Below, in pieces: positions 1 to 64,000 of a DNA stretch of 64,000 bases (position 1 is the stretch's first letter; each line of letters begins with the position of its first letter). The notes beneath the pieces are model-generated. The model did not search any database. It was not told where the DNA came from and saw nothing but the letters and a program-made list of their open reading frames with translations. Location: positions 1 through 64,000 of the forward strand of contig JAFQLQ010000028.1 of assembly GCA_017414505.1 (NCBI GenBank), read 5' to 3'. The DNA is from Clostridia bacterium (GTDB lineage: Bacteria > Bacillota > Clostridia > UMGS1840 > HGM11507). The position numbers and the translations under genes are program-made.

Positions 1-1
1 A

Positions 2-310
2 ATCCGTTTGGAACGAGTAAAGCTTGCTTATGAAGATGGTGTAGATACTCTTGAAGAGTACAAAGCAAAGAAAAAAGCCATTACAGATGAAATCGAAAAG
101 TTAAAAGAGATGCTTGAGCAAACTCAGGAGGGAGAGCCAAAAGAAGAAGTCAAGCTAAATAAGAAAGAGCTTCGCAGACTGATCGAAGTTTTGAAAGACG
201 CTGATGTAAGTAATGTAGAAAAGAACAACATGGCAAGGACAATTTTTAAAGAAATTATAAAAGGCGGAGATGGCGTAAAACGGCTTAAATGCGTGTTTTG
301 GCGGCATTAG
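2..310 (+). CDS. Large serine recombinase, C-terminal fragment (runs off window start)
   Basis: The reading frame is open from base 2, so this is the end of a longer gene and the TTG at base 8 is not a true start. The visible ~102 residues are a charged coiled coil (EEYKAKKKAITDEIEKLKEM) followed by a basic tail. This is typical of the extreme C-terminus of large serine recombinases that integrate and excise conjugative or mobilisable elements. The catalytic and zinc-ribbon domains would lie left of the window. It is followed by a truncated repA_N start, so this looks like the end of an integrated element. The family call rests on the tail alone. Confidence 0.7.
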   Translation: MRLERVKLAYEDGVDTLEEYKAKKKAITDEIEKLKEMLEQTQEGEPKEEVKLNKKELRRLIEVLKDADVSNVEKNNMARTIFKEIIKGGDGVKRLKCVFWRH

Positions 311-341
311 CTAGGCTACTCAAACATAAGGAGGTGCAAAA

Positions 342-434
342 ATGAAATTTCAATTTGAATATTTTTACGTCAGTGAAGCAGATGATTTTACATTCTATCG
401 CATACCAAAGAAGATTATTACATCACCATCTTGT
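342..434 (+). pseudogene. RepA_N-type replication initiator, first ~30 codons only
   Basis: A strong ribosome site (AAGGAGGTG, 330-338) precedes an ATG and about 30 codons reading MKFQFEYFYVSEADDFTFYR then IPKK. This matches the conserved N-terminus of repA_N-type replication initiators on plasmids and integrative elements. After about codon 28 the resemblance ends. The frame continues only as antisense to the uridine kinase-like gene, whose stop codon is at 441. The element-chromosome junction therefore lies at about 420-441. Either the gene was cut by a deletion, or the recombination site lies inside repA so that integration splits it. Confidence 0.65.
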
Positions 435-440
435 AGTATT

Positions 441-989
441 TTAGTTTTCCTCCTTAATTTCGCAGCTTTCTTTTATATTAAATTCTTTAAAATAGCTTTC
501 CTCAAGCGGAATCCATTTGTTTTTGAAAATTTTCGCTATTTCTTCGCCGTTGCGTTTTTCTATTCTTTCGAGTTGAGTTTTGCAATCTGTATCAACAAAA
601 ATATGCAAATCGTAAAAATCCCAAAGTTGAGGATGGCAGGAATATGAACCCTCTATAACAGTAACTTTTGACGGTATTATACTTATCGGTTCTGACAGAG
701 ATTGTGTTTTACAGTTAAACGGACGGTAAGAAAAACTTTTGTTTTCCGAAAGAGGTATCAGAACCTCATTTAAAAATCTTTCGTGGTCAATATTTTCACC
801 GGGTGTTAAAAGTCGTTTTTCTGTTCTTTGCTCCGGGCGTAAAAAGAAATCATCCATATGAATTACATTTGCCGAAAATTCCTTTCCAAGTTTTTCGGCA
901 AGTGTGGTTTTACCCGCACCGCATCTTCCGTCAATTGCTATCAGAATAAAATCTTTTTTGCTGAGAAGCTCTTTTATTTTATTTGTCAT
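441..989 (-). CDS. Uridine kinase-like P-loop kinase
   Basis: 182 aa, complete. The Walker A motif GRCGAGKTT is at about residues 21-29. It is followed by HMDDFFLRP, the substrate-side aspartate motif typical of uridine kinase-like NTPases, and a VIEGSYSCHP motif near residue 115. Family members phosphorylate uridine/cytidine or related small molecules in the cytosol; the substrate here is not proven. The start overlaps the stop of the upstream ECF S-component gene by 11 bp, so the two are one operon. The stop codon lies directly at the mobile-element junction, so the last few residues (KEEN) may not be native. Confidence 0.8.
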   Translation of the reverse strand: MTNKIKELLSKKDFILIAIDGRCGAGKTTLAEKLGKEFSANVIHMDDFFLRPEQRTEKRLLTPGENIDHERFLNEVLIPLSENKSFSYRPFNCKTQSLSEPISIIPSKVTVIEGSYSCHPQLWDFYDLHIFVDTDCKTQLERIEKRNGEEIAKIFKNKWIPLEESYFKEFNIKESCEIKEEN

Positions 990-1539
990 GATTTTTCCCC
1001 TTGTATATAAGCGGTACTAATTTTGCTCTGTGAAGCCCCACCATTATGGCAGGAATAAGTATAAACTGAAGAATTATTCCGGGAATTGCATTTAAAAATG
1101 CTCCTGCAATAAAGGCGTGAAAAGTAAAACCATCGTTTCCTATTCCAAGAAGAAGCACCTGCACAATGCCCCAAACAGCTCTTCCCGAAAGCATGGAAAT
1201 AATCATGGATTTTAAAAGAGATTTAATGCATTTCCACTTGGAGCGTGAGTATAAAAATCCTGCCGCAAATCCGTAGGTTGCAAGCTCAAAAGCCATTGAA
1301 ACCGCATTGGGAAACATATGAGGCATACTGAAAAGAAATGAACGGAGTATTGGCATAATAAAGCCTGCTGCAAGCCCGTATTGCCATCCGCAGATAAGTC
1401 CGCAAAGAAGAACCGGAATATGCATAGGCAGAAGCATATTTCCTATTTGCTGAATTTGTCCTGTAAGAAATGGAAGAACCAAACCAATTCCGAGAAACAT
1501 TGCAGAAAGTATAAGATTTTTTAGTTTTATATTTTGCAT
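979..1539 (-). CDS. ECF transporter S component (vitamin/precursor-binding membrane subunit)
   Basis: About 186 aa with five to six hydrophobic segments, including NMLLPMHIPVLLCGLICGWQ and an internal VSMAFELATYGFAAGF helix. This is the pattern of integral S components of energy-coupling factor transporters, which bind a vitamin or precursor and dock on shared EcfT/EcfA units encoded elsewhere. It is translationally coupled to the uridine kinase-like gene, so the ligand may be a nucleoside-like compound (inference). I chose ATG 1539 because ATG 1557 lies only ~8 nt from the predicted transcription start and has no ribosome site. 1557 remains possible and would add six residues. Confidence 0.75.
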   Translation of the reverse strand: MQNIKLKNLILSAMFLGIGLVLPFLTGQIQQIGNMLLPMHIPVLLCGLICGWQYGLAAGFIMPILRSFLFSMPHMFPNAVSMAFELATYGFAAGFLYSRSKWKCIKSLLKSMIISMLSGRAVWGIVQVLLLGIGNDGFTFHAFIAGAFLNAIPGIILQFILIPAIMVGLHRAKLVPLIYKGKNHDK

Positions 1540-1571
1540 TTTATCAACTGCTTTCATTCGTATATAAATAT

Positions 1572-1600
1572 ATTATAATCGTTATATGATAAAAAGTCAA
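1572..1600 (-). promoter_or_regulatory. Sigma-A-type promoter for ECF S component/kinase operon
   Basis: On the minus strand TTGACT (1595-1600) is followed by a 17-bp spacer and a perfect TATAAT (1572-1577). Transcription would begin near 1565. Confidence 0.6.
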
Positions 1601-1617
1601 TTTTAAAATAAATTTCA

Positions 1618-1646
1618 TTGACACATTGAAATAAATATGCTAATAT
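1618..1646 (+). promoter_or_regulatory. Promoter of LacI-family gene with nearby palindrome
   Basis: TTGACA (1618-1623), 17-bp spacer, TAATAT (1641-1646) with an extended-minus-10 TGC. A small palindrome, GTGC-ATGA-GCAC (about 1655-1666), lies just downstream and could be an operator for the LacI-type product (inference). Confidence 0.55.
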
Positions 1647-1690
1647 GTGAAGTGTGCATGAGCACGCAGAAATTATAAGGAGGGTGTTTT

Positions 1691-2707
1691 ATGGCTGTTA
1701 CAATAAAACAGATTGCCGAAATTTGCGGAGTTTCCCGAGGTACGGTGGACAGAGTTCTTCACGGCAGGGGCAGAGTTAATCCCGAAACAGAAAAATTAAT
1801 TAAGAAAACGGCAGAAGAAATGGGATATTCTCCAAATACGCTTGCAAAGGCTCTGTCGGCAAAAAATAATCCTCTTAATTTTTATGTTGTTATTCCGTCC
1901 TGGGGGAATCCCTATTTTGATGATATGTATGCCGTAATAAGCAAGGCTCAGCTGGAGCTTGAGGATTTCGGAATAAATATAACCGTTAAAACCACAAGAG
2001 GAATGGAATTGGAAAATCAGATAAAAATTTTAGACGAAGCGAAAACAGATGCTTCAGGTATAATAATTATGCCTGCAAAAAGCGAAGAAATAAAAGAAAA
2101 AATCAATGAACTGTGCGAAAAAAACATTCCTGTTATTACGTTAAATACTGATATTGCAGATTCAAAAAGACTGTGCTTTGTGGGGGCAGATTACATAAGC
2201 GGAGGCGAAACAGCCTGCGGAATAACCGGACTTTTAAAAGGCGGAAAAGCAAATGTTGGAGTAATAACCGATTATATCGAATCGGAAGCACATTCGGGGC
2301 GAATTTCGGGCTTTGAAAAAATTTCCGGTGAAAAATACCAAAATATAACCATTGTTGATGTGAAAGAGTGCGGAAACGAGGATACAAAAGCGTATTATGT
2401 AACTAAAGAACTGCTTATGAATCATCCTGAAACCGATACTCTGCTTATTGATGCAGGGGGAATTTACGGTTGTATTCGCGCGGTGAGAGATTATGAAGAA
2501 AAAATTGATGTAATTTGCTTTGATGTTCCAAGAAAAAATGCGGAACTTTTTAAAAGCGGAGATATAAAGGCGGCGGTTTGTCAGAATCCGTCAGGTCAGG
2601 CATATATTGCCATAAACATACTTTTTAACTATGTTGTCCGCAGTATAAAGCCGGAAAACGAGTGTATATTTATGAACAACGAAATAAAAATTGCAGAAAA
2701 TTTTTGA
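1691..2707 (+). CDS. LacI-family transcriptional regulator
   Basis: 338 aa. An N-terminal LacI helix-turn-helix (TIKQIAEICGVSRGTVDRVL, residues 4-23) is followed by the hinge (GYSPNTLAKALS) and a periplasmic-binding-protein-like sensor domain. The sensor reads like the sugar-binding subgroup (VVIPSWGNPYFDDM; GIIIMPAKSEEI; ITLNTDI). Members are cytosolic repressors or activators of sugar uptake genes. The gene stands alone, divergent from the ECF operon, so no target can be assigned. The start is well supported by AAGGAGGG nine bases upstream. Confidence 0.88.
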   Translation: MAVTIKQIAEICGVSRGTVDRVLHGRGRVNPETEKLIKKTAEEMGYSPNTLAKALSAKNNPLNFYVVIPSWGNPYFDDMYAVISKAQLELEDFGINITVKTTRGMELENQIKILDEAKTDASGIIIMPAKSEEIKEKINELCEKNIPVITLNTDIADSKRLCFVGADYISGGETACGITGLLKGGKANVGVITDYIESEAHSGRISGFEKISGEKYQNITIVDVKECGNEDTKAYYVTKELLMNHPETDTLLIDAGGIYGCIRAVRDYEEKIDVICFDVPRKNAELFKSGDIKAAVCQNPSGQAYIAINILFNYVVRSIKPENECIFMNNEIKIAENF

Positions 2708-2820
2708 ACATTCTTAAATTATTTTTAATAATTTGTAACTCTTCTTGATTTTTTTTACAATTTATAATACAATTCACTTGCGGAGGTTAATCCGACAATA
2801 TTAAAAAAGGAAAGAAAAAA

Positions 2821-3495
2821 TTGGAAAACGAATTAGAAAAAGTAGTCATAAGCAGGGCAGTTGTGCCGCACGATACGGAGCATTTTTTTGCTCAGGCAAA
2901 GCAGTTTGAAGAGCTTATGATGGTGTTTAACAGTGCCATAAAGGAAGTAAGAACAAAATTTGAAATATTAAACGATGAGCTTACGGTTACTCACAACAGA
3001 AGCCCCATTGAGGTTATAAAAACAAGAATTAAAAAGCCTCAGAGCATTGTAACCAAGCTTCAGCGAAAGGGTTATGAGGTTTCGATATCTTCTGTGCTTT
3101 ATAATTTGAACGATGTGGCAGGTGTGCGTATTGTATGTTCATTTATAGATGATATTTATGCCATTGCAGAAATGTTTGCAAAGCAGGACGATGTAAAAGT
3201 TATTCAGATTAAGGATTACATAAAAAATCCTAAAGAAAACGGCTATCGCAGTTATCATATGATAGTGGAAATTCCTGTTTTCTTTTCAAACAGAAAACAG
3301 CCCATTCGTGTGGAAGTGCAGATACGTACAATCGCAATGGATTTCTGGGCAAGCCTGGAACATCAGCTTCGCTATAAAAAGGATTATGAAAAAACCGAAG
3401 AAATCGAAAAAGAACTTAAAGAATGTGCAGAAGTCATTGCTCAGACCGACAGACGAATGCAGAAAATAAGAGAGAAAATAAATACAGAATTATGA
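2821..3495 (+). CDS. Small alarmone synthetase, RelA/SpoT-like (p)ppGpp synthetase
   Basis: 224 aa, consisting of a single RelA_SpoT synthetase domain. Supporting motifs are the SIVTKLQRKG basic stretch (~residues 81-90), VAGVRIVC (~100-107), ENGYRSYHM (~139-147, substrate tyrosine) and RVEVQIRTIAMDFWASLEH (~161-179). There is no hydrolase HD domain and no TGS/ACT region, so this is a RelQ/RelP-type enzyme making pppGpp/ppGpp from ATP and GTP/GDP in the cytosol. The start is TTG with AAGGAAAG upstream. Its stop overlaps the next start (ATGA), so it is co-translated with the folate enzyme. Confidence 0.88.
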   Translation: MENELEKVVISRAVVPHDTEHFFAQAKQFEELMMVFNSAIKEVRTKFEILNDELTVTHNRSPIEVIKTRIKKPQSIVTKLQRKGYEVSISSVLYNLNDVAGVRIVCSFIDDIYAIAEMFAKQDDVKVIQIKDYIKNPKENGYRSYHMIVEIPVFFSNRKQPIRVEVQIRTIAMDFWASLEHQLRYKKDYEKTEEIEKELKECAEVIAQTDRRMQKIREKINTEL

Positions 3496-4016
3496 AAAAC
3501 GAATTAAGAAAAAAATACCGTGAAATACGGAAAAATTCCGATAAATCTGCAGACGAAATAATTTTTAATAAGGTTATTTCCTGCGATGAGGTAAAAAATG
3601 CAGAAAATATTTTTTGCTATATTTCGGTTAATGATGAAGTCGATACACAGAAAATAATAAAATATCTTTTTAAAGCAGGAAAAACCGTAACTGTTCCTCT
3701 GTGTGTTGAAAAAGGGAAAATGATTGCTGTAAAAATAAATTCTTTTGATGATTTGAAAGAGGGAATGTACGGTATTCCTGAGCCGAAAAGTCATACAGAA
3801 TTTGAAAAAACGAAACTTGACCTTATTATTGTTCCTGCACTTGCATTTGATAAAGAGGGTTACCGTTTAGGCTACGGAGGCGGTTACTACGACCGTTTTA
3901 TGGCGGATTTAACGGCTTTTAAGCTTGGAATTTGCAGAAGCGAGCTATATGTTGAAGCTTTGCCCCGTGACGAATTTGATATAAAAGCAGATAAGGTTAT
4001 AACAGAAAGGGATTAA
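3492..4016 (+). CDS. 5-formyltetrahydrofolate cyclo-ligase
   Basis: 174 aa. The enzyme converts 5-formyl-THF to 5,10-methenyl-THF using ATP. The diagnostic C-terminal motif LGYGGGYYDRF (~residues 127-137) is present, as are the N-terminal basic helix (KNELRKKYREIRK) and the phosphate-contact EGMYGIPEP. ATG 3492 overlaps the preceding stop as ATGA. An upstream in-frame extension would read through the synthetase gene, so it was rejected. It is in one operon with the alarmone synthetase and the next small gene. Confidence 0.9.
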   Translation: MKNELRKKYREIRKNSDKSADEIIFNKVISCDEVKNAENIFCYISVNDEVDTQKIIKYLFKAGKTVTVPLCVEKGKMIAVKINSFDDLKEGMYGIPEPKSHTEFEKTKLDLIIVPALAFDKEGYRLGYGGGYYDRFMADLTAFKLGICRSELYVEALPRDEFDIKADKVITERD

Positions 4017-4017
4017 A

Positions 4018-4368
4018 ATGTATCTTAAATACAGTAAGCTTTTAAAAAACATAAAAATGATTGAGGAATCGGATTTGCACGCTCTTTCGGATAAATTGCG
4101 GATGGAGCTTTTAATGAATATTTTAAGAGGCGCAACAGAAACGGAAGTTGACCTTGATAAATATTATCCCATATTTAAGGAGTGGCAGGCGGAAGATAAA
4201 AGTGTTCTTCTTTTAAGCCGTCACGAAAATCTTAATCTTGAAGAAACTGTTGCTATGATAATGTTTTATTTTGCGCAGGAAAGGTTTCACGAAAATTTAT
4301 GCACCGATTTGCTGTATGACGGAACCTTGCTTAAGATGATAAAACAAGTTAAAAATTTCATATATTGA
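4018..4368 (+). CDS. Conserved-looking hypothetical protein, 116 aa
   Basis: I do not recognise this family. It is a soluble, mostly helical, acidic protein without signal peptide or membrane segment, starting one base after the folate ligase stop and ending at a strong hairpin. Its position between the alarmone synthetase/folate operon and spoIIGA, under the same promoter as the former, gives no clear role. Confidence 0.6.
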   Translation: MYLKYSKLLKNIKMIEESDLHALSDKLRMELLMNILRGATETEVDLDKYYPIFKEWQAEDKSVLLLSRHENLNLEETVAMIMFYFAQERFHENLCTDLLYDGTLLKMIKQVKNFIY

Positions 4369-4371
4369 TAA

Positions 4372-4447
4372 TGTCGTAAATTGTCGCAATATTTTTGGTT
4401 TTTGGTGCCAGATTGCGACAATTTTTTTATATCCTTTGTTGTATAAT
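4372..4447 (+). promoter_or_regulatory. Hairpin terminator plus putative Spo0A-box promoter of spoIIGA
   Basis: AAATTGTCGCAAT (4378-4390) pairs perfectly with ATTGCGACAATTT (4412-4424) and is followed by a T run, giving a terminator for the upstream operon. The same bases contain three 0A-box-like sequences: TGTCGTA (4372-4378), TGTCGCA (4382-4388), and an inverted TGTCGCA (4414-4420). A perfect TATAAT (4442-4447) has only TTGCGA (4413-4418) as a minus-35, 23 bp away. This echoes the long-spaced, Spo0A-activated spoIIG promoter known from Bacillus (comparison is inference). Confidence 0.5.
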
Positions 4448-4484
4448 TAATTCACAAGAGTGCTTCGGGAGGATTTTTTCGGGT

Positions 4485-5318
4485 ATGGTTACTGTGTATT
4501 GGGATACTTTATTTCTTCTGAACTTTATTATAGATTTTCTTATTCTTCTTGCGGTGGTAAAGGGCGAGGGGATTAAGATAAACTATTTAAGAATAGTTAC
4601 GGCATCGTTGTTTCTGGCGTTTTACAGTATTTTTATGATAGACAAAAGATTTGAATTCCTGTATAGCGGATTGGCGAAGTTTACGGTTTCTGCGGCAGGA
4701 ATTTTGATTGCAGTAAAACCGAAATTCTTTTTAAAAACCTTTTTGTGGTTTTACATAACAGCCTTTGTTTTTTCGGGCTGTATACAATTTTTATACAATG
4801 CAACGGAGGGATATGCGGTGGATAACTTAATAATTATACTGCTTGCCGGAAGTACGGCTTCTTACTTTTTAATAACTTATTTTATAAAGGTGCTCACAAA
4901 ACGCTATAAAAAAGAAAAAATTCTTATGGAGCTTATAATCGGTATGGAGGGGAGGGAGGTTTGCATAAAAGGTCTTATAGATACAGGCAACAGCCTTACA
5001 GATCCTATAACAAAATATCCGGTTATAATTGCGGAATTTGACACTATTAAAAATCTTTTTTCAGCCGAGCTTGCGGATTTTATGAAAAACAGTTCTGATA
5101 TAAACTGTAAAATAAATAAAAAATATATAGAAAGAATACGTCTTATTCCGTATACATCAGTGGGAACTGTTTCGGTTATGAAAGGCTTTAAGCCGGACTA
5201 TGTAGCACTTAAAGAAAATAAGGAAAACCGCATAACCAAGGTGGTTGTTGCGGCGTGCTACAATGCTCTTTCTCAAAGCGGAGAGTACAATGCACTTATA
5301 AATTCAGATATAGCATAA
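4485..5318 (+). CDS. spoIIGA: Sigma-E processing peptidase SpoIIGA
   Basis: 277 aa. This is the membrane aspartyl protease that removes the pro-sequence of sigma-E at the forespore septum. The N-terminal half has about five hydrophobic helices beginning VYWDTLFLLNFIIDFLILL. The C-terminal half carries the catalytic motif GLIDTGNSLTDP (~residues 164-175) and IRLIPYTSVG (~222-231), both typical of the family. ATG 4485 has GGGAGGA upstream. The longer in-frame start would begin inside the terminator hairpin. sigE follows 12 bp downstream, the standard spoIIG arrangement. Confidence 0.92.
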   Translation: MVTVYWDTLFLLNFIIDFLILLAVVKGEGIKINYLRIVTASLFLAFYSIFMIDKRFEFLYSGLAKFTVSAAGILIAVKPKFFLKTFLWFYITAFVFSGCIQFLYNATEGYAVDNLIIILLAGSTASYFLITYFIKVLTKRYKKEKILMELIIGMEGREVCIKGLIDTGNSLTDPITKYPVIIAEFDTIKNLFSAELADFMKNSSDINCKINKKYIERIRLIPYTSVGTVSVMKGFKPDYVALKENKENRITKVVVAACYNALSQSGEYNALINSDIA

Positions 5319-5330
5319 AGGGAGTTAAAA

Positions 5331-6044
5331 ATGGAATTTTTTAAAAAATTATTTTATAAACTTATGATAAACCTCGGAATATACGAGGAAAATTCACTTT
5401 ATTATATAGGCGGCGCGGATATTCTTCCGCCGCCTCTTACAAATGATGAGGAATACCGTCTGCTTTCCTTGCTTCCGGAGGATGAAAATGCCAAACAAAC
5501 CCTCATTGAACGCAATTTAAGACTTGTTGTTTATATAGCAAGAAAATTTGAAAATACGGGAATAAACGTAGAGGATTTAATTTCGATAGGAACAATAGGC
5601 TTGATAAAAGCGGTAAATACATATAATCTTGATAAGAAAATAAAGCTTGCAACTTACGCTTCAAAATGTATTGAGAATGAAATTCTTATGTTCCTCAGAA
5701 AAATAGCAAACAGAAAAACAGAGGTTTCAATCGACGAGCCTCTGAATGTGGACTGGGATGGAAATGAGCTTCTGCTTTCGGATATTTTAGGAACGGATAA
5801 CGACGTTATTTATAAAAGTCTTGAAGATAAAATAGACAGACAACTACTTTTTGAAGCTCTTGATAAGCTTCCTGCAAGGGAGCAGAATATTATTAATCTG
5901 AGGTTTGGAATAATAACCGGCAGAGAAAAAACACAAAAAGAGGTTGCGGATATTCTGGGAATTTCGCAATCTTATATTTCAAGGCTTGAAAAGAAAATAA
6001 TAAAAAGATTAAAAAGGGAAATAGACAGAATGATGAATGCGTAG
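5331..6044 (+). CDS. sigE: Sporulation sigma factor sigma-E (pro-form)
   Basis: 237 aa. The first ~28 residues form an amphipathic membrane-associating pro-sequence ([20 protein letters not shown]), followed by the cleavage region [14 protein letters not shown]. Region 2 ([39 protein letters not shown]) and region 4 ([20 protein letters not shown]) are nearly identical to the Bacillus protein. The product directs mother-cell transcription after septation. It shares an operon with its activating protease. The stop codon lies inside the terminator stem at 6035-6064. Confidence 0.95.
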
Positions 6045-6070
6045 GCTAAAAAGCCTACGCATTCTGTTTT
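6035..6070 (+). terminator. Intrinsic terminator overlapping the sigE stop
   Basis: A perfect 12-bp stem (6035-6046 with 6053-6064) with loop TAAAAA is followed by TGTTTT. It separates sigE from the convergent lectin-domain gene. Confidence 0.75.
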
Positions 6071-8507
6071 AGTTAAGTGTAAATATTTTTTCGCCGTTTT
6101 TGGGAAGTGTACTGCTGATTGTAAGCCTTTTTGCAATATCCATCTGTTTTTCAAGATAAATTTGTTCTGCAACGTCTTCTGTTACTTCTTTCATACACTT
6201 GTAAGCTTCTACTGTGCAGGCTCTGGTCAGTTCAAAAGACTGCACAAAATTAAGCCATGAATCCTCAGTTGCGTCCGGAGCAACATTATAATTAACTATG
6301 TTTGATTTTGTTTTATTGTAATTATCATGTACAATATTGTTGTGTATTCCCATTAAGAATATTGCACTTTCAACGTTTTCGGAATATTTTTTTGCACCCA
6401 GAGCTGTGGCACCCTGTTCTATAACAAATGCGGAAATAGCATACAGAGAACCCACAGATGAGCCTGCGAACTTAAGAATTGCAGAAGTTCCCATTTCCAG
6501 TACAGTAGTATAAGCAAATTTTCCAACATCGTTTATTACTTTTACATATTTGTCTGTATAATCAAGCATAAGCGAATCAATGGCATCCTTTAAGGCTTTG
6601 TCACATCCTTCTCCGGCAGCCTCCTTTATCTTATGAAGATAGTATGCATTCTGTGAAAAGTCTGTAAAAATAAAAGCAAGATCCTCAACTGTAAGAGCGG
6701 CTATGTTTATGGCAATTCCTGCTTTATCCATAGCATCTCCCAGCATTTTTGCATCTTCTCCTATTGCAAGATAGGTGAATAATTCATTGTCGCTTAGTGT
6801 ATCAATATTCTTGTTTATAAAATCACATAATTCATCCACTTCAAAGCCTTTTGTTTTGCCTAAACCCTCTATGATTTTGGTGGCAAGAGCATTGCTTGCG
6901 GCTTTCATAGCATCAACATTCGGAGTTGCGGTAACATTGGAAAGTAAAAGCTTTAAGTTTTCTTTATATGCATCTTCTTCATAATTATCAAATTTGAAAG
7001 TAACAACTTTTTTTGCCCAGTCGCTTAAATGACTTGCCGCGTTTTGCCACATATAGCTGTTGAAAATTCCCCCCGACATATGCTCTTCCATAAAGCATTG
7101 TGAGAAATAGTCGAAATCGTAAAATCCGTTGTCACAAAAATCTCTGAAAATTGCTTCGTCGGTCAGTTCTTCGGTGTTTATGATAACAGTATTAGTTGCT
7201 TCATCCCATTTTACGCTTGCACCGAATATTTCGGATAAAGCTCGTACGGGAATATATGTTCTGTTATTTACAACCTGAGCCGCCACATCAAGATAGATGG
7301 TTTCCTTTGCAAAAACCTTGTTTTTATCAATCTGAAATACTGCTGTTTCAAGCCCTCTCTGTATAACGGCAGTTTGAGTGCTTTCGTTCCATTCCACATT
7401 GCTTCCGAGAGCTTCCGCAATAGCACGGATTGGAACTAATGTACGTCCGTTCTGAATAAATGGTGCATAATCAAAGTCAACATAAATTCCGTTTACAAGA
7501 ACATTAATTTCATTTGGTTTATAGCCATTAGCAGGAAGTTCCAGAATATATCCTTGAACTTTGATGCCTCCGCCTTTATCTCCATCGTTCCAGGTATCAT
7601 CCCAATATCCTGCAGGTAAAGAAACATCTTCTTTTGAAGGTGTAAATATTTGCATTACCATATTGTTTTTATCTCTGCCATTTGGTTCGCCCTTTGACCA
7701 ATGCTGATACTCCATAGGCTCGTTGGTTACCCATTTAAATTCAGAATCCTGCTTGTAACCTCCTATCCAGTAGGAAGCTCTTGGCATTTCTACATAACTG
7801 AATAGTGAACATACCGCTTTCTGTTCTTCCTCTGATGTGATTGTAGCTAAATGTCCATCCTTTGCTTCGCACCTGGCTTTTGCATTATCCCAGGATAAAT
7901 CATCGTTATAAAGTGCGTAGATTTTTCCGTTGTAGTTGATGCTTGATGCGGCATCGGAAACATCTGAGGATGGAAACTCACATATAAAGCCAACCTTGTC
8001 CAATGAAAAGAAATTTTCTTCTCCGGGGTAGGTATTGTCGTTAAACATATCATTCCATTTAAAACGCTTGCTTCCGCCAACTGCAGGATTAGGTTTGTTG
8101 TATATATGAATATATAGTTCTTTTGCATTGGTTTTTTGCTTGCCGTTCGGTTCTCCGTTGTCCCAGTTTGCATATGAAAGACTTTCATCGGTTACCCATT
8201 CCATCTTCCCGGATAGCCTTGAAAGACCGAGCCAGTATTGATTCTTTGTACCATTTTCGAGTAAGTTTTCTATTACTTTCTGTTCTTCCCCGGAAGTTAC
8301 AGTTGTAAGATGTCCGCCTATACTTTCGCAATATGCTTTTGCTTCTTCCCATGTCATACTTTCGTCAAAAAGCTGGTATGTATGACCGTTTAAGGTTTTG
8401 GATGCTTTGGGAGAATACTTTTGCGGAGAGTTTGCGAAAGCAATCGTTGGCATAATCCCCATAATTATTGCCGCTGTCAATAACATGCTTATAAATGTTT
8501 TTCTCAT
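6069..8507 (-). CDS. Secreted protein with two C-type lectin domains and a copper-amine-oxidase-like stalk domain
   Basis: 812 aa. A signal peptide (about residues 1-26) is followed by two C-type-lectin-like domains, ~35-180 and ~190-327. Each has the WEEAKAYCESIGGHL-type helix and a YWLGL/YWIGG strand; EPNGK/EPNGR loops resemble sugar-binding EPN motifs. A copper amine oxidase N1-type domain follows at ~335-450 (NGRTLVPIRAIAEALGSNVE; RTYIPVRALSEIFGASV). Residues ~455-812 match nothing I know and are mainly helical. It is probably a cell-surface or secreted glycan-binding protein. ATG 8507 has AAAGGG at good spacing. The GTG three codons earlier overlaps that site. Confidence 0.82.
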   Translation of the reverse strand: MRKTFISMLLTAAIIMGIMPTIAFANSPQKYSPKASKTLNGHTYQLFDESMTWEEAKAYCESIGGHLTTVTSGEEQKVIENLLENGTKNQYWLGLSRLSGKMEWVTDESLSYANWDNGEPNGKQKTNAKELYIHIYNKPNPAVGGSKRFKWNDMFNDNTYPGEENFFSLDKVGFICEFPSSDVSDAASSINYNGKIYALYNDDLSWDNAKARCEAKDGHLATITSEEEQKAVCSLFSYVEMPRASYWIGGYKQDSEFKWVTNEPMEYQHWSKGEPNGRDKNNMVMQIFTPSKEDVSLPAGYWDDTWNDGDKGGGIKVQGYILELPANGYKPNEINVLVNGIYVDFDYAPFIQNGRTLVPIRAIAEALGSNVEWNESTQTAVIQRGLETAVFQIDKNKVFAKETIYLDVAAQVVNNRTYIPVRALSEIFGASVKWDEATNTVIINTEELTDEAIFRDFCDNGFYDFDYFSQCFMEEHMSGGIFNSYMWQNAASHLSDWAKKVVTFKFDNYEEDAYKENLKLLLSNVTATPNVDAMKAASNALATKIIEGLGKTKGFEVDELCDFINKNIDTLSDNELFTYLAIGEDAKMLGDAMDKAGIAINIAALTVEDLAFIFTDFSQNAYYLHKIKEAAGEGCDKALKDAIDSLMLDYTDKYVKVINDVGKFAYTTVLEMGTSAILKFAGSSVGSLYAISAFVIEQGATALGAKKYSENVESAIFLMGIHNNIVHDNYNKTKSNIVNYNVAPDATEDSWLNFVQSFELTRACTVEAYKCMKEVTEDVAEQIYLEKQMDIAKRLTISSTLPKNGEKIFTLN

Positions 8508-8552
8508 TTGTTTCACCCTTTTTAAAATTTTCTATATTATACCATATCAATA

Positions 8553-9485
8553 TCAGTATGTAAACAAAATATTTATAATTCCTGCAATAATTCCGCTTAA
8601 AACTGCACTGAAGCCTTTTGCAATAATTATATTGGTTAAGGAAATACTTTTGTTTCCGCAAAATGCTTTTATCTGAGCAAAAACAGATAATCCCGAAAAG
8701 CTTATAAGCATAGCTGCAACAATAATTTTTAAAGAATGGGAAACAGCTGTGGAAGCAAGAAGTGAAAGTCCGGTTGTCATTTCAAGAAGTCCGCATATTA
8801 CTGCTTTTGCAGCAGCCGGCTCCGGAAAAATCATTGTAAGAGAATCAAGTATTTTTGTACCCTCAAGAATACCGGTTAATGCACCAAAAAATGTTATTAT
8901 TGCCGCAACGTTTAACATGGAGAGTGCACCGTCACGAATACTGTCAATAAGGAGTGTGGGGGAATGGGGAGTTTTATTTTCAAAGCTTGCCACCATATCG
9001 TAGCGGTTGGTAAAAAATTTTAGTATAAACCCGGTAATCAGACTGCCGGCAATATGTGAAAAATATATTATAATTCCTGTTTTTGTGCTTTTAAAAAATG
9101 TTGCTCCAACCGTTGAAATAACAAACGCCGGCCCTGCATTATTTGCAAAAAGGCTCAGTTTTTTTACCTCGCCAAGAGTAATCTCTCCCTCGTCATACAT
9201 ATTAATAAGCATTTTCTGACCTACGGGATATCCGCATAAAAGCCCGAGAATAAGGCAGATTGCTCCGGATGCGGAAATATTGAAAATTTTTGCAATGCCT
9301 TTTACAAAAACGCTGTCTTTTTTTATTATGTGGGAAGATACAATCATTTTTGAAGCTACCATAAACGGAAAAATTGAACCGATTACGCTTGTACCACATA
9401 GTGCAAGGTTCCTTGTTGCTCCATTTGAGGCAAATTCGGGAAAAACAAGAAACAAAATCAGTATAATAACGGAAAAAACACCCAT
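8553..9485 (-). CDS. ylbJ: YlbJ/SpoVV-type sporulation membrane protein
   Basis: 310 aa, multi-pass, with nucleoside-recognition (Gate) family signatures: SVIGSIFPFMVASKMI near the start, GLLCGYPVGQKMLINMYDEG (~residues 82-101), LFANNAGPAFVIS, and a second Gate half (ALSMLNVAAIITFFGALTGI). In Bacillus the homologue SpoVV/YlbJ transports dipicolinic acid across the outer forespore membrane. This assignment is consistent with the spore genes nearby. Transcription is divergent from the ACT/UPF0210 operon. Confidence 0.85.
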   Translation of the reverse strand: MGVFSVIILILFLVFPEFASNGATRNLALCGTSVIGSIFPFMVASKMIVSSHIIKKDSVFVKGIAKIFNISASGAICLILGLLCGYPVGQKMLINMYDEGEITLGEVKKLSLFANNAGPAFVISTVGATFFKSTKTGIIIYFSHIAGSLITGFILKFFTNRYDMVASFENKTPHSPTLLIDSIRDGALSMLNVAAIITFFGALTGILEGTKILDSLTMIFPEPAAAKAVICGLLEMTTGLSLLASTAVSHSLKIIVAAMLISFSGLSVFAQIKAFCGNKSISLTNIIIAKGFSAVLSGIIAGIINILFTY

Positions 9486-9521
9486 AAATTCACACTCCCT
9501 GTTAAAATTTAAGTTTTGCTA

Positions 9522-9550
9522 TTGCAAAATTGAAAAAAAACATATATAAT
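9522..9550 (+). promoter_or_regulatory. Promoter of ACT/UPF0210 operon
   Basis: TTGCAA (9522-9527), 17-bp spacer, TATAAT (9545-9550), 28 bp before the ACT-protein ATG. Confidence 0.55.
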
Positions 9551-9577
9551 AATGTTTATGAAAGGATTGATACATAT

Positions 9578-9850
9578 ATGAAAAAAGCAATTATTACCGT
9601 TTTGGGAAAAGACAGCGTTGGTATTATTTACAACGTGGCTAAAATTCTATCGGAAAACAATATAAATATTCTGGATATTTCCCAGACCATTATGGATGAT
9701 ATTTTCACAATGGTAATGTCGGTTGATATAGAAAAGTCCGCAGTTGATTTCGGCACCCTTTCCAAAACCCTTGAAGATAAAGGTGTTGAGCTTGGCGTAA
9801 AGGTTATAATCTGTCTGGAAGAAATATTTAATTCAATGCATAGAATATAG
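9578..9850 (+). CDS. ACT-domain protein, UPF0237 family
   Basis: 90 aa and essentially one ACT domain. The sequence [20 protein letters not shown] is the glycine-rich ligand loop and first helix, followed by [14 protein letters not shown] domains bind amino acids or other small effectors. It lies 13 bp upstream of the UPF0210 gene, an arrangement found widely in bacteria and archaea, so it probably regulates or partners that protein. Its ligand is not known to me. ATG 9578 has GAAAGGA upstream. A 16-codon N-terminal extension would lack a ribosome site. Confidence 0.88.
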
Positions 9851-9863
9851 GAGGATTTTAACC

Positions 9864-11222
9864 GTGCTGTCTAATTACGAAATTGTAGAAACACTTAATA
9901 TGATAGAAAAGGAAAATCTTGATATAAGAACCATAACAATGGGGATTTCACTTCGTGACTGCTGTGATTCCGATGTTAAAAAGGCTCTTACAAAGGTTTA
10001 CGATAAAATAACTTTTCTTGCTAAAGACCTTGTTAAAACAGGCGAAGACATTCAAACGGAATTTGGTATTCCGATTATTAATAAAAGAATTTCTGTTACT
10101 CCCATATCCATCATAGCTGAAAGCTCCGATGTGGATAATTATGTTGAATTTGCAAAAGTTCTTGATAAGGCTGCTTATGAAACAGGCGTAAACTTTATAG
10201 GCGGTTTTTCTGCCCTTGTTCATAAGGGTTACACAAATGGCGACAGAAAGCTGATTGCTTCCATCCCCGAAGCTCTTTCTGTTACCGACAGAGTGTGTGC
10301 TTCGGTTAACCTTGCAACTACAAAAGCAGGAATTAATATGGATGCCGTTAAAGAAATGGGCATTGTTATTAAAGAACTTGCTGAAAAAACAAAGGATAAG
10401 GACAGCTTTGGCTGTGCAAAGCTTGTTGTTTTTGCCAATGCTCCCGAGGATAATCCCTTTATGGCAGGTGCGTTTTTAGGCTGCGGTGAACCCGAATGTG
10501 TTATAAATGTTGGTGTCAGCGGTCCCGGAGTTGTAAAATCAGCCCTTGAAAAGGTAAAGGGTGCAGATTTTGCTACTGTTGCCGATACCATTAAAAAGAC
10601 TGCCTTTAAGGTTACAAGAATGGGACAGATGGTTGCTATGGAAGCGTCAAAACGTCTTAATGTGCCTTTCGGAATAGTGGATTTATCTCTTGCTCCCACT
10701 CCCGTTGTTGGTGACAGTGTTGCTCATATTCTTGAAGAAATGGGACTTGAAAAATGCGGAACTCACGGCACAACTGCCGCACTTGCACTTTTAAATGACG
10801 CAGTTAAAAAAGGCGGAGTTTTTGCAACCTCTCACGTTGGAGGCTTGTCAGGTGCGTTTATTCCCGTAAGTGAGGATGCCGGCATGATAGATGCAGTGCA
10901 GTGCGGTGCTCTTTCTCTTGAAAAGCTGGAAGCAATGACCTGTGTATGTTCTGTCGGTCTTGATATGATTGTTGTTCCCGGTGATACCTCTGCTTCAACA
11001 ATTTCGGCAATCATTGCGGATGAAGCGGCAATAGGAATGGTAAATACAAAAACAACTGCTGTAAGAATTATTCCCGCATACGGTAAAAAAGTGGGAGATA
11101 TGGTAGAATTTGGCGGACTTTTAGGACACGGGCCGGTAATGAATGTTTCAAATTTCTCTTCGGAGGAATTTATACAAAGAGGCGGAAGAATTCCTGCACC
11201 CTTGCAGGCTTTAAAAAATTAA
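9864..11222 (+). CDS. UPF0210 (DUF711, PFL-like) family protein
   Basis: 452 aa, GTG start with AGGAGGA upstream. Full-length family member with typical segments: [13 protein letters not shown] (~residues 20-32), [15 protein letters not shown] (~214-228), [20 protein letters not shown] (~271-290) and ALGIM-like glycine-rich loops. The family has a structural relation to glycyl-radical-enzyme-like folds but no established reaction. The paired ACT domain suggests a metabolite-responsive enzyme (inference). The sequence is well conserved and codon use matches its neighbours. Confidence 0.88.
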
Positions 11223-11240
11223 TAAACGGAGAGAAGAAAA

Positions 11241-11654
11241 ATGAAAAAATTATTAATTATGATTCTGGCTGTTATGCTTGTTTTTACTGCGTGCGGTAAA
11301 AAGAACGAGAAAAAAGAGGCTGATGAAGTAAAAAATACAAATGTAACAGAACAGAAACAGGAAGAAAATGTAAAAACCGAAAGCAAAGAAGCTGAACCCG
11401 AAAAGGAAGAAACAAAAAAAACTGAAGCTGAAACAACAGCTGATTCGGCAGAAGAAAATGCTCCTTCAAAAGAACAGCCTGCAGAATCAACCGAAACTCA
11501 GAACGAGGCGGTTGAAATTGACGGTGAAGGACTTGAAAATCTGCTTGGTGATTACGAGCAGGCAAAAGAAGACGGAAACGAAGAAGCAGAAAGAGCTGCT
11601 CTTGATGAAATTCAGAAAATTTTAGAACAGGTAGAAGCTCAGAGTGCAGAGTAA
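11241..11654 (+). CDS. Small acidic lipoprotein
   Basis: 137 aa. The lipoprotein signal peptide ends in a lipobox, VFTAC (cysteine ~residue 18). A low-complexity Lys/Glu/Thr-rich region follows (~20-95), then an acidic helical end (LEDYEQ-like, ~100-137). It is anchored outside the membrane. The composition suggests a flexible extended spacer, and no catalytic domain is visible. It probably belongs to the ACT/UPF0210 transcript because it starts 18 bp after that gene and ends at a terminator. Function unknown. Confidence 0.75.
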   Translation: MKKLLIMILAVMLVFTACGKKNEKKEADEVKNTNVTEQKQEENVKTESKEAEPEKEETKKTEAETTADSAEENAPSKEQPAESTETQNEAVEIDGEGLENLLGDYEQAKEDGNEEAERAALDEIQKILEQVEAQSAE

Positions 11655-11661
11655 AGCTAAG

Positions 11662-11688
11662 GGGTATATCGCAGGATATGCCCTTTTT
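11662..11688 (+). terminator. Intrinsic terminator after lipoprotein gene
   Basis: GGGTATATC (11662-11670) pairs with GATATGCCC (11675-11683, one G-T pair) and is followed by five T. Confidence 0.75.
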
Positions 11689-11706
11689 ATAACCGGAGGT
11701 GAAAGA

Positions 11707-12816
11707 ATGAGGAAGTTAGTTTCGTTGATTCTTATTTTGTGTATGCTGGTTTTTCCGGCATATGCAAACGAACTGAGTGAAGAAGAATTTTTGTATCAGC
11801 TTAATACCATTGCTGATATGGAAGATTTGCAGTATATGTTTGAAAAAAACAACGGTCACGTTGATATGAAAACTGTTAAACCGAGTATGTATTATAACCT
11901 GGATAGCTCCGGTCTTACGAGGTTTTACAGAGATATTATCCGTAACAGACCGTATTCTTCCCTTGAGGATGCAGAACAAAGACTTGATTTTTTTCTTGTT
12001 CTTGAAAGTATAAATACCAATAAATATCCCGTTATTGAAGAAGCGTTTGCTTATGCAGAAGAGTATTATGAGCTGAATCTTGTGGATTTGTATTCTCTTT
12101 GCGAAACTCACAGAGAGCAGGCGATTAATGAGTTTACAAAATATCACAGTCATATGGATATGACTGATGTTCAGGTTCGGCTAGATAATATTACGGATAA
12201 ATATTTGCCTTTGGAAGAAGCCGAAATAGCCTCGCTTATTCCTCTTGACAAGGTTCAGGCAGAAGAAACAACCGATTTAACCCGTATAACTATATCTGAC
12301 TGGGCAAAAAAAGAAGCAGAGAAAGCGGCGGCAAGCGGAATTATACCAAAAAATCTCGGTATGGATTACACCAAACCGATAACAAGGGAAAAATTCTGCG
12401 AAATAGCTTATCTTGCGGCTTTAAAGCTTGCAAAATTCTCTGTTAAAAATGTGGAATCTCATTTTAAGGATACAAACAGCGAAGCGGTAATAGCACTTTA
12501 CAATGCAGATGTTATAAAGGGAACAGATGCCGCCCATTTTTCACCCGATAAAGAAATTTCCAGAGAAGAAAGTGCGGTAATTGTGCACCGTCTTGCCCGT
12601 TATCTCAACATAAAAACAGATAATACCGATTACAATATGATAAGCGGGGAATACCTGTTTTCTGACCACGAAAACATATCCGACTGGGCAAAGCAGGCTT
12701 GTTACAGTCTTAAAAGAAGTAACGTTATGAACGGTATCGGAAATAATCTGTTTGATCCGGAAGGAACCTATACAATAGAACAGGCGCTTGCCGTAATTTT
12801 ACGAATTACAAACTGA
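11707..12816 (+). CDS. Secreted protein with three C-terminal SLH domains
   Basis: 369 aa. Signal peptide ~1-19 (KLVSLILILCMLVFPAYA). Residues ~20-190 are an unrecognised helical region. Three SLH-like repeats follow: ~197-250 (ISDWAKKEAEKAAASGIIP ... ITREKFCEI), ~253-305 (FKDTNSEAVIALYNADVIKG ... ISREESAVI) and ~317-368 (WAKQACYSLKRSNVMNG ... YTIEQALAV). SLH repeats tether proteins to secondary cell-wall polymer. ATG 11707 follows GGAGGTG. The upstream in-frame ATG lies before the terminator and was rejected. Confidence 0.85.
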   Translation: MRKLVSLILILCMLVFPAYANELSEEEFLYQLNTIADMEDLQYMFEKNNGHVDMKTVKPSMYYNLDSSGLTRFYRDIIRNRPYSSLEDAEQRLDFFLVLESINTNKYPVIEEAFAYAEEYYELNLVDLYSLCETHREQAINEFTKYHSHMDMTDVQVRLDNITDKYLPLEEAEIASLIPLDKVQAEETTDLTRITISDWAKKEAEKAAASGIIPKNLGMDYTKPITREKFCEIAYLAALKLAKFSVKNVESHFKDTNSEAVIALYNADVIKGTDAAHFSPDKEISREESAVIVHRLARYLNIKTDNTDYNMISGEYLFSDHENISDWAKQACYSLKRSNVMNGIGNNLFDPEGTYTIEQALAVILRITN

Positions 12817-12820
12817 TTTA

Positions 12821-12860
12821 AAAAGCGGATGTAAAATTTATTTTTTACATCTGCTTTTTT
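12821..12860 (+). terminator. Intrinsic terminator after SLH gene
   Basis: AAAAGCGGATGTAAAA (12821-12836) pairs with TTTTTACATCTGCTTTT, ending in a T run at 12860. Confidence 0.8.
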
Positions 12861-12951
12861 ATTTGTGAGAACAAGAAATGTCAATGGACAATTTGTTTAC
12901 AAAGATGTAAAATTAAATCATAACAGTATAGGTATCAGAGGAGGAAAATTT

Positions 12952-15900
12952 ATGAAACATACCAATAAAATTTTAGCTGTTGTGTTATCTTTTGTTATGC
13001 TGTCTGCTTTGGGCGTAATTCCGGCGGATAATTCGCTGGCAGCCTCCGAAGAATGGGATGCGCTTGATTATGCTGCAAAAGCAAATGTAGAATCGTTTAC
13101 CGATTCGGGTATAACTTCCTGTTCCGATGAGGAATTTTTCGGAAAGTATAATTCTGAAACTCAAAGCTGGGTAAACAAGGGCTATCTTAACTATGATAAA
13201 TATTCCGGTTTATCAGGCGTGAAAGAATCTGCAAAATCAGGTAATTATGCAGAAGCAAAGGAACTGCTTCTTGAATTTCACCGTGAACTTTACTCAGGTT
13301 TTCCGGAAGTTTTTGAAGATAAAGCACCAACAAAGCATCAGCTTTTAAGCGCTTATGCAGTAAAAAACAATTTTCAGCTTAACACAACTATGGTTAGCGC
13401 AGTGCTTGGCATACCAACAGTTTCCGCCGAAAATTCTTATGTGGAAATAGATTTTACAGAACGTATAACCAGAATTTTAAACCGTCCCTCTGCAGTTTAC
13501 AGTGTTGAGCTGTTTGGGTTGAAAAAAGATGGAACAAGTCTGGAATTTGAAAGCCGTAATGCAAATAAAGGAAATCCTCCCGTGGCAGAAATTACGGTGA
13601 ACGGAGTTGTACACCGTTTTGAAGCGACAGACGACGCTACTATTTCTCCCGATGATAACTATGCAACAAATTACGGAACAGAAGCAACCTTATGTGCAGA
13701 GGAAAGTGTATCGTCAATCGGGCTGGCACGATTGACCGATTCCAACACAAAAAGAAGTCTTATAAAATTTGATTTTTCATCTTTAAAGCCGCTTGGAACT
13801 CCAACTAAAGCCGTTATTCGCCTTTTCGGAAGAAATAAAGGCAGCGGAAGCGGAGAAATGCTTGCAATTGAATATGCCAATAACGCCTGGGCGGAAGATG
13901 AAGTTACTTTTTATATGGGGCAGAGCGGTGCCATTATGGAGCATGCAACCTTCTCCAATTACGGCTGTGATTCCTTCCGTTTTGACGGTGGTGTAGTGCC
14001 GGACAGAGACGGAGCACATCAGGTTTTTGCATACCGTTATCCCGAAGAGCTTCTTCGTTTTACATGGGCAACACCGCTTGCACAGATTTACCATTATAAT
14101 CAGGATGAACGCTATGCTCTTACGTTTTTAAATCAATGGGCAGGTTATCTTAAACAGAGAGGTAAAAATCCCCGTTATGACAAATTTCTTGACGGACATT
14201 GCAGAGATCAGGCGGTTGCAAAAATTTTATTTGAAATGATTGACAGTGAATATATGACACCCGAACTCTGGACTGCCACAATGAAATATTATCAGATGGA
14301 GCTTCGTGCACAGATTGACGGAGGAAATGATTCAGGAAACTGGGGCACATATCAGATTAACGGTATGCGTGCGCTTTTAGGTTACGGTCAGACACTCAGT
14401 ATTTATGATGAGGTGTTATCTACCCTGCAGGAATGGATACCTGCAAAGCTTGACGAAGCCTTCCGCCCGGACGGAAGCGGAAAGGAAATTGCATGGGGAT
14501 ATTCATTCTCCACCTTTACTCAGCTTATCGAAGGCGAGGAGATGCTTAAGCAAACAAATTTAAGCGATACAACATTCCCCGAAGATGTTCGGAAAAAAGC
14601 GTATAAAATTATAAAATATTTTGCATCGCTTCTAATGCCGGGAGGCGGAAATCCGCAGGTTGGCGACGAAGCGGGTTACAACGGAATCAATTATAACGAT
14701 GTACAAAGAAATAATCTTTTGTACTCGGTATGCGATGTACCGTTCTGGAAATATCTTGCCTCCGACGGAAAAGAGGGAACTGCTCCTCACTGGACAACAA
14801 TAGGCTTTACCGGTTCGGAAAACGAGGACGAATTTGTAAGCGGTGTTTACACTATGCGTTCCGGCTGGAGCGATGACGCTGTTTATTTATATACCGATGT
14901 AGACGGTAATACCAATCCTGGGCACGGGCACGCAGACGATAATCAGATTATTATTAAGGCTTACGGTCAGTATCTTCTTACCGACCAGAGCTTTTCTTCC
15001 TATGCAACTCAGAGGATTCCTCTTGATTCCACAAAATATCATAATACGGTTTACATTGATTCGGTTGATCAGAACCGTACCGGTGTAACGGAATATGAAA
15101 AAGAAAATCCTGTTGTTAAACAGAAAAGATTTGAAACCAATTCTCTCTATGACAATACAACACTTACCACTCCTCAGAATGGAGACCATTTCGGTTTGCA
15201 TACACGAAACATTCTTTATTTAAAACCGGGCTTCTTTGTTGTTAACGATTATCTGGAGCCAACGGATTCAGATAACCATTCCTATGAGCAGAACTGGCAT
15301 ATGTTACCATCAGCAAATCCGGATATTGATAAAAATTATGTGGGAAAAAGTAATTTTACAGATACTGCAAATGTATATGTAGCTCAGGCAAACAGTACCG
15401 GTATGGCCGCATCTGTAAAAGACGGATATTTCGGTCAGGGAACGGGAAGTATTTATGATTCTCACTATTTAAGCTATGAAAAACAGGCTTCGGGAAATGT
15501 GCTTTACGATACTGTTATTTACCCTGCAAAACCTGGAGAAACGGCAGAAGTCAGCAGTTATCAGCATCCGTTAAGCGGTGTAACCGATAACGGTGCAACT
15601 GCAATGCATATTGATATAGTAAATGAAGAAAAAACCGTTGCAAATGCGGATTACTATCTTGTTCACGACATTGCTCAAAAAGCAGAAAGAGAATTTTTAC
15701 ATTACAAAACAGATGGCCGTTCAGCTTTTGTAAACAAAAACGAAAACGGCGAAATAACAGAGATTGTGGTGCAGGATGCCAGGTATCTTTTTGATACAGA
15801 ATCCGGGAAATATCTGTTTAAAAGCACTTCCGAAACAGAAGAATTTGGGTACCGCAAGGATGATAACACATTATATATCGAAACTTCCGATGAAAGTAAG

Positions 15901-18201
15901 CTTAAAGATACCACATTATACGTTGAAAACATCCATACTGTATTTAATGTAAAAGTTAACGGCGAAGAAACCGCTTTTAAAACATTTGGCGATTATATTT
16001 ATTTTGGAAATAAGCCTTCTGCTACTGATGAAAGCTTTGTTATTGCTGATTTTACACAGAAAAATACGGTAGAACAATGGACAGCGGCATCTGTTATAGC
16101 CTCCAATTACAGAGGCAAATATGATACTGTTTTCAATACATATTCGCTGAACTGGGCAATGGGTTCGGTAGGAGAAAATTATCTTAACAGTTTGCCTGAA
16201 AAATTTGCCAACCTTGATTTTTCTGATTACGGAAGTTTACATCTTGATTTCCACATCAACAGAAGTGAGGCTATGGCATTAAAGTATCCGCAGGTTAAAA
16301 ACTGGTTTACCGTTGTGCTTTCCACATCTGAAAATCCCGGATTATACGATAAATATAAAAATAACGAGTGCCTTACATATGAAATAGATTTAAGTGAATT
16401 TCCACTGAATAAACCTGTTTCTAAAGACATTGCTCTTGCGGATTTTGTAACTCAGTTTGACGGAATGAAAGACGGAGTTCAGGGCGAAAAAGACGGAAAA
16501 ACAAATTTAAATGAGATAAAATCCATCTCAATTTTCGGAGGACCTTCGGGAAGCGGTGCAATAAACGGAACCGGAAATCCCCTTGGAACCTGGGCATTTA
16601 AAAACAGTGAAGAAAATGATGAGCGCTGCTGCGGATTTTTACTTTATGACATAATGCTGGATTCCGGTGCAAATATAATTGAAAAACAGCTTTCTGAAAT
16701 AATGTCGGAGCATACTCTGATTTCGGAAAACATCACACTTCCGTCAGAATTTTCGTCAGGTAGTGTAAAGTGGAGTTCTTCAAATGAGCAGATTATATCT
16801 TCCAAAGGTGAAGTGTTCACTACGGGAGAGGATGTGCGTGTGTTGCTTACAGCTGAAATTTCTGCAAACGACGGAACAACTAAAACTTTAGTTTATCCCG
16901 TTACTGTAAAGGCGGGCGAGCGGATAAAAGAAGCTGTTATTGCAGATTTTTCCAATCCTGATACAGTAACTGCATGGCTTACAAACACATCCGTAGGGGA
17001 TAATAAGGGCACTCTAGGCGAAAAAATCGGTAAAAACGGAACAAGTGCATATAATCTGAGCTGGTTTTACGGCAGTTCCGGGGAAACGTATCTTGCAAAC
17101 AGTGATGCAGCAGGAGTGGATTTTTCAAAATATTCTGAGCTTTGTATGGAAATAAAAGTACTGCCCGAAGCAGCTATAAACAATTATTTTACAGTAATTC
17201 TTTCTACTGTGGATAATCCTGCCGATACGGGTACTCTTTACGGTGATACTGCAAGATTCTGTGATAATGAATGCCTGATGTATGAGGTGGATTTGAATTC
17301 CGTTCCTCATAATGAGTGGTATACTTTAAGAATGCCTCTTAAGGATTTTGAAACTGTGTACGACGGAATGAAAAATGGTGTTCAGGGCACAAAAGACGGC
17401 ACTACTAATCTAAGCGAAATCCGTTCTGTATCAATATATTCCGGAGCGGCAAACGGCGGCAGACTTAACGCAAATAATGAAAAATTCCATAGCTTTACAA
17501 CCTGGGCATTTAAAAATACTGCACAGGCACCGGATGCGGGTTCAATGTATCTGCAGGAAATTCTGCTTGCGCCTATGAAGCTTGAAAGCACATCAATAGA
17601 AAACGGTGCAAAAGATATATTACCAAGTCAGAACGAAATTTCATTTGCATTTAATGACAATATAAATTCCGTTCCGGCAGGTGTAACCGTACTTAAAAAC
17701 GGAAATAAGCAGGATAACTATCAGCTGAAAGTAAACAACAATGTTCTTACTGTAGTTTTTTCACCTTATCTTGATTTAAAGAGTGAATATCATATTATGA
17801 TTTCCGGCGACCTTACAAATCGGGGCGGCGGTAAGCTTTCGGAAAATATTTTATTCGGTTTTTCCACCTCTGATAAGGATTGCTGGACAGGAGATTTCGG
17901 AATTTACACCAAAAATGGTAAATTTACAGATATGACAAGCTCTGCAAATGTTTATGCCCATGCCGGATATGTAAATTCCTCTTTGGAAAAAGATATTATA
18001 CTCACAATTGCAGGCTATAATCAGGAAAAACTGGTTGATGTAAAAAGTGTTCCGGTTAAAATTACTTCTCAGTATAACAATGTAATTTCTACCGGTGAAA
18101 TAAGCTACAATCCGCAGACGATGGATTGCATTAAAGCCTTTCTGTGGGACGGAAAAAACTTTACCCCTGTTGATTGTGAAATGCTTTTTAAAGAAAACTG
18201 A
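12952..18201 (+). CDS. Large secreted heparinase II/III-family polysaccharide lyase with binding modules
   Basis: 1749 aa. Signal peptide ~1-31. Next comes a DNRLRE/CBM96-like beta domain ~223-345 (ATISPDDNYATNYG ... RSLIKFDFSSL), then an alpha/alpha helical lyase region ~365-610. The heparinase II/III beta-sheet domain starts near 625, with the histidine-rich GHGHADDNQIIIK at ~657-669. Two related jelly-roll-like modules follow at ~1027-1243 and ~1327-1543; they share VIADF starts, DGMK(D/N)GVQG and TWAFKN motifs. Between them is an atrophied Ig-like domain (~1244-1322). The end holds a Big_5-type Ig domain (~1544-1643) and a small beta domain. The enzyme should act outside the cell on uronic-acid polysaccharides; the exact substrate is unknown. 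No SLH or LPXTG anchor is seen. ATG 12952 follows GAGGAGG. Confidence 0.85.
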   Translation: MKHTNKILAVVLSFVMLSALGVIPADNSLAASEEWDALDYAAKANVESFTDSGITSCSDEEFFGKYNSETQSWVNKGYLNYDKYSGLSGVKESAKSGNYAEAKELLLEFHRELYSGFPEVFEDKAPTKHQLLSAYAVKNNFQLNTTMVSAVLGIPTVSAENSYVEIDFTERITRILNRPSAVYSVELFGLKKDGTSLEFESRNANKGNPPVAEITVNGVVHRFEATDDATISPDDNYATNYGTEATLCAEESVSSIGLARLTDSNTKRSLIKFDFSSLKPLGTPTKAVIRLFGRNKGSGSGEMLAIEYANNAWAEDEVTFYMGQSGAIMEHATFSNYGCDSFRFDGGVVPDRDGAHQVFAYRYPEELLRFTWATPLAQIYHYNQDERYALTFLNQWAGYLKQRGKNPRYDKFLDGHCRDQAVAKILFEMIDSEYMTPELWTATMKYYQMELRAQIDGGNDSGNWGTYQINGMRALLGYGQTLSIYDEVLSTLQEWIPAKLDEAFRPDGSGKEIAWGYSFSTFTQLIEGEEMLKQTNLSDTTFPEDVRKKAYKIIKYFASLLMPGGGNPQVGDEAGYNGINYNDVQRNNLLYSVCDVPFWKYLASDGKEGTAPHWTTIGFTGSENEDEFVSGVYTMRSGWSDDAVYLYTDVDGNTNPGHGHADDNQIIIKAYGQYLLTDQSFSSYATQRIPLDSTKYHNTVYIDSVDQNRTGVTEYEKENPVVKQKRFETNSLYDNTTLTTPQNGDHFGLHTRNILYLKPGFFVVNDYLEPTDSDNHSYEQNWHMLPSANPDIDKNYVGKSNFTDTANVYVAQANSTGMAASVKDGYFGQGTGSIYDSHYLSYEKQASGNVLYDTVIYPAKPGETAEVSSYQHPLSGVTDNGATAMHIDIVNEEKTVANADYYLVHDIAQKAEREFLHYKTDGRSAFVNKNENGEITEIVVQDARYLFDTESGKYLFKSTSETEEFGYRKDDNTLYIETSDESKLKDTTLYVENIHTVFNVKVNGEETAFKTFGDYIYFGNKPSATDESFVIADFTQKNTVEQWTAASVIASNYRGKYDTVFNTYSLNWAMGSVGENYLNSLPEKFANLDFSDYGSLHLDFHINRSEAMALKYPQVKNWFTVVLSTSENPGLYDKYKNNECLTYEIDLSEFPLNKPVSKDIALADFVTQFDGMKDGVQGEKDGKTNLNEIKSISIFGGPSGSGAINGTGNPLGTWAFKNSEENDERCCGFLLYDIMLDSGANIIEKQLSEIMSEHTLISENITLPSEFSSGSVKWSSSNEQIISSKGEVFTTGEDVRVLLTAEISANDGTTKTLVYPVTVKAGERIKEAVIADFSNPDTVTAWLTNTSVGDNKGTLGEKIGKNGTSAYNLSWFYGSSGETYLANSDAAGVDFSKYSELCMEIKVLPEAAINNYFTVILSTVDNPADTGTLYGDTARFCDNECLMYEVDLNSVPHNEWYTLRMPLKDFETVYDGMKNGVQGTKDGTTNLSEIRSVSIYSGAANGGRLNANNEKFHSFTTWAFKNTAQAPDAGSMYLQEILLAPMKLESTSIENGAKDILPSQNEISFAFNDNINSVPAGVTVLKNGNKQDNYQLKVNNNVLTVVFSPYLDLKSEYHIMISGDLTNRGGGKLSENILFGFSTSDKDCWTGDFGIYTKNGKFTDMTSSANVYAHAGYVNSSLEKDIILTIAGYNQEKLVDVKSVPVKITSQYNNVISTGEISYNPQTMDCIKAFLWDGKNFTPVDCEMLFKEN

Positions 18202-18235
18202 TAATCGGATTAATAAATTTATATAATATATTTAT

Positions 18236-18264
18236 TTGACAAAGAATACATATTGTGATAAAAT
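18236..18264 (+). promoter_or_regulatory. Promoter of trkA-trkH
   Basis: Perfect TTGACA (18236-18241), 17-bp spacer, TAAAAT (18259-18264). Confidence 0.65.
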
Positions 18265-18297
18265 TTTATATAATAAATTTTTAGGAGAGAATCTGAT

Positions 18298-19656
18298 TTG
18301 AATATAGTTATTATTGGTGACGGAAAAATAGGCAGTACACTTGCAGAACAGCTTTTAAGAGAAGGGCACGACATTGTTGTTGTGGATAACGACGCAGAAG
18401 CTCTTGAAAATTCTATAAGCACGCAGGATATTATGTGTGTTGAGGGCAACGGTGCTCTTATGGAGGTTCAGGAGGAAGCAGGCGTAAAAGATGCCGATGT
18501 GGTTGTTGTTTGTACATCTATGGATGAACTTAATATGCTTTGTTGTCTTATGGCTAAAAAACTCGGTGCAAAAAAAACAATTGCTAGAGTAAGAAATCCT
18601 GAATATTACAGTCAGATTAATCTGATTAAGGACGACCTTGGGCTTAGTATGTATATTAATCCTGAATTTTCCGCTGCAGCTGAAATTTCAAGACTTCTTA
18701 TTTTCCCCTCTGCGGAGAAAATCGAGCTTTTTGCAAAGGGAAGGGTAGAACTTGTTGAACATACCGTTGCTGAGGATAATCCCATTTGCGGTTACGCACT
18801 TAAGGATATTTATAAGAAATATAAAATAAAAATGCTTGTTTGCGCTGTTCAGAGAGGCGATGAGGTTTTTATTCCCGACGGTAATTTTGTTTTGGAAAGC
18901 GGAGATGTTATAAACATCAGCGCAACTCACAGCGAAATAGAAAAATTTTTCCACCACACCGATACTAAAAAGCGAAAAATAAACTCGGTTATGATAATCG
19001 GTGGCGGAAAAATAGGCTATTACCTTGCAAAACAGTTAAGCGATCTTAAAATGCAGGTTAAAATTGTGGATAACGATATGGAACGCTGCCGTCAGCTGAG
19101 CGAACTGTTACCTGATGTTTCGGTTATTTTCGGCGACGGAACCGATCAGGCACTTCTTTATGAGGAGGGTGTTGATCAGGTTGATGCAATGGTAGCCTTA
19201 ACAGGTATTGATGAAGAAAATTTCATTGTTTCAATGTTCTGCAAATCCATAAATGTTCCTAAAATAATTACAAAAATCAATCGAGAAACATATATAGATA
19301 TGGCAGAAAAACTGGGACTTGAAAGTATTATTACTCCTGCATCAATTTCTGCAAATCACGTTATAAGCTATGTGCGTGCTATAAAGAACTCTGAGGGCAG
19401 TAACGAAGAAACTCTGTACCGCCTTATAAATAACAGACTTGAAGCTTTGGAGTTTATAATAACCGAAAACGAAGGCTATGTGGGCAAACCGCTTAAAGAG
19501 CTTACGCTTAAGGAGAATAACCTTATTGCCTGTATTGTTCGTCACAGAAAAATTATTATTCCCAACGGTGACGACAGAATCGAAGTGGGAGACAGCGTTG
19601 TTGTTGTTACAACCAACACAAATGCTGTTCACGATATCAAAGAAATTATAGGATAG
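18298..19656 (+). CDS. trkA: Trk potassium uptake regulatory subunit TrkA
   Basis: 452 aa with two tandem RCK units: RCK_N with Rossmann motif IVIIGDGKIGSTLAEQL (~2-18), RCK_C at ~140-220, second RCK_N with MIIGGGKIGYYLAKQL (~231-246), and second RCK_C at ~370-452. It is a cytosolic nucleotide-binding ring that gates the TrkH potassium channel. Start is TTG with AGGAGA upstream; the first residues fit the family exactly. trkH follows nine bases later. Confidence 0.93.
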   Translation: MNIVIIGDGKIGSTLAEQLLREGHDIVVVDNDAEALENSISTQDIMCVEGNGALMEVQEEAGVKDADVVVVCTSMDELNMLCCLMAKKLGAKKTIARVRNPEYYSQINLIKDDLGLSMYINPEFSAAAEISRLLIFPSAEKIELFAKGRVELVEHTVAEDNPICGYALKDIYKKYKIKMLVCAVQRGDEVFIPDGNFVLESGDVINISATHSEIEKFFHHTDTKKRKINSVMIIGGGKIGYYLAKQLSDLKMQVKIVDNDMERCRQLSELLPDVSVIFGDGTDQALLYEEGVDQVDAMVALTGIDEENFIVSMFCKSINVPKIITKINRETYIDMAEKLGLESIITPASISANHVISYVRAIKNSEGSNEETLYRLINNRLEALEFIITENEGYVGKPLKELTLKENNLIACIVRHRKIIIPNGDDRIEVGDSVVVVTTNTNAVHDIKEIIG

Positions 19657-19665
19657 TGGAATTTA

Positions 19666-21114
19666 ATGAATAAAAAGCTTATACTTAATATAGTTGCAAA
19701 ATTTACGGTTGCTGAAGCACTTTTTATGTTTGTGCCTGTTCTTGTGGCGCTTTATTTCAATGAATTTTCATGTGCAGGAGTTTTTGCTCTTATAACTGCC
19801 GTTATGCTTTGCGTTTCGGTTCCTTTTGCACTTATTAAGCCTAAAAAAACAGATTTTTACGCTAAGGAAGGCTTTGCAATAATAAGCGTTACCTGGATTA
19901 TAATGTCGCTTGCGGGGGCACTTTGCTATTATCTTACCGGTGTAATTCCAAGCTACATTGATGCAGTTTTTGAAACAGTAAGCGGTTATACAACAACCGG
20001 TTCTTCCATACTTACTGATATAGAAATTCTTCCGAAAAGTGTTTTGTTTTTCAGAAATTTTACAAACTGGATAGGCGGAATAGGTGTGCTTATGCTTCTT
20101 ATGCTTTTTACCCCTGTAAGCAAGCACTCTATTCACCTTATGAGAGCGGAACTTCCCGGTCCTACGGTTGGAAAGCTTGTTCCGAGAGGAACCGTAAATG
20201 CAAAAATAATGTATTCGATTTATATAATTCTTACATTGGTGGAAATTATTTTGTTGAAATTTGGAGGAATGCCCTGGTTTGACAGCATTCTTAATTCGTT
20301 TGCTACTGCAGGAACCGGAGGATTTTGCCCCAAAAATGCAAGTATTGCCCATTATAATAGCGGTTATATTGATTGGGTAATTTCAATATTTATGATACTT
20401 TTCGGTGTGAATTTTAATCTGTATTTTTATCTTCTTATGAGAAAATTCAAATTAATTTATAAAAATACCGAATTAAGAGTTTTTATTTCGATAATAGTAA
20501 CAGCGATTATTATTTTAACATTTTCTAATATAGACATTTTTGAAAATATTTTAACCTCATTGAGATACAGCACATTTCAGGTAGCATCTATAATAAGTTC
20601 CACCGGATTTGCTACTCATGATTTTAATACGTGGTCAGAATTTTCTAAATCAATTCTGGTTTTGCTTATGCTGATTGGTGCTTGTGCAGGTTCAACGGGC
20701 GGTGGATTCAAGGTTTCGAGAATTGTGTTGCTTTTTAAAATTATGGCAAGAGAATTTAATAAAATGATTCATCCTAATGCTGTTCATATAGTTAAGGTGG
20801 AGGATAAATCTGTTCACGAAGAAACCATAAGTACGGTGTGTGTATATCTTATTGTATATGTGCTTGTGATTATTATTTCAACTATTATTATAGCCCTTGA
20901 TAATTTTGATTTTACAACAAATCTTACAGCGGTTATAACCTGTATGAACAATATAGGGCCCGGTCTTGAAATGGTTGGGCCAACGGGAAACTTCTCGCAG
21001 TTTTCCAATCTTTCAAAGATGGTGTTAAGCTTTAATATGCTTCTGGGAAGACTTGAATTTTTCCCGCTGCTTTTGGTTATGTCGCCAAAACTTTGGAATA
21101 AGAAATTTATATAA
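19666..21114 (+). CDS. trkH: Trk/Ktr-type potassium channel subunit TrkH
   Basis: 482 aa and about ten membrane segments. It has TrkH selectivity-filter motifs: SGYTTTGSSIL (~residues 106-116), ATAGTGGFCP (~214-223), IISSTGFATHDF (~308-319) and a fourth-loop CMNNIGPGLEMVGPTGNF (~426-443). It forms the K+ permeation path in the cytoplasmic membrane with TrkA. The stop is followed immediately by a strong terminator. Confidence 0.93.
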   Translation: MNKKLILNIVAKFTVAEALFMFVPVLVALYFNEFSCAGVFALITAVMLCVSVPFALIKPKKTDFYAKEGFAIISVTWIIMSLAGALCYYLTGVIPSYIDAVFETVSGYTTTGSSILTDIEILPKSVLFFRNFTNWIGGIGVLMLLMLFTPVSKHSIHLMRAELPGPTVGKLVPRGTVNAKIMYSIYIILTLVEIILLKFGGMPWFDSILNSFATAGTGGFCPKNASIAHYNSGYIDWVISIFMILFGVNFNLYFYLLMRKFKLIYKNTELRVFISIIVTAIIILTFSNIDIFENILTSLRYSTFQVASIISSTGFATHDFNTWSEFSKSILVLLMLIGACAGSTGGGFKVSRIVLLFKIMAREFNKMIHPNAVHIVKVEDKSVHEETISTVCVYLIVYVLVIIISTIIIALDNFDFTTNLTAVITCMNNIGPGLEMVGPTGNFSQFSNLSKMVLSFNMLLGRLEFFPLLLVMSPKLWNKKFI

Positions 21115-21141
21115 AAAGGTGATGCAACGCATCACCTTTTT
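21113..21141 (+). terminator. Intrinsic terminator after trkH
   Basis: AAAAAGGTGATGC pairs with GCATCACCTTTTT around the loop AAC and overlaps the trkH stop. Confidence 0.85.
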
Positions 21142-21155
21142 TTATGGATTCTAAG

Positions 21156-21389
21156 TTAAAAATCATGTCTGCCACCACAATCCAGATTATTTCTTTCAAG
21201 TAAGCAGATGATTTCTTCTACTGCCTGAAAATCATCATATTCAATCGTTTTGATTATTTCCTGAATTTCTGATAGGATTTTTGCAGCGGATGATTCTATG
21301 ATATCAAAAGCTTCAAATTCAGGTATGGTAATTTGATTAGTAATTAAATCTGCAACATATTTCTTTAATAATTCAGTGTTTATGTTCAT
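21156..21389 (-). CDS. Small acidic hypothetical protein, 77 aa
   Basis: Helical protein with a conserved-looking end, DCGGRHDF, and an acidic middle (EYDDFQAVEEIICLLE). I recognise the type as a clostridial small protein of unknown function. It is divergent from an Xre regulator, sharing a palindromic promoter region, so the two probably form a small autoregulated module. Start ATG 21389 has AAGGAGAG upstream. The longer frame (to 21416) would run into the operator. Confidence 0.65.
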   Translation of the reverse strand: MNINTELLKKYVADLITNQITIPEFEAFDIIESSAAKILSEIQEIIKTIEYDDFQAVEEIICLLERNNLDCGGRHDF

Positions 21390-21415
21390 AATACAATCTC
21401 TCCTTAATGTGACCA

Positions 21416-21465
21416 AATGATACCAGAGTATAATTAATTATAATACCATATGGTATCATTGTCAA
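21416..21465. promoter_or_regulatory. Divergent promoter with nested palindromic operators
   Basis: AATGATACCA (21416-21425) and TGGTATCATT (21451-21460) form a perfect 10-bp inverted repeat. TACCATATGGTA is a further palindrome inside the right arm. The minus-strand promoter is perfect consensus: TTGACA (21460-21465), 17-bp spacer, TATAAT (21437-21442). A plus-strand TATAAT lies at 21439-21444. A dimeric regulator such as the adjacent Xre protein is the likely ligand (inference). Confidence 0.65.
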
Positions 21466-21477
21466 GAGGTGATATAA

Positions 21478-21678
21478 TTGTATTTTAAAAGATTATACGA
21501 GTTAAGATGTGATAACGATTTAACTCAGCAACAAGTAGCGGATTATCTTGTCTGCAACCGTCAGGTTTATGCCAGATATGAGCAGGGAAAGAGAGAAATA
21601 CCTGTTTCAATGATAATAAAACTGGCAAAATTGTATAATACTTCAGCAGATTATATTCTGGAACTCAAAGATAAATAA
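21478..21678 (+). CDS. Xre-family helix-turn-helix regulator
   Basis: 66 aa, a single HTH_3 domain: LYELRCDNDLTQQQVADYL, recognition helix CNRQVYARYEQGKREIP, then LAKLYNTSADYIL. TTG start with GAGGTGA upstream. Its promoter region contains paired GATACCA half-sites, suggesting autorepression and control of the divergent 77-aa protein. No phage genes are nearby. Confidence 0.85.
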   Translation: MYFKRLYELRCDNDLTQQQVADYLVCNRQVYARYEQGKREIPVSMIIKLAKLYNTSADYILELKDK

Positions 21679-21713
21679 AACCGTGTTTGACAAGATTGAC
21701 AAACACGGTTTTT
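21677..21713. terminator. Bidirectional terminator between Xre gene and mnmE
   Basis: AAAACCGTGTTTG (21677-21689) and CAAACACGGTTTT (21700-21712) form a 13-bp stem with flanking A and T runs, and serve both convergent genes. Confidence 0.85.
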
Positions 21714-23096
21714 CTATTTTCCAAGACAAAATTTAGCAAATATATTATGAATAATTTCGTCGCTCACGGTCTGCCCCGTAATTTCGCCAAGGGAAGAAAT
21801 AGCATTTTCAATTTCTATGGAAACAATATCAGGATAAATTCCGTTTTCAAGGTCGATTACGGCTTGCTTTATGTGCTCGCTGGCGTGATGGAGCATTTCA
21901 AAGTGACGTTCGTTGCTTATATACACATTTTCTTTTATATTTACATCGCCGTCAAGAATTTTATCCTTTATTGCTTCGGTCATTTCGTTTATTCCGTCAA
22001 AGGTTTTGGAGCTTATTTCAAAAATACGTTTTCCGGGAAGATGTTTTCTTATATCTGTCAGGGAAAGCTTTATTTCAAGGTCACTTTTATTAAGAACAAC
22101 AAAAGCATTTTTATCCTTTATACGCTCCATAAGCTCAATATCCTCGTCGCTCAATTCTCTGCTTTTATCAAGTACAAAAAGCACAAGGTCGGCACTTTCG
22201 ATATTTTCAATGGCTTTATCTATACCTATTTTTTCTACTTCGTCGGCAGAGGTACGAACTCCGGCGGTATCCATAATACGTACCTTAAGACCGTCAATTT
22301 CAAGACTTTCTTCAAGCACATCACGGGTTGTTCCCTCAATTTCTGTAACAATGGCTCTGTTTTCCTTTAACAGTGCATTAAGAAGTGAAGATTTACCAAC
22401 ATTGGGCTTTCCTGCAATTACTATTTTTGCGCCTTCTTTAAGAATTTTTCCGGTGTGATATGATTTCATTAAAAGCTGAATATCGTCATTTGCTTTTTTC
22501 AGTTTTTCAATTGTTTCTGAAATATTTTCAACAGTTATGTCCTCTTCGGGATAGTCAATAACCGCAATTATATCCGAAGTGATATCAATAAGAGAATTTC
22601 TGATTGCCATAAGCTTATCTGTAAGTGCACCGTAAAGCTGATTTTCGCCATTATATACGTTAAGCTCGCTGTCAGCATTTATTATGTCAATAACAGCTTC
22701 CGCCTGAGCTAAATCAATTTTTCCGTTAAGAAAAGCTCTTTTTGTAAATTCTCCGTTTGCCGCAAGACGTGCTCCTGCTTTTAAAAGCTCCTTTAAAACA
22801 AGCTTTACAACGCTTACGCCTCCGTGACAGGAAATTTCAGTAACGTTTTCACCGGTAAAGGTGTGGGGAGCATCCATTTTGGAAACAAGCACTTCGTCAA
22901 TATTGCATCCGTCCTCATCCTTTATAAAGCCGTAAACAATTTTATGAGTTTCGGTTTCGGTGAGTTTTTTTCCGCTTTTTGTACAGAAAACCTTATCGGT
23001 AATTTCAAAAGCTCTGTCACCGCTTACTCTTATAACTGCAATTCCGCCTACTCCCTGAGGCGTGGAAACCGCCGCAATAGTATCAAAATTTTTCAA
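21714..23096 (-). CDS. mnmE: tRNA modification GTPase MnmE
   Basis: 460 aa, the normal length. The N-terminal formyl-THF-binding domain begins TIAAVSTPQGVGGIAVIRVSG. The G domain has GKPNVGKSSLLNALL (P-loop, ~residues 221-235), EGTTRD (switch), DTAG and NKSD. The protein ends with the C-I-F-C-L-G-K-like motif FAKFCLGK, whose cysteine is catalytic. With MnmG it makes the 5-aminomethyl-type modification of wobble uridine in tRNA. Start is TTG 23096 with GAGGTGAT upstream; the longer frame lacks a ribosome site and crosses the fba terminator. Confidence 0.93.
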   Translation of the reverse strand: MKNFDTIAAVSTPQGVGGIAVIRVSGDRAFEITDKVFCTKSGKKLTETETHKIVYGFIKDEDGCNIDEVLVSKMDAPHTFTGENVTEISCHGGVSVVKLVLKELLKAGARLAANGEFTKRAFLNGKIDLAQAEAVIDIINADSELNVYNGENQLYGALTDKLMAIRNSLIDITSDIIAVIDYPEEDITVENISETIEKLKKANDDIQLLMKSYHTGKILKEGAKIVIAGKPNVGKSSLLNALLKENRAIVTEIEGTTRDVLEESLEIDGLKVRIMDTAGVRTSADEVEKIGIDKAIENIESADLVLFVLDKSRELSDEDIELMERIKDKNAFVVLNKSDLEIKLSLTDIRKHLPGKRIFEISSKTFDGINEMTEAIKDKILDGDVNIKENVYISNERHFEMLHHASEHIKQAVIDLENGIYPDIVSIEIENAISSLGEITGQTVSDEIIHNIFAKFCLGK

Positions 23097-23110
23097 AATA
23101 TCACCTCGTT

Positions 23111-23140
23111 TAAAAACGCAAGGCGGGTTAATTACCCGCC
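23111..23140 (-). terminator. Intrinsic terminator after fba
   Basis: GGCGGGT and ACCCGCC (23122-23140) form a stem. On the minus strand it is followed by TTGCG and a run of five T. Confidence 0.75.
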
Positions 23141-23162
23141 TCACATAATTTCTTATAGAATC

Positions 23163-24026
23163 TTACGCTTTGTTTACAGAACCGAAAAGCTCCATTTTTT
23201 CCTTAACTGTCTGCTTAATAGCTTCAGCACCGGGAGCAAGAAGTTTTCTGGGATCAAATCCTTTACCTTCTAAGTCTTTGCCTGCTTCAATGTATTTTCT
23301 TGTAGCTTCTGCAAAGGAAAGCTGACATTCTGTGTTAACGTTGATTTTGGAAACACCTAAAGAAATTGCTTCTTTAATCATAGCTTCGGGAATACCTGTA
23401 CCACCGTGTAAAACAAGAGGCATAGTTGTTGTTAATTTCTGGATTTCGGCAAGAACTTCAAAGTTTAAGCCGCCCCAGTTTGCAGGATATTTACCGTGAA
23501 TGTTACCGATACCTGCAGCAAGCATATCAACGCCAAGATCGGCAATTTTTTTACATTCTTCGGGATCTGCAACTTCGCCTGCACCAACAACACCGTCTTC
23601 TTCACCGCCGATGGAACCAACTTCAGCTTCAACGGAAATGCCCTGAGAATGAGCAAGATTGATGATTTCGGTTGTTTTTTCAACGTTTTCATCGATTCCG
23701 TAATGAGAACCGTCAAACATAACGGAAGAAAAACCTGCTTCAATAGCTTTTTTAGCACCTTCGTAGCTTCCGTGGTCAAGATGAAGAGCAACGGGAACTG
23801 TGATGTTTAATTCTTCAATCATAGCTTTAACCATAGCTGCAACAGTTTTAAAACCTGTCATATATTTTCCTGCGCCCTCGGAAACACCAAGAATAACGGG
23901 AGATTTACATTCTTCTGCGGTAAGAAGAATGGATTTTGTCCATTCAAGGTTATTGATGTTGAACTGACCTACGGCATATTTACCTGCTTTTGCTTTATCA
24001 AGCATTTCTTTTGCGGATACTAACAT
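23163..24026 (-). CDS. fba: Class II fructose-1,6-bisphosphate aldolase
   Basis: 287 aa. Zinc-dependent cleavage of fructose-1,6-bisphosphate in glycolysis. Seen motifs are AVGQFNINNLEW (~17-28), VALHLDHGSYEGAKKAIEAG with the zinc histidine and catalytic Asp (~80-99), VEAEVGSIGGEEDGV (~131-145), IGNIHGKYP (zinc His, ~176) and LVLHGGTGIP (~205-214). AGGAGG lies upstream of the ATG. It is a monocistronic gene between its own promoter and terminator. Confidence 0.94.
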   Translation of the reverse strand: MLVSAKEMLDKAKAGKYAVGQFNINNLEWTKSILLTAEECKSPVILGVSEGAGKYMTGFKTVAAMVKAMIEELNITVPVALHLDHGSYEGAKKAIEAGFSSVMFDGSHYGIDENVEKTTEIINLAHSQGISVEAEVGSIGGEEDGVVGAGEVADPEECKKIADLGVDMLAAGIGNIHGKYPANWGGLNFEVLAEIQKLTTTMPLVLHGGTGIPEAMIKEAISLGVSKINVNTECQLSFAEATRKYIEAGKDLEGKGFDPRKLLAPGAEAIKQTVKEKMELFGSVNKA

Positions 24027-24092
24027 TTATATATTCCTCCTAAAATTAAATCGTTTGCTGATATAAAAAATTTTCATATCACTTCAATATAT

Positions 24093-24121
24093 ATTATAAT
24101 ATAATTATCGTAAAAAGTCAA
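24093..24121 (-). promoter_or_regulatory. Promoter of fba
   Basis: Minus-strand TTGACT (24116-24121), 17-bp spacer, TATAAT (24093-24098). The rest of the fba-metallopeptidase intergenic region is AT-rich without other clear signals. Confidence 0.65.
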
Positions 24122-24225
24122 TCACTGTGAAATATTTTTGTAATTAATTTCAAATACTATTTACATTCGGGTGTGTTTTATGTTAAAATATATTAATTAA
24201 TAGAATCTGGAGATGTTATTTTATT

Positions 24226-24921
24226 ATGTTTTATTTCGATTATTATTATGTAATTCTTGTTGTTCCTGCTCTGATTTTGTCTTTGTGGGCACAGTCGAAG
24301 GTAAGCTCAACTTACAGTAAATATTCAAAAAAACATTCTGTAAGAGGTGTTACGGCAAATCAGGTAGCAAGAGATATTTTAGACAGTAACGGACTTAATC
24401 ATATACCTATAGAACACATAAGCGGAAATTTAACCGACCATTACGATCCTAAAACCAAGGTGGTTCGCCTTTCCGATTCTGTATATCAAAGCTCGTCAAT
24501 TGCGGCAATAGGAGTTGCCGCTCATGAGGTTGGCCACGCTGTTCAGCACAGTGTCTCCTATGCGCCTTTAAAAGCAAGAAACGGAATTTTTCCTGCGGTA
24601 AGCTTTGCAAATAAGCTTGCACTGCCTGTTGCGCTTCTTGGCGCTGTGCTTTCTTATCCGAATGTTATAGTAATTGGTCTTGCTTTGTTTTCGCTTACGG
24701 TTTTGTTTCAGCTTATAACTTTGCCGGTTGAATTTAACGCTTCAAAAAGAGCGCTAATGGTGCTTGAAACCGACGGTTATCTTACTCCTGATGAAATAAA
24801 GGGAACAAAGAAAGTGCTTTCTGCGGCTGCAATGACCTATGTTGCGGCGGCACTTACATCAATTGCAAGCTTTTTAAGACTTGTTCTTATATTTTTCGGA
24901 AACAACAGACGCAGAAGATAA
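24226..24921 (+). CDS. YugP-type membrane zinc metallopeptidase
   Basis: 231 aa. An N-terminal membrane anchor (YVILVVPALILSLWAQ) is followed by the metalloprotease motif AAHEVGHAVQH (HExxH, ~residues 102-112) and two to three more hydrophobic segments at ~122-165 and ~205-225. The PVEFNASKRAL segment after the membrane region supplies the third zinc ligand in this family (PF04298). Substrate unknown. It is followed 15 bp later by a small Cys protein and then a MATE exporter. Confidence 0.88.
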   Translation: MFYFDYYYVILVVPALILSLWAQSKVSSTYSKYSKKHSVRGVTANQVARDILDSNGLNHIPIEHISGNLTDHYDPKTKVVRLSDSVYQSSSIAAIGVAAHEVGHAVQHSVSYAPLKARNGIFPAVSFANKLALPVALLGAVLSYPNVIVIGLALFSLTVLFQLITLPVEFNASKRALMVLETDGYLTPDEIKGTKKVLSAAAMTYVAAALTSIASFLRLVLIFFGNNRRRR

Positions 24922-24936
24922 GGAAGGATTAAAATT

Positions 24937-25173
24937 ATGAAAAAGAATGAAATAAAAATTCCTTTGTGGGAACAGGAGGTTCCGTCAATATGCCGTTTTT
25001 GCGCATATGCAAAGCGCTTCAATATAAGAGAAGAAGTTATGTGTGAGAAAAAAGGTCGGATATTCCCCGAAGATAATACCTGCAAAAAATTTGTTTACGA
25101 TATTCTTAAAATTGATACGGTGCGTGTTAAACGTGACAAGCCAAAATACAATAAGGAACAATTTCAGCTATGA
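24937..25173 (+). CDS. Small four-cysteine protein (possible zinc knuckle)
   Basis: 78 aa, cytosolic, with cysteines arranged CRFCAYAK (residues 19-22), VMC (~36) and DNTC (~48). This suggests a small metal-binding fold. I do not recognise a named family beyond small clostridial Cys-rich proteins. Its stop overlaps the MATE gene start (ATGAG), so the two are translationally coupled. Confidence 0.65.
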   Translation: MKKNEIKIPLWEQEVPSICRFCAYAKRFNIREEVMCEKKGRIFPEDNTCKKFVYDILKIDTVRVKRDKPKYNKEQFQL

Positions 25174-26525
25174 GTAAATTAAATTTGTTTGATAAAAATT
25201 TCATAAAACTGTTTCTTGGACTGTCGCTTCCGATGGCACTGCAGAATCTTATTACCAGTTCCGTAAATCTTATAGACACTCTGATGATTGGTCAGCTTGG
25301 AGAAACGGCAATAGCAGCAGTAGGACTTGCAAATAAGGTTTATTTTGTGTTCTCCATAATGATTTTCGGAATGTGCGGAGGCTCTTCGGCATTTTTAACC
25401 CAGTTTCTCGGGAAAAAGGATACCGCAGGAATAAAAAAGGTGTTGTTTCTTAATTTAGCTCTTGCAGGCGGTTTTTCTGTTATCGCTTTTTTAACAGCGT
25501 GCTTTTTCCCCACCGTTTTAATGGGGTGGCTTTCGGATGATACTGCTGTTATTCAGGAGGGAGCAAAATATCTGAGATTGGTTGCTGTTTCGTATATTCC
25601 AACTGCAATTTCCTACGTTATGGGATATGCACTAAAAAGTGTTGAACAGCCAAAAATTCCTCTTGTAACATCACTTATATCCATTGTGACCAACGCATTT
25701 TTCAACTATACGTTCATATTCGGAAAATTCGGAGCTCCCGAGCTTGGTGCGGTTGGTGCTGCAATAGGAACAATTATTGCAAGATATATTGAATTTGCTG
25801 TAATAATAATTCTGTCCCTTAAAAAGCTGGAATATTTACGCCATAATATCGGTGAATATTTCCATAAACGTCCGGGATTTATTAAAAATTATTACAAGCT
25901 TGTTGTTCCCGTAACCCTTAACGAAACACTCTGGTCTTTAGGAACAACTCTGCTTTCTGCTATTTTTGCAAGGGTTTCAACCGAATGTATTGCTTCGGTA
26001 AATATTATAAATATTCTTTACGAAACCTCAAGTGTACTGATTTTTGGTATGAGCCACGCGGCAGGCATAATAATTGGCAAAGAAATAGGTGCAGGCAGAA
26101 AAGAAAATGCATATCTTTTTGCAAAAAGGTTCAATATTTATGTTCCTGTGCTTGCCATAGCGTGTATTCTGATTTTAAATCCGCTGATGCCGATGTTTTT
26201 AAATTTGTTTAAGATAGATGCAAAAACTCTTGAAATCACAAAAAATCTTACCAAAATAATGTTCTTTTTCTTCCCGCTTCGTTCCTTTGCACATCTGAAC
26301 ATAGTAGGAACCTTAAGAAGCGGCGGTGATGCGATTTTCTGCGTTTTTGCAGATGTTGCATCCCTGTGGATTATTGCTGTGCCGTTTACGTTTATTTTCG
26401 GAATACTTTTGGAACAGTCGGTAGAAGTAACGTATTTTGTTTCTCAGGTTGAACAGTTTATCAAAATAACTGCCATTTTAGTAAGAATGAGAAAAAATAC
26501 GTGGATTAAAGATCTGGTTAATTAA
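25170..26525 (+). CDS. MATE-family multidrug/toxin efflux transporter
   Basis: 451 aa with twelve predicted membrane helices in two homologous halves. MATE motifs include LPMALQNLITSSVNLIDTLMIGQLG near the N-terminus (cited as segments LPMALQNLI and NLIDTLMIGQLG) and PVTLNETLWSLG at the start of the second half. It exports cationic drugs or metabolites by Na+/H+ antiport; the substrate cannot be told from sequence. It is coupled to the upstream Cys-rich protein. Confidence 0.9.
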   Translation: MSKLNLFDKNFIKLFLGLSLPMALQNLITSSVNLIDTLMIGQLGETAIAAVGLANKVYFVFSIMIFGMCGGSSAFLTQFLGKKDTAGIKKVLFLNLALAGGFSVIAFLTACFFPTVLMGWLSDDTAVIQEGAKYLRLVAVSYIPTAISYVMGYALKSVEQPKIPLVTSLISIVTNAFFNYTFIFGKFGAPELGAVGAAIGTIIARYIEFAVIIILSLKKLEYLRHNIGEYFHKRPGFIKNYYKLVVPVTLNETLWSLGTTLLSAIFARVSTECIASVNIINILYETSSVLIFGMSHAAGIIIGKEIGAGRKENAYLFAKRFNIYVPVLAIACILILNPLMPMFLNLFKIDAKTLEITKNLTKIMFFFFPLRSFAHLNIVGTLRSGGDAIFCVFADVASLWIIAVPFTFIFGILLEQSVEVTYFVSQVEQFIKITAILVRMRKNTWIKDLVN

Positions 26526-26531
26526 AACTGC

Positions 26532-26560
26532 TTGACATTTAATGCTTATTGTTATAAAAT
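26532..26560 (+). promoter_or_regulatory. Promoter of galK-galT-paaK
   Basis: TTGACA (26532-26537), 17-bp spacer, TAAAAT (26555-26560), then AAAGGAGG before the galK ATG. Confidence 0.6.
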
Positions 26561-26586
26561 AAAAGGATAAAAGGAGGAATATATTT

Positions 26587-27867
26587 ATGCTCACAAATGA
26601 CTATAAAGCAAAGCTTTTAAACGGAGATTTTAACAAATCCTTGTCTTATATATATTGCGGAAAGGATACCGATGTCTATGTTGCTCGTTATGTAAGAGCC
26701 ATCGAATCCTTTGAAAAACAATTTGGTGAAGGAAAAGATATCGAAATTTTTTCTGCTCCCGGCAGAAGTGAAATAATAGGTAACCATACAGACCATCAGA
26801 GAGGTAAATGTATGGGTGCCAGCGTAAACCTTGACGTTGTAGGTGTTGCCGCTAAAAATGACGACAGAATAATAAGAATCAAATCCGAAGGTTATAAAAT
26901 GGATGTTATAGACCTTAAGGATTTGCATTTTAAACCTGAAGAGGTTAATACCTCTGCGGCACTAATCCGCGGAATTGCAAGCAGTTTTGAGGATATGGGC
27001 TACACTATTGACGGCTTTGATGTATATACCACATCAAACGTTCTTAAAGGCTCAGGACTTTCTTCATCTGCGGCTTTTGAGGTTTTAGTCGGAAACGTTA
27101 TAAACGACCTTTTCTGTGACGGCAAGGAGGATGCTTCTTCTATAGCAAAAATCGGTCAGTATGCCGAAAATAAATTCTTCGGCAAACCTTGCGGAATGCT
27201 GGATCAGATGTCCTCTTCTGTAGGCGGATTTGTTTACCTTGATTTTTATGACCTTAAAAATCCTAAATTTGAAAAAATAGATTTTGATTTTGCAAAGGCA
27301 AATCATTCACTTTGTATTATTGACACCGGCGGTAACCATGCGGATTTAACACCCGAATATGCCGCTGTAACCAAAGAAATGAATAAAATTGCAGGCTACT
27401 TCGGTAAGGAAGTTTTAATTGATGTGGACAGAAATGATTTCTACAGCAATATTTCCAAATTGAGAACAATCGCAGGCGACAGAGCAATTTTAAGAAGTAT
27501 TCACTTCTTAAACGAGGTTGACAGAGTTGATGAATGTGCTGAAAATCTGAAAAACAACGATTTTAAAGGCTTTAAGAAAAAACTGATAGAATCCGGACAT
27601 TCGTCGTTTATGTATCTGCAGAATGTTTATCCGGCTTCTCTTCCCAAAGAGCAGGGAACATCTCTTGCACTTGCTGTATGCGACCAGATTCTTGATGGCG
27701 AAGGTGCTTTCCGTATTCACGGCGGCGGCTTTGCAGGAACAATTCAGGCTTTTGTTCCCAATAAAAAATTAAACGATTTTAAAGCGAAAATTGAAAGAAT
27801 TTTCGGAGTAAACAGTTGCTACGTACTTGCTGTTCGCCCTGTTGGCGGATATAAGCTTGCTGAATAA
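26587..27867 (+). CDS. galK: Galactokinase
   Basis: 426 aa, GHMP kinase fold. It shows the galactokinase signature SAPGRSEIIGNHTDHQRGK (~residues 56-74), the GHMP ATP motif KGSGLSSSAAFEVL (~154-167), CGMLDQMSS and the C-terminal GGGFAGTIQAF. It phosphorylates galactose to galactose-1-phosphate in the Leloir pathway. Note RSEIIGNHTDH has Ser where many members have Thr or other residues. galT follows in the same operon. Confidence 0.92.
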   Translation: MLTNDYKAKLLNGDFNKSLSYIYCGKDTDVYVARYVRAIESFEKQFGEGKDIEIFSAPGRSEIIGNHTDHQRGKCMGASVNLDVVGVAAKNDDRIIRIKSEGYKMDVIDLKDLHFKPEEVNTSAALIRGIASSFEDMGYTIDGFDVYTTSNVLKGSGLSSSAAFEVLVGNVINDLFCDGKEDASSIAKIGQYAENKFFGKPCGMLDQMSSSVGGFVYLDFYDLKNPKFEKIDFDFAKANHSLCIIDTGGNHADLTPEYAAVTKEMNKIAGYFGKEVLIDVDRNDFYSNISKLRTIAGDRAILRSIHFLNEVDRVDECAENLKNNDFKGFKKKLIESGHSSFMYLQNVYPASLPKEQGTSLALAVCDQILDGEGAFRIHGGGFAGTIQAFVPNKKLNDFKAKIERIFGVNSCYVLAVRPVGGYKLAE

Positions 27868-27886
27868 AGAAAGGACTTGTAAAAAA

Positions 27887-28864
27887 ATGGCAGAATTAAG
27901 ATGGCATCCCCTTATAAATGACTGGATTATGATTGCTTCAAACAGACAGGCAAGACCTACAATGCCAAAGGATTATTGTCCGTTTTGTCCCGGTTCCGGA
28001 AAGGTACCCGACGAATTTGAAGTTTTAAAATATGATAACGATTTTCCTGCGCTTTCGCAGAATCCGCCTGTTCCGGACCCCGTAGATACAGAATTTTTCA
28101 AAACAAGACCTTCCTACGGTAAATGCGAAGTTATTTTGTATTCACCCGGTCACACAGTTACACTTCCCGAGCTTTCCTATGAGCACGTTGGCAAGCTTGT
28201 AAATCTTTGGTGTGAACGTTTTTCGGAAATAAGCTCGGATAAAAATATCAAATATGTTTTCATTTTTGAAAACAGAGGTGAGCCTGTTGGCGTTACAATG
28301 CCGCATCCTCACGGTCAGATTTACGGATATTCCGTAGTTCCCAAAAAAATTCAGCTTGAAATGGAATCTGCAAAGACTTATAAAGAAGAAAAAGATAAAT
28401 GTCTTTTCTGTGATATGCTGGAAAACGAAATGAAAGAAGATAAGAGAATTATCTTTAAAAACGAACATTTTACTGTTTTTCTTCCTTTCTTTTCAGAATA
28501 TCCTTACGGCGTTTACATTATGAGCAATAAGCATAAAAATTATATAACCGATTTCAATGAGGAAGAAAGAGCGGCTCTTGCTGTTACCCTTCGTGATACA
28601 GTAGGAATGCTGGATTCACTGTTTGACTATCCTTTCCCCTATATGATGTGTATGCATAATGCACCCGTTAATGTAGAGGAAAAAATTGATGATAACTTCC
28701 ACTTCCACATTGAATTTTTCCCACCGATGAGAAGTAAGGATAAACAGAAATTTAATGCTTCAAGCGAAACCGGTGTATGGGCTCACTGTAACCCTACTTG
28801 TCCGGAAGATACAGCGGAAGAATTAAGAGCAGCGTATAAAAAATTCACAAAAAAGGAGAACTAA
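27887..28864 (+). CDS. galT: Galactose-1-phosphate uridylyltransferase
   Basis: 325 aa. The family I (HIT-like) active site PHPHGQIYGY (~residues 144-153) is seen, with upstream FENRGEPVGVTM and a CPFCPG metal-ligand pair (~29-34). It exchanges UMP between UDP-glucose and galactose-1-phosphate. ATG 27887 with AAAGGAC is the family-consistent start (AELRWHPLINDWI). The longer frame overlaps the end of galK. paaK starts two bases after the stop. Confidence 0.92.
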   Translation: MAELRWHPLINDWIMIASNRQARPTMPKDYCPFCPGSGKVPDEFEVLKYDNDFPALSQNPPVPDPVDTEFFKTRPSYGKCEVILYSPGHTVTLPELSYEHVGKLVNLWCERFSEISSDKNIKYVFIFENRGEPVGVTMPHPHGQIYGYSVVPKKIQLEMESAKTYKEEKDKCLFCDMLENEMKEDKRIIFKNEHFTVFLPFFSEYPYGVYIMSNKHKNYITDFNEEERAALAVTLRDTVGMLDSLFDYPFPYMMCMHNAPVNVEEKIDDNFHFHIEFFPPMRSKDKQKFNASSETGVWAHCNPTCPEDTAEELRAAYKKFTKKEN

Positions 28865-28865
28865 T

Positions 28866-30167
28866 ATGTACTGGGACGAGAAAATTGAATGTGCTTCACC
28901 TGAAGAAATAGAAAAAATCCAGTCTGAAAGACTTGTTTCCACAATTAAAAGAGTATATGAAAATGTACCTTACTACAGAAACAGAATGGATGAACATGGG
29001 GTAAAACCTGAAGATATAAAAAGTGTTAAGGATATTGTAAAACTGCCTTTCACTTTAAAAACTGATCTTAGAGATAACTATCCTTTCGGAACTTTTGCAG
29101 TTCCGCTCAAGGATGTTACAAGAGTTCACGCTTCCAGCGGTACAACCGGCAAGCAGACCGTTGTTGGTTATACCGATAAAGACCTTGATATGTGGTCGGA
29201 TTGCGTTGCAAGATGTCTTACATCTGTTGGAATCGGCAAGGACGATATTGTTCATGTTTCTTACGGATACGGATTATTTACCGGCGGTCTTGGTTTGCAC
29301 GACGGTGCTCAGAAGGTTGGAGCAACTGTTGTTCCTGCTTCTTCCGGCAACACAAAACGTCAGATTCAGCTTCTTATAGATTTTAAGGCTACAGTTCTTT
29401 GCTGTACACCGTCTTATGCATTATACATTGCGGATGCTCTTTATGATATGGGATATTCCAAAGATGATTTATGTTTGAAATACGGTATTTTCGGCGCAGA
29501 ACCCTGGACAGATTCCATGAGAGAGCAAATTGAAGAAAAACTTGGAATAAAAGCTTACGATATTTACGGACTTTCCGAAATTGCAGGCCCCGGTGTTGCC
29601 CAGACCTGTACTGAGCTTGACGGACTTCACGTTCACTGGGATCATTTCATTCCTGAAATTGTTGATCCCGATACATTTGAACCTCTGCCCGACGGTGAGG
29701 TTGGTGAGCTTGTATTTACCTGTATTTCAAAAGAAGCTTTACCACTTATCCGTTACAGAACAAAGGATTTAACTTACATAACACACGAAAAATGCAAATG
29801 CGGAAGAACTACACCGAGAATCGGTAAAATCACCGCAAGATCTGATGATATGCTTATTATCAGAGGCGTTAACGTGTTCCCGTCTCAGATTGAAAGCGTT
29901 CTGCTTTCTTTCCCCGAGGTTGAACCTCATTATATGATTTATGTTGACCGTATCAATAACCTTGATACAATGGAGGTTCACGTTGAACTTAAAGAAGAAT
30001 TCTTCTCCTCACGTGTTAACAAAATTCAGGAAATAACCAAGAGACTAAGAGCTCAGGTGGAATCCACATTGGGTATAAGTGCTGAAATCAAGCTTGTTGA
30101 ACCCAAATCAATCCCACGTTCCGAGGGTAAGGCTGTTCGTGTTAAGGATAACAGAAAAAATAAATAA
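28866..30167 (+). CDS. paaK: Phenylacetate-CoA ligase (PaaK-like adenylate-forming enzyme)
   Basis: 433 aa. AMP-binding enzyme with P-loop ASSGTTGKQTVVGYT (~residues 90-104), YGLSEIAGPGVA (~234-245), RYRTKDLTYI (~297-306) and the C-terminal IIRGVNVFPSQIE (~333-345). It activates aryl acids such as phenylacetate to CoA thioesters with ATP. No other phenylacetate genes are near, and the tight operon with galK/galT is unexpected, so the in vivo acid is uncertain. Confidence 0.9.
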   Translation: MYWDEKIECASPEEIEKIQSERLVSTIKRVYENVPYYRNRMDEHGVKPEDIKSVKDIVKLPFTLKTDLRDNYPFGTFAVPLKDVTRVHASSGTTGKQTVVGYTDKDLDMWSDCVARCLTSVGIGKDDIVHVSYGYGLFTGGLGLHDGAQKVGATVVPASSGNTKRQIQLLIDFKATVLCCTPSYALYIADALYDMGYSKDDLCLKYGIFGAEPWTDSMREQIEEKLGIKAYDIYGLSEIAGPGVAQTCTELDGLHVHWDHFIPEIVDPDTFEPLPDGEVGELVFTCISKEALPLIRYRTKDLTYITHEKCKCGRTTPRIGKITARSDDMLIIRGVNVFPSQIESVLLSFPEVEPHYMIYVDRINNLDTMEVHVELKEEFFSSRVNKIQEITKRLRAQVESTLGISAEIKLVEPKSIPRSEGKAVRVKDNRKNK

Positions 30168-30193
30168 AAATAAGTAAAAACGGAGGAAACAAT

Positions 30194-31186
30194 ATGAAAA
30201 AAATTATTTCTTTGCTTCTTGCTTTTACAATGATGTTTTCAATGCTTGCAATGGTTCAGGCGGCAGATAACGAAACCATAACAATTTCTGCCGGTGAGCT
30301 TACTGCCGCAGATTTTAACGAAGAAGACGGCGTATATTATGTGCCCATAAAGGTTGATAAATTCCATTATGATTCTGCCGATAAAGGTTATGCGGCAATT
30401 GCTTTTTATGTGTATTTTGACAGCAGAAAAATCAAATGGGATGAAAACATTAAATATACCGCCGGTACTGTAAAATCAGTTGGTCAGGGCGGAGTAGAAT
30501 CCGATTTGGGATTTTCCTGCGCAATAAATAAAACCGATACCAATGAGCTTATTATGATATGGTATTCAATCGGAAGCACACTTTGTAACGAAGGTCTTCA
30601 CGACGGAACAATCATTTATCTTCCCTTTAAACCCGTTGAGGGTGCTGAAGGCAAAGCTACTGTAAAATTCACCGATGCTCAGTTTGCAACACTTGCATCC
30701 GAAAGCTTTATGCTATCCGATAATACAGGTGTTGTTGCCAAAGAAGGCGGAATTCAGCTTACCGAAGCAACCGCAGGAACAACAGATGATTTTGTTGTGA
30801 AAACTGCAGAAGGTATCGTTCCCTGCAATGATATTACAGTAGAGTATAATAAACACGTAAATGATTTGGTTCTTCCCGAAACCGTAACTGTTAAAACTGA
30901 TATGGGCGAAGTTTCCAATATCAGAGTTGACTGGGATAAATCTTCCTATAACGGAGCAGTTGCCGGAACATATCTGCTTTACGGAACACTTAATGCTGAC
31001 GATGTTGTAAATAATGTAATCAGTAATAAAAAAGCCTATAAAGCAACAATAAAAGTTAACGTTAGCGAATCCGCTAACCCTGGTACTGAAAAATTATCAG
31101 TAAAAAGAGCTGCAAAAAATCCAAGATTTAATGTGCTTTTCGGAAAAATGTTTTATAACGCACTATTTATGGCAACAGAACAGTAA
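30194..31186 (+). CDS. Secreted cohesin-like/Ig-like beta protein
   Basis: 330 aa. Signal peptide ~1-23 (KIISLLLAFTMMFSMLAM). Residues ~28-200 form a beta-rich domain resembling cohesin/dockerin-associated or carbohydrate-binding folds (YYVPIKVDK ... AIAFYVYFDSRKIKW). Residues ~205-290 resemble a bacterial Ig-like (Big_4-type) domain with VDWDKSSYNGAVAGTYLLYG. The last ~30 residues (SVKRAAKNPRFNVLF) are basic and hydrophobic without a sorting motif. Domain naming is tentative. It is well placed behind GGAGG and ends at a terminator. Confidence 0.65.
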   Translation: MKKIISLLLAFTMMFSMLAMVQAADNETITISAGELTAADFNEEDGVYYVPIKVDKFHYDSADKGYAAIAFYVYFDSRKIKWDENIKYTAGTVKSVGQGGVESDLGFSCAINKTDTNELIMIWYSIGSTLCNEGLHDGTIIYLPFKPVEGAEGKATVKFTDAQFATLASESFMLSDNTGVVAKEGGIQLTEATAGTTDDFVVKTAEGIVPCNDITVEYNKHVNDLVLPETVTVKTDMGEVSNIRVDWDKSSYNGAVAGTYLLYGTLNADDVVNNVISNKKAYKATIKVNVSESANPGTEKLSVKRAAKNPRFNVLFGKMFYNALFMATEQ

Positions 31187-31200
31187 AATAATTCAAAATA

Positions 31201-31235
31201 AAAAATACAAGTGCTTTTGCGGCACTTGTATTTTT
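31201..31235 (+). terminator. Intrinsic terminator
   Basis: AAAAATACAAGTGC (31201-31214) pairs perfectly with GCACTTGTATTTTT (31222-31235). Confidence 0.85.
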
Positions 31236-31258
31236 ATTTGCAGTGTTTGTTGTTTTGG

Positions 31259-31473
31259 AAAGGCTCTCACTTTGGGAGAGCTGTCAGTTTTACTGACTGA
31301 GAGGGCAAAGATGCTTCGACAAGCTCAGCATGACATAAGGGCATTGCCCCGAGCCTCTCCCCGTGTCATCCCAAAATCGCTTAGTATCCCATTCATCTCT
31401 CTGCGTCATCCCAAAGTTGCTTAGTATCACAAGCCTCATCCCACGTCATCCCGAGCGTTAGTCGAGGGATCTC
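31259..31473. repeat. Intergenic repeat mosaic (palindromic GAGAG repeat plus GTCATCCC tandem copies)
   Basis: This ~307-bp gap has no gene. 31259-31308 is a palindromic repeat built as CTCTCACTTTGGGAGAG, a small inner hairpin, then GAGAGGG. Related copies occur at 33417-33459 and 42480-42530. Next come direct repeats of a 24-bp unit starting GTCATCCCAAA and ending GCTTAGTATC (31365-31388 and 31405-31428, one or two mismatches), and a partial third copy starting GTCATCCCGAGCG at 31445. Such elements are dispersed in many Bacillota genomes. No ribosome site or ORF is present. Confidence 0.75.
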
Positions 31474-31493
31474 TTTATTATTTTAAAAACCTA

Positions 31494-33479
31494 CTACTTT
31501 TCAATTATCTCAACTTCACCCTCGGGTTCATCAGTTGCTAAATCTTTCCATACCATAACCTTTGCGGTATCATATTCATATGCCGATTTAAAGGTTATAT
31601 CATTTCCAATGTATTTTTCTTTTTGTAAATCAATAAGCTTGTTGCCGTTATAGATACCTAAAATAATGTAATTACCGTTTTCTATGTTGATTCCCGAAAC
31701 CGTAAATTCTGTTTCGCCGTCTTTTTCATTAATAACGGTTTTTGTAAAGCTTGATTTTATAATAGTAAGCGTGTAACTGCCGTTTTCACATCCCGTTACA
31801 CCGCTCCTGTCAAGCGTTATAACAGTTGTATCGTTAGTAAGATTAATTGTTCTTGCCCTGTTGTTTATCATTAAAACAGAATTATTCATCTTCAGCGTTC
31901 CACCTGTAAATGAAGCTGTTAAGCTTATACTCTCTGTTGCTTCATCAACATAAATTACATATTTTCTTACCTCGGGTAAAAATTCCGTATTCCACGTCCC
32001 TATGTTTGATTTAAGTTTTGTTATTGTTGCAACTCCTATTGTTACGGTAACAATTTTTATGCCCGAAACTCCACTTCCATCAGTTGCTGTGGCTGTTAAT
32101 ATAACGATTCCTCCTTTCAAGGGAGTTAATTTTCCATCAAGAGAAATTGTTGCAACACTTTCGTCATTGACCGACCATACAACGTTTTTATTTGTGGTAT
32201 AATCAGGATAAACAGTTGCAGTATACACTGATTCGCCGGAAATACTGTCTGCGCCAATTATCTTAATTTCTTCTGCAAATTTCGGGAGAATTTCTAAAAT
32301 ATCAAATTTTTTTTCATTAAAATAATAATCAGTATCTCCAATTAGATAGGTTTCACTAGTAAATTCAATGCTCACAGAACCGATTGCTGCGTCTGTGGAA
32401 ATATCAAAAAACAGCTCAAAAGGTTTAATATCAATATTGGTTGGAATATTAATATTATCTGAATACTGACAAGTTAATGTTAGATATTTAATACCAGAAA
32501 TATTTTTTTCTGATTCTTGGTATACATATTTAAAATCTTTAGCAATAACATTTTTTAGAATTAATTTATCAGAATATTTTAAGGTACATATTAAATAATT
32601 TGCGTTCTTGTTTGTTGCAAAATGGATAATCTTCCTTATGTTACAGTCGCCTAACTCGGCTGATGATATGCCCTCGATTTCTATTTTTTCAATAAGCTTA
32701 TGGATTCTCTTTATATATAAAGTGATTTTTCCATCAATGGGCATACCCTCTTCAAATTTATTAATGTATTCGGGCTCTCTGTACAATTCAAAATTATATT
32801 CATCGCCAACATTTATATCTTCAAAAAGATCGCTTGTATCTGCTTTGTAATATTTTTCTGCATAAATTTTTGTATCGTAATTTACTAATGTAATCCATCG
32901 AATATACTCTCGTTTAGCATCCTTTAATTCTTCGTTGCCTGCATTTATATCAATTTGATTCCAATCATTTTCTGTTCCGGTATACCCTACTTTGGATAGT
33001 TCATAACATCCATCAAATGCTGAGTTCCCTATTGTTTTAACACTTTTATTTATAACTATATCTTTTAAAAATATACACATAAAAAAAGCTGAATTTTCTA
33101 TAGTTGTAACATCACTTTCTATGATTACTTTTTTTAGATTATAACACTCACAAAAAGCAAGTTCACCAATACTTGTGACATTGTCAGTAATTATTACTGT
33201 ATCTATATCTTCATTTAATTCATACCATGAAAGTGGATAATTATCCATCTCGCCAGTTCCGCTAATGGTTAGAGTACCTGTATCATCTAAAACCCAAGTT
33301 AAATTATTTCCATATGCACCGCAATCTCCACTTGCAACGGTTGCGGCAGATGTGTTAAGTGTAAATATTGTACATAACAGCAAGGTTAGGGTAAATGTTA
33401 AAATTAAAAGTTTTTTGCCCTCTCCGGCTCTTTGAGCCACCTCTCCCAAGGTGAGAGGCTTTTTGGTTGCTCTTTTCAT
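31494..33479 (-). CDS. Secreted BspA-like leucine-rich-repeat protein with Ig-like and cadherin-like domains
   Basis: 661 aa. An unusually long signal region ~1-45 is followed by BspA-type LRR_5 repeats ~60-165 (TSIGELAFCECYNLKKVII; KTIGNSAFDGCYELSKVGY). Residues ~170-420 are unrecognised. A Big_2 Ig-like domain sits at ~430-495 (VVWSVNDESVATISLDGKL), a cadherin-like beta-sandwich at ~500-585, and a small beta domain at the end. It is probably surface exposed, and no anchor motif is seen. Codons 7-20 lie in a dispersed palindromic repeat (33417-33459). ATG 33479 has GGAGGT upstream. The longer frame reads back through a terminator. Confidence 0.8.
   Translation of the reverse strand: MKRATKKPLTLGEVAQRAGEGKKLLILTFTLTLLLCTIFTLNTSAATVASGDCGAYGNNLTWVLDDTGTLTISGTGEMDNYPLSWYELNEDIDTVIITDNVTSIGELAFCECYNLKKVIIESDVTTIENSAFFMCIFLKDIVINKSVKTIGNSAFDGCYELSKVGYTGTENDWNQIDINAGNEELKDAKREYIRWITLVNYDTKIYAEKYYKADTSDLFEDINVGDEYNFELYREPEYINKFEEGMPIDGKITLYIKRIHKLIEKIEIEGISSAELGDCNIRKIIHFATNKNANYLICTLKYSDKLILKNVIAKDFKYVYQESEKNISGIKYLTLTCQYSDNINIPTNIDIKPFELFFDISTDAAIGSVSIEFTSETYLIGDTDYYFNEKKFDILEILPKFAEEIKIIGADSISGESVYTATVYPDYTTNKNVVWSVNDESVATISLDGKLTPLKGGIVILTATATDGSGVSGIKIVTVTIGVATITKLKSNIGTWNTEFLPEVRKYVIYVDEATESISLTASFTGGTLKMNNSVLMINNRARTINLTNDTTVITLDRSGVTGCENGSYTLTIIKSSFTKTVINEKDGETEFTVSGINIENGNYIILGIYNGNKLIDLQKEKYIGNDITFKSAYEYDTAKVMVWKDLATDEPEGEVEIIEK
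33417..33459 (-). repeat. Palindromic GAGAG repeat inside the signal-peptide coding region
   Basis: On the minus strand this copy reads GCCTCTCACCTTGGGAGAGG, then an inner hairpin GGCTC-AAA-GAGCC, then GGAGAGGGC. It matches the intergenic copies at 31259-31308 and 42480-42530. Here it is translated as PLTLGEVAQRAGEGK. Confidence 0.75.
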
Positions 33480-33500
33480 TTGTTCATACCTCCATAAATC

Positions 33501-33533
33501 AAAAAAGTGTACGGACAACCGAAGTCCGTACAC
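33501..33533 (-). terminator. Leader terminator just upstream of the LRR gene
   Basis: On the minus strand GTGTACGGAC (33533-33524) pairs with GTCCGTACAC (33516-33507), followed by six T. The ribosome site lies only ~10 bp further on. It could be an attenuator or the end of an upstream transcript. Confidence 0.6.
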
Positions 33534-33557
33534 CGAAAAATACACAACTCCGATTGT

Positions 33558-33673
33558 TGCCACACAATTTGCAATACCATTATGGAAGTATGCGAAAAAA
33601 GAGCCTGTATTTTTACCAAAAGGTATAAAAATACACACTTAGCCATAATGATACTTTATTAAATTGTGTGGCA
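33558..33673. repeat. 116-bp palindromic, MITE-like element
   Basis: Perfect 13-bp terminal inverted repeats (TGCCACACAATTT at 33558-33570 and its complement at 33661-33673) enclose a second inverted pair (ACCATTATGG / CCATAATG) and an inner hairpin around TACCAAAAGGTA. No ORF is present. Confidence 0.6.
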
Positions 33674-33757
33674 GAATAATTGTATCATATAAATAATCGG
33701 TTTGTCAATAAAAAAGCTCAAAACCGTTATGGCTTTGAGCTTATGTAGCTTATTATA

Positions 33758-34564
33758 TTATTTTTTCTTTCCAACAACCACCGTTACATCCACAGTAATT
33801 TCATTTATATCAAATCCGCTTTTGTTTGCTTTGTTCCACATAAGAGGCGTCATTTCAAGTAAATACGGTAAGTTTTCGTTTGTCACGCAGGTTGTGTAAT
33901 TAACTCGTTTTTGTTCTAAAATTTCAAAGTGATTTTTGAAAATTTCCATAACGGGAGTATTGTCATAATCAGTGTTGATATTATAAAACTCTCGTAACTC
34001 TTTTAAGTAGCCTTTATTTGGAATAACCTTTATAAGTACGCCGTCAGTTTTCAAAATTCGCTTGAATTCGGCATAGTTTGAGGGCGAAAACACATTAAGA
34101 AGTGTATCAAAACTGTTATCGGAAAAGGGGAGATTTGCAAGGTCGGCAACTGCGAAAAAATTCCCGGTATATTCGCTTGCAGAATTTATCCCCTCTTTTG
34201 ATATGTCAATGCCGAAAAAAGTTCTGTTTTCAACGGAAAGAAGCTTTATAAAAGAGCCTTCTCCACAGCCTATATCAAGAACTGAGCTCCCTTTTATCAT
34301 TTCGTTAAGAGTGGAAATAAGTGGATTATAAAATCCCGAAAGAATAATTTTCTTTCGTGCTTCAAACAGTTCCTTTCCGTAGTTTTCGGAAGCTTTTCCG
34401 CTAAGAAAATTTACAGTTCCTTTTTTTGATAAATCGTAGCAATGACCGTTTTTGCATACGAGACTGTGTTCCTTAACAGAAAAATTTTCTCTGCATTTGG
34501 GGCACAGGAATTTTTCAATATTATTTATGGCGATATTTTTTGCAATTTCAATTTTCTTTAACAT
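33758..34564 (-). CDS. RlmA-like 23S rRNA (guanine) methyltransferase
   Basis: 268 aa. An N-terminal zinc ribbon (FLCPKCRENF ... LVCKNGHCYDLSKKGTVNFL, ~residues 20-54) precedes a Rossmann SAM-binding domain with SVLDIGCGEGSFIK (~93-106) and an RlmA-type TPLMWNKANKSG motif (~238-249). Relatives methylate G745/G748 of 23S rRNA at N1 and can affect macrolide sensitivity; the exact base is not provable here. The N-terminal cysteine set appears complete. Confidence 0.85.
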   Translation of the reverse strand: MLKKIEIAKNIAINNIEKFLCPKCRENFSVKEHSLVCKNGHCYDLSKKGTVNFLSGKASENYGKELFEARKKIILSGFYNPLISTLNEMIKGSSVLDIGCGEGSFIKLLSVENRTFFGIDISKEGINSASEYTGNFFAVADLANLPFSDNSFDTLLNVFSPSNYAEFKRILKTDGVLIKVIPNKGYLKELREFYNINTDYDNTPVMEIFKNHFEILEQKRVNYTTCVTNENLPYLLEMTPLMWNKANKSGFDINEITVDVTVVVGKKK

Positions 34565-34637
34565 TTTTCATACCTCGTTTTCATAATATTATCATATTTT
34601 CCGCAATTTTGCAATAGAAATTACTAAGGTGATTACT

Positions 34638-34877
34638 ATGATTGAAACAATTTTAAGCTTACAGAAAAAAGAAATTATAAGCATAAAGGACGGGCGAAGG
34701 TTAGGTTATGTTTCGGATATTGAATTTGATTTGGAAAACGGAAAAATAACGGCTCTTAAAATTCCCGTTCCGGGAAAGGGGATTAATTTTTTCAGTAAAA
34801 ACGAAGATATAACAGTTTTGTGGACAAATATAAAAAAGATAGGCGATGATATAATATTGGTTGAGGAAGATAAATAA
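34638..34877 (+). CDS. YlmC/YmxH-family PRC-barrel sporulation-associated protein
   Basis: 79 aa, one PRC-barrel: LQKKEIISIKDGRRLGYVSD (~6-25), DIEFDLENGKITALKIP (~25-41) and a terminal VLWTNIKKIGDDIILVE. Members are found in spore-formers and are of unknown biochemical role. ATG 34638 is preferred because AAGGTGA precedes it; GTG 34629 overlaps that ribosome site. Confidence 0.8.
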   Translation: MIETILSLQKKEIISIKDGRRLGYVSDIEFDLENGKITALKIPVPGKGINFFSKNEDITVLWTNIKKIGDDIILVEEDK

Positions 34878-34910
34878 AAATGGGACTGTAAGCTACAGCC
34901 CCGTATTTTT
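34877..34910. terminator. Possible bidirectional terminator
   Basis: AAAATGGGACTGT and ACAGCCCCGTATTTT form an imperfect stem between two convergent genes. Confidence 0.5.
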
Positions 34911-36579
34911 ATAATTCTCGTAATGTAATTGTTCCGTTTTCTATTTCGAGAATTTTATTGCTTATTTCAAAAGCGGCTTTTTTGTGCGAAACAAAAATAC
35001 AGCTTTTGGTATTTTTGCTTTGAATGTTTTTAAGAACCTTTGCTTCGGTTTCTTCGTCGAGTGCGGAAGTTGCCTCGTCCAGAAGAAGTATGGGAGCATC
35101 GTATATAAGTGCTCTTGCTATTGCCAGCCTCTGAACCTGACCTTCGGACAAGCCAAGACCTTTTTCGCCGAGAACTGTTTCAAATCCTTCGGGAAGGCTT
35201 TTTATAAAATCGTAAATTTCTGCATCTTTTGCGGCAGAAACTATTTGCTCTTCGCTTACATCATTACGGAAAAAAGCAAGGTTTTCTCTTATTGTTCCGG
35301 ATAAAATCATATTTCCCTGTGGAACGTAGGAAAATAGCTTTCTTGAAAGAGAATCAACAAAATATTTTTCGTTGCCGCTTTCTATGTAAAGCTCTCCGCC
35401 GTCGGGAGATAAAACGCCAAGTAATATTTTTAAAATAGTGCTTTTTCCGATTCCGGAAATTCCCGAAATACCAATGAAATCGCCTTTTTCTATTATAAAA
35501 TCAGCATTTTTGATAATTGGCTCTTTATCGTAGGAAAAGCTTACGTTTTTGAAAACTATTCCGATTAATTTATCATAAACTTCTTTTTCGTTAAATTCTT
35601 TATTGAGTTTTGGCTCGTCTTTAATTCCCGTAAGCTCCATTATACGCTCGGTTGATGCAATTGCCGAATAATACTGCGGCAACAGATTGGAAAGTGAGGT
35701 AAGCGGAGTCTGAATCTGATTAACAAGCTGAAGCATTGCAGTAAGCGTACCAAAGGTCATAAGCCCCATAGATAGCTTAACCGCACCCCATGCAAGAGTG
35801 AAATAATATCCGAAAGTAAAAGCAACATACATAATAACTCTTGCAATTATGGAAATTGTGTTTCGTTTAAGCTTAAGCTTGTAATTTTCATCCTGATGAA
35901 TGTTAAGCTTTGAAACAACGGGCTTTTCATTATTAAACGCCTTTATTACAAGCAGATTCTGCAGAATTTCCTGCAGATAGGATTGAACTTTACCGTCGGA
36001 TTGCTGACATTTTTTGTGAAGAAGCTTCATTCTTTTACTGTAAAATCTTGTGCACAAAAGAATGAGAGGTGCAACCACTACAAATATAACAGCAAAGCTT
36101 TTATCAAATTTAAAAAGCCACCACATAGCGGCAATTATTTTTGTTACAAAGGAAACAAGCTCCGGAAGAATATCCACTACCAGATTTTTAATTACAGCGA
36201 GGTCGTTTGTCATCCGGTTTATAATTTCTCCGGAATGAAATCCTGAAACATCGCCGAGGTCCTTGTTTATAAGAATGCTGAATATGTTTTTCTTGGTTCG
36301 CATAAGCCATTTGTTGGTAATAACAACATTTAATGTGGTGAAAGAAATGTTGATGATAAGCTGAGCAACCACGAGAATAACAAGCCATATAATTTTTTCT
36401 TTGAGGCTTCCCGGAAGCACACCGGTTGCCACATCAATAACGTTTCTTGAAGCAACAGAAAAGCTTACCTGACAAAAGGAGGAAAGCATACTGAGCGCAA
36501 CAAGAACCGTAAGAGGAATTGTTACAAATCTGGAATTTTCAATTATCCACAAAAGAGCACTTTTTTTAATTTTTCTCAT
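34909..36579 (-). CDS. ABC exporter (fused membrane and ATPase domains) of the HprK/PqqD cassette
   Basis: 556 aa. Six membrane helices (~15-300) are followed by an ATPase domain: Walker A GISGIGKST (~367-375), Q-loop VPQGN, signature LSEGQ (~468-472), Walker B APILLLDEATSALDE (~489-503) and switch His in FVSHKK. There is no N-terminal C39 peptidase, so any precursor must be cut elsewhere, perhaps by the S26-type peptidase encoded just upstream (4-bp overlap). It is likely to export the product of this four-gene cassette. Confidence 0.85.
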   Translation of the reverse strand: MRKIKKSALLWIIENSRFVTIPLTVLVALSMLSSFCQVSFSVASRNVIDVATGVLPGSLKEKIIWLVILVVAQLIINISFTTLNVVITNKWLMRTKKNIFSILINKDLGDVSGFHSGEIINRMTNDLAVIKNLVVDILPELVSFVTKIIAAMWWLFKFDKSFAVIFVVVAPLILLCTRFYSKRMKLLHKKCQQSDGKVQSYLQEILQNLLVIKAFNNEKPVVSKLNIHQDENYKLKLKRNTISIIARVIMYVAFTFGYYFTLAWGAVKLSMGLMTFGTLTAMLQLVNQIQTPLTSLSNLLPQYYSAIASTERIMELTGIKDEPKLNKEFNEKEVYDKLIGIVFKNVSFSYDKEPIIKNADFIIEKGDFIGISGISGIGKSTILKILLGVLSPDGGELYIESGNEKYFVDSLSRKLFSYVPQGNMILSGTIRENLAFFRNDVSEEQIVSAAKDAEIYDFIKSLPEGFETVLGEKGLGLSEGQVQRLAIARALIYDAPILLLDEATSALDEETEAKVLKNIQSKNTKSCIFVSHKKAAFEISNKILEIENGTITLREL

Positions 36580-37082
36580 TTTGCACTCCGATTGTTTTTC
36601 TTATTTTTTATTTTAACTATTTTTTTGTAAACCGTCATAACAGGGTTTATGATATAAGGGCGAACAGGAAGATTAAGACACCATAAAAATGAATAAAGAC
36701 GGTAACCAAAATGGTTAATGGTGTAGGATTTTTCTTTGCGGATAAAGCCTACAACTTTACCTATAATCTGCTCCTCAAAAATGGGAGTTTCGGCAACGTA
36801 CTGATTATCTCCGCAAAGGGAGAATACAGTTGTGCCGTTTTCGATTTTTTTATCCACTATACGGTGAAGAACGAAGTCGCCGGTATTTCTTATGTAAAAG
36901 ATTATATCACGTTTGTTGTATTCGGGAACTCTTGCGATAACAACGGTGTCCCTCCCGTTTGAAAAAAGGGGAAACATACTGGTTCCCGTAACTGTGAACT
37001 GCGTTTTCTGACCGTTTGCAAGAGCAGCTTCCATAATGGAAAACATTTCCTTGAAATCGGTTGAAATAAATTCATTATTCAT
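36576..37082 (-). CDS. S24/S26-type (signal-peptidase-like) serine peptidase
   Basis: 168 aa. Ser motif GTSMFPLF (~residues 35-42), RDTVVIARV (~46-54), and DFVLHRIVDK (~78-87). The histidine in the last motif fits the Ser-His form of S26 peptidases (SipW/eukaryotic-like) rather than Ser-Lys. The C-terminal third is hydrophobic (YSFLWCLNLPVRPYIINPVM). ATG 37082 follows TAGGTG and overlaps the PqqD stop by 8 bp. This suggests leader-peptide removal for an exported product (inference). Confidence 0.78.
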   Translation of the reverse strand: MNNEFISTDFKEMFSIMEAALANGQKTQFTVTGTSMFPLFSNGRDTVVIARVPEYNKRDIIFYIRNTGDFVLHRIVDKKIENGTTVFSLCGDNQYVAETPIFEEQIIGKVVGFIRKEKSYTINHFGYRLYSFLWCLNLPVRPYIINPVMTVYKKIVKIKNKKNNRSAK

Positions 37083-37341
37083 CAAGCGCACCTATTTTCC
37101 TTAATAAATCTAAAAATTCATCAATATCTGCTTCGGCAGTTTCTCTGTCAATATCAAATTTTTCAAGCATACCGCCAATAACAGCATCTTTTGTTGTATC
37201 ATTTTCAAGAAGTCCCCAGAGAACAGCACCGCTGTCGTTTAAAGTAATCATTCCGTTTAAGTTAACAAGCTCGTTGCCGGTTGGAACAACAACATAATTT
37301 CCTGCGATTTCTTTCATTAAAAAAGTATCTTTTATTTTCAT
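37075..37341 (-). CDS. PqqD-like peptide-chaperone protein
   Basis: 88 aa. PqqD fold signatures: an N-terminal strand region VVVPTGNELVNLNGMITLND (~17-36), SGAVLWGLLEN (~37-47), a helix pair DAVIGGMLEKFDIDRETAEA, and a final DEFLDLLRKIGAL. PqqD-type proteins bind leader peptides of ribosomal natural products and present them to modifying enzymes. ATG 37341 has AAAGGTGA, which also covers the alternative GTG. It lies between the kinase and peptidase genes with overlapping or near-overlapping ends. Confidence 0.82.
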   Translation of the reverse strand: MKIKDTFLMKEIAGNYVVVPTGNELVNLNGMITLNDSGAVLWGLLENDTTKDAVIGGMLEKFDIDRETAEADIDEFLDLLRKIGALDE

Positions 37342-37353
37342 AGCTATCACCTT

Positions 37354-38214
37354 TTATTTAAAAATATAATTTCGTGCCGTTATTGCAGCATCGGGATTCA
37401 TATTGCATTTTAAGCAGTAGCAGGGAGTACCGGAAATCAGTTTTTCAATAATATCCATAGTGTTTGACGCAAGCTCCTTGTAAACAGGAAGTGTAGCCTC
37501 GTTAAGCATTTTAAAAATTGCCTCAGCTGCGTTTATTTCAAAAATTTCGTTTTCGATTCCTCTTTCTAAAAATACTATGGCTTTGAGAGGAACTTGTTTG
37601 TTGTTATTGATTTCGGTTTTTCCGCTCCAGGGCGTTCCACAAAGGTAGGGTACAGAATCAATAAAGCGGATTGCCGGCATATCATCGTTAAGCATTACAA
37701 CCTTGTCCGCAAATGTTTCACGCCACAGCCTTGTGTGGGTAGACTTTCCGGTTCCGGATTTTGCAGAAAACAAAACTCCGTTATCATCGTAAGAAAGTGC
37801 CGATGAGTGAAGAATAATTCCGTCGTGACGGGGAATAGCGTATTTTAAAACCTCACCAATCATATTAAAAGCACGAACATCAATAGCAGCACCGCCGATG
37901 TTTTCAATGTTGTTAAGACTGCATTCTACATTTCTGTAAAACTTGTCACTTTCCATGAGTGCAGTATTTTTACCGGTTGATTTAACAAAATCATAATTTA
38001 TATATTTATCGTCGGTAGCAAGATATTTTCTGTATTCAAGCTCTGCTACTGTTTTTCCTTCGGGAGTTAAAATATCGTCGTTTTCTCTGTAAAGAAGATT
38101 AACATCCGGATTTTCAACCGCATCACATAGATACTGCTCCATTCTGCGTTTCGTGTATCTGTATTCAATACCGCTTACCGAAAAAGTTATTCCGGCAAAA
38201 CTGTAATAATTCAT
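37354..38214 (-). CDS. HPr-kinase/PEPCK-like P-loop kinase of PqqD cassette
   Basis: 286 aa. The C-terminal half has the HprK-like P-loop SAKSGTGKSTHT (~residues 152-163), preceded by IILHSSALSY and followed by LNDDMPAIRF (~175-184) and GTPWSGK (~193-199). The N-terminal ~130 residues lack the HprK regulatory domain. Similar HprK-like kinases beside PqqD-type genes modify peptide natural products; PadeK-type enzymes of lasso-peptide clusters phosphorylate a serine. Here no precursor or lasso cyclase is visible. First gene of a four-gene operon. Confidence 0.78.
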   Translation of the reverse strand: MNYYSFAGITFSVSGIEYRYTKRRMEQYLCDAVENPDVNLLYRENDDILTPEGKTVAELEYRKYLATDDKYINYDFVKSTGKNTALMESDKFYRNVECSLNNIENIGGAAIDVRAFNMIGEVLKYAIPRHDGIILHSSALSYDDNGVLFSAKSGTGKSTHTRLWRETFADKVVMLNDDMPAIRFIDSVPYLCGTPWSGKTEINNNKQVPLKAIVFLERGIENEIFEINAAEAIFKMLNEATLPVYKELASNTMDIIEKLISGTPCYCLKCNMNPDAAITARNYIFK

Positions 38215-38305
38215 AACCGTACTCCTTAAAATTACAATATTCCATCATATATTATTTATTATACAATAAATTATTTTATATGTCAAATAAATTGATAAAA
38301 AACAT

Positions 38306-38352
38306 AAAAAAGAACAGAAAGAGCTGAAATATAACTCTTACTGTTCTTTTTG
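38306..38352 (-). terminator. Hairpin between epimerase remnant and the kinase cassette
   Basis: AAAAAAGAACAG (38306-38317) pairs with CTGTTCTTTTTG (38341-38352), with an inner AAGAG/CTCTT pair. Flanking A and T runs would work in either direction. Confidence 0.6.
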
Positions 38353-38426
38353 TCAAGCATAATGTTTTGTTTTAATAAATGAGTACGAAAATGCACATCC
38401 CAAAGTTATTCAAGCGGTTGTTAAAT

Positions 38427-38612
38427 TTAACTGAAAAACATTTCTGCATTGTTGTCACGTTCCATAATATATAAGAACATGAGCATTCTCGGAAGATGGA
38501 ACGGTCCTTTGAATATATTGCCTTTAAGAGTAGTTGATGGGGTATTATCATAATGAAGATATCCGTACCATTCACCATTTTCTATATCTGCAAAATTATC
38601 AAAGGCGTATTT
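38427..38612 (-). pseudogene. N-acylglucosamine 2-epimerase-family gene, C-terminal remnant
   Basis: In one minus-strand frame about 61 codons end at 38427 and read ENGEWYGYLHYDN, STTLKGNIFKGPFHLPRM. This is the conserved C-terminal signature of AGE/RnBP-type sugar epimerases (normally ~390-400 aa). Upstream in frame are consecutive stops (TAA TGA TAA at about 38618-38626), and no start codon or ribosome site exists. The rest of the gene is gone. The remainder of the 540-bp gap is AT-rich and without ORFs. Confidence 0.75.
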
Positions 38613-38695
38613 TTTCTTTTATCATTATATAATATAGAATAATATAAGTCAATTAAATTGGTAAAATATCATAAAAACAAAATATTAAATATTAC

Positions 38696-38724
38696 TTGCA
38701 TATTAATTATTAATATGTTAAAAT
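38696..38724 (+). promoter_or_regulatory. Promoter of SLH gene
   Basis: TTGCAT (38696-38701), 17-bp spacer, TAAAAT (38719-38724). Confidence 0.55.
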
Positions 38725-38758
38725 AAAATAAAGTAATTATAAATTGGAGGAGTATAAC

Positions 38759-40381
38759 GTGAAAAAAAGACTATTATCATTAGCTTCCGCTTTGGCAGTT
38801 TCATTTTCTGCTCTTGGCGTAACAGCTTTTGCAGATACAAGCTTTATTGACCTTGATTCTGCCCATTGGGCGTATTCTTATGTAGATTATCTTGTAGAGG
38901 CAGGAACAGTAAAAGGTTATGAAGACGGTTCTTTTAAACCTGATAATACTGTAACAAGAGCCGAATTTTCAAAAATGATGGGTGTTGGCGATAATTACCG
39001 CAGCACCAAGGATTATCCGGATGTTCCCAAAGACCATTGGGCATATGAATATGTTATGACAGCTAATTTCGGCGAAGAAATAGCAAACTTCCAGCCGGAT
39101 ACACCTATTACCAGACTTGATACTTTAAAGCTTTTATGGAACAGACAGGGTGCGCCGAAGGATTATAAAGCGCCTGCAATTATCACAAATCAGGTAAGCA
39201 GCACAAACGACAAGGCAATGGTTGCCTGGGCTTATGCAACAAACCTTATGGCAGGTAACGACGGTGTTCATTTAAGACTTTCCGATACACTTTCAAGAGC
39301 AGAATCTGCTGTTCTTATATACAAATCCGAAAATCTTGACACTTCCAAAACATATAATTTTGTTGAAACGGTAAGCGATGATGTTCTTAAAAATATTTTT
39401 GAACAGAGTATGCTTTTTGATGACAGTACATATTCAAAAGACAGAACCTTTACCAACGGTGAAATTGCAAGAGCTGCATTCCGTATGATTCTTTGCGAAT
39501 ACGACCTTCAGGTATACAGAGGATATTCCAATTCTCCTGAGTTTGAACACGAATATTCACTTGATATTAAAAATATGTGCGCAAAGCTTTGGGGCAAGGA
39601 TAATTCCAATGCACAGTTCGCGGATGAAACAGCTGAAAAAATTTATGCTTATTCCGCATTTGCTTATGCTGCGGCTGTAAAACAGAATAAGGCACTTCCC
39701 TCTGACGGAAAAACATATTCTGATATTGTGGAAATTCCAAATGACGAGATGAATTCTGCATTGATTGATTTGTATGCAAAGGGAGTTATGTTCTACGCTG
39801 ATGATACAGTTAAGCCTTTTGAAAAATTAACCGGCAGAGACGTTGCTGCATTGCTTTTACAGATAAACGAATACAGCCCTCTTGGTAAAAAAGCTTCTAC
39901 TGCAGGAGTAACTGAAAAGAATGTTGTTATCGGTTCTGCAAAGGTTATGACAAATCCTGAAGATCAGCCTTCCAACAAAGGCGCATATGCAGTTATTTAC
40001 GACGGCATTCCAAACAATGTTTATGAATTTCCGTTTATAAGCGCAAGGGACGACGGTGCTCATACACTTCCTCATCAGGAATATGCAACTGCAATCAATT
40101 ATTTTACCGGTTTTGCAAGATATTTTGATAAAGTGGCTCAGGGTATAAAAGAGATTTCAGGAGCAGAGGTTGAATTTACAATCTATCCTAACCTGATTTA
40201 CGATGACGGTACACAGTTTGCTGTAAGAGTTCTTTGTACAGTAAAATCCAACCCCAATAATCACACTCCCGAAACACTTATCCCCGATGCTAAAACAATT
40301 ACGGGAGCAGGAACTGTGTTAAAACCCGGCGACAGCTTCTTTACAGAAATTCGTCACGGATATTTCAGCATTCTGATATAG
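38759..40381 (+). CDS. Secreted protein with N-terminal SLH domains
   Basis: 540 aa. Signal peptide ~1-25 (ALAVSFSALGVTAFA). SLH repeats lie at ~27-75 (DSAHWAYSYVDYLVEAGTVK ... VTRAEFSKM) and ~80-128 (YPDVPKDHWAYEYVM ... ITRLDTLKL), with a weaker one to ~195 (MVAWAYATNLMAGND ... LSRAESAVL). The central ~220-390 region has another SLH-like stretch (GRDVAALLLQ), and the C-terminus ~400-540 is a beta-rich domain I cannot name. It is probably bound to the cell wall as an S-layer or surface protein. GTG 38759 has GGAGGAG upstream. Confidence 0.85.
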   Translation: MKKRLLSLASALAVSFSALGVTAFADTSFIDLDSAHWAYSYVDYLVEAGTVKGYEDGSFKPDNTVTRAEFSKMMGVGDNYRSTKDYPDVPKDHWAYEYVMTANFGEEIANFQPDTPITRLDTLKLLWNRQGAPKDYKAPAIITNQVSSTNDKAMVAWAYATNLMAGNDGVHLRLSDTLSRAESAVLIYKSENLDTSKTYNFVETVSDDVLKNIFEQSMLFDDSTYSKDRTFTNGEIARAAFRMILCEYDLQVYRGYSNSPEFEHEYSLDIKNMCAKLWGKDNSNAQFADETAEKIYAYSAFAYAAAVKQNKALPSDGKTYSDIVEIPNDEMNSALIDLYAKGVMFYADDTVKPFEKLTGRDVAALLLQINEYSPLGKKASTAGVTEKNVVIGSAKVMTNPEDQPSNKGAYAVIYDGIPNNVYEFPFISARDDGAHTLPHQEYATAINYFTGFARYFDKVAQGIKEISGAEVEFTIYPNLIYDDGTQFAVRVLCTVKSNPNNHTPETLIPDAKTITGAGTVLKPGDSFFTEIRHGYFSILI

Positions 40382-40397
40382 GAACGGAGATAGAAAT

Positions 40398-41189
40398 ATG
40401 AATGAAAGAAAGAGATTAAAGCATTTTGGAATTATGCTTTGCGCATTATTCGTAATGCTTGTTGTAGATAACTTTTTATACATTCTTTTTGCTTCACATA
40501 AAATAAGATTCAATATTCTTACATTTGGAATGTATGTGGTTCCGGCAGGCGCACTCACTATGATTTGCCTGGTGTATTTTACAAATAATTATAAATCGGT
40601 GGCTTTCCGTTCCAAGCATTTTACGGTATTTGCAATATTCTCAAATATTGTTTCGCTGCTTAACGGTATTCTGCTTATGGCTATCGGAACAGGTGTTGTT
40701 AAACTGAATCTGGAACGTGTTTCTGAAGTTCTTGTGCCCACTCTGTTTTCAAAAACACTGCTTTCTGTATATTATGCGCATTACTGTGTAAACAGAAAAT
40801 ACGGCAAATTTCTTCAGAAATTTGCAAGAGACCTTATCATAATGAATATTGCAGGTGTTGTTGCTACTGTGTTTGATAAAGAAATGAACCTGTTTTTCTA
40901 CATTCAGCCTCTGATGATTATTATGCTTGGTATTTTCACCTGGATGGTGCTTCAGAGAATGCAGAATTTTTATAACAACCCCAAAGGTCTTGGACTTATC
41001 AATGCCACAAAGATGATTCTGATACTGAGCGTATTGGTTCTTATCGGTGTTATCTGTATGGGTTACGGAAACTATCAGCAGTATGAATTTTTATTCCTGT
41101 TCTTCTGCTTATCTCACGTTTTCGTTATGTTCCCGGAAGTGGTAATGATTCTTATTCAGTCTAACCGCTCATATTTTAAAGAAATGTAA
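40398..41189 (+). CDS. Multi-pass membrane protein of unknown function
   Basis: 263 aa with about seven to eight hydrophobic helices, basic loops and no signal peptide. It begins 17 bp after the SLH gene with GGAG upstream and ends at a strong terminator, so it shares that transcript. No motif is recognised. The topology resembles sensor-type 7TM proteins without an output domain. Confidence 0.65.
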   Translation: MNERKRLKHFGIMLCALFVMLVVDNFLYILFASHKIRFNILTFGMYVVPAGALTMICLVYFTNNYKSVAFRSKHFTVFAIFSNIVSLLNGILLMAIGTGVVKLNLERVSEVLVPTLFSKTLLSVYYAHYCVNRKYGKFLQKFARDLIIMNIAGVVATVFDKEMNLFFYIQPLMIIMLGIFTWMVLQRMQNFYNNPKGLGLINATKMILILSVLVLIGVICMGYGNYQQYEFLFLFFCLSHVFVMFPEVVMILIQSNRSYFKEM

Positions 41190-41195
41190 AATTCT

Positions 41196-41229
41196 AAAGA
41201 ACAGCCTCAGTGCAGTGGCTGTTCTTTTT
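41196..41229 (+). terminator. Intrinsic terminator
   Basis: AAAGAACAGCC (41196-41206) pairs with GGCTGTTCTTT (41218-41228), then T-rich DNA. Confidence 0.8.
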
Positions 41230-41325
41230 ACTTTTATAGATTATGGTTGGTAAAACTTCAACTGTACATGATTTGAGATTTATGCTATAATAGGTTTAAC
41301 AAGTCAAAAAGGTGATGGTTTATTT

Positions 41326-42384
41326 ATGGAAAATAAGGTAAAAAAATTTAATAATTATAAAGAAATAAACCGGCATTATAACGCTTTTTGGGAAAATGAA
41401 TATCTGGAACGTTGTTGTCTTTATCTGAAAACAAAATGTGATAATCCATATATTCCCCAAAATGCAGAGCAGAAGTGGGCTGACCTTGATTTCCGCTGCA
41501 AACAGGTTGCTTATATGAAAGAAAACACTGAATTTTTTGCTGAAGGTTTTCCTCACGTTATTACAGATTTCGGACCGGGAAGTCTTGCGGAATTTGTAGG
41601 GGGAAGCTATAAATGGGCAGATGATACCGTATGGTATGACGAAGCACAGTATATAACGGATTTTGAAAATTTACCAAAGATAGAACTGAATAAAAATTCT
41701 GATATTTTTACAACGGCAATGGATTATACCAATCGCATTATGGATATGGGAATAGTGCCCTCTGTGCCGGATATAGGTGGAATTACAGATGTTATTGCGG
41801 CTTTGAGAGGTACAAATGATTTGCTTTTTGATTTGTATGATTATCCTGATGAAATGATGGATTTGAACGAAAAGCTCCGCCCGATGTGGCTGGAAAGCTT
41901 TAATTGTTTTTCTGCTGCCGTTATTAAAAAAACGGGTTATACAACCTCCTGGATGCCGGTTTTGAGTGATAAACCGTATTATCCGGTGCAATGTGATTTC
42001 TCAGCTATGATTTCACCTGAAATGTTTGACAAATTTATTATGCCGGAATTAAGATACATAACAGAAAATATTCCGAGAAGTATATATCATCTTGATGGCG
42101 TAGATGCTATACGTCATCTGGATTCGATTTTAAAGATTGAAAGTCTTAATGCAATACAATGGGTGCCGGGAGCAGGTAACCCCGATGCAGGCGATGAACA
42201 ATGGTTTGAGTTGTATCATAAAATTCAATCGGCGGGAAAAGGTCTTGTTCTTTACGGAATAGAGCCGGAGGCTTTGGAGAATGTGGTTAAAAAACTCTCC
42301 CCGAAAGGACTTTTTGTCAGCACACACTACTGTGAGGATAAAAAGCACGCAGCGGAGCTTATTGAATGTGCTGTAAAAAGATAA
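41326..42384 (+). CDS. Uroporphyrinogen decarboxylase-superfamily protein (methyltransferase-like)
   Basis: 352 aa, TIM-barrel URO-D/MtaA superfamily. Recognisable segments are FPHVITDFGPGSLAEF (~75-90), VPDIGGITDVIAALRG (~147-162), CDFSAMISPEMFDKFIMPEL (~225-244), YHLDGVDAIRHLD (~254-266) and the barrel end LFVSTHYC (~327-334). Bacterial relatives that are not HemE usually move methyl groups to or from corrinoid proteins. No haem genes or corrinoid protein are adjacent, so the substrate is open. Promoter: TATAAT at 41286 with extended TGC. Confidence 0.75.
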   Translation: MENKVKKFNNYKEINRHYNAFWENEYLERCCLYLKTKCDNPYIPQNAEQKWADLDFRCKQVAYMKENTEFFAEGFPHVITDFGPGSLAEFVGGSYKWADDTVWYDEAQYITDFENLPKIELNKNSDIFTTAMDYTNRIMDMGIVPSVPDIGGITDVIAALRGTNDLLFDLYDYPDEMMDLNEKLRPMWLESFNCFSAAVIKKTGYTTSWMPVLSDKPYYPVQCDFSAMISPEMFDKFIMPELRYITENIPRSIYHLDGVDAIRHLDSILKIESLNAIQWVPGAGNPDAGDEQWFELYHKIQSAGKGLVLYGIEPEALENVVKKLSPKGLFVSTHYCEDKKHAAELIECAVKR

Positions 42385-42388
42385 AAAT

Positions 42389-42690
42389 ACGGTGTCTCAA
42401 TTTGTGTTGAGACACCGTCAGACTGTCGAAAAAGTCGGTCTACCGCAGAAAAATTATTTATCAATGAAAAAGTGCCGGTGAAAAGCCTCTCACTCTGGGA
42501 GAGGTGTCACGAAGTGACGGAGAGGGTGAAAGGCTCACGGCCACTGCTTTCCGCCAAAATGAGCCTTGCCGTACATTAGTACTGTCTGCATTCATTTTGA
42601 CGAAATATACCTTCCTTTTTCGGCATCTGCCAGCGTGTCGATAGGTTTATCGACACGCTGACGGTGTCTCAATTTATGTTGAGACACCGT
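42389..42690. repeat. Nested hairpin element with duplicated 30-bp palindrome at both ends
   Basis: The ends are two nearly identical 30-bp hairpins: ACGGTGTCTCAA with its complement and a 6-nt loop, at 42389-42418 and 42661-42690, differing at one loop base. Between them (242 bp) lie a GAGAG palindromic repeat (42480-42530), a short GACTGTCGAAAAAGTC hairpin, and a 13-bp stem CAGCGTGTCGATA at 42631-42660. There is no ORF. It fills the 318-bp gap. Confidence 0.75.
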
Positions 42691-42702
42691 ATTTTGTATT
42701 TC

Positions 42703-42951
42703 TTAATTTTCTGCAGCAGCACGTACCGCTTTTGTAAGCTGGTCTGCGCAGGATGTATCACGCCATCCGCAGGTGTTGCCGGCAAGCTTTTCTTCAATTT
42801 CATCAACTGTCATTCCGTTTACAAGCTTGGAAACAGCTTTTAAATTTCCGTTGCATCCGCCGGTAAATTCCACGTTTGTAATTACGTTTTCGTCAATATC
42901 AAAGGTGATTTTTGTGGAACAAACACCTTTTGGGCTAAAAGTGAATTTCAT
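42703..42951 (-). CDS. TSCPD-domain small protein
   Basis: 82 aa. It contains the family's GVCSTKITFDID, TGGCNGNLKAVSKLV and the C-terminal CGWRDTSCADQL, close to the TSCPD (TSCADQ) cysteine motif. The family overlaps the C-terminus of vitamin B12-dependent ribonucleotide reductases, but stand-alone forms have no fixed function. It lies nine bases after the SGNH hydrolase gene, likely in the argH operon. Confidence 0.85.
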   Translation of the reverse strand: MKFTFSPKGVCSTKITFDIDENVITNVEFTGGCNGNLKAVSKLVNGMTVDEIEEKLAGNTCGWRDTSCADQLTKAVRAAAEN

Positions 42952-42960
42952 AGTTTTCTC

Positions 42961-43611
42961 CTATAAGCTTTGTAAGAAGCCTTTTAATCTTGCGGCAATA
43001 ATTTTATGTCCTTCGTCATTGGGATGAAGTCCGTCGGGACAGAATTTTTCGCAGATAACCTCGTGATTCGGCTGAATTCCGCTTGTTGCATAAAGGTCAA
43101 GAACGGGAAGCGAATAATATTCGCAAACTTCCTTTATAACGTCAACATAATCCTTTAAAACGTGACTTCCGTAAGGCTTGCTTCCGTCACCTCTGGAATC
43201 AAGCTCATTTTTTCTGTGCAGTGGAGTCATAAAAATTATGGGTTTTCCTGCATATTCTGCAATGAGATATTTACATAAGTTGTGCATAGCACCGTAAAAG
43301 CTGTCCACAGTAGTGCTTTTAAAGCATCCGAAAGGTGCAGTTCCGTGACCGAAATCGTTTGTTCCGCCAAAAACTACAACAACATCGGCGTTTTTATCCA
43401 TTCTTTCTGCTCTTTTCTGAAAATATTCCAAAAAATCTTCGCAACCGGTAGTCTGACGTGCAATTCTTGTACCGCTTACTCCATAGTTGTTTGCTTTAAT
43501 GCCAAGCTCTTTTGCAAGAACTGCGTGAAAAATTTTATCGGGGCCTGAAGTTCCGCAGCCCTGAGTTATGCTGTCCCCAAGAAAGTTTATTACTAAATTA
43601 TCCGTTTTCAT
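42961..43611 (-). CDS. SGNH/GDSL hydrolase
   Basis: 216 aa, cytosolic (no signal peptide). Block I FLGDSITQGCG (Ser ~13), block II GVSGTR, block III FGGTNDFGHG (Asn ~86), block V DGLHPNDEGH (Asp/His ~193-196). All catalytic blocks are present, so it should be an active esterase or acyl hydrolase. Substrate unknown. Its start nearly abuts the argH stop, suggesting readthrough from argH. Confidence 0.88.
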   Translation of the reverse strand: MKTDNLVINFLGDSITQGCGTSGPDKIFHAVLAKELGIKANNYGVSGTRIARQTTGCEDFLEYFQKRAERMDKNADVVVVFGGTNDFGHGTAPFGCFKSTTVDSFYGAMHNLCKYLIAEYAGKPIIFMTPLHRKNELDSRGDGSKPYGSHVLKDYVDVIKEVCEYYSLPVLDLYATSGIQPNHEVICEKFCPDGLHPNDEGHKIIAARLKGFLQSL

Positions 43612-43612
43612 A

Positions 43613-44992
43613 TTAATTTATTCCTTTCAAAAAATCTTTTGCGTTATTAATTGAAACCTGAACCGCTTCGGGGGATGGGCCACCGTAAACAGAACGTTCG
43701 TTAACGCAGGTATCCAGACTTATTGCAGTATAAAAATCTTCTTTTATAAGCGGTGAAAATTCTTTTAATACGTTCATAGGAATTTCATCAAGAGAAATTT
43801 TGTTTGCAATTGCGTAAGCCACCATTTCACCGATTATTTTATGCGCATCACGAAACGGAATTCCGCATTTTACAAGATAGTCAGCCGCATCTGTGGCATT
43901 GGTGAAGCCTTTTTTTGCACCTTCGTTCATATTTTCTTTTCTGAATTTTGAGGTTGCAAGCATATTTGTGAATACCGGCAGGCAAAGAGTAAGTGTGTCA
44001 ACTGCGTCAAAAGCGGCTTCTTTGTCCTCCTGGGTATCCTTATTGTATGCAAGGGGCAAACCTTTCATTACAGTTAAAAGTGTGATAAGAGAACCGTAAA
44101 CTCTGCCGGTTTTACCTCTTGTAAGCTCTGCCATATCGGGGTTTTTCTTTTGTGGCATGATGCTTGAACCGGTAGAAAAGGCATCATCTAATTCAACAAA
44201 TGAAAATTCGTTTGTACACCACATTATAATTTCTTCGGAAAATCTTGATAAGTGCATCATTACCATAGATGCCGCGAAAATAAATTCAATGGCAAAATCT
44301 CTGTCAGAAACACCGTCAAGACTGTTTTCGGTAACTGCTGAAAAGCCAAGCATTTCAGCGGTAAAAGCTCTGTCGAGAGAGTAGGTTGTAGCGGCAAGCG
44401 CTCCCGAACCTAAAGGACAGAAATCCATACGCTTTTTGCAATCGGAAAATCTTCCTATATCTCTTGCAAACATCTGAAAATAAGCCATCATATGGTGTGC
44501 AAGGGTGATGGGCTGAGCCTTCTGCATATGGGTGTAGCCGGGCATGATGGTATTTTTGTTGTCTTCGGCAATTTTTAAAATTACTTCAAGCAGATTTTTA
44601 AGAAGTGAAATTATAGAATCGCATTCGTCCTTTAAATACATTTTAAAGTCAACTGCAACCTGATCGTTTCTGCTTCTGCCGGTATGAAGCTGTTTGCCGA
44701 TATCGCCAAGTCTTTCAATCAGAATAGTTTCAATATTCATATGAATATCTTCGGCGGTTTCGGAAAATTCAATTTTTCCGTTTTCTATATCTATAAGAAT
44801 TTTTTTAAGCTCTTCTGCAATTTTTTCAGCATTTTCCTTTGGAATAATATTCTGCTTTCCAAGCATGGTTACGTGGGCAATACTGCCGGTAATATCCTGC
44901 TTGTAAAGTCTTTGGTCAAAGCTTATAGATGAATGATAAGCGTTTGCAGCAGAATCGGTTTCCTTGGAAAATCTTCCGCCCCAGAGTTTCAT
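43613..44992 (-). CDS. argH: Argininosuccinate lyase
   Basis: 459 aa. It starts LWGGRFSKETDSAANAYHSS and shows the fumarase/lyase signature GSSIMPQKKNPD (~282-293), plus TGRSRNDQVAVD (~112-123) and PGYTHMQKAQPI. It splits argininosuccinate to arginine and fumarate. argG is immediately upstream in the same orientation, separated by a terminator-like hairpin. Confidence 0.95.
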   Translation of the reverse strand: MKLWGGRFSKETDSAANAYHSSISFDQRLYKQDITGSIAHVTMLGKQNIIPKENAEKIAEELKKILIDIENGKIEFSETAEDIHMNIETILIERLGDIGKQLHTGRSRNDQVAVDFKMYLKDECDSIISLLKNLLEVILKIAEDNKNTIMPGYTHMQKAQPITLAHHMMAYFQMFARDIGRFSDCKKRMDFCPLGSGALAATTYSLDRAFTAEMLGFSAVTENSLDGVSDRDFAIEFIFAASMVMMHLSRFSEEIIMWCTNEFSFVELDDAFSTGSSIMPQKKNPDMAELTRGKTGRVYGSLITLLTVMKGLPLAYNKDTQEDKEAAFDAVDTLTLCLPVFTNMLATSKFRKENMNEGAKKGFTNATDAADYLVKCGIPFRDAHKIIGEMVAYAIANKISLDEIPMNVLKEFSPLIKEDFYTAISLDTCVNERSVYGGPSPEAVQVSINNAKDFLKGIN

Positions 44993-45014
44993 AAAAATTC
45001 ATCCTTTCAATAAA

Positions 45015-45036
45015 AGGGGACAGGTTAACCGTCCCC
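45015..45036 (-). terminator. Hairpin between argG and argH
   Basis: AGGGGAC (45015-45021) and GTCCCC(T) (45031-45037) with an inner GGTTAACC palindrome. On the minus strand it is followed by TTTTATT, so it may partly terminate or attenuate between the arginine genes. Confidence 0.6.
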
Positions 45037-45042
45037 TCATTT

Positions 45043-46263
45043 TTATTTATCTAAATCTGTGTTTCCAAGAAGCATAGCTCTAACTTTTAGCGGCAGACCG
45101 TAAAGGTTGATAAAGCCTTCTGCATCCTTGTGGTTGTAAACTTCGTCTTCCGAGAAAGTTGCAAAATCTTCTGAATATAAGGAATAAGGAGATTTTGCAC
45201 CTGCAGGCATAACATTACCTTTATAAAGTTTAAGCTTTACAGTACCTGTAACTGTTTTCTGTGTTTCGTCAACAAAAGCATCAAGAGCTTTTCTTAAAGG
45301 TGTGAACCAGTTACCGTCGTAAACTAATTCAGCATATTTTATAGCAATCTGTTCTTTGTAATGCATTGTCATTTTATCTAAGCACAGATATTCAAGCTCT
45401 TTGTGAGCGGCATAAAGAATTGTTCCGCCGGGAGTTTCGTAAACACCTCTGGATTTCATACCAACAAGTCTGTTTTCAACCAAATCGTCGATACCAACAC
45501 CGTTTCTGCCTGCAATTTCGTTAAGAGTTGTAACAAGCTCAACAGGTTTTAATTCTTTGCCGTTAACCTTTGTGGGAATACCCTTTTCAAAGTCAACGGT
45601 AACATATTCGGGAGTATCGGGAGCTTTTTCCGGAGGAACCATTAATTTAAGCAGACTGTCGTACTTGGGTTCGTTCCAGGGATCTTCAAGATCCATACCC
45701 TCGTGGCTTAAGTGCCAGATGTTTCTGTCCATAGAATAGTTGTCTTCCTTGGTTACAGGAACATCAATTCCTCTTGCCATAGCATAATCAATTTCTTCTT
45801 CTCTTGATTTAATATCCCAGATTCTCCAGGGAGCTATAATTTTAAGCTCGGGAGCAAGAGCCTTTATTGTAAGCTCAAAACGTACCTGGTCGTTACCTTT
45901 ACCGGTAGCACCGTGACAGATTGCAACTGCGCCTTCTGCTTTTGCAATTTCAACAAGTCTTTTTGCAATACAAGGTCTTGCGTGGGAAGTACCAAGAAGA
46001 TATTTTCCCTCATAAACAGCGTGAGCCTTCAGAGTGGGGTATATGTAATTTTCAACATAGTCTTCTCTTAAGTCTTCAATATAACATTTTGAAGCACCGG
46101 TTCTTATAGCTTTTTCTTCAAGACCGTCGGTTTCTTTACCCTGACCAACGTCTCCGCAAACAGCTATAACTTCATAGTCGTAGTTTTCTTTCAGCCACGG
46201 AATGATAATGGAAGTATCCAGACCACCCGAATAAGCTAAAATTACTTTTTCTTTCTTATCCAT
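45043..46263 (-). CDS. argG: Argininosuccinate synthase
   Basis: 406 aa. The N-terminal ATP-PP loop [15 protein letters not shown] (~10-24), [13 protein letters not shown] (~118-130) and APWRIWD (~146-152) are typical. It joins citrulline and aspartate using ATP in arginine synthesis. AGGAGG precedes the ATG. No ARG-box repressor site was identified upstream. Confidence 0.95.
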
Positions 46264-46408
46264 TTGAAATTCCTCCTGAAATATGATAAAATATAATTTG
46301 TAGCTTGAATCATTTAAGATTTTGTGTTACAATAACTTCATAATATATCATTATACAAGAAAAATTTACATTTTTCAAGTATAAATGTAAATAAAGAGGT
46401 ATTTTTTT

Positions 46409-46903
46409 ATGAGAATTTTAGGAGTAGATCCCGGATATGCCATTGTAGGGCTTGGAGTTATTGAATATGAGGGTAATAAATTCAAGGTTGTTGACTATGA
46501 TAAAATCACAACTTCTGCAAAAGATGACTTGCCGGAAAGGCTGAAAATATTGTATAATGAAATGACTGCATATATTGATAAATATAAGCCGGATGCAATT
46601 GCGGTTGAAGAACTGTTTTTCAACAACAATGCAAAAACTGCAATTAACGTAGGGCAGGGCAGAGGTGTTGTTCTGCTTGCGGCGGCAATGAGCGATATTC
46701 CTATTTTTGAATATACACCGCTTCAGGTAAAGCAGGCGGTTGTAGGCTACGGCAGAGCTACCAAGGAGCAGGTTCAGCAGATGGTTAAGGTTCTTTTGAA
46801 TCTTGAAAAAATTCCAAAACCCGATGATGTTGCTGATGCACTTGCCATTGCGGTTTGCCACGCTCATTCTCATAATATGAACAGGCTTCTTAATATAAGA
46901 TAG
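46409..46903 (+). CDS. ruvC: Holliday junction endonuclease RuvC
   Basis: 164 aa. RNase H-like fold with catalytic acids in [13 protein letters not shown] (Asp ~7), [21 protein letters not shown] (Glu ~68), and [14 protein letters not shown] (Asp ~141/144). It resolves Holliday junctions. First gene of ruvCAB, 10 bp before ruvA. Confidence 0.95.
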
Positions 46904-46913
46904 GAGAGAAATT

Positions 46914-47507
46914 ATGTTTTATTATATAAAAGGAATTGTTTCCTATAAATCGAATAATTTTATGTGTCTTGATTGCGGAGGCGTTGGTTACAAAATTTAC
47001 ACTTCGCTTACAACACTTACTGCCGCAGAGCTTAATAAGGAATTTCTGGTATATACATACATCCATATAAGAGAAGATGCTTTTGATATTTACGGATTTT
47101 CCTCCAATGAAGAATTAAATACCTTTGAAATGCTGATTTCTGTTTCGGGAGTAGGGCCGAAAGCGGCACTTTCCATTTTATCCTTTATGCCTACCGATAA
47201 ATTTGCAGTTGCGGTAATTCAGGGCGACGTTAAAGCCATAACCGGCGCACCGGGTATAGGAAAGAAAATTGCCGAGCGAATTATTCTTGAACTTAAGGAT
47301 AAGGTTTCCAAGGAACTAAGCGGAACAGATATGGGAATTATTGCGGTTTCGTCTGATGATTCAAAAACAGGCGAAGAAGCAGTAAATGCGCTTATGGTGC
47401 TTGGCTATTCTGCACTTGAAGCAAAGGGTGCTGTTGCGGCAGTTAAGGATAAGGCGGATAATGTTGAAGATATTATTAAGCTGTCGCTTAAATTACTTAT
47501 GAACTGA
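46914..47507 (+). CDS. ruvA: Holliday junction branch-migration protein RuvA
   Basis: 197 aa: OB-fold (residues 1-62, with GVGYKIYTS), tandem helix-hairpin-helix motifs (VSGVGPKAALSIL and APGIGKKIAERIILELKD), and C-terminal domain III (AVNALMVLGYSALEA) that contacts RuvB. It binds four-way junctions as a tetramer. Confidence 0.95.
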   Translation: MFYYIKGIVSYKSNNFMCLDCGGVGYKIYTSLTTLTAAELNKEFLVYTYIHIREDAFDIYGFSSNEELNTFEMLISVSGVGPKAALSILSFMPTDKFAVAVIQGDVKAITGAPGIGKKIAERIILELKDKVSKELSGTDMGIIAVSSDDSKTGEEAVNALMVLGYSALEAKGAVAAVKDKADNVEDIIKLSLKLLMN

Positions 47508-47519
47508 TGGGGTGAGTAA

Positions 47520-48533
47520 ATGGAAGAAAGAATTATTACAAGTGAGCTTACAAGCGAAGATACAGAGGTTTCTCTTCGCCCGAAAACTTTTGACGATTAT
47601 ATAGGTCAGAAATCCGCAAAGGAAAATCTTGATGTTTATATAAAAGCGGCAAAGCAGAGAGGCGAAGCACTTGACCATGTTCTGCTTTACGGCCCTCCCG
47701 GACTTGGTAAAACAACGCTTTCCAATATTATTGCAAACGAGCTTGGCGTAAGCATTAAAATAACTTCGGGGCCCGCAATTGAAAAGCCCGGCGACCTGGC
47801 GGCTATTTTAACCAATCTTGCACCTAATGAAGTGCTTTTCATAGACGAAATTCACCGTCTTTCAAAAAGTGTTGAAGAAATTCTCTATCCTGCGATGGAA
47901 GACTATGCTCTTGACATAATTATTGGTAAAGGGCCGTCGGCAAGAAGTATTCGCCTTGATTTGCCCAATTTCACTTTGATCGGAGCAACTACAAAGGCAG
48001 GAAACCTTGCTTCTCCTTTAAGAGACCGTTTTGGAATTATGCTTCGCCTTGAACTTTATACCAATGAGGAGCTTGCAGGAATAGTTAAACGTTCGGCAGG
48101 GATTCTGAATATAGAAATAACCGATGACGGTGCTCTTGAAATTGCTTCACGTTCAAGAGGAACACCCAGAATTGCCAACAGACTTTTAAAGCGTGTGCGT
48201 GATTATGCTCAGATTTTAGGTACAGGTGTTATTGATAAAGAAATTGCCGACAGTTCGCTAAAGAAGCTGGATATTGATAAAATTGGTCTTGATAAAATAG
48301 ATAAAAGAATGATTCTTACAATAATAAACACTTTCGGCGGCGGCCCGGTGGGGCTTGAAACTCTTGCGGCAACCATAGGCGAGGAAGCAAGCACTATTGA
48401 AGACGTTTACGAGCCTTATCTTCTTCAGCTTGGTTTTATTAACAGAACTTTACGGGGCAGAATTGTTACCAAACCTGCTTACGACCATTTTGGAATACAG
48501 TTTTTGCAGGATGACGGACAACTTTCGTTTTAA
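47520..48533 (+). CDS. ruvB: Holliday junction ATP-dependent helicase RuvB
   Basis: 337 aa AAA+ motor. [12 protein letters not shown] near the start, Walker [15 protein letters not shown] (~54-67), Walker [11 protein letters not shown] (~105-114), sensor IGATTKAG, and a winged-helix end with [18 protein letters not shown]. It drives branch migration with RuvA. Its transcript should end at the strong hairpin 20 bp downstream. Confidence 0.95.
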
Positions 48534-48553
48534 ATGAATATTAGAAAAATTTT

Positions 48554-48593
48554 CCTCATATATTGTATTAAAAAATATATGAGGAGTTTTTTT
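48554..48593 (+). terminator. ruvB terminator that contains the next gene's ribosome site
   Basis: CCTCATATATT (48554-48564) pairs with AATATATGAGG (48574-48584), followed by AG and seven T (48587-48593). The ATG of the SPOCS gene begins at the next base. The GAGGAG ribosome site is partly inside the 3' arm. Confidence 0.75.
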
Positions 48594-50129
48594 ATGAATA
48601 TTCAGAAAGAAAAATTCTGCACCGCAAAGGCTGTGGTGTGTGCAACCAACGAGCTTGGTTACGACTGGGATATTATTGTTCCCGATATGAAGCCCGATAT
48701 AGGTAAAATTTTAAATTCCTGCGCCCACGTTGTAATCTCGGAAAAAGAAATTATGCAGGACAGAACGGTTATTTCGGGCATTGTTAAAATCAATATTCTC
48801 TATGTTTCTTCGGAGGATGACAAAACCATAAGAAATATCGAAAATATGCAGAATTTTACTCACGTTATGGAGCTTAAAGGCTTGCGTCAGTCTATGATTC
48901 TTGATGTTTCGAGCTGTGTGGCGGAAATTACGGAAAATGTAATAAACAGCCGCAAAATTAATCTTGCAGTTAAAATAAAGCTTTGCGGAACGGCATATAA
49001 TGACGAAAATATGGAATTTATTTCGGAAGCAGAGGAAGATGATGTGCATTGCCTGTGTAAATGCATAAACACAATACGTACCTCCTGCGTTACCTCAAAC
49101 GATGCGGTTTTAAAGGAAGAATTTGATGTTCCTTCGGGAAAACCGTCTGTGTTTGAAATTTTAAAGGTTAAAACATCAATTACAAATAAATCTGTTAAAC
49201 CGCTTCTTAATAAGCTTGTTGTAAAGGGGAATATGGTGCTCAGCGTTCTTTATAATGCGGAGCTTGACGGGCTTAAATTTGAAACAATGGATTTTGAAAT
49301 GCCCTTTACCGAAATTTTTGATATCGAAGGCTTGACCGAATCAAGTAAATGTGATACGGATTTTGAAATTTATGATACAAATTATTTCATAAAACCGAAC
49401 AGCGACGGAGATAACAGAATTCTGGTTTCTGAAACAGTTCTGAGAGTTCGGACAAGAGCATATGAAAACGTTTGCCTTAACGCAGTTACGGATGCATACA
49501 GCATAACCGATAATCTTAAATTTGAAACATCAAAATACGATATAGATGAACTGCTGTGCGAAATGTGCTGTGACCATCAGATTAAGGAAAGTGTGCGCTT
49601 TGAAGCGCTTCCGCCTATAAGCAAAATTTTAAACTGTGCTTCAACCGCAGAAATTGTAAGCGCTGTAATAAAAAACGGCAAAATATGTGTTGAGGGAAAT
49701 GTAAAAACGGAAGTATTGTATGCTTCTATAGACCGTGACGGATTTTTAAACTGTGCGTATTTTGAAACACCTTTTTCGGCAGCTTTTGACTGTGAAGAGG
49801 CAAAAGAGGGAATGTACTGCGAAGTAAATACCGATATTTTAAGCGACGGATATAATATAACCGGAGATTTTGAGCTCCAGATAAGAATGAATATTCAGCT
49901 TAATTTCAGAGTGAAAAAATCGGCAGAATGTGAATTGTTTAAAAGCCTTGATAAGGATGAAGATAACCCTTGCGAAAATACCCGTGCCGATATAGTTGTA
50001 TATATCTGCGACGGAAATGAAACAATGTGGGATATTGCTAAAAAGTACAGAACCACTACGGAAAGAATTTTAACTGTAAACGGATTGAATGACGAAAAAA
50101 TAAAATATGGTACGAAGCTTATAGTGTAA
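48594..50129 (+). CDS. SPOCS (DUF3794)-LysM protein, probable spore-coat or envelope component
   Basis: 511 aa. Several DUF3794/SPOCS units (~15-100, ~185-275 and ~330-430) share the pattern IVPDMKPDIGKILN / LPPISKILNCAST with following beta strands. A C-terminal LysM domain (ETMWDIAKKYRTTTERILTV, ~469-490) can bind peptidoglycan or chitin-like glycan. Related proteins occur in clostridial spore coats. ATG 48594 is preferred to an upstream in-frame ATG because the latter lies before the terminator. There is no signal peptide, as expected for mother-cell-made coat proteins. Confidence 0.85.
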   Translation: MNIQKEKFCTAKAVVCATNELGYDWDIIVPDMKPDIGKILNSCAHVVISEKEIMQDRTVISGIVKINILYVSSEDDKTIRNIENMQNFTHVMELKGLRQSMILDVSSCVAEITENVINSRKINLAVKIKLCGTAYNDENMEFISEAEEDDVHCLCKCINTIRTSCVTSNDAVLKEEFDVPSGKPSVFEILKVKTSITNKSVKPLLNKLVVKGNMVLSVLYNAELDGLKFETMDFEMPFTEIFDIEGLTESSKCDTDFEIYDTNYFIKPNSDGDNRILVSETVLRVRTRAYENVCLNAVTDAYSITDNLKFETSKYDIDELLCEMCCDHQIKESVRFEALPPISKILNCASTAEIVSAVIKNGKICVEGNVKTEVLYASIDRDGFLNCAYFETPFSAAFDCEEAKEGMYCEVNTDILSDGYNITGDFELQIRMNIQLNFRVKKSAECELFKSLDKDEDNPCENTRADIVVYICDGNETMWDIAKKYRTTTERILTVNGLNDEKIKYGTKLIV

Positions 50130-50131
50130 AT

Positions 50132-50169
50132 AAAATGGGGATGTGTCAATACAGGCACATCCCCATTTT
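50132..50169 (+). terminator. Intrinsic terminator after SPOCS gene
   Basis: AAAATGGGGATGTG (50132-50145) pairs with CACATCCCCATTTT (50156-50169). Confidence 0.85.
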
Positions 50170-50236
50170 CACGTATTTTTTTATAATAATCAATCTTATT
50201 TTAAAAATATTTTGATAAAACACAAAAAAGCCACTT

Positions 50237-50265
50237 GAGCCAAAAAATGTACGTCCCCAAGTGGC
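50237..50265. repeat. Left copy of perfect 29-bp inverted repeat bracketing the switch module
   Basis: It begins GAGCCAAAAAATGTACG and ends CCCCAAGTGGC. The exact reverse complement is at 53332-53360. Together with GCCACTTG at 50230-50237 it also makes a local hairpin. Extra CCCCAAGTGG copies follow to 50287. Confidence 0.85.
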
Positions 50266-50349
50266 CCCGTCCCCAAGTGGCCCCAAGTCAAGAGCAGTAA
50301 AAATGAGTACAAAAAATCACGCACAAAATATGCGTGAAAATCGGCTTTT

Positions 50350-50391
50350 TTGTCAAAAGGTCTTGAAATTTATGGATAAATAGTGTATAAT
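50350..50391 (+). promoter_or_regulatory. Promoter of the small hydrophobic peptide RNA, preceded by a recombinase half-site
   Basis: TTGAAA (50363-50368), 17-bp spacer, TATAAT (50386-50391). Directly upstream, TTGTCAAAAGGT (50350-50361) is identical to one arm of the recombination site at 51604-51629, but the opposite arm is missing. Confidence 0.65.
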
Positions 50392-50502
50392 ACAAATTGT
50401 CGGAGAAATCCGATGTTAAAGGTAAGACTGAAAACAGTGTAAAAGCTGGGCGGTTATGCCACCTTATTCCTGTACTTATAGTCGGGAAAGGAGGTGGTTA
50501 CA

Positions 50503-50577
50503 ATGGGAAAATTTATATTGAGAGTATTTATACTAACGATAATTTTTTTGATTGTACTTACGAAAAAAGTAAGATAG
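50503..50577 (+). CDS. 24-aa hydrophobic peptide, possible type I toxin
   Basis: MGKFILRVFILTIIFL, then IVLTKKVR: one membrane helix with a charged tail, the size and shape of type I toxin peptides. The ribosome site (GGAAAGGAGGTGG) is very strong. It sits on a short ~210-nt transcription unit with its own promoter and a terminator, and an oppositely oriented promoter lies just beyond. No homology to a named toxin family is claimed. Function as a membrane-active toxin is inference from architecture. Confidence 0.6.
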   Translation: MGKFILRVFILTIIFLIVLTKKVR

Positions 50578-50653
50578 CCCCCACCGACCAAAGTTAGGGC
50601 TATCTAAAAATAATCCTATTTTGGCATAACCGTTTGAGGTCTTGCCTTTTTCT
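50565..50653 (-). ncRNA. Putative antisense RNA overlapping the 3' end of the peptide mRNA
   Basis: A consensus minus-strand promoter would start an RNA near 50653 that runs leftward through the shared hairpin into the last codons of the 24-aa gene. The RNA would be ~90 nt and has no ORF with a ribosome site. This convergent layout resembles type I toxin-antitoxin loci such as par/Fst. Ends are estimates. Confidence 0.5.
50572..50605. terminator. Shared hairpin terminator of convergent small RNAs
   Basis: AGATAGCCC (50572-50580) pairs with GGGCTATCT (50597-50605). On the minus strand it is followed by TTACTTTTTT, and on the plus strand by AAAAATAATCC, so it is stronger leftward. Confidence 0.6.
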
Positions 50654-50659
50654 ATATTC

Positions 50660-50688
50660 ATTATACATCTTAAATCTGTATTTGTCAA
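50660..50688 (-). promoter_or_regulatory. Perfect-consensus leftward promoter
   Basis: Minus strand TTGACA (50683-50688), 17-bp spacer, TATAAT (50660-50665). There is no protein gene to its left on that strand. 50700-50865 otherwise holds only a hairpin AAGCTGTC/GACAGCTT (50807-50835) before the recombinase ribosome site. Confidence 0.7.
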
Positions 50689-50862
50689 CGGTTTTCAGGA
50701 AATTTAATAAATTTTTCGCAAATGGGTACTCATTTGCTGTGCTTGCTACCTGCCGAAAAGAAATATTGTCATTGTTCCGAATATAAAAATTTAATATTAT
50801 CATACCAAGCTGTCTTTTTCTGAAAGGGACAGCTTTTTATTTTGCAAAAAAGGAGGCTTTGA

Positions 50863-51468
<606 letters not shown>

Positions 51469-51494
51469 CTGTCATAAGGTACACCTTTTGACAG
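51469..51494. other. Putative recombination site L (26 bp, centre AC)
   Basis: Arms CTGTCATAAGGT and ACCTTTTGACAG (one mismatch from perfect symmetry) flank the dinucleotide AC at 51481-51482. The symmetry extends outward (AAAATAA / TTATTTT), so the same DNA can also act as the recombinase terminator. Confidence 0.75.
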
Positions 51495-51617
51495 TTATTT
51501 TATTATATCAAATTATACCACATATTTCCTTGAAAATCAATATTTTATTAAAAATATTGTAGAAAACAACGAAAAAAATTTTATTTAAATTTATCTTCCA
51601 GTATTGTCAAAAGGTGT
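51481..51617. other. Putative invertible promoter segment
   Basis: Segment between the central dinucleotides of sites L and R, about 137 bp, extremely AT-rich and without an ORF. It carries a leftward promoter (51512-51540). Inversion would place its start site near 51593, pointing right toward the surface protein gene, with ~146 nt of leader. In the orientation given here the promoter faces the 3' end of the recombinase gene. Confidence 0.7.
51512..51540 (-). promoter_or_regulatory. Promoter inside invertible segment, currently facing left
   Basis: Minus strand TTGATT (51535-51540), 17-bp spacer, perfect TATAAT (51512-51517). A weaker rightward candidate also exists: TTGACA from the right arm of site L (51488-51493), 17 bp, AATTAT. 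Confidence 0.65.
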
Positions 51618-51630
51618 ACCTTTTGACAAT
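51603..51630. other. Putative recombination site R (centre GT)
   Basis: Perfect 13-bp arms ATTGTCAAAAGGT and ACCTTTTGACAAT around GT at 51616-51617. GT is the complement of the AC at site L, so the two sites are in inverted orientation. Confidence 0.78.
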
Positions 51631-51654
51631 GTACGATAGCAGGGGGAAAACACA

Positions 51655-51681
51655 ATGAGAGTATTATATGATAGCGGATAG
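51655..51681 (+). other. Possible 8-codon leader ORF
   Basis: AGGGGG (51641-51646) precedes ATG and the codons for MRVLYDSG, then TAG. The frame is the same as the surface protein gene and stays open after the TAG up to its ATG at 51739. It is either a regulatory leader peptide or an old N-terminus cut by a stop. Confidence 0.4.
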
Positions 51682-51738
51682 GAATTTACTTTTGAGTATT
51701 TTAAAACGGATATAAAACAAAACGAAAGGAATTTTATT

Positions 51739-53214
51739 ATGAAAAGAAAATCATCATTAATTTTAGTATTAGCTTTAATACTTTCTACACTTTTTAGTAT
51801 AAATGCATATGCGGAGGAGTATCCCAATATATATTTCGATGGAGAAACTTTAAGAATAGAAAATTTTGATATAACTTTAGGGGAAAAATTATCAGAAAAG
51901 ATTGTGGAGGAAAAAGACGGGAAAGTGTACTCTGAAAGATATATCTATGATAATTATTCATGGACTGCAGATTATGATACTGCATTTAGTTTATACCTTA
52001 AATCGAACGGCTGGACAGATACTACTGATAGAAACGGGTCGATTTACGGAGGACCGACAACACTTTATCGTGCAACCTATTCTAAAGGTAATTACCAGAT
52101 ACAAATGGATGGCAGCCCATATGGTGACTCCTTTGAATTGAACTTTTTTGTTTCTTCAAGCCCTGATGATACAGTTAAGACTACTTATGAAGGATATAAA
52201 TATCAACCGTGTGGATATGGCTTGTGGCATACAGTAGAAAACGGCGTTCTTACAATAGGCGGAAATGTTGGTTTAACTAAATATGAAAATGAAAATCAAG
52301 TCATCACAGTAAATTTGAATGGCGAACTTTATAATTACATCAGTACAAGTAAGACACCTTGGTATGGTGAAAAAATAACAAAAATCATTCTTGAAAACGA
52401 TGTAACTGATATTGGGATGGGATTTGGAGAATTACCTGAACTTACCACAATAGAAATAAAGGGTAAGTTAAAAAAACTTCAATATACATCACTCTCAGGT
52501 TATCCTAATCTGAAAGAAATTCATTATGTCGGAACACAGGGTGAATGGAATAATATTTCTCAAAATATCAGTTTGCCGGAAAATATAATAATTTACTTTG
52601 GTGATGGAACAAAGATAGGAAAAACTGATGAAGAAAAAGAATCAGAAGGTTTATTAAAACAGCTTCGTATGACCATTGGCTCAACTGTAGGTAAATTATA
52701 CGGTAATGATTTTGTTATGGACGTGGCACCGCAAATTATTAACGGCAGAACAATGTTGCCTGCACGATATGTAACAGAAAATCTTGGCGGTGAAATAGAA
52801 TGGATTGGAGAGCATCAGATTGTTGCAATAACCAAAGGCTCAACTACTTTGCTTTTCAGAATAGGTTCTGATTCAGCAACCCTTCTAACAACTTCTGATG
52901 AATATGATGATTCCTTATATGATATAGTTGACGAACAGGCAGTTCAACTAAATGATATTGTTGCAAATTCCGAAGTCATTAATAATAATTATAGCTATGA
53001 TGAAAATATGGCGTTTGACTATTTAGATTATAAGTTTATAACAGATGATTATTATGGATATTGTGAAACATATTCAAAAGAAGTTCAGCTTGATTCTGCA
53101 CCTGTTTTGATTAGTGGAAGAACTTTTATGCCAGTTAGAGTAATTGCAACATTTTTAGGAGCAGATGTAATGTGGAATGGTACTACACAAACCGTTATGA
53201 TTGAACCAAAATAA
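51739..53214 (+). CDS. Phase-variable candidate: secreted LRR and copper-amine-oxidase-like stalk protein
   Basis: 491 aa. Signal peptide ~1-25 (SLILVLALILSTLFSINAYA). Residues ~30-145 are unrecognised. ~150-290 are BspA-like LRR repeats (ITKIILENDVTDIGMGF; LKKLQYTSLSGYPNLKEIHY). ~305-490 form a split copper amine oxidase N1-type domain (INGRTMLPARYVTENLGGEI ... ISGRTFMPVRVIATFLGADV). It is likely exposed on or released from the surface. AAAGGA precedes the ATG. No good rightward promoter is visible in the current orientation of the switch. Confidence 0.82.
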   Translation: MKRKSSLILVLALILSTLFSINAYAEEYPNIYFDGETLRIENFDITLGEKLSEKIVEEKDGKVYSERYIYDNYSWTADYDTAFSLYLKSNGWTDTTDRNGSIYGGPTTLYRATYSKGNYQIQMDGSPYGDSFELNFFVSSSPDDTVKTTYEGYKYQPCGYGLWHTVENGVLTIGGNVGLTKYENENQVITVNLNGELYNYISTSKTPWYGEKITKIILENDVTDIGMGFGELPELTTIEIKGKLKKLQYTSLSGYPNLKEIHYVGTQGEWNNISQNISLPENIIIYFGDGTKIGKTDEEKESEGLLKQLRMTIGSTVGKLYGNDFVMDVAPQIINGRTMLPARYVTENLGGEIEWIGEHQIVAITKGSTTLLFRIGSDSATLLTTSDEYDDSLYDIVDEQAVQLNDIVANSEVINNNYSYDENMAFDYLDYKFITDDYYGYCETYSKEVQLDSAPVLISGRTFMPVRVIATFLGADVMWNGTTQTVMIEPK

Positions 53215-53237
53215 TTATAAAAATTAATACAACTTTT

Positions 53238-53276
53238 AAGAGTAACCAAAATAAGAATTGGTTGCTCTTTTTTTAT
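53238..53276 (+). terminator. Intrinsic terminator after surface protein gene
   Basis: AAGAGTAACCA (53238-53248) pairs with TGGTTGCTCTT (53259-53269), followed by seven T. Confidence 0.82.
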
Positions 53277-53304
53277 ACCCAAACGCAGAAAGGGGGTGAT
53301 TTTA

Positions 53305-53331
53305 ATGGCAAAGAAAATGACAAAATTATGA
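53305..53331 (+). pseudogene. Truncated gene start (8 codons) cut by the right repeat
   Basis: A strong AAGGGGGTGA ribosome site precedes ATG and codons for MAKKMTKL. The stop TGA is created exactly where the 29-bp repeat begins (53332). It looks like a gene start interrupted by insertion of the repeat. Confidence 0.45.
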
Positions 53332-53360
53332 GCCACTTGGGGACGTACATTTTTTGGCTC
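53332..53360. repeat. Right copy of the 29-bp inverted repeat
   Basis: Starts GCCACTTGGGGACG and ends TTTTTTGGCTC, the exact reverse complement of 50237-50265. A related CCCCGAGTGGCTC piece lies at 53431-53443. Confidence 0.85.
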
Positions 53361-53450
53361 TATTATTGACAACTAAGTTAAACACAAGTGACGGATTTGT
53401 TGTGCGAATTAAAGAACACAATATCTCCGTCCCCGAGTGGCTCGAGAAGA

Positions 53451-53543
53451 GAAAATAATATAACGCTTTTTGAGTTTCTTGATAAAGAATATGATTATAA
53501 AATTATAGGAAACATAAGGAAAACCCCGTATTTGTATAAATAA
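53451..53543 (+). pseudogene. Possible C-terminal gene remnant
   Basis: One frame gives about 30 codons (ITLFEFLDKEYDYKIIGNIR, then KTPYLYK) ending at 53543, with no start or ribosome site. It may be the tail of a gene broken by the repeat. The family is not recognised. Another frame ends VPEWLEKRK at 53458. The rest of the 53215-53608 gap holds only the repeat and two terminators. Confidence 0.3.
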
Positions 53544-53548
53544 TTAAT

Positions 53549-53589
53549 AAAAATAGGAATGTGCTTAAAAACGGCACATTCCTATTTTT
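53549..53589. terminator. Bidirectional terminator
   Basis: AAAAATAGGAATGTGC (53549-53564) pairs with GCACATTCCTATTTTT (53574-53589). It separates the switch module from the convergent glycoside hydrolase gene. Confidence 0.85.
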
Positions 53590-53608
53590 ATACCCCCCAA
53601 GAGGGTGC

Positions 53609-55546
53609 TTACTGCATTATTCCTTTAACAACAACAGTTTTGTGAACATCAATTTTATCAACAGTTAATGAAATCTGATTATTTTTATATTCAAAATCAC
53701 ATTTAATGTGTCCCGGTTCAAGATATACTTCTTCCGGCTTGGTTTGTGTGTTGATTTTAACGTCTATGTTGTAAAGCGGAGGAATCTGGCGGTAAGTTCT
53801 TACGCTTTTTATTGCGTGAGTTCCGCTGTAGTTAATAAGGTTTACAAGCATATCTCCGTTTTTCTGCATTGTTACAACGTCAACAAATGCATTGTCAGTT
53901 TCAACAATCGGTGTGAAATCCAATGTTTTTAGCTGATTTTTTAGAAAATCATCAAGGGCTGCGGAAATATTTTCTTCGTAAGCCTCAGAAAAATCAAAGC
54001 ACAGAGAAATAAGCTTTCCTTTACCGTATTCTGTCATATATGCTGCTGCGTGAGGCTTTTCGTCATAGAAATTTTCGTCATAGAATTCAGCACAACGGCT
54101 TAATTCATAGTTTTCTTTTAAAACATCTACTTCCATTGCCGCAAGAGCACTTATACCGTCAACAAATATAAGCTTGTTTTCGGTAGTTAAATCATTAATG
54201 CCTGTTATATCGGAGAAATATTTGTTGGACTTAAGGTCACAAATAACTTTTCCGCCGTTTTTAATGTATTCTTTAATTATTTCTGCCGAAGAAGCTTTTA
54301 TGGCTTCGGAATCGGGAATAATAAGAATTTCATAATTATTCAGTTCGTTTTCATACAAGTGGTATTCGTTTATAACATTGCTTGAGAACTGGTTGTTCTG
54401 CAACGCCTGAACCCACAGATTAAGACGTCCGAATTCGTTTTCCGGATGTCCGAAAAGTGAATCGGTATCGTGGGGAGTTGTAGCCTCGGCAAAAAGCACA
54501 GCAATTTCCTTAACGGGCTTGGAACGGAAGCAGTATTCTCTTTCGTGAACAAAATCGGCAACCTTTTTCCATGTGGGAAGTGCCCATTTCTGAATACTTC
54601 CGCCGCCATCGTAAATAATGTTGAAGAACTGGAATCCGCCGCCCTGCGAAATAACTTCGGCAGCTTCCTGACAGTATTGAACATATTCTTTTGTACATCT
54701 GTTTCTTGTAATCCAGGAAAGGGGTATAGCATTTTGTCCCCAGGAAATTAAATCCCATGAATATCCACGATTTGATATTGCTCTTCCCTGAACTCTTGCG
54801 CTTGCAACTGCGTTGAAGCAATCGTAATCACCGGACAGAAAATCTACCGAAACATCAGGCTTCTGAGGCATATATGATGAGAATATCCAGTTACTGGTTA
54901 TTTCAAAATCAGGTCTTACCTTTTTTATTTCGTCAACATAGTGCTGAACGTAATCGGTAAAGCCTTTTCTGCAGAAATTTCTGTATTCCTCGTAATCTGC
55001 ATCGCCTCTTTTTGCAGGCTTTTTGCCTGTTTCGGCATAATATTTATTAACTGCCCAGTCGCTGTAATCAACATAAGAACCCCAGCATTCGCCGTCAATC
55101 CATGCACCGTCAAGCTTGTAGTCGAGAGCAAGCTCCTTTATCTGAGGGATAAGAACTTCATCAACATAAGGGCTGAAAGGCGAAACAAATCTGTCGTTTA
55201 TCTTGCCGTTTTCATCCTTAACTGCCCAGTCGGGATGATTTTTAATAACTGTCATATCAAATAAACCGGAATGGTGACCATACAGAGCAATATCCCTTTC
55301 TTCTGTCAGGTCCCTCCACATTTTCAAAATATCTTTATTTATTTTAAATGCCTGAGTTCCCGCTTTTGTGGGATATGAGGATAACCCGGGATGTCCTTTT
55401 GTGTCGCACTGAACGAAATCCGGCTTTGCATAGTCAAGAAGCTCGGCTATAACTTCGGGGTGGTAACTTCTTGCAACGGTTTCTCCTTCCATTGCGTGAA
55501 AATCAAAATGAATTCCAAAAAATGAATTTTCTCTCTTTTTTTTCAT
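53609..55546 (-). CDS. Putative glycoside hydrolase (TIM barrel with beta-galactosidase trimerisation-like domain)
   Basis: 645 aa, no signal peptide. The N-terminal ~360 residues look like a GH barrel: FFGIHFDFHAMEG (~9-21), ALYGHHSGLFDM (~85-96), KLDGAWIDGECWGSYVDYSD (~142-161; candidate nucleophile Asp) and FQFFNIIYDGGG. Residues ~365-560 resemble the trimerisation/glutamine-amidotransferase-like domain of GH42-type enzymes (EIAVLFAEATTP; NYEILIIPDSEAI). A beta domain ends the protein. It is related to the alpha-L-fucosidase/GH42-like group; the sugar specificity is not certain. It is convergent with the switch module and divergent from the AraC regulator. Confidence 0.65.
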   Translation of the reverse strand: MKKKRENSFFGIHFDFHAMEGETVARSYHPEVIAELLDYAKPDFVQCDTKGHPGLSSYPTKAGTQAFKINKDILKMWRDLTEERDIALYGHHSGLFDMTVIKNHPDWAVKDENGKINDRFVSPFSPYVDEVLIPQIKELALDYKLDGAWIDGECWGSYVDYSDWAVNKYYAETGKKPAKRGDADYEEYRNFCRKGFTDYVQHYVDEIKKVRPDFEITSNWIFSSYMPQKPDVSVDFLSGDYDCFNAVASARVQGRAISNRGYSWDLISWGQNAIPLSWITRNRCTKEYVQYCQEAAEVISQGGGFQFFNIIYDGGGSIQKWALPTWKKVADFVHEREYCFRSKPVKEIAVLFAEATTPHDTDSLFGHPENEFGRLNLWVQALQNNQFSSNVINEYHLYENELNNYEILIIPDSEAIKASSAEIIKEYIKNGGKVICDLKSNKYFSDITGINDLTTENKLIFVDGISALAAMEVDVLKENYELSRCAEFYDENFYDEKPHAAAYMTEYGKGKLISLCFDFSEAYEENISAALDDFLKNQLKTLDFTPIVETDNAFVDVVTMQKNGDMLVNLINYSGTHAIKSVRTYRQIPPLYNIDVKINTQTKPEEVYLEPGHIKCDFEYKNNQISLTVDKIDVHKTVVVKGIMQ

Positions 55547-55759
55547 AATCTTACTTAAATATATTTCATCAGAAATATATCCAAAACTCCTTTCTTAATA
55601 TTGTAAAAAACTACTATTGATGATATTTATTATAAATGATAAAATAATAAATGTATTTATAACATTAAACTGTGTTTTTACAATATCTTACGATTGTTTT
55701 TATAAACGGTTGAAATAAAAAGTGTCTTTATTGTATTATGACATAAGGAGGATGTTCCG

Positions 55760-56554
55760 GTGAAGCTTATAAAATGTGAAATGTGCGATGTAAAAACAAC
55801 TCATCCGAAAAAATTCATATTCAGAGATGAAAAGGGCAGAGCTGCATGGCTGCTCATGTGTTTTTACAGTGATTTTATTTATTTTGCCGATGGTGAAATG
55901 CACAAAGGAAAAAAATTTCAGTGTATTATTAATTCTCCGGGAACGCCCTTGATTCACGGCCCCGAAGGTAGCGAAAAGGGCTTTGAAAACGACTGGATTC
56001 ATTTTTCCGGTGACGGTATAAACGAACTGATTAACGAGTTGGAATTGCCGGTAAACCGCAGTTTTTATGTGGACAATTCAAATTGCACCACGCCTTTTAT
56101 AAAACAGATAATGGAAGAGGAAAAAATGCCAATCTGCTTTTCTGAACACAGAATTTCTTCCATTATATATGATATGCTGGTTTATATTGCCCGTCAGCGT
56201 GCAATTAATAAATTTACGGAGCATTATTCCTATAATTCTATAAGCAATGTGCGTGAATATATGCTGGAGAATTATATGAATAATTTTACGGTTAAAAAAC
56301 TTGCCGAAGAAGCAGGATATTCGCCAAGCAGATTCTGCGAGCTTTATAAGCTTTATTTTAACAGCAGTCCCATTAACGACCTTATTAATATGCGAATAAA
56401 AAAAGCAAAGCAGTTTTTGCTGTGCACCGATAAATCGGTTGGTGAAATTTCGGTGCTTTGCGGTTTTGAAACGGTACATTATTTTTCTTACATATTTAAA
56501 AAATACGTTGGAAGCTCGCCTAATAAATACAGAAAATTTACCGACAACAGATAG
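55760..56554 (+). CDS. AraC-family transcriptional regulator
   Basis: 264 aa, GTG start with AAGGAGGATG upstream. N-terminal cupin-like effector domain (~20-100, with NSPGTPLIHGPEGSEKGFEN) and C-terminal double helix-turn-helix (~160-260: FTVKKLAEEAGYSPSRFCEL; SVGEISVLCGFETVHYFSYI, then KKYVGSSPNKYRK). It probably controls the divergent hydrolase gene and/or the transporter operon in response to a sugar. Confidence 0.88.
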   Translation: MKLIKCEMCDVKTTHPKKFIFRDEKGRAAWLLMCFYSDFIYFADGEMHKGKKFQCIINSPGTPLIHGPEGSEKGFENDWIHFSGDGINELINELELPVNRSFYVDNSNCTTPFIKQIMEEEKMPICFSEHRISSIIYDMLVYIARQRAINKFTEHYSYNSISNVREYMLENYMNNFTVKKLAEEAGYSPSRFCELYKLYFNSSPINDLINMRIKKAKQFLLCTDKSVGEISVLCGFETVHYFSYIFKKYVGSSPNKYRKFTDNR

Positions 56555-56570
56555 AAAGGGAACCCATTTT

Positions 56571-58676
56571 ATGAAAAAAACAAAAAATGGTATTTTATAT
56601 AAAAAATTGTATAAACGAGTGCTGATTGGTTTTTATCTGGTATTTGTAATATTAACCTTTTTTATGGCAAAAAGGCACGTTGAAGATTTAACGGGTAAAA
56701 GCAGGGAGGTTAACAATTCTATTGCGGTTTCTCTTGCCACACAGCTGGATAAAAATCTCAACGTTTGCTTTAAACTTATGGATCAGCTTGCGCTTAACTC
56801 TATGGTGGAACAATTTGCCTCTTCTGATATAAATTATTACTCCAAAATACAGACTTATAATGAAATCAGCAAGCATACCCTTGTGCTGGATGATATGGGT
56901 GCACAGATAACCTTGTTTAAACCGGGATGTAATGATTATATCAACTGCAGCGGCATTTACCACGATTATAATATGAAATTTGATTACGGGTATGTTCCTG
57001 TTGATTCCCAAATACTTGACAGTATGGATTACGGGCAGATTGCGCTTTCAGAAGTGGCGGAAAACAGCGGAAATGATTCAAAGTATATAAATTTTATTTG
57101 TAAAAGATATACTCTTAATATGTCGCCGGTTTACTTTTTATTGTCTGTAAACAGAAATTATATAACGGAACTTATTCCCGAAAATGCAATTTTCAGCCTG
57201 GAGATTACAGACGGCGAAAAAAGTGTGTATAAATACAGCGGAGCTGTATCGTCTTTTACAACTTATACCGAAAATATAAAATCTTCGCTTTTATATAATC
57301 GTGTATATAAATTTAAATTTAATTTAAGCGTGAATTATTTTACTCTGGGATTGCTGATTTCGCTTATATTTATACTGTTTTTCTGCATACGGTTTGTTGC
57401 GAAATTTTTTACAAATATGATATACAGCCCGATTAATGATATTATTGTTAAAATTTCAGACCAGTATTATGATGATCCCAATGACGAAATGACCTATATA
57501 AATGAGCGTTTCAGCAGTTTAAGCGGCGAAAATATGCTTATGAAAAAGCAAATTGAGCTGAACGAAAGATGGAAGAAAAATCAATGCCTTAAGGATGCGG
57601 TTTACGGTTACGGAAACCTATCTGAAAGCGAGATAAAATATTTTTCCGGCAAAATGGTAACCTTTGTTCTTTATGAAATTCTTTCAGATGTGGAAAATAT
57701 TGACGTTATTGACTATCTTCTTTATGAAAAGGAAATAACCGAAACGGTTAAGCTTAACGATAAACAATTTATAATTCTTGAAAATGAAAGCAGTACCGAC
57801 AGGGTAATAAAACGCACAAATACGGTTCTTATGGATATAGAAAAAGAAACCGGAGTTGAATGCATAGCTGTTGTGCCGGGTAAATATGTAAATGATGTTT
57901 CTATGCTTAACGAAGTATATTTTGTGGCATCAACCATGCTTTTATCAAGGGGTACGGACAGAAGCAGAAAGCTTCTGGGCCCGGATGACTGTGAAGAAAT
58001 TAAGATAAAAAGTTATTATTACCCCTTTGAAATTGAAAAATCTGTAATTGAAAATGCAGTAAGAGGAAAATTTGATATCGCAATGAATCAGATTGCAAGC
58101 CTGCTGGAAGAAAATCTTTGCAAGCTTCAGCTTTCTTCAAAGGATATTACGGAATTTAAATTCGCAATTGTTGCAACTATGAAAAGACTTATAAACGCTC
58201 TTGGTAAGCAGGAATCGGATATTTTTTCAGACGGAACTATTATATATGTGGAGCTTAATTTCGCTAAATCTTCCCTTGAGCTTAAAGAGAAAATTACGGA
58301 AATGTTTGATAAAATATTCAAAGCCTGCGAAACAAACAGCGAAGAATCTCCCAATCAGATGATTTCGGGAATTATAGATTATATTAATGAAAATTATGAA
58401 AATTCGGAAAGTCTTACCCTTATTAATGTTGCGCAGAAATTTAATATAACTACGGGTTATCTCAGTATGATTTTCAAAAATGAAACAGGCGTTAATTTCA
58501 GAGATTATGTTATAAAAGTAAGAATGGAAAAAGCCAAAGAATTAATTCTCGGAAGCAGTGAACTTAAAATTAAGCAGATTGCAAATATGGTTGGTTATGA
58601 TAACCCCAACAGCTTTATAAGAACATTTAAAAAATATGAGGGAACAACACCTCAGATGTACAGAAAAGAACCGTAA
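56571..58676 (+). CDS. Membrane-anchored AraC-type regulator (YesN-like sensor)
   Basis: 701 aa. TM1 at ~17-37 (VLIGFYLVFVILTFFMA), an extracellular sensor ~38-253, and TM2 at ~255-280 (LGLLISLIFILFFCIRFVA). A cytosolic region ~285-590 follows, then a C-terminal AraC HTH (~605-700: LTLINVAQKFNITTGYLSMI; KIKQIANMVGYDNPNSFIRT). This one-component design is common next to LplB/YtcP-type oligosaccharide importers and senses extracellular sugar or bound SBP. ATG 56571 follows AGAAAGGG. The longer frame overlaps the AraC gene. Confidence 0.85.
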   Translation: MKKTKNGILYKKLYKRVLIGFYLVFVILTFFMAKRHVEDLTGKSREVNNSIAVSLATQLDKNLNVCFKLMDQLALNSMVEQFASSDINYYSKIQTYNEISKHTLVLDDMGAQITLFKPGCNDYINCSGIYHDYNMKFDYGYVPVDSQILDSMDYGQIALSEVAENSGNDSKYINFICKRYTLNMSPVYFLLSVNRNYITELIPENAIFSLEITDGEKSVYKYSGAVSSFTTYTENIKSSLLYNRVYKFKFNLSVNYFTLGLLISLIFILFFCIRFVAKFFTNMIYSPINDIIVKISDQYYDDPNDEMTYINERFSSLSGENMLMKKQIELNERWKKNQCLKDAVYGYGNLSESEIKYFSGKMVTFVLYEILSDVENIDVIDYLLYEKEITETVKLNDKQFIILENESSTDRVIKRTNTVLMDIEKETGVECIAVVPGKYVNDVSMLNEVYFVASTMLLSRGTDRSRKLLGPDDCEEIKIKSYYYPFEIEKSVIENAVRGKFDIAMNQIASLLEENLCKLQLSSKDITEFKFAIVATMKRLINALGKQESDIFSDGTIIYVELNFAKSSLELKEKITEMFDKIFKACETNSEESPNQMISGIIDYINENYENSESLTLINVAQKFNITTGYLSMIFKNETGVNFRDYVIKVRMEKAKELILGSSELKIKQIANMVGYDNPNSFIRTFKKYEGTTPQMYRKEP

Positions 58677-58699
58677 GCCACGCGCCTTGCGGTTCTTTT
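58664..58699 (+). terminator. Intrinsic terminator overlapping the regulator stop
   Basis: AAAAGAACCGTAAG pairs with CTTGCGGTTCTTTT (one G-T pair). Confidence 0.8.
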
Positions 58700-58742
58700 G
58701 TATTCTAAATTAAGTTTTGAATATAAACTTGAAGTATTGTAT

Positions 58743-58771
58743 ATTGAAGTTGAATATTATCTGTTTTATAA
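58743..58771 (+). promoter_or_regulatory. Promoter of ABC importer operon
   Basis: TTGAAG (58743-58748), 17-bp spacer, TATAAT (58766-58771). Repeated TTGAA motifs just upstream (58712-58755) may be activator sites. Confidence 0.55.
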
Positions 58772-58808
58772 TTAGAATATGAAATTGACTTTAAGGAGGA
58801 ATTTATTT

Positions 58809-59735
58809 ATGAGGCAACAAAAAAGTCTGATTGCCGGCGTAAGGTCAACTTTAAGATATGATGGCGCATTGTATCTTATGCTTGTGCCTTTTATCATATG
58901 GTATCTGATGTTTGTATACAGACCTATGGGCGGATTGGTTATTGCTTTTCAGGATTATAATCTTTTTGAGGGAATCGGCGGAAGCCAATGGGTAGGCCTT
59001 AAAAATTTTAAGGAATTTATCGGCGGGCCTTACTTTGCAAGAACTTTTAAGAATACCGCTGTAATAGGAATACTCACAATGCTTTTTTGCTATCCTGCTC
59101 CTATTATACTGGCACTTCTTATAAATGAAATTAAAAATTCAAAAATCAAATCAGTTATCCAGACTTCCACATTTATTCCGTTTTTTGTATCGGCGGTGGT
59201 TGTAGCAGGTATTGTAACAAATATGCTTTCCCCGTCTACCGGTATTGTAAATGCCATACTGGAAAAACTTACGGGCGAAAGAATTTACTTCCTTTCGGAG
59301 GCTAAATATTTCCGGCCTATATACATAATGATGACAATGTGGCAGAATTGCGGATACAATGCAATTTTATATTTATCGGCATTATCTGCAATTGATCCGC
59401 AGCTTTACGAAGCCTGCATAATAGATGGCGGAGGTAAAATGAGGCAGATTCTTCACGTTACGCTGCCCGGAATTTTACCCACTATTACAATAACGCTTAT
59501 AACCTCGCTGGGCGGAATTTTAAGTGTTGGTTATGAAACAATTATTCTTTTGTATCAGCCTTCAACTTACGAAACCGCAGATGTACTTTCTACATATATG
59601 TACCGTACAGGTATTCAGGAGGGCAACTACGGAATTGCCAGCGCTGTAACAATATTCAATTCCATTATTTCTTTGGTGTTCGTTACGGGTGCTAACTACA
59701 TCAGCAGAAAAGTATCAGAAACATCTTTATGGTAG
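58809..59735 (+). CDS. LplB-type sugar ABC transporter permease
   Basis: 308 aa, six membrane helices. Typical LplB start YDGALYLMLVPFIIWYLMF, then YRPMGGLVIAFQDYNLFEG. The EAA loop is YEACIIDGGGKMRQILHVTL (~209-228). It imports oligosaccharides together with the next permease; the ATPase is not encoded here and is probably a shared MsmK-type subunit. ATG 58809 follows AAGGAGG; ten further codons upstream lack a ribosome site. Confidence 0.9.
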   Translation: MRQQKSLIAGVRSTLRYDGALYLMLVPFIIWYLMFVYRPMGGLVIAFQDYNLFEGIGGSQWVGLKNFKEFIGGPYFARTFKNTAVIGILTMLFCYPAPIILALLINEIKNSKIKSVIQTSTFIPFFVSAVVVAGIVTNMLSPSTGIVNAILEKLTGERIYFLSEAKYFRPIYIMMTMWQNCGYNAILYLSALSAIDPQLYEACIIDGGGKMRQILHVTLPGILPTITITLITSLGGILSVGYETIILLYQPSTYETADVLSTYMYRTGIQEGNYGIASAVTIFNSIISLVFVTGANYISRKVSETSLW

Positions 59736-59748
59736 GAGGCGATAAATA

Positions 59749-60624
59749 ATGAAAATTTCCAAAGCGGAAAAAATCGGAAATGTGATTTTAACGGTATTCA
59801 TGCTTGTAATTGCATTTGTATGTCTGTATCCTCTGATATACGTCTTTTCGGCTTCTATAAGTTCTGTTGAAGATGTTCTGAAAGGAACAGTTGTATTATT
59901 GCCGAAAAATGTTACCTTTGCGGCTTACAAAAAAGTTTTTGAAAATCCTATGATAGGAACGGGTTACCTCAACGCCATTTATTACACCGTTGTAGGTACT
60001 CTGATTCAGCTTTTTGTAACAACACTTGGTGCATATCCTCTTTCCAAACCGCGTTTGAAGGGAAGAAGAATTATAAATTTTATGGTTGTGTTCTCAATGT
60101 GGTTCAGCGGGGGTATGATTCCCACATATCTTACTCTGGTTGACTACGGTATGGTAAACAACCGCTGGGGAATCCTTTTGGGCTTTGCGTGTACTGCGTA
60201 TAATGTAATTATTTTAAGAACATTTTTCACATCTGTTCCAATGGAGCTTGAAGAAGCTGCACGAATAGACGGAGCAGGGCACTGGAGAACTCTGTGGCAG
60301 ATTTATCTTCCTCTTTCCAAAGCCGCTTATGCAACCCTTGCTCTTATGTACGGTATCGGAAGATGGAACGGATATGTATGGGCGATGATTCTTTTAAACA
60401 AAGAAGAATTACAGCCTTTGCAGGTTATTTTAAAGAAAATTATTGTTGATACAACATTCGGAGGAGCAACAGGAGGTTCAGGTGCCGATTCTGTTGTAAA
60501 TTATTCGGAACAGATGATAGTTTATGCTGTTATTGTTGTTTCAACTCTGCCTATGCTTGTGGCATATCCTTTTGTTCAGAAGTATTTCAAAAAGGGTATG
60601 ATGCTGGGCTCGGTTAAAGGCTAA
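59749..60624 (+). CDS. YtcP-type carbohydrate ABC transporter permease
   Basis: 291 aa, six membrane helices. EAA motif LEEAARIDGAGHWRTLWQIY (~166-185). A segment FSMWFSGGMIPTYLTLVDYG (~116-135) and the end PFVQKYFKKGMMLGSVKG are characteristic of this family. It starts 13 bp after its partner permease with GGAGG upstream. The two form the membrane channel for the SBP encoded next. Confidence 0.92.
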   Translation: MKISKAEKIGNVILTVFMLVIAFVCLYPLIYVFSASISSVEDVLKGTVVLLPKNVTFAAYKKVFENPMIGTGYLNAIYYTVVGTLIQLFVTTLGAYPLSKPRLKGRRIINFMVVFSMWFSGGMIPTYLTLVDYGMVNNRWGILLGFACTAYNVIILRTFFTSVPMELEEAARIDGAGHWRTLWQIYLPLSKAAYATLALMYGIGRWNGYVWAMILLNKEELQPLQVILKKIIVDTTFGGATGGSGADSVVNYSEQMIVYAVIVVSTLPMLVAYPFVQKYFKKGMMLGSVKG

Positions 60625-60656
60625 TAAAAAATTTTATATAAGAAGGGAAAATTATT

Positions 60657-62171
60657 ATGAAAAAACTAATTGCAACATTACTTTCAATCACACTTATCGC
60701 TTCTTTAATTACAGGTTGCGGTAACGGAGAAAAATCCGGTTCTAACGGAGATTTACTTGAGCTTACATATTTTGGTATGAAGCCTACTACAGAAAAAACA
60801 ATATTTACCGAAGCAGAAGCAAAAACAGGTGTAAGCGTGGATTTTGTACTGTCTGAAAATACAACAGACTATGCACAGGCTCTTGCACTTTCTATCGCTT
60901 CCAAAGATATGGCTGATATTATAAAGCATTCTTCAAGAGCCGATTTTATAAAATTCGGTATGCAGGGAGCTCTTGTTCCTCTTAACGATTTAATTGAAAA
61001 ACACGCACCCAATTACAAGAAATTCCTTGACGAAAATCCCGATGTAAAGAAATACACAACTGCAAGTGACGGAAATATTTATTATATTCCCTTTGTTCAG
61101 GACGGTGAAACTTCCACAGGCTGGTTTATCCGTCAGGACTGGCTGGATAAACTGGGACTTCCTCAGCCAAAAACTATTGAAGAATTTTATAACACAATGG
61201 TAGCATTCAGAGATAACGATCCCAACGGAAACGGACAGAAAGACGAAGTTCCTATGTTCGGAATGGGCGCAGGCGAGGGCGTAAGCTCTTTTTACGGTTT
61301 GTTTAACACCTCCAATACAGTTATGTATCAGGAAGACGGAAAAGCAGTTTATGCTCCTATGGAAGAAAACTTTAAAACTGCAATGCTGACTTTAAGAAAA
61401 TGGTATGAAGAAAAACTTATTGACGGTGAAATTTTCACAAGAAAGCAGACAAGAGAATATTTTATAGGCAATGACCTTGGCGGTGTTGTTCATCACTGGT
61501 TCGGAAGCACAGCAAGCTATACCAAACGTTTTGCTGATTCTGTTCCCGGTCTTAATTTTGTACCAATGGCTCCTCCTGCCGGCATCGACGGTGTTCAGAG
61601 AGAGTTGGAAAGACGTGATAAGGGAATGAACGAAGGCTGGGCTATTTCTTCAATGAATAAGCATCCGGAAGAAACAATGAAATACTTTGATTTCTGGTGG
61701 AGCGAAGAAGGAAGAAGAATGGCAAACTTCGGTATAGAAGGCGAAACCTATGATATGGTAGACGGAAAACCGCAGTTAAAAGAAATTATTACCAATAATA
61801 AAGAGAAAACTGCAGTAGCGGCTCTTAACGACTATGGTGCACAGCTTAACTTTGGTTTCTGGCAGGATTTCTCATACGAAGAACAGTGGGCAGATCCGAT
61901 TGCCGTTGAAGGTATGAGAATGTATGTTGAAAACAAATATGTTCCCGAAAAGCTTGTAAAAGTTACATATCTTGAAAACGAAGAATCCGAAAGAACAAAG
62001 CTTAACGGTCAGCTTAATACATATCTTAACGAAATGATTCAGAAATGGATTTTAGGTCAGGAAGATATTGAAAGCGGATACGATGCATTTATAAAACAGC
62101 TGAAAAATTTAGGTGCAGACGAGCTTGTTAAAATTGAACAGGCAGCTTATGACAGATATTTAGCAGAATAA
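60657..62171 (+). CDS. Lipoprotein solute-binding protein of the sugar importer
   Basis: 504 aa. The lipobox ends LITGC (cysteine ~22). This is a large family 1-type binding protein of LplA/YtcQ type: DGNIYYIPFVQDGETSTGWF (~137-156), WLDKLGLPQPKTIEEFY (~161-177) and DFWWSEEGRRMANFGIEG (~341-358). It anchors on the outer membrane face and delivers an oligosaccharide to the two permeases. The adjacent PL8-type lyase suggests unsaturated uronate-containing oligosaccharides as cargo (inference). Confidence 0.9.
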   Translation: MKKLIATLLSITLIASLITGCGNGEKSGSNGDLLELTYFGMKPTTEKTIFTEAEAKTGVSVDFVLSENTTDYAQALALSIASKDMADIIKHSSRADFIKFGMQGALVPLNDLIEKHAPNYKKFLDENPDVKKYTTASDGNIYYIPFVQDGETSTGWFIRQDWLDKLGLPQPKTIEEFYNTMVAFRDNDPNGNGQKDEVPMFGMGAGEGVSSFYGLFNTSNTVMYQEDGKAVYAPMEENFKTAMLTLRKWYEEKLIDGEIFTRKQTREYFIGNDLGGVVHHWFGSTASYTKRFADSVPGLNFVPMAPPAGIDGVQRELERRDKGMNEGWAISSMNKHPEETMKYFDFWWSEEGRRMANFGIEGETYDMVDGKPQLKEIITNNKEKTAVAALNDYGAQLNFGFWQDFSYEEQWADPIAVEGMRMYVENKYVPEKLVKVTYLENEESERTKLNGQLNTYLNEMIQKWILGQEDIESGYDAFIKQLKNLGADELVKIEQAAYDRYLAE

Positions 62172-62172
62172 T

Positions 62173-64000
62173 ATGAAAAAATTTTGGATAGCATTTTTCC
62201 TTGCTTTACTCATTGGCAGTTTTTGTGTTGCTATGGCAGAAGCAAGCGAAACCTACAGTATTGTTATTGATACCGCAGATGAGGCAGTAATTTCTGCCTC
62301 ATACGGTGAAAAAAATACTCAATATGTAAAAAGAAGCAGTTCTTCTGTAAAATGGCATAATCATACTAAAAATAATCATGTTAGCTTTAAAAGCAAAATA
62401 AGCAACTGGGATAATTATGCTTATTTGGATTTTATGATGTATTCCGAAAAAGCCACAGGCGCACAGTTCATTTTTCAGGCTATATGTGCAGATGGTGCAG
62501 GATATATGTACCGTTTCTTTGATATCAACTGGGCTGGCTGGAAGCATTTTAAAATACCGCTTGAAGAATTTAAAGGAAGCGGAAGTAATCCGTCTTTTAA
62601 AAACATAACCTCGGTTAACCTGTATGCCGAAGGGTGGAATATGGTTCCCAGCGCTGAATCGGTTTTATATGTGGAAAACATATATCTTGCCGGTGAATAT
62701 GAATTTCTTAATTCAAAGGCTTCACAAACGGTTGCGGTTGATATGAATATGCAGTCAAACAGCCGTATGGTTACCGATGTATCTAAAAAAGCTTCAAAAA
62801 GTATGAAATGGGCAAATCAGGATAAAACAACGCATCTTGATTTTCCCAATTCCGTTTCTTCCGACTGGTCGGAATATACTCATCTTACAATGTGGATGTA
62901 TTCCGAAAAAGCAATCGGCTCAAAGCTCCTTGCAGGTATAGAATGTGCAGACGGGCTGGGGTATTTCAGATATCCTTTTTCGGTTGACTGGGTTGGATGG
63001 AAACAGATAAAAATTCCGATTTCCGCTATGATTAAATCCAAAAATACGGCAACTCTGGGAAAAATATCAAAAATATGGCTTTATGCCGATGGTTGGGGGA
63101 TGACTCCAAATCCTGAAACAGTTGTTTATCTGGACAGTATTTTCCTTGAAACTATAAAAGACGAAAAATTAAGCTTTCAGGAAAGTGCAAGCACAGACGA
63201 TTTTAAAAAAGCTTTGGAAAGTGTAAGCGGTTTATCTCTGTGGCACTATGGAAATAAAAGTGTTCTTGTAAACGGAAACAGAGTTTTTTGCGACAAGGAA
63301 AATAAATACATAAAAGAAAACGGAATTATTTATGTTCCCGAAACTTTCTTTGCAGATATGCTGAATATTCAGGCTGAAAATGTAGATTTTAAGTATTTTG
63401 AGGGAGAAAAATACATTCCGCTCGAAAAAACTGCAAAAGAACTTGGCGTTAATATTCTGGTTGATAAAAAATTCATTTTTGCATCAAATAATGATTTGAG
63501 CAACCTTAAAAACAGTGAAGCTTTGTATCTGGCAAAGACTATGTATTCCCGCGAAATTCCGGATTTTTCCGGTATTACCGGGGAAGACTTTGAAAACGCC
63601 ATATTAAAATGGGAAAATTATCTGACCGGCAACGACATGGAAAACAGCGATGTCGTGGCAGAAAAGAAAAATTCCGATGAATGGTATGCTCTCTATTATC
63701 AGCGTACAAAGGGAACTCCGGTAGTCGGAAATGTAATAACAGGTTACTGGGATATAGTAATTGATTCTACTGCAGATATGAATATTCAGTTTACCCGACT
63801 AAGACAGATGGCAGTAGGCTATGCAACCAAAGGAACCGACTCGTATAAAAGCGAAAGTCTTAAAAATGATATTTTATCAATGCTTGATTGGATGTATGAA
63901 AATCTTTACGGCGTTGATGAAATGAATAACTGCGGATGGAGAGATACCACTCTTTTCAACTGGTGGGAATGGCAGATAGGTGTTCCGCAGAATTTATCTC
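62173..64000 (+). CDS. PL8-family polysaccharide lyase, N-terminal part (continues beyond window)
   Basis: Open frame of 609 codons without a stop. It begins at the base after the SBP stop codon, so translation is probably coupled. Signal peptide ~1-23. Two related carbohydrate-binding-like modules lie at ~30-175 and ~185-335, each with a (M)MYSEKA(T/I)G strand and W(A/V)GWK(H/Q)(F/I)KIP. Next is a small stalk-like domain (~355-440: ENGIIYVPETFFADML). The start of the alpha-helical PL8 domain follows, ending with FNWWEWQIGVPQNL, the hallmark of hyaluronate/chondroitin/xanthan lyases. Catalytic Asn/His/Tyr would be past the window end. Confidence 0.85.
   Translation, partial: MKKFWIAFFLALLIGSFCVAMAEASETYSIVIDTADEAVISASYGEKNTQYVKRSSSSVKWHNHTKNNHVSFKSKISNWDNYAYLDFMMYSEKATGAQFIFQAICADGAGYMYRFFDINWAGWKHFKIPLEEFKGSGSNPSFKNITSVNLYAEGWNMVPSAESVLYVENIYLAGEYEFLNSKASQTVAVDMNMQSNSRMVTDVSKKASKSMKWANQDKTTHLDFPNSVSSDWSEYTHLTMWMYSEKAIGSKLLAGIECADGLGYFRYPFSVDWVGWKQIKIPISAMIKSKNTATLGKISKIWLYADGWGMTPNPETVVYLDSIFLETIKDEKLSFQESASTDDFKKALESVSGLSLWHYGNKSVLVNGNRVFCDKENKYIKENGIIYVPETFFADMLNIQAENVDFKYFEGEKYIPLEKTAKELGVNILVDKKFIFASNNDLSNLKNSEALYLAKTMYSREIPDFSGITGEDFENAILKWENYLTGNDMENSDVVAEKKNSDEWYALYYQRTKGTPVVGNVITGYWDIVIDSTADMNIQFTRLRQMAVGYATKGTDSYKSESLKNDILSMLDWMYENLYGVDEMNNCGWRDTTLFNWWEWQIGVPQNLS

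Follow-up and report, generated by a model that had tools for sequence, protein, structure and literature searches.

The window analysed here, a stretch of 64,000 nucleotides from a gut-type Clostridia bacterium, very probably (we estimate about 0.9, from sequence comparison) contains a self-contained phase-variation cassette in which a serine recombinase would flip the promoter of a gene encoding a secreted protein. Such a switch had been proposed from the letters of the window (the original prediction) and it is supported by related loci, in the form of co-changing site cores, a pair of loci in opposite orientations, contig breaks at the sites and a conserved promoter. In the proposed mechanism, the recombinase would bind two hix-like sites located 3' of its own gene, and these would pair directly across a loop of 135 bp (about 13 helical turns). 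Cleavage at the 2-bp cores would be followed by religation of the segment in the reversed orientation. At present a sigma-70 promoter with an extended -10 would fire towards the recombinase, leaving the target OFF; once flipped, it would drive transcription from near 51593 and turn the gene at 51739 ON. We infer that the window recombinase is active on these two sites, that the ON orientation expresses the 51739 gene and that the left-hand site terminates transcription in the OFF orientation.

The proposed DNA invertase is encoded at 50866-51468 on the plus strand, next to both sites. The predicted 200-aa small serine recombinase ending at 51468 was recovered at the same coordinates, with a match to Pfam Resolvase (4.8e-28). 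Its catalytic residues R8, S10, R45, D67, R68 and R71, assigned by alignment with gamma-delta, are invariant across 37 homologues. The AF2 model (pLDDT 82) comprises a catalytic domain, a long helix (107-144) and a C-terminal three-helix DNA-binding domain (helices 160-168, 174-181 and 185-199). The protein thus has the serine and Arg/Asp active-site set, the length (about 180-210 aa) and the domain layout expected of small serine recombinases, and is of the serine rather than the tyrosine type. PHROGs annotates it as a DNA invertase. The nearest solved structures are those of Sin and gamma-delta, the best Foldseek match in the PDB being gamma-delta resolvase (1gdt, 1.5e-13), and its score against the Mpi family model (NCBIfam NF009949), 45.9 bits, lies below the cut-off of 272 bits. 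As a correction to the label "Hin-type", the sequence is nearer to Sin and gamma-delta than to Hin or Gin.

Two elements were observed upstream of this gene. A terminator-like stem (AAGCTGTC..GACAGCTT followed by TTTATTTT) lies at 50807-50843, directly 5' of the recombinase Shine-Dalgarno sequence, and is a possible attenuator of recombinase expression. The region 50363-50690 has the look of a type I toxin-antitoxin system: a plus-strand promoter (TTGAAA-17-TATAAT) and a strong Shine-Dalgarno sequence precede a 24-aa hydrophobic ORF (MGKFILRVFILTIIFLIVLTKKVR) and a stem-loop, and a convergent promoter with a perfect 12/12 match lies on the opposite strand at 50688-50660 and reads antisense.

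Both predicted 26-bp palindromic sites, with their complementary AC and GT centres, were reproduced in position and sequence, each with a 12+2+12 organization. Site L (51469-51494; CTGTCATAAGGT-AC-ACCTTTTGACAG, core at 51481-51482) begins at the first base after the recombinase stop codon and has one arm mismatch. Site R (51604-51629; TTGTCAAAAGGT-GT-ACCTTTTGACAA, core at 51616-51617) is a perfect dyad. The sites are separated by 109 bp, or 135 bp from centre to centre. The inverted geometry of the original prediction stands, but the flipped length is slightly less than the roughly 137 bp suggested: 133 bp between the cores (51483-51615) would strictly be inverted. The site motif has two matches in the window and none in 100 shuffles of it, and these two are the only matches in the 2.38-Mb draft genome. 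Of 391 class genomes, 7 contain the strict motif and none its reversed control. A search of Rfam returned nothing relevant.

The segment between the sites contains one promoter and no gene. This promoter (TTGATT-17-TATAAT with an extended -10 TG; 51512-51540, minus strand) faces the recombinase, and the position weight matrix (PWM) score for the window likewise favours the OFF orientation (23.6 vs -12.5), in agreement with the predicted leftward promoter and present OFF state. A simulated flip moves it to 51558-51586 with a start near 51593, again as foreseen. The arrangement is that of an inverton: a promoter inside a segment bounded by inverted sites and upstream of a gene. An EM search over 63 related loci converged on one promoter matrix (TTG[AC]-17 bp-TATAAT, extended -10 TG), whose distance from one of the sites is constant. 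Orientation is clearly OFF, with the promoter towards the recombinase, in 45 loci and clearly ON in six.

A weaker rightward promoter-like sequence (TTGACA-17-AATTAT, 51488-51516, plus strand), also noted in the original prediction, is indeed present, but its diagnostic base is neither conserved nor enriched in the family. It was rejected as an independent promoter, being built from a site arm and the reverse complement of the real -10, and is probably a by-product, which could nevertheless make the OFF state leaky.

The gene that would be switched (51739-53214, plus strand) had been described as encoding a secreted LRR/stalk protein. The secreted look is borne out by a signal peptide recognized by inspection; the BspA-type LRR match (LRR_5) is only sub-threshold, and two copper-amine-oxidase-N1 domains (Cu_amine_oxidN1) are present. 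No homologue of this gene was found among 290 class genomes. Between site R and the gene, about 26 nt past the site, lies an eight-codon ORF (MRVLYDSG, 51655-51681) with an AGGGGG Shine-Dalgarno sequence; in relatives the first gene usually starts at a similar distance from site R. Possible readings of this ORF are a leader peptide or a relic of an earlier target.

The cores provide comparative evidence. A scan with the recombinase yielded 80 bacterial loci at 68-77% identity, nearly all labelled Clostridia, together with 13 viral loci; in the nearest relative of the same architecture the recombinase is 77% identical. When two sites were sought 3' of each recombinase without regard to the core dinucleotide, 63 loci gave a pair, and the cores were complementary in all 63, compared with a maximum of 44 in 20,000 permutations (GT/AC 42, AC/GT 16, AG/CT 2, and TT/AA, AA/TT and AT/AT one each). 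A motif-agnostic search of 66 further, held-out loci, from which pairs scoring at least 44 were kept, gave complementary cores in 24 of 24, each scoring higher than any of three shuffled versions of its region; divergent outer half-sites were frequent in this set (TACAG, TTCGG, TTTGC). A tree built from the recombinases of 83 loci, many of its forks weakly supported, requires at least 22 changes of core and at least 40 changes in the number of helical turns between the sites. Concerted core change in two separate palindromes is the signature of inversion sites used by serine recombinases.

The same data bear on the idea that the sites serve plasmid or element resolution rather than promoter switching. 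The best sequence and fold matches of the enzyme are indeed to Sin (Tn552 bin3) and to the gamma-delta/Tn3 resolvases, which have the closest solved catalytic domains. The substrates of resolvases are res sites in direct repeat that include accessory subsites. Neither feature was seen at the cassette: the cores are in inverted register in 87 of 87 loci of the two sets together, with directly repeated, res-type crossover sites in none. A resolution role, which also fits poorly with a segment that holds a promoter and no gene and with inversion as the outcome in relatives (the loci L038 and L076, below), is extremely improbable and was dropped on account of the inverted sites.

Other arrangements were encountered during the scan. 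A phage contig with terminase genes (L006) carries a complete GT/AC pair at 801-960, with a spacing of 127 bp (12 turns), and a distant recombinase gene at 3001, so that this pair is possibly switched in trans. In another locus (L046) a broken site separates the recombinase gene from a further family member in tandem with it. On a Staphylococcus haemolyticus plasmid (L097), cfr and transposase genes flank a recombinase with 55% identity; resistance plasmids thus carry members of the wider recombinase family as well, there in a different role.

The distance between the paired sites is quantised in helical turns, a new observation. Spacings cluster at 104-107, 123-127, 135-139, 145-148, 156-158, 165-170 and 176-179 bp, with nothing in the gaps, and correspond to 10 and 12-17 turns of 10.5 bp; the 135 bp of the window is in phase at about 13 turns. 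The best-fitting period was 10.45 bp for the first set; the held-out loci gave 10.50 bp (V-test p=1e-6, or 5e-5 with each length counted once). Phasing persists after clustering of the recombinases, with a Rayleigh p of about 1e-10 for 47 at <80% identity and of 7.5e-5 for 24 at <75%. None of the 79 spacings below 200 bp departs by more than 3 bp from a multiple of 10.5, the mean deviation being 1.11 where 2.63 would be expected; regularity is lower among the four longer spacings (223-325 bp). This count omits a locus with a run of N (L043), a duplicate (L004), three loci with a weak second site (L061, L064 and L066, at 136, 135 and 125 bp, which are in phase too) and a decayed copy (L091), in which a deletion has taken the promoter part of the segment and left an out-of-phase spacing of 91 bp. 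The simplest reading would be direct synapsis of the sites across a stiff, short loop. On that reading, with a loop below the DNA persistence length, segment length might evolve only by whole helical turns.

Evidence for inversion itself comes from relatives. The recombinases of L038 and L076 are identical at 185 of 197 positions (94%) and their outer flanks are collinear, but the intervening segments can be aligned only when one of them is inverted (score 61 vs 7.5; null maximum 23). The comparison of related genomes suggested in the original prediction did reveal both orientations. In the isolate Anaeromassilibacillus An200, contig C118 begins inside site L and contig C88 ends inside site R; neither includes the segment between the sites. 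Since the sites, at about 26 bp, are shorter than the usual assembly words, mixed orientations are the likeliest cause of these breaks, and the clonal culture, as judged from the contig ends, would most likely be a mixture of both. Three further contigs from metagenome-assembled genomes (MAGs) end within the inner arm of site L, and a viral contig with a site pair and no detected recombinase (L199) breaks off at the final base of the second one.

The window itself was assembled without a break in a single orientation. This lack of visible heterogeneity, together with the arm mismatch in site L and the existence of a relative as decayed as L091, might indicate a formerly active cassette that is now locked and no longer flips in this genome. 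Such a remnant is unlikely, given an intact window recombinase with all its catalytic residues, a perfect dyad at site R, in-phase spacing and a promoter near consensus. A cassette still capable of switching remains the preferred reading.

Site L may have a second role. It lies within an extended palindrome (51462-51501; AAAATAACTGTCATAAGGT-AC-ACCTTTTGACAGTTATTTT) that is terminator-like on both strands in the OFF orientation, the window hairpin reaching about -19 kcal/mol on either strand. Over the 45 clear OFF loci, the site L hairpin averages -13.7 kcal/mol, as against -8.1 after in silico inversion. Its tails are T-rich in both directions (3.96 and 4.31 of 8, vs 2.40 of 8 at site R), with a p of about 1e-5 that, like the other terminator p-values, is optimistic because the loci are related; part of this T-richness may come from an A-rich initial transcribed region or from lysine codons at the end of the recombinase gene. 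Site L thus looks like an orientation-dependent two-way terminator. In the OFF orientation it would keep read-through from the recombinase gene out of the target and protect the recombinase gene against antisense transcription; in the ON orientation the terminator would weaken, so that orientation would feed back on recombinase expression. Antisense silencing of the recombinase in the OFF state was considered and is less likely, because the leftward side of site L has T-rich tails too. Precedents exist in CwpV, where a terminator specific to the OFF state lies at the left repeat (PMC2784873), and in fimE, where the switch is biased by an orientation-dependent terminator past the recombinase gene (cited in PMC2784873).

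Since site L folds into a terminator-like hairpin flanked by T-rich tails, the palindromes might instead be operators or terminators of the recombinase gene only, with the enzyme acting elsewhere, the more so as some homologues, mostly phage-borne, have no recognisable site pair. This is very improbable: it would leave unexplained why the complementary cores of separate palindromes change together, why spacing follows the helical turn, why L038 and L076 are flipped relative to each other and why contigs end at both sites, and the draft genome contains no further copy of the site on which the enzyme could act. The palindromes are more readily understood as inversion sites, one of which may double as a terminator.

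The cassette of about 0.9 kb (recombinase, sites and promoter) is portable, near-identical copies preceding unrelated genes. When 60 recombinase pairs sharing 82% identity or more were compared, the downstream proteins of 54 had no detectable similarity. The DNA shared in most compared pairs extends from about 15-130 bp 5' of the recombinase gene to approximately the end of site R or shortly after, some 0.8-0.9 kb. Downstream products include BspA-type LRR, SLH/S-layer, InlB B-repeat, VWA, SPFH, acyltransferase and lipoprotein-like proteins. Within one family, taken to be Lachnospiraceae, 299 species were sampled and the cassette was found in 75 of them (recombinase E<=1e-60). Neither recombinase nor site motif was found in the relatives searched from the family of the window genome, and the recombinase is absent from all eight order relatives, making horizontal gain of the cassette by the window genome likely.

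Invertons of this kind are already known. Hin/hix of Salmonella (and Gin, Cin and Pin) likewise combine a small serine recombinase with inverted 26-bp dyad sites, a 2-bp core and a flipped promoter, and the outer half-site TATCAAAA is probably common to hix and the cassette sites. The Hin gene lies inside its roughly 1-kb invertible segment. In the cassette, by contrast, the recombinase gene lies outside the segment, and a distance of just 135 bp, in fixed helical phase, separates the sites. Inversion by Hin requires a 65-bp enhancer bound by Fis (PMC3798978); the short distance leaves little room for an enhancer loop, and the cassette is presumably enhancer-independent. The Mpi serine recombinase of Bacteroides fragilis flips short promoter segments upstream of surface genes (PMC5903667), at 13 or more scattered regions compared with the one local pair of the window recombinase. 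Short invertible regulatory segments are also found in Clostridia (inverton group 139, the RecV switches of C. difficile, CwpV). However, these rely on tyrosine recombinases (PMC11892184, PMC5903667), including the published Clostridia inverton group tied to a named invertase (PMC11892184), and the CwpV promoter is outside its segment whereas that of the window is inside. The fimS/fimE system of Escherichia coli shares an invertible promoter and an orientation-dependent terminator after the recombinase gene, but uses tyrosine recombinases, a 314-bp segment and a Rho-dependent terminator. Hin and Mpi are thus functional analogues, and the cassette is a distinctive Clostridia variant. Its site sequences were not found in print in the article texts searched, and individual members may have been detected earlier. 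A more ambitious view, to which we give somewhat less than even odds, is that of a large, portable, enhancer-free family of Clostridia promoter switches, with direct synapsis across a loop below the persistence length and site L doubling as an orientation-dependent two-way terminator.

Invertible promoters of gut bacteria are usually tied to tyrosine recombinases or to Bacteroides Mpi; here the switch would be a compact, cis-acting serine-recombinase cassette. Such cassettes provide a small collection of orthogonal invertases and sites, and their spacings form a natural data set on the limits that DNA stiffness and twist place on recombination across loops below the persistence length. Since about 0.9 kb contains recombinase, sites and promoter, and the sequence reveals the orientation, phase variation becomes predictable in uncultured Clostridia.
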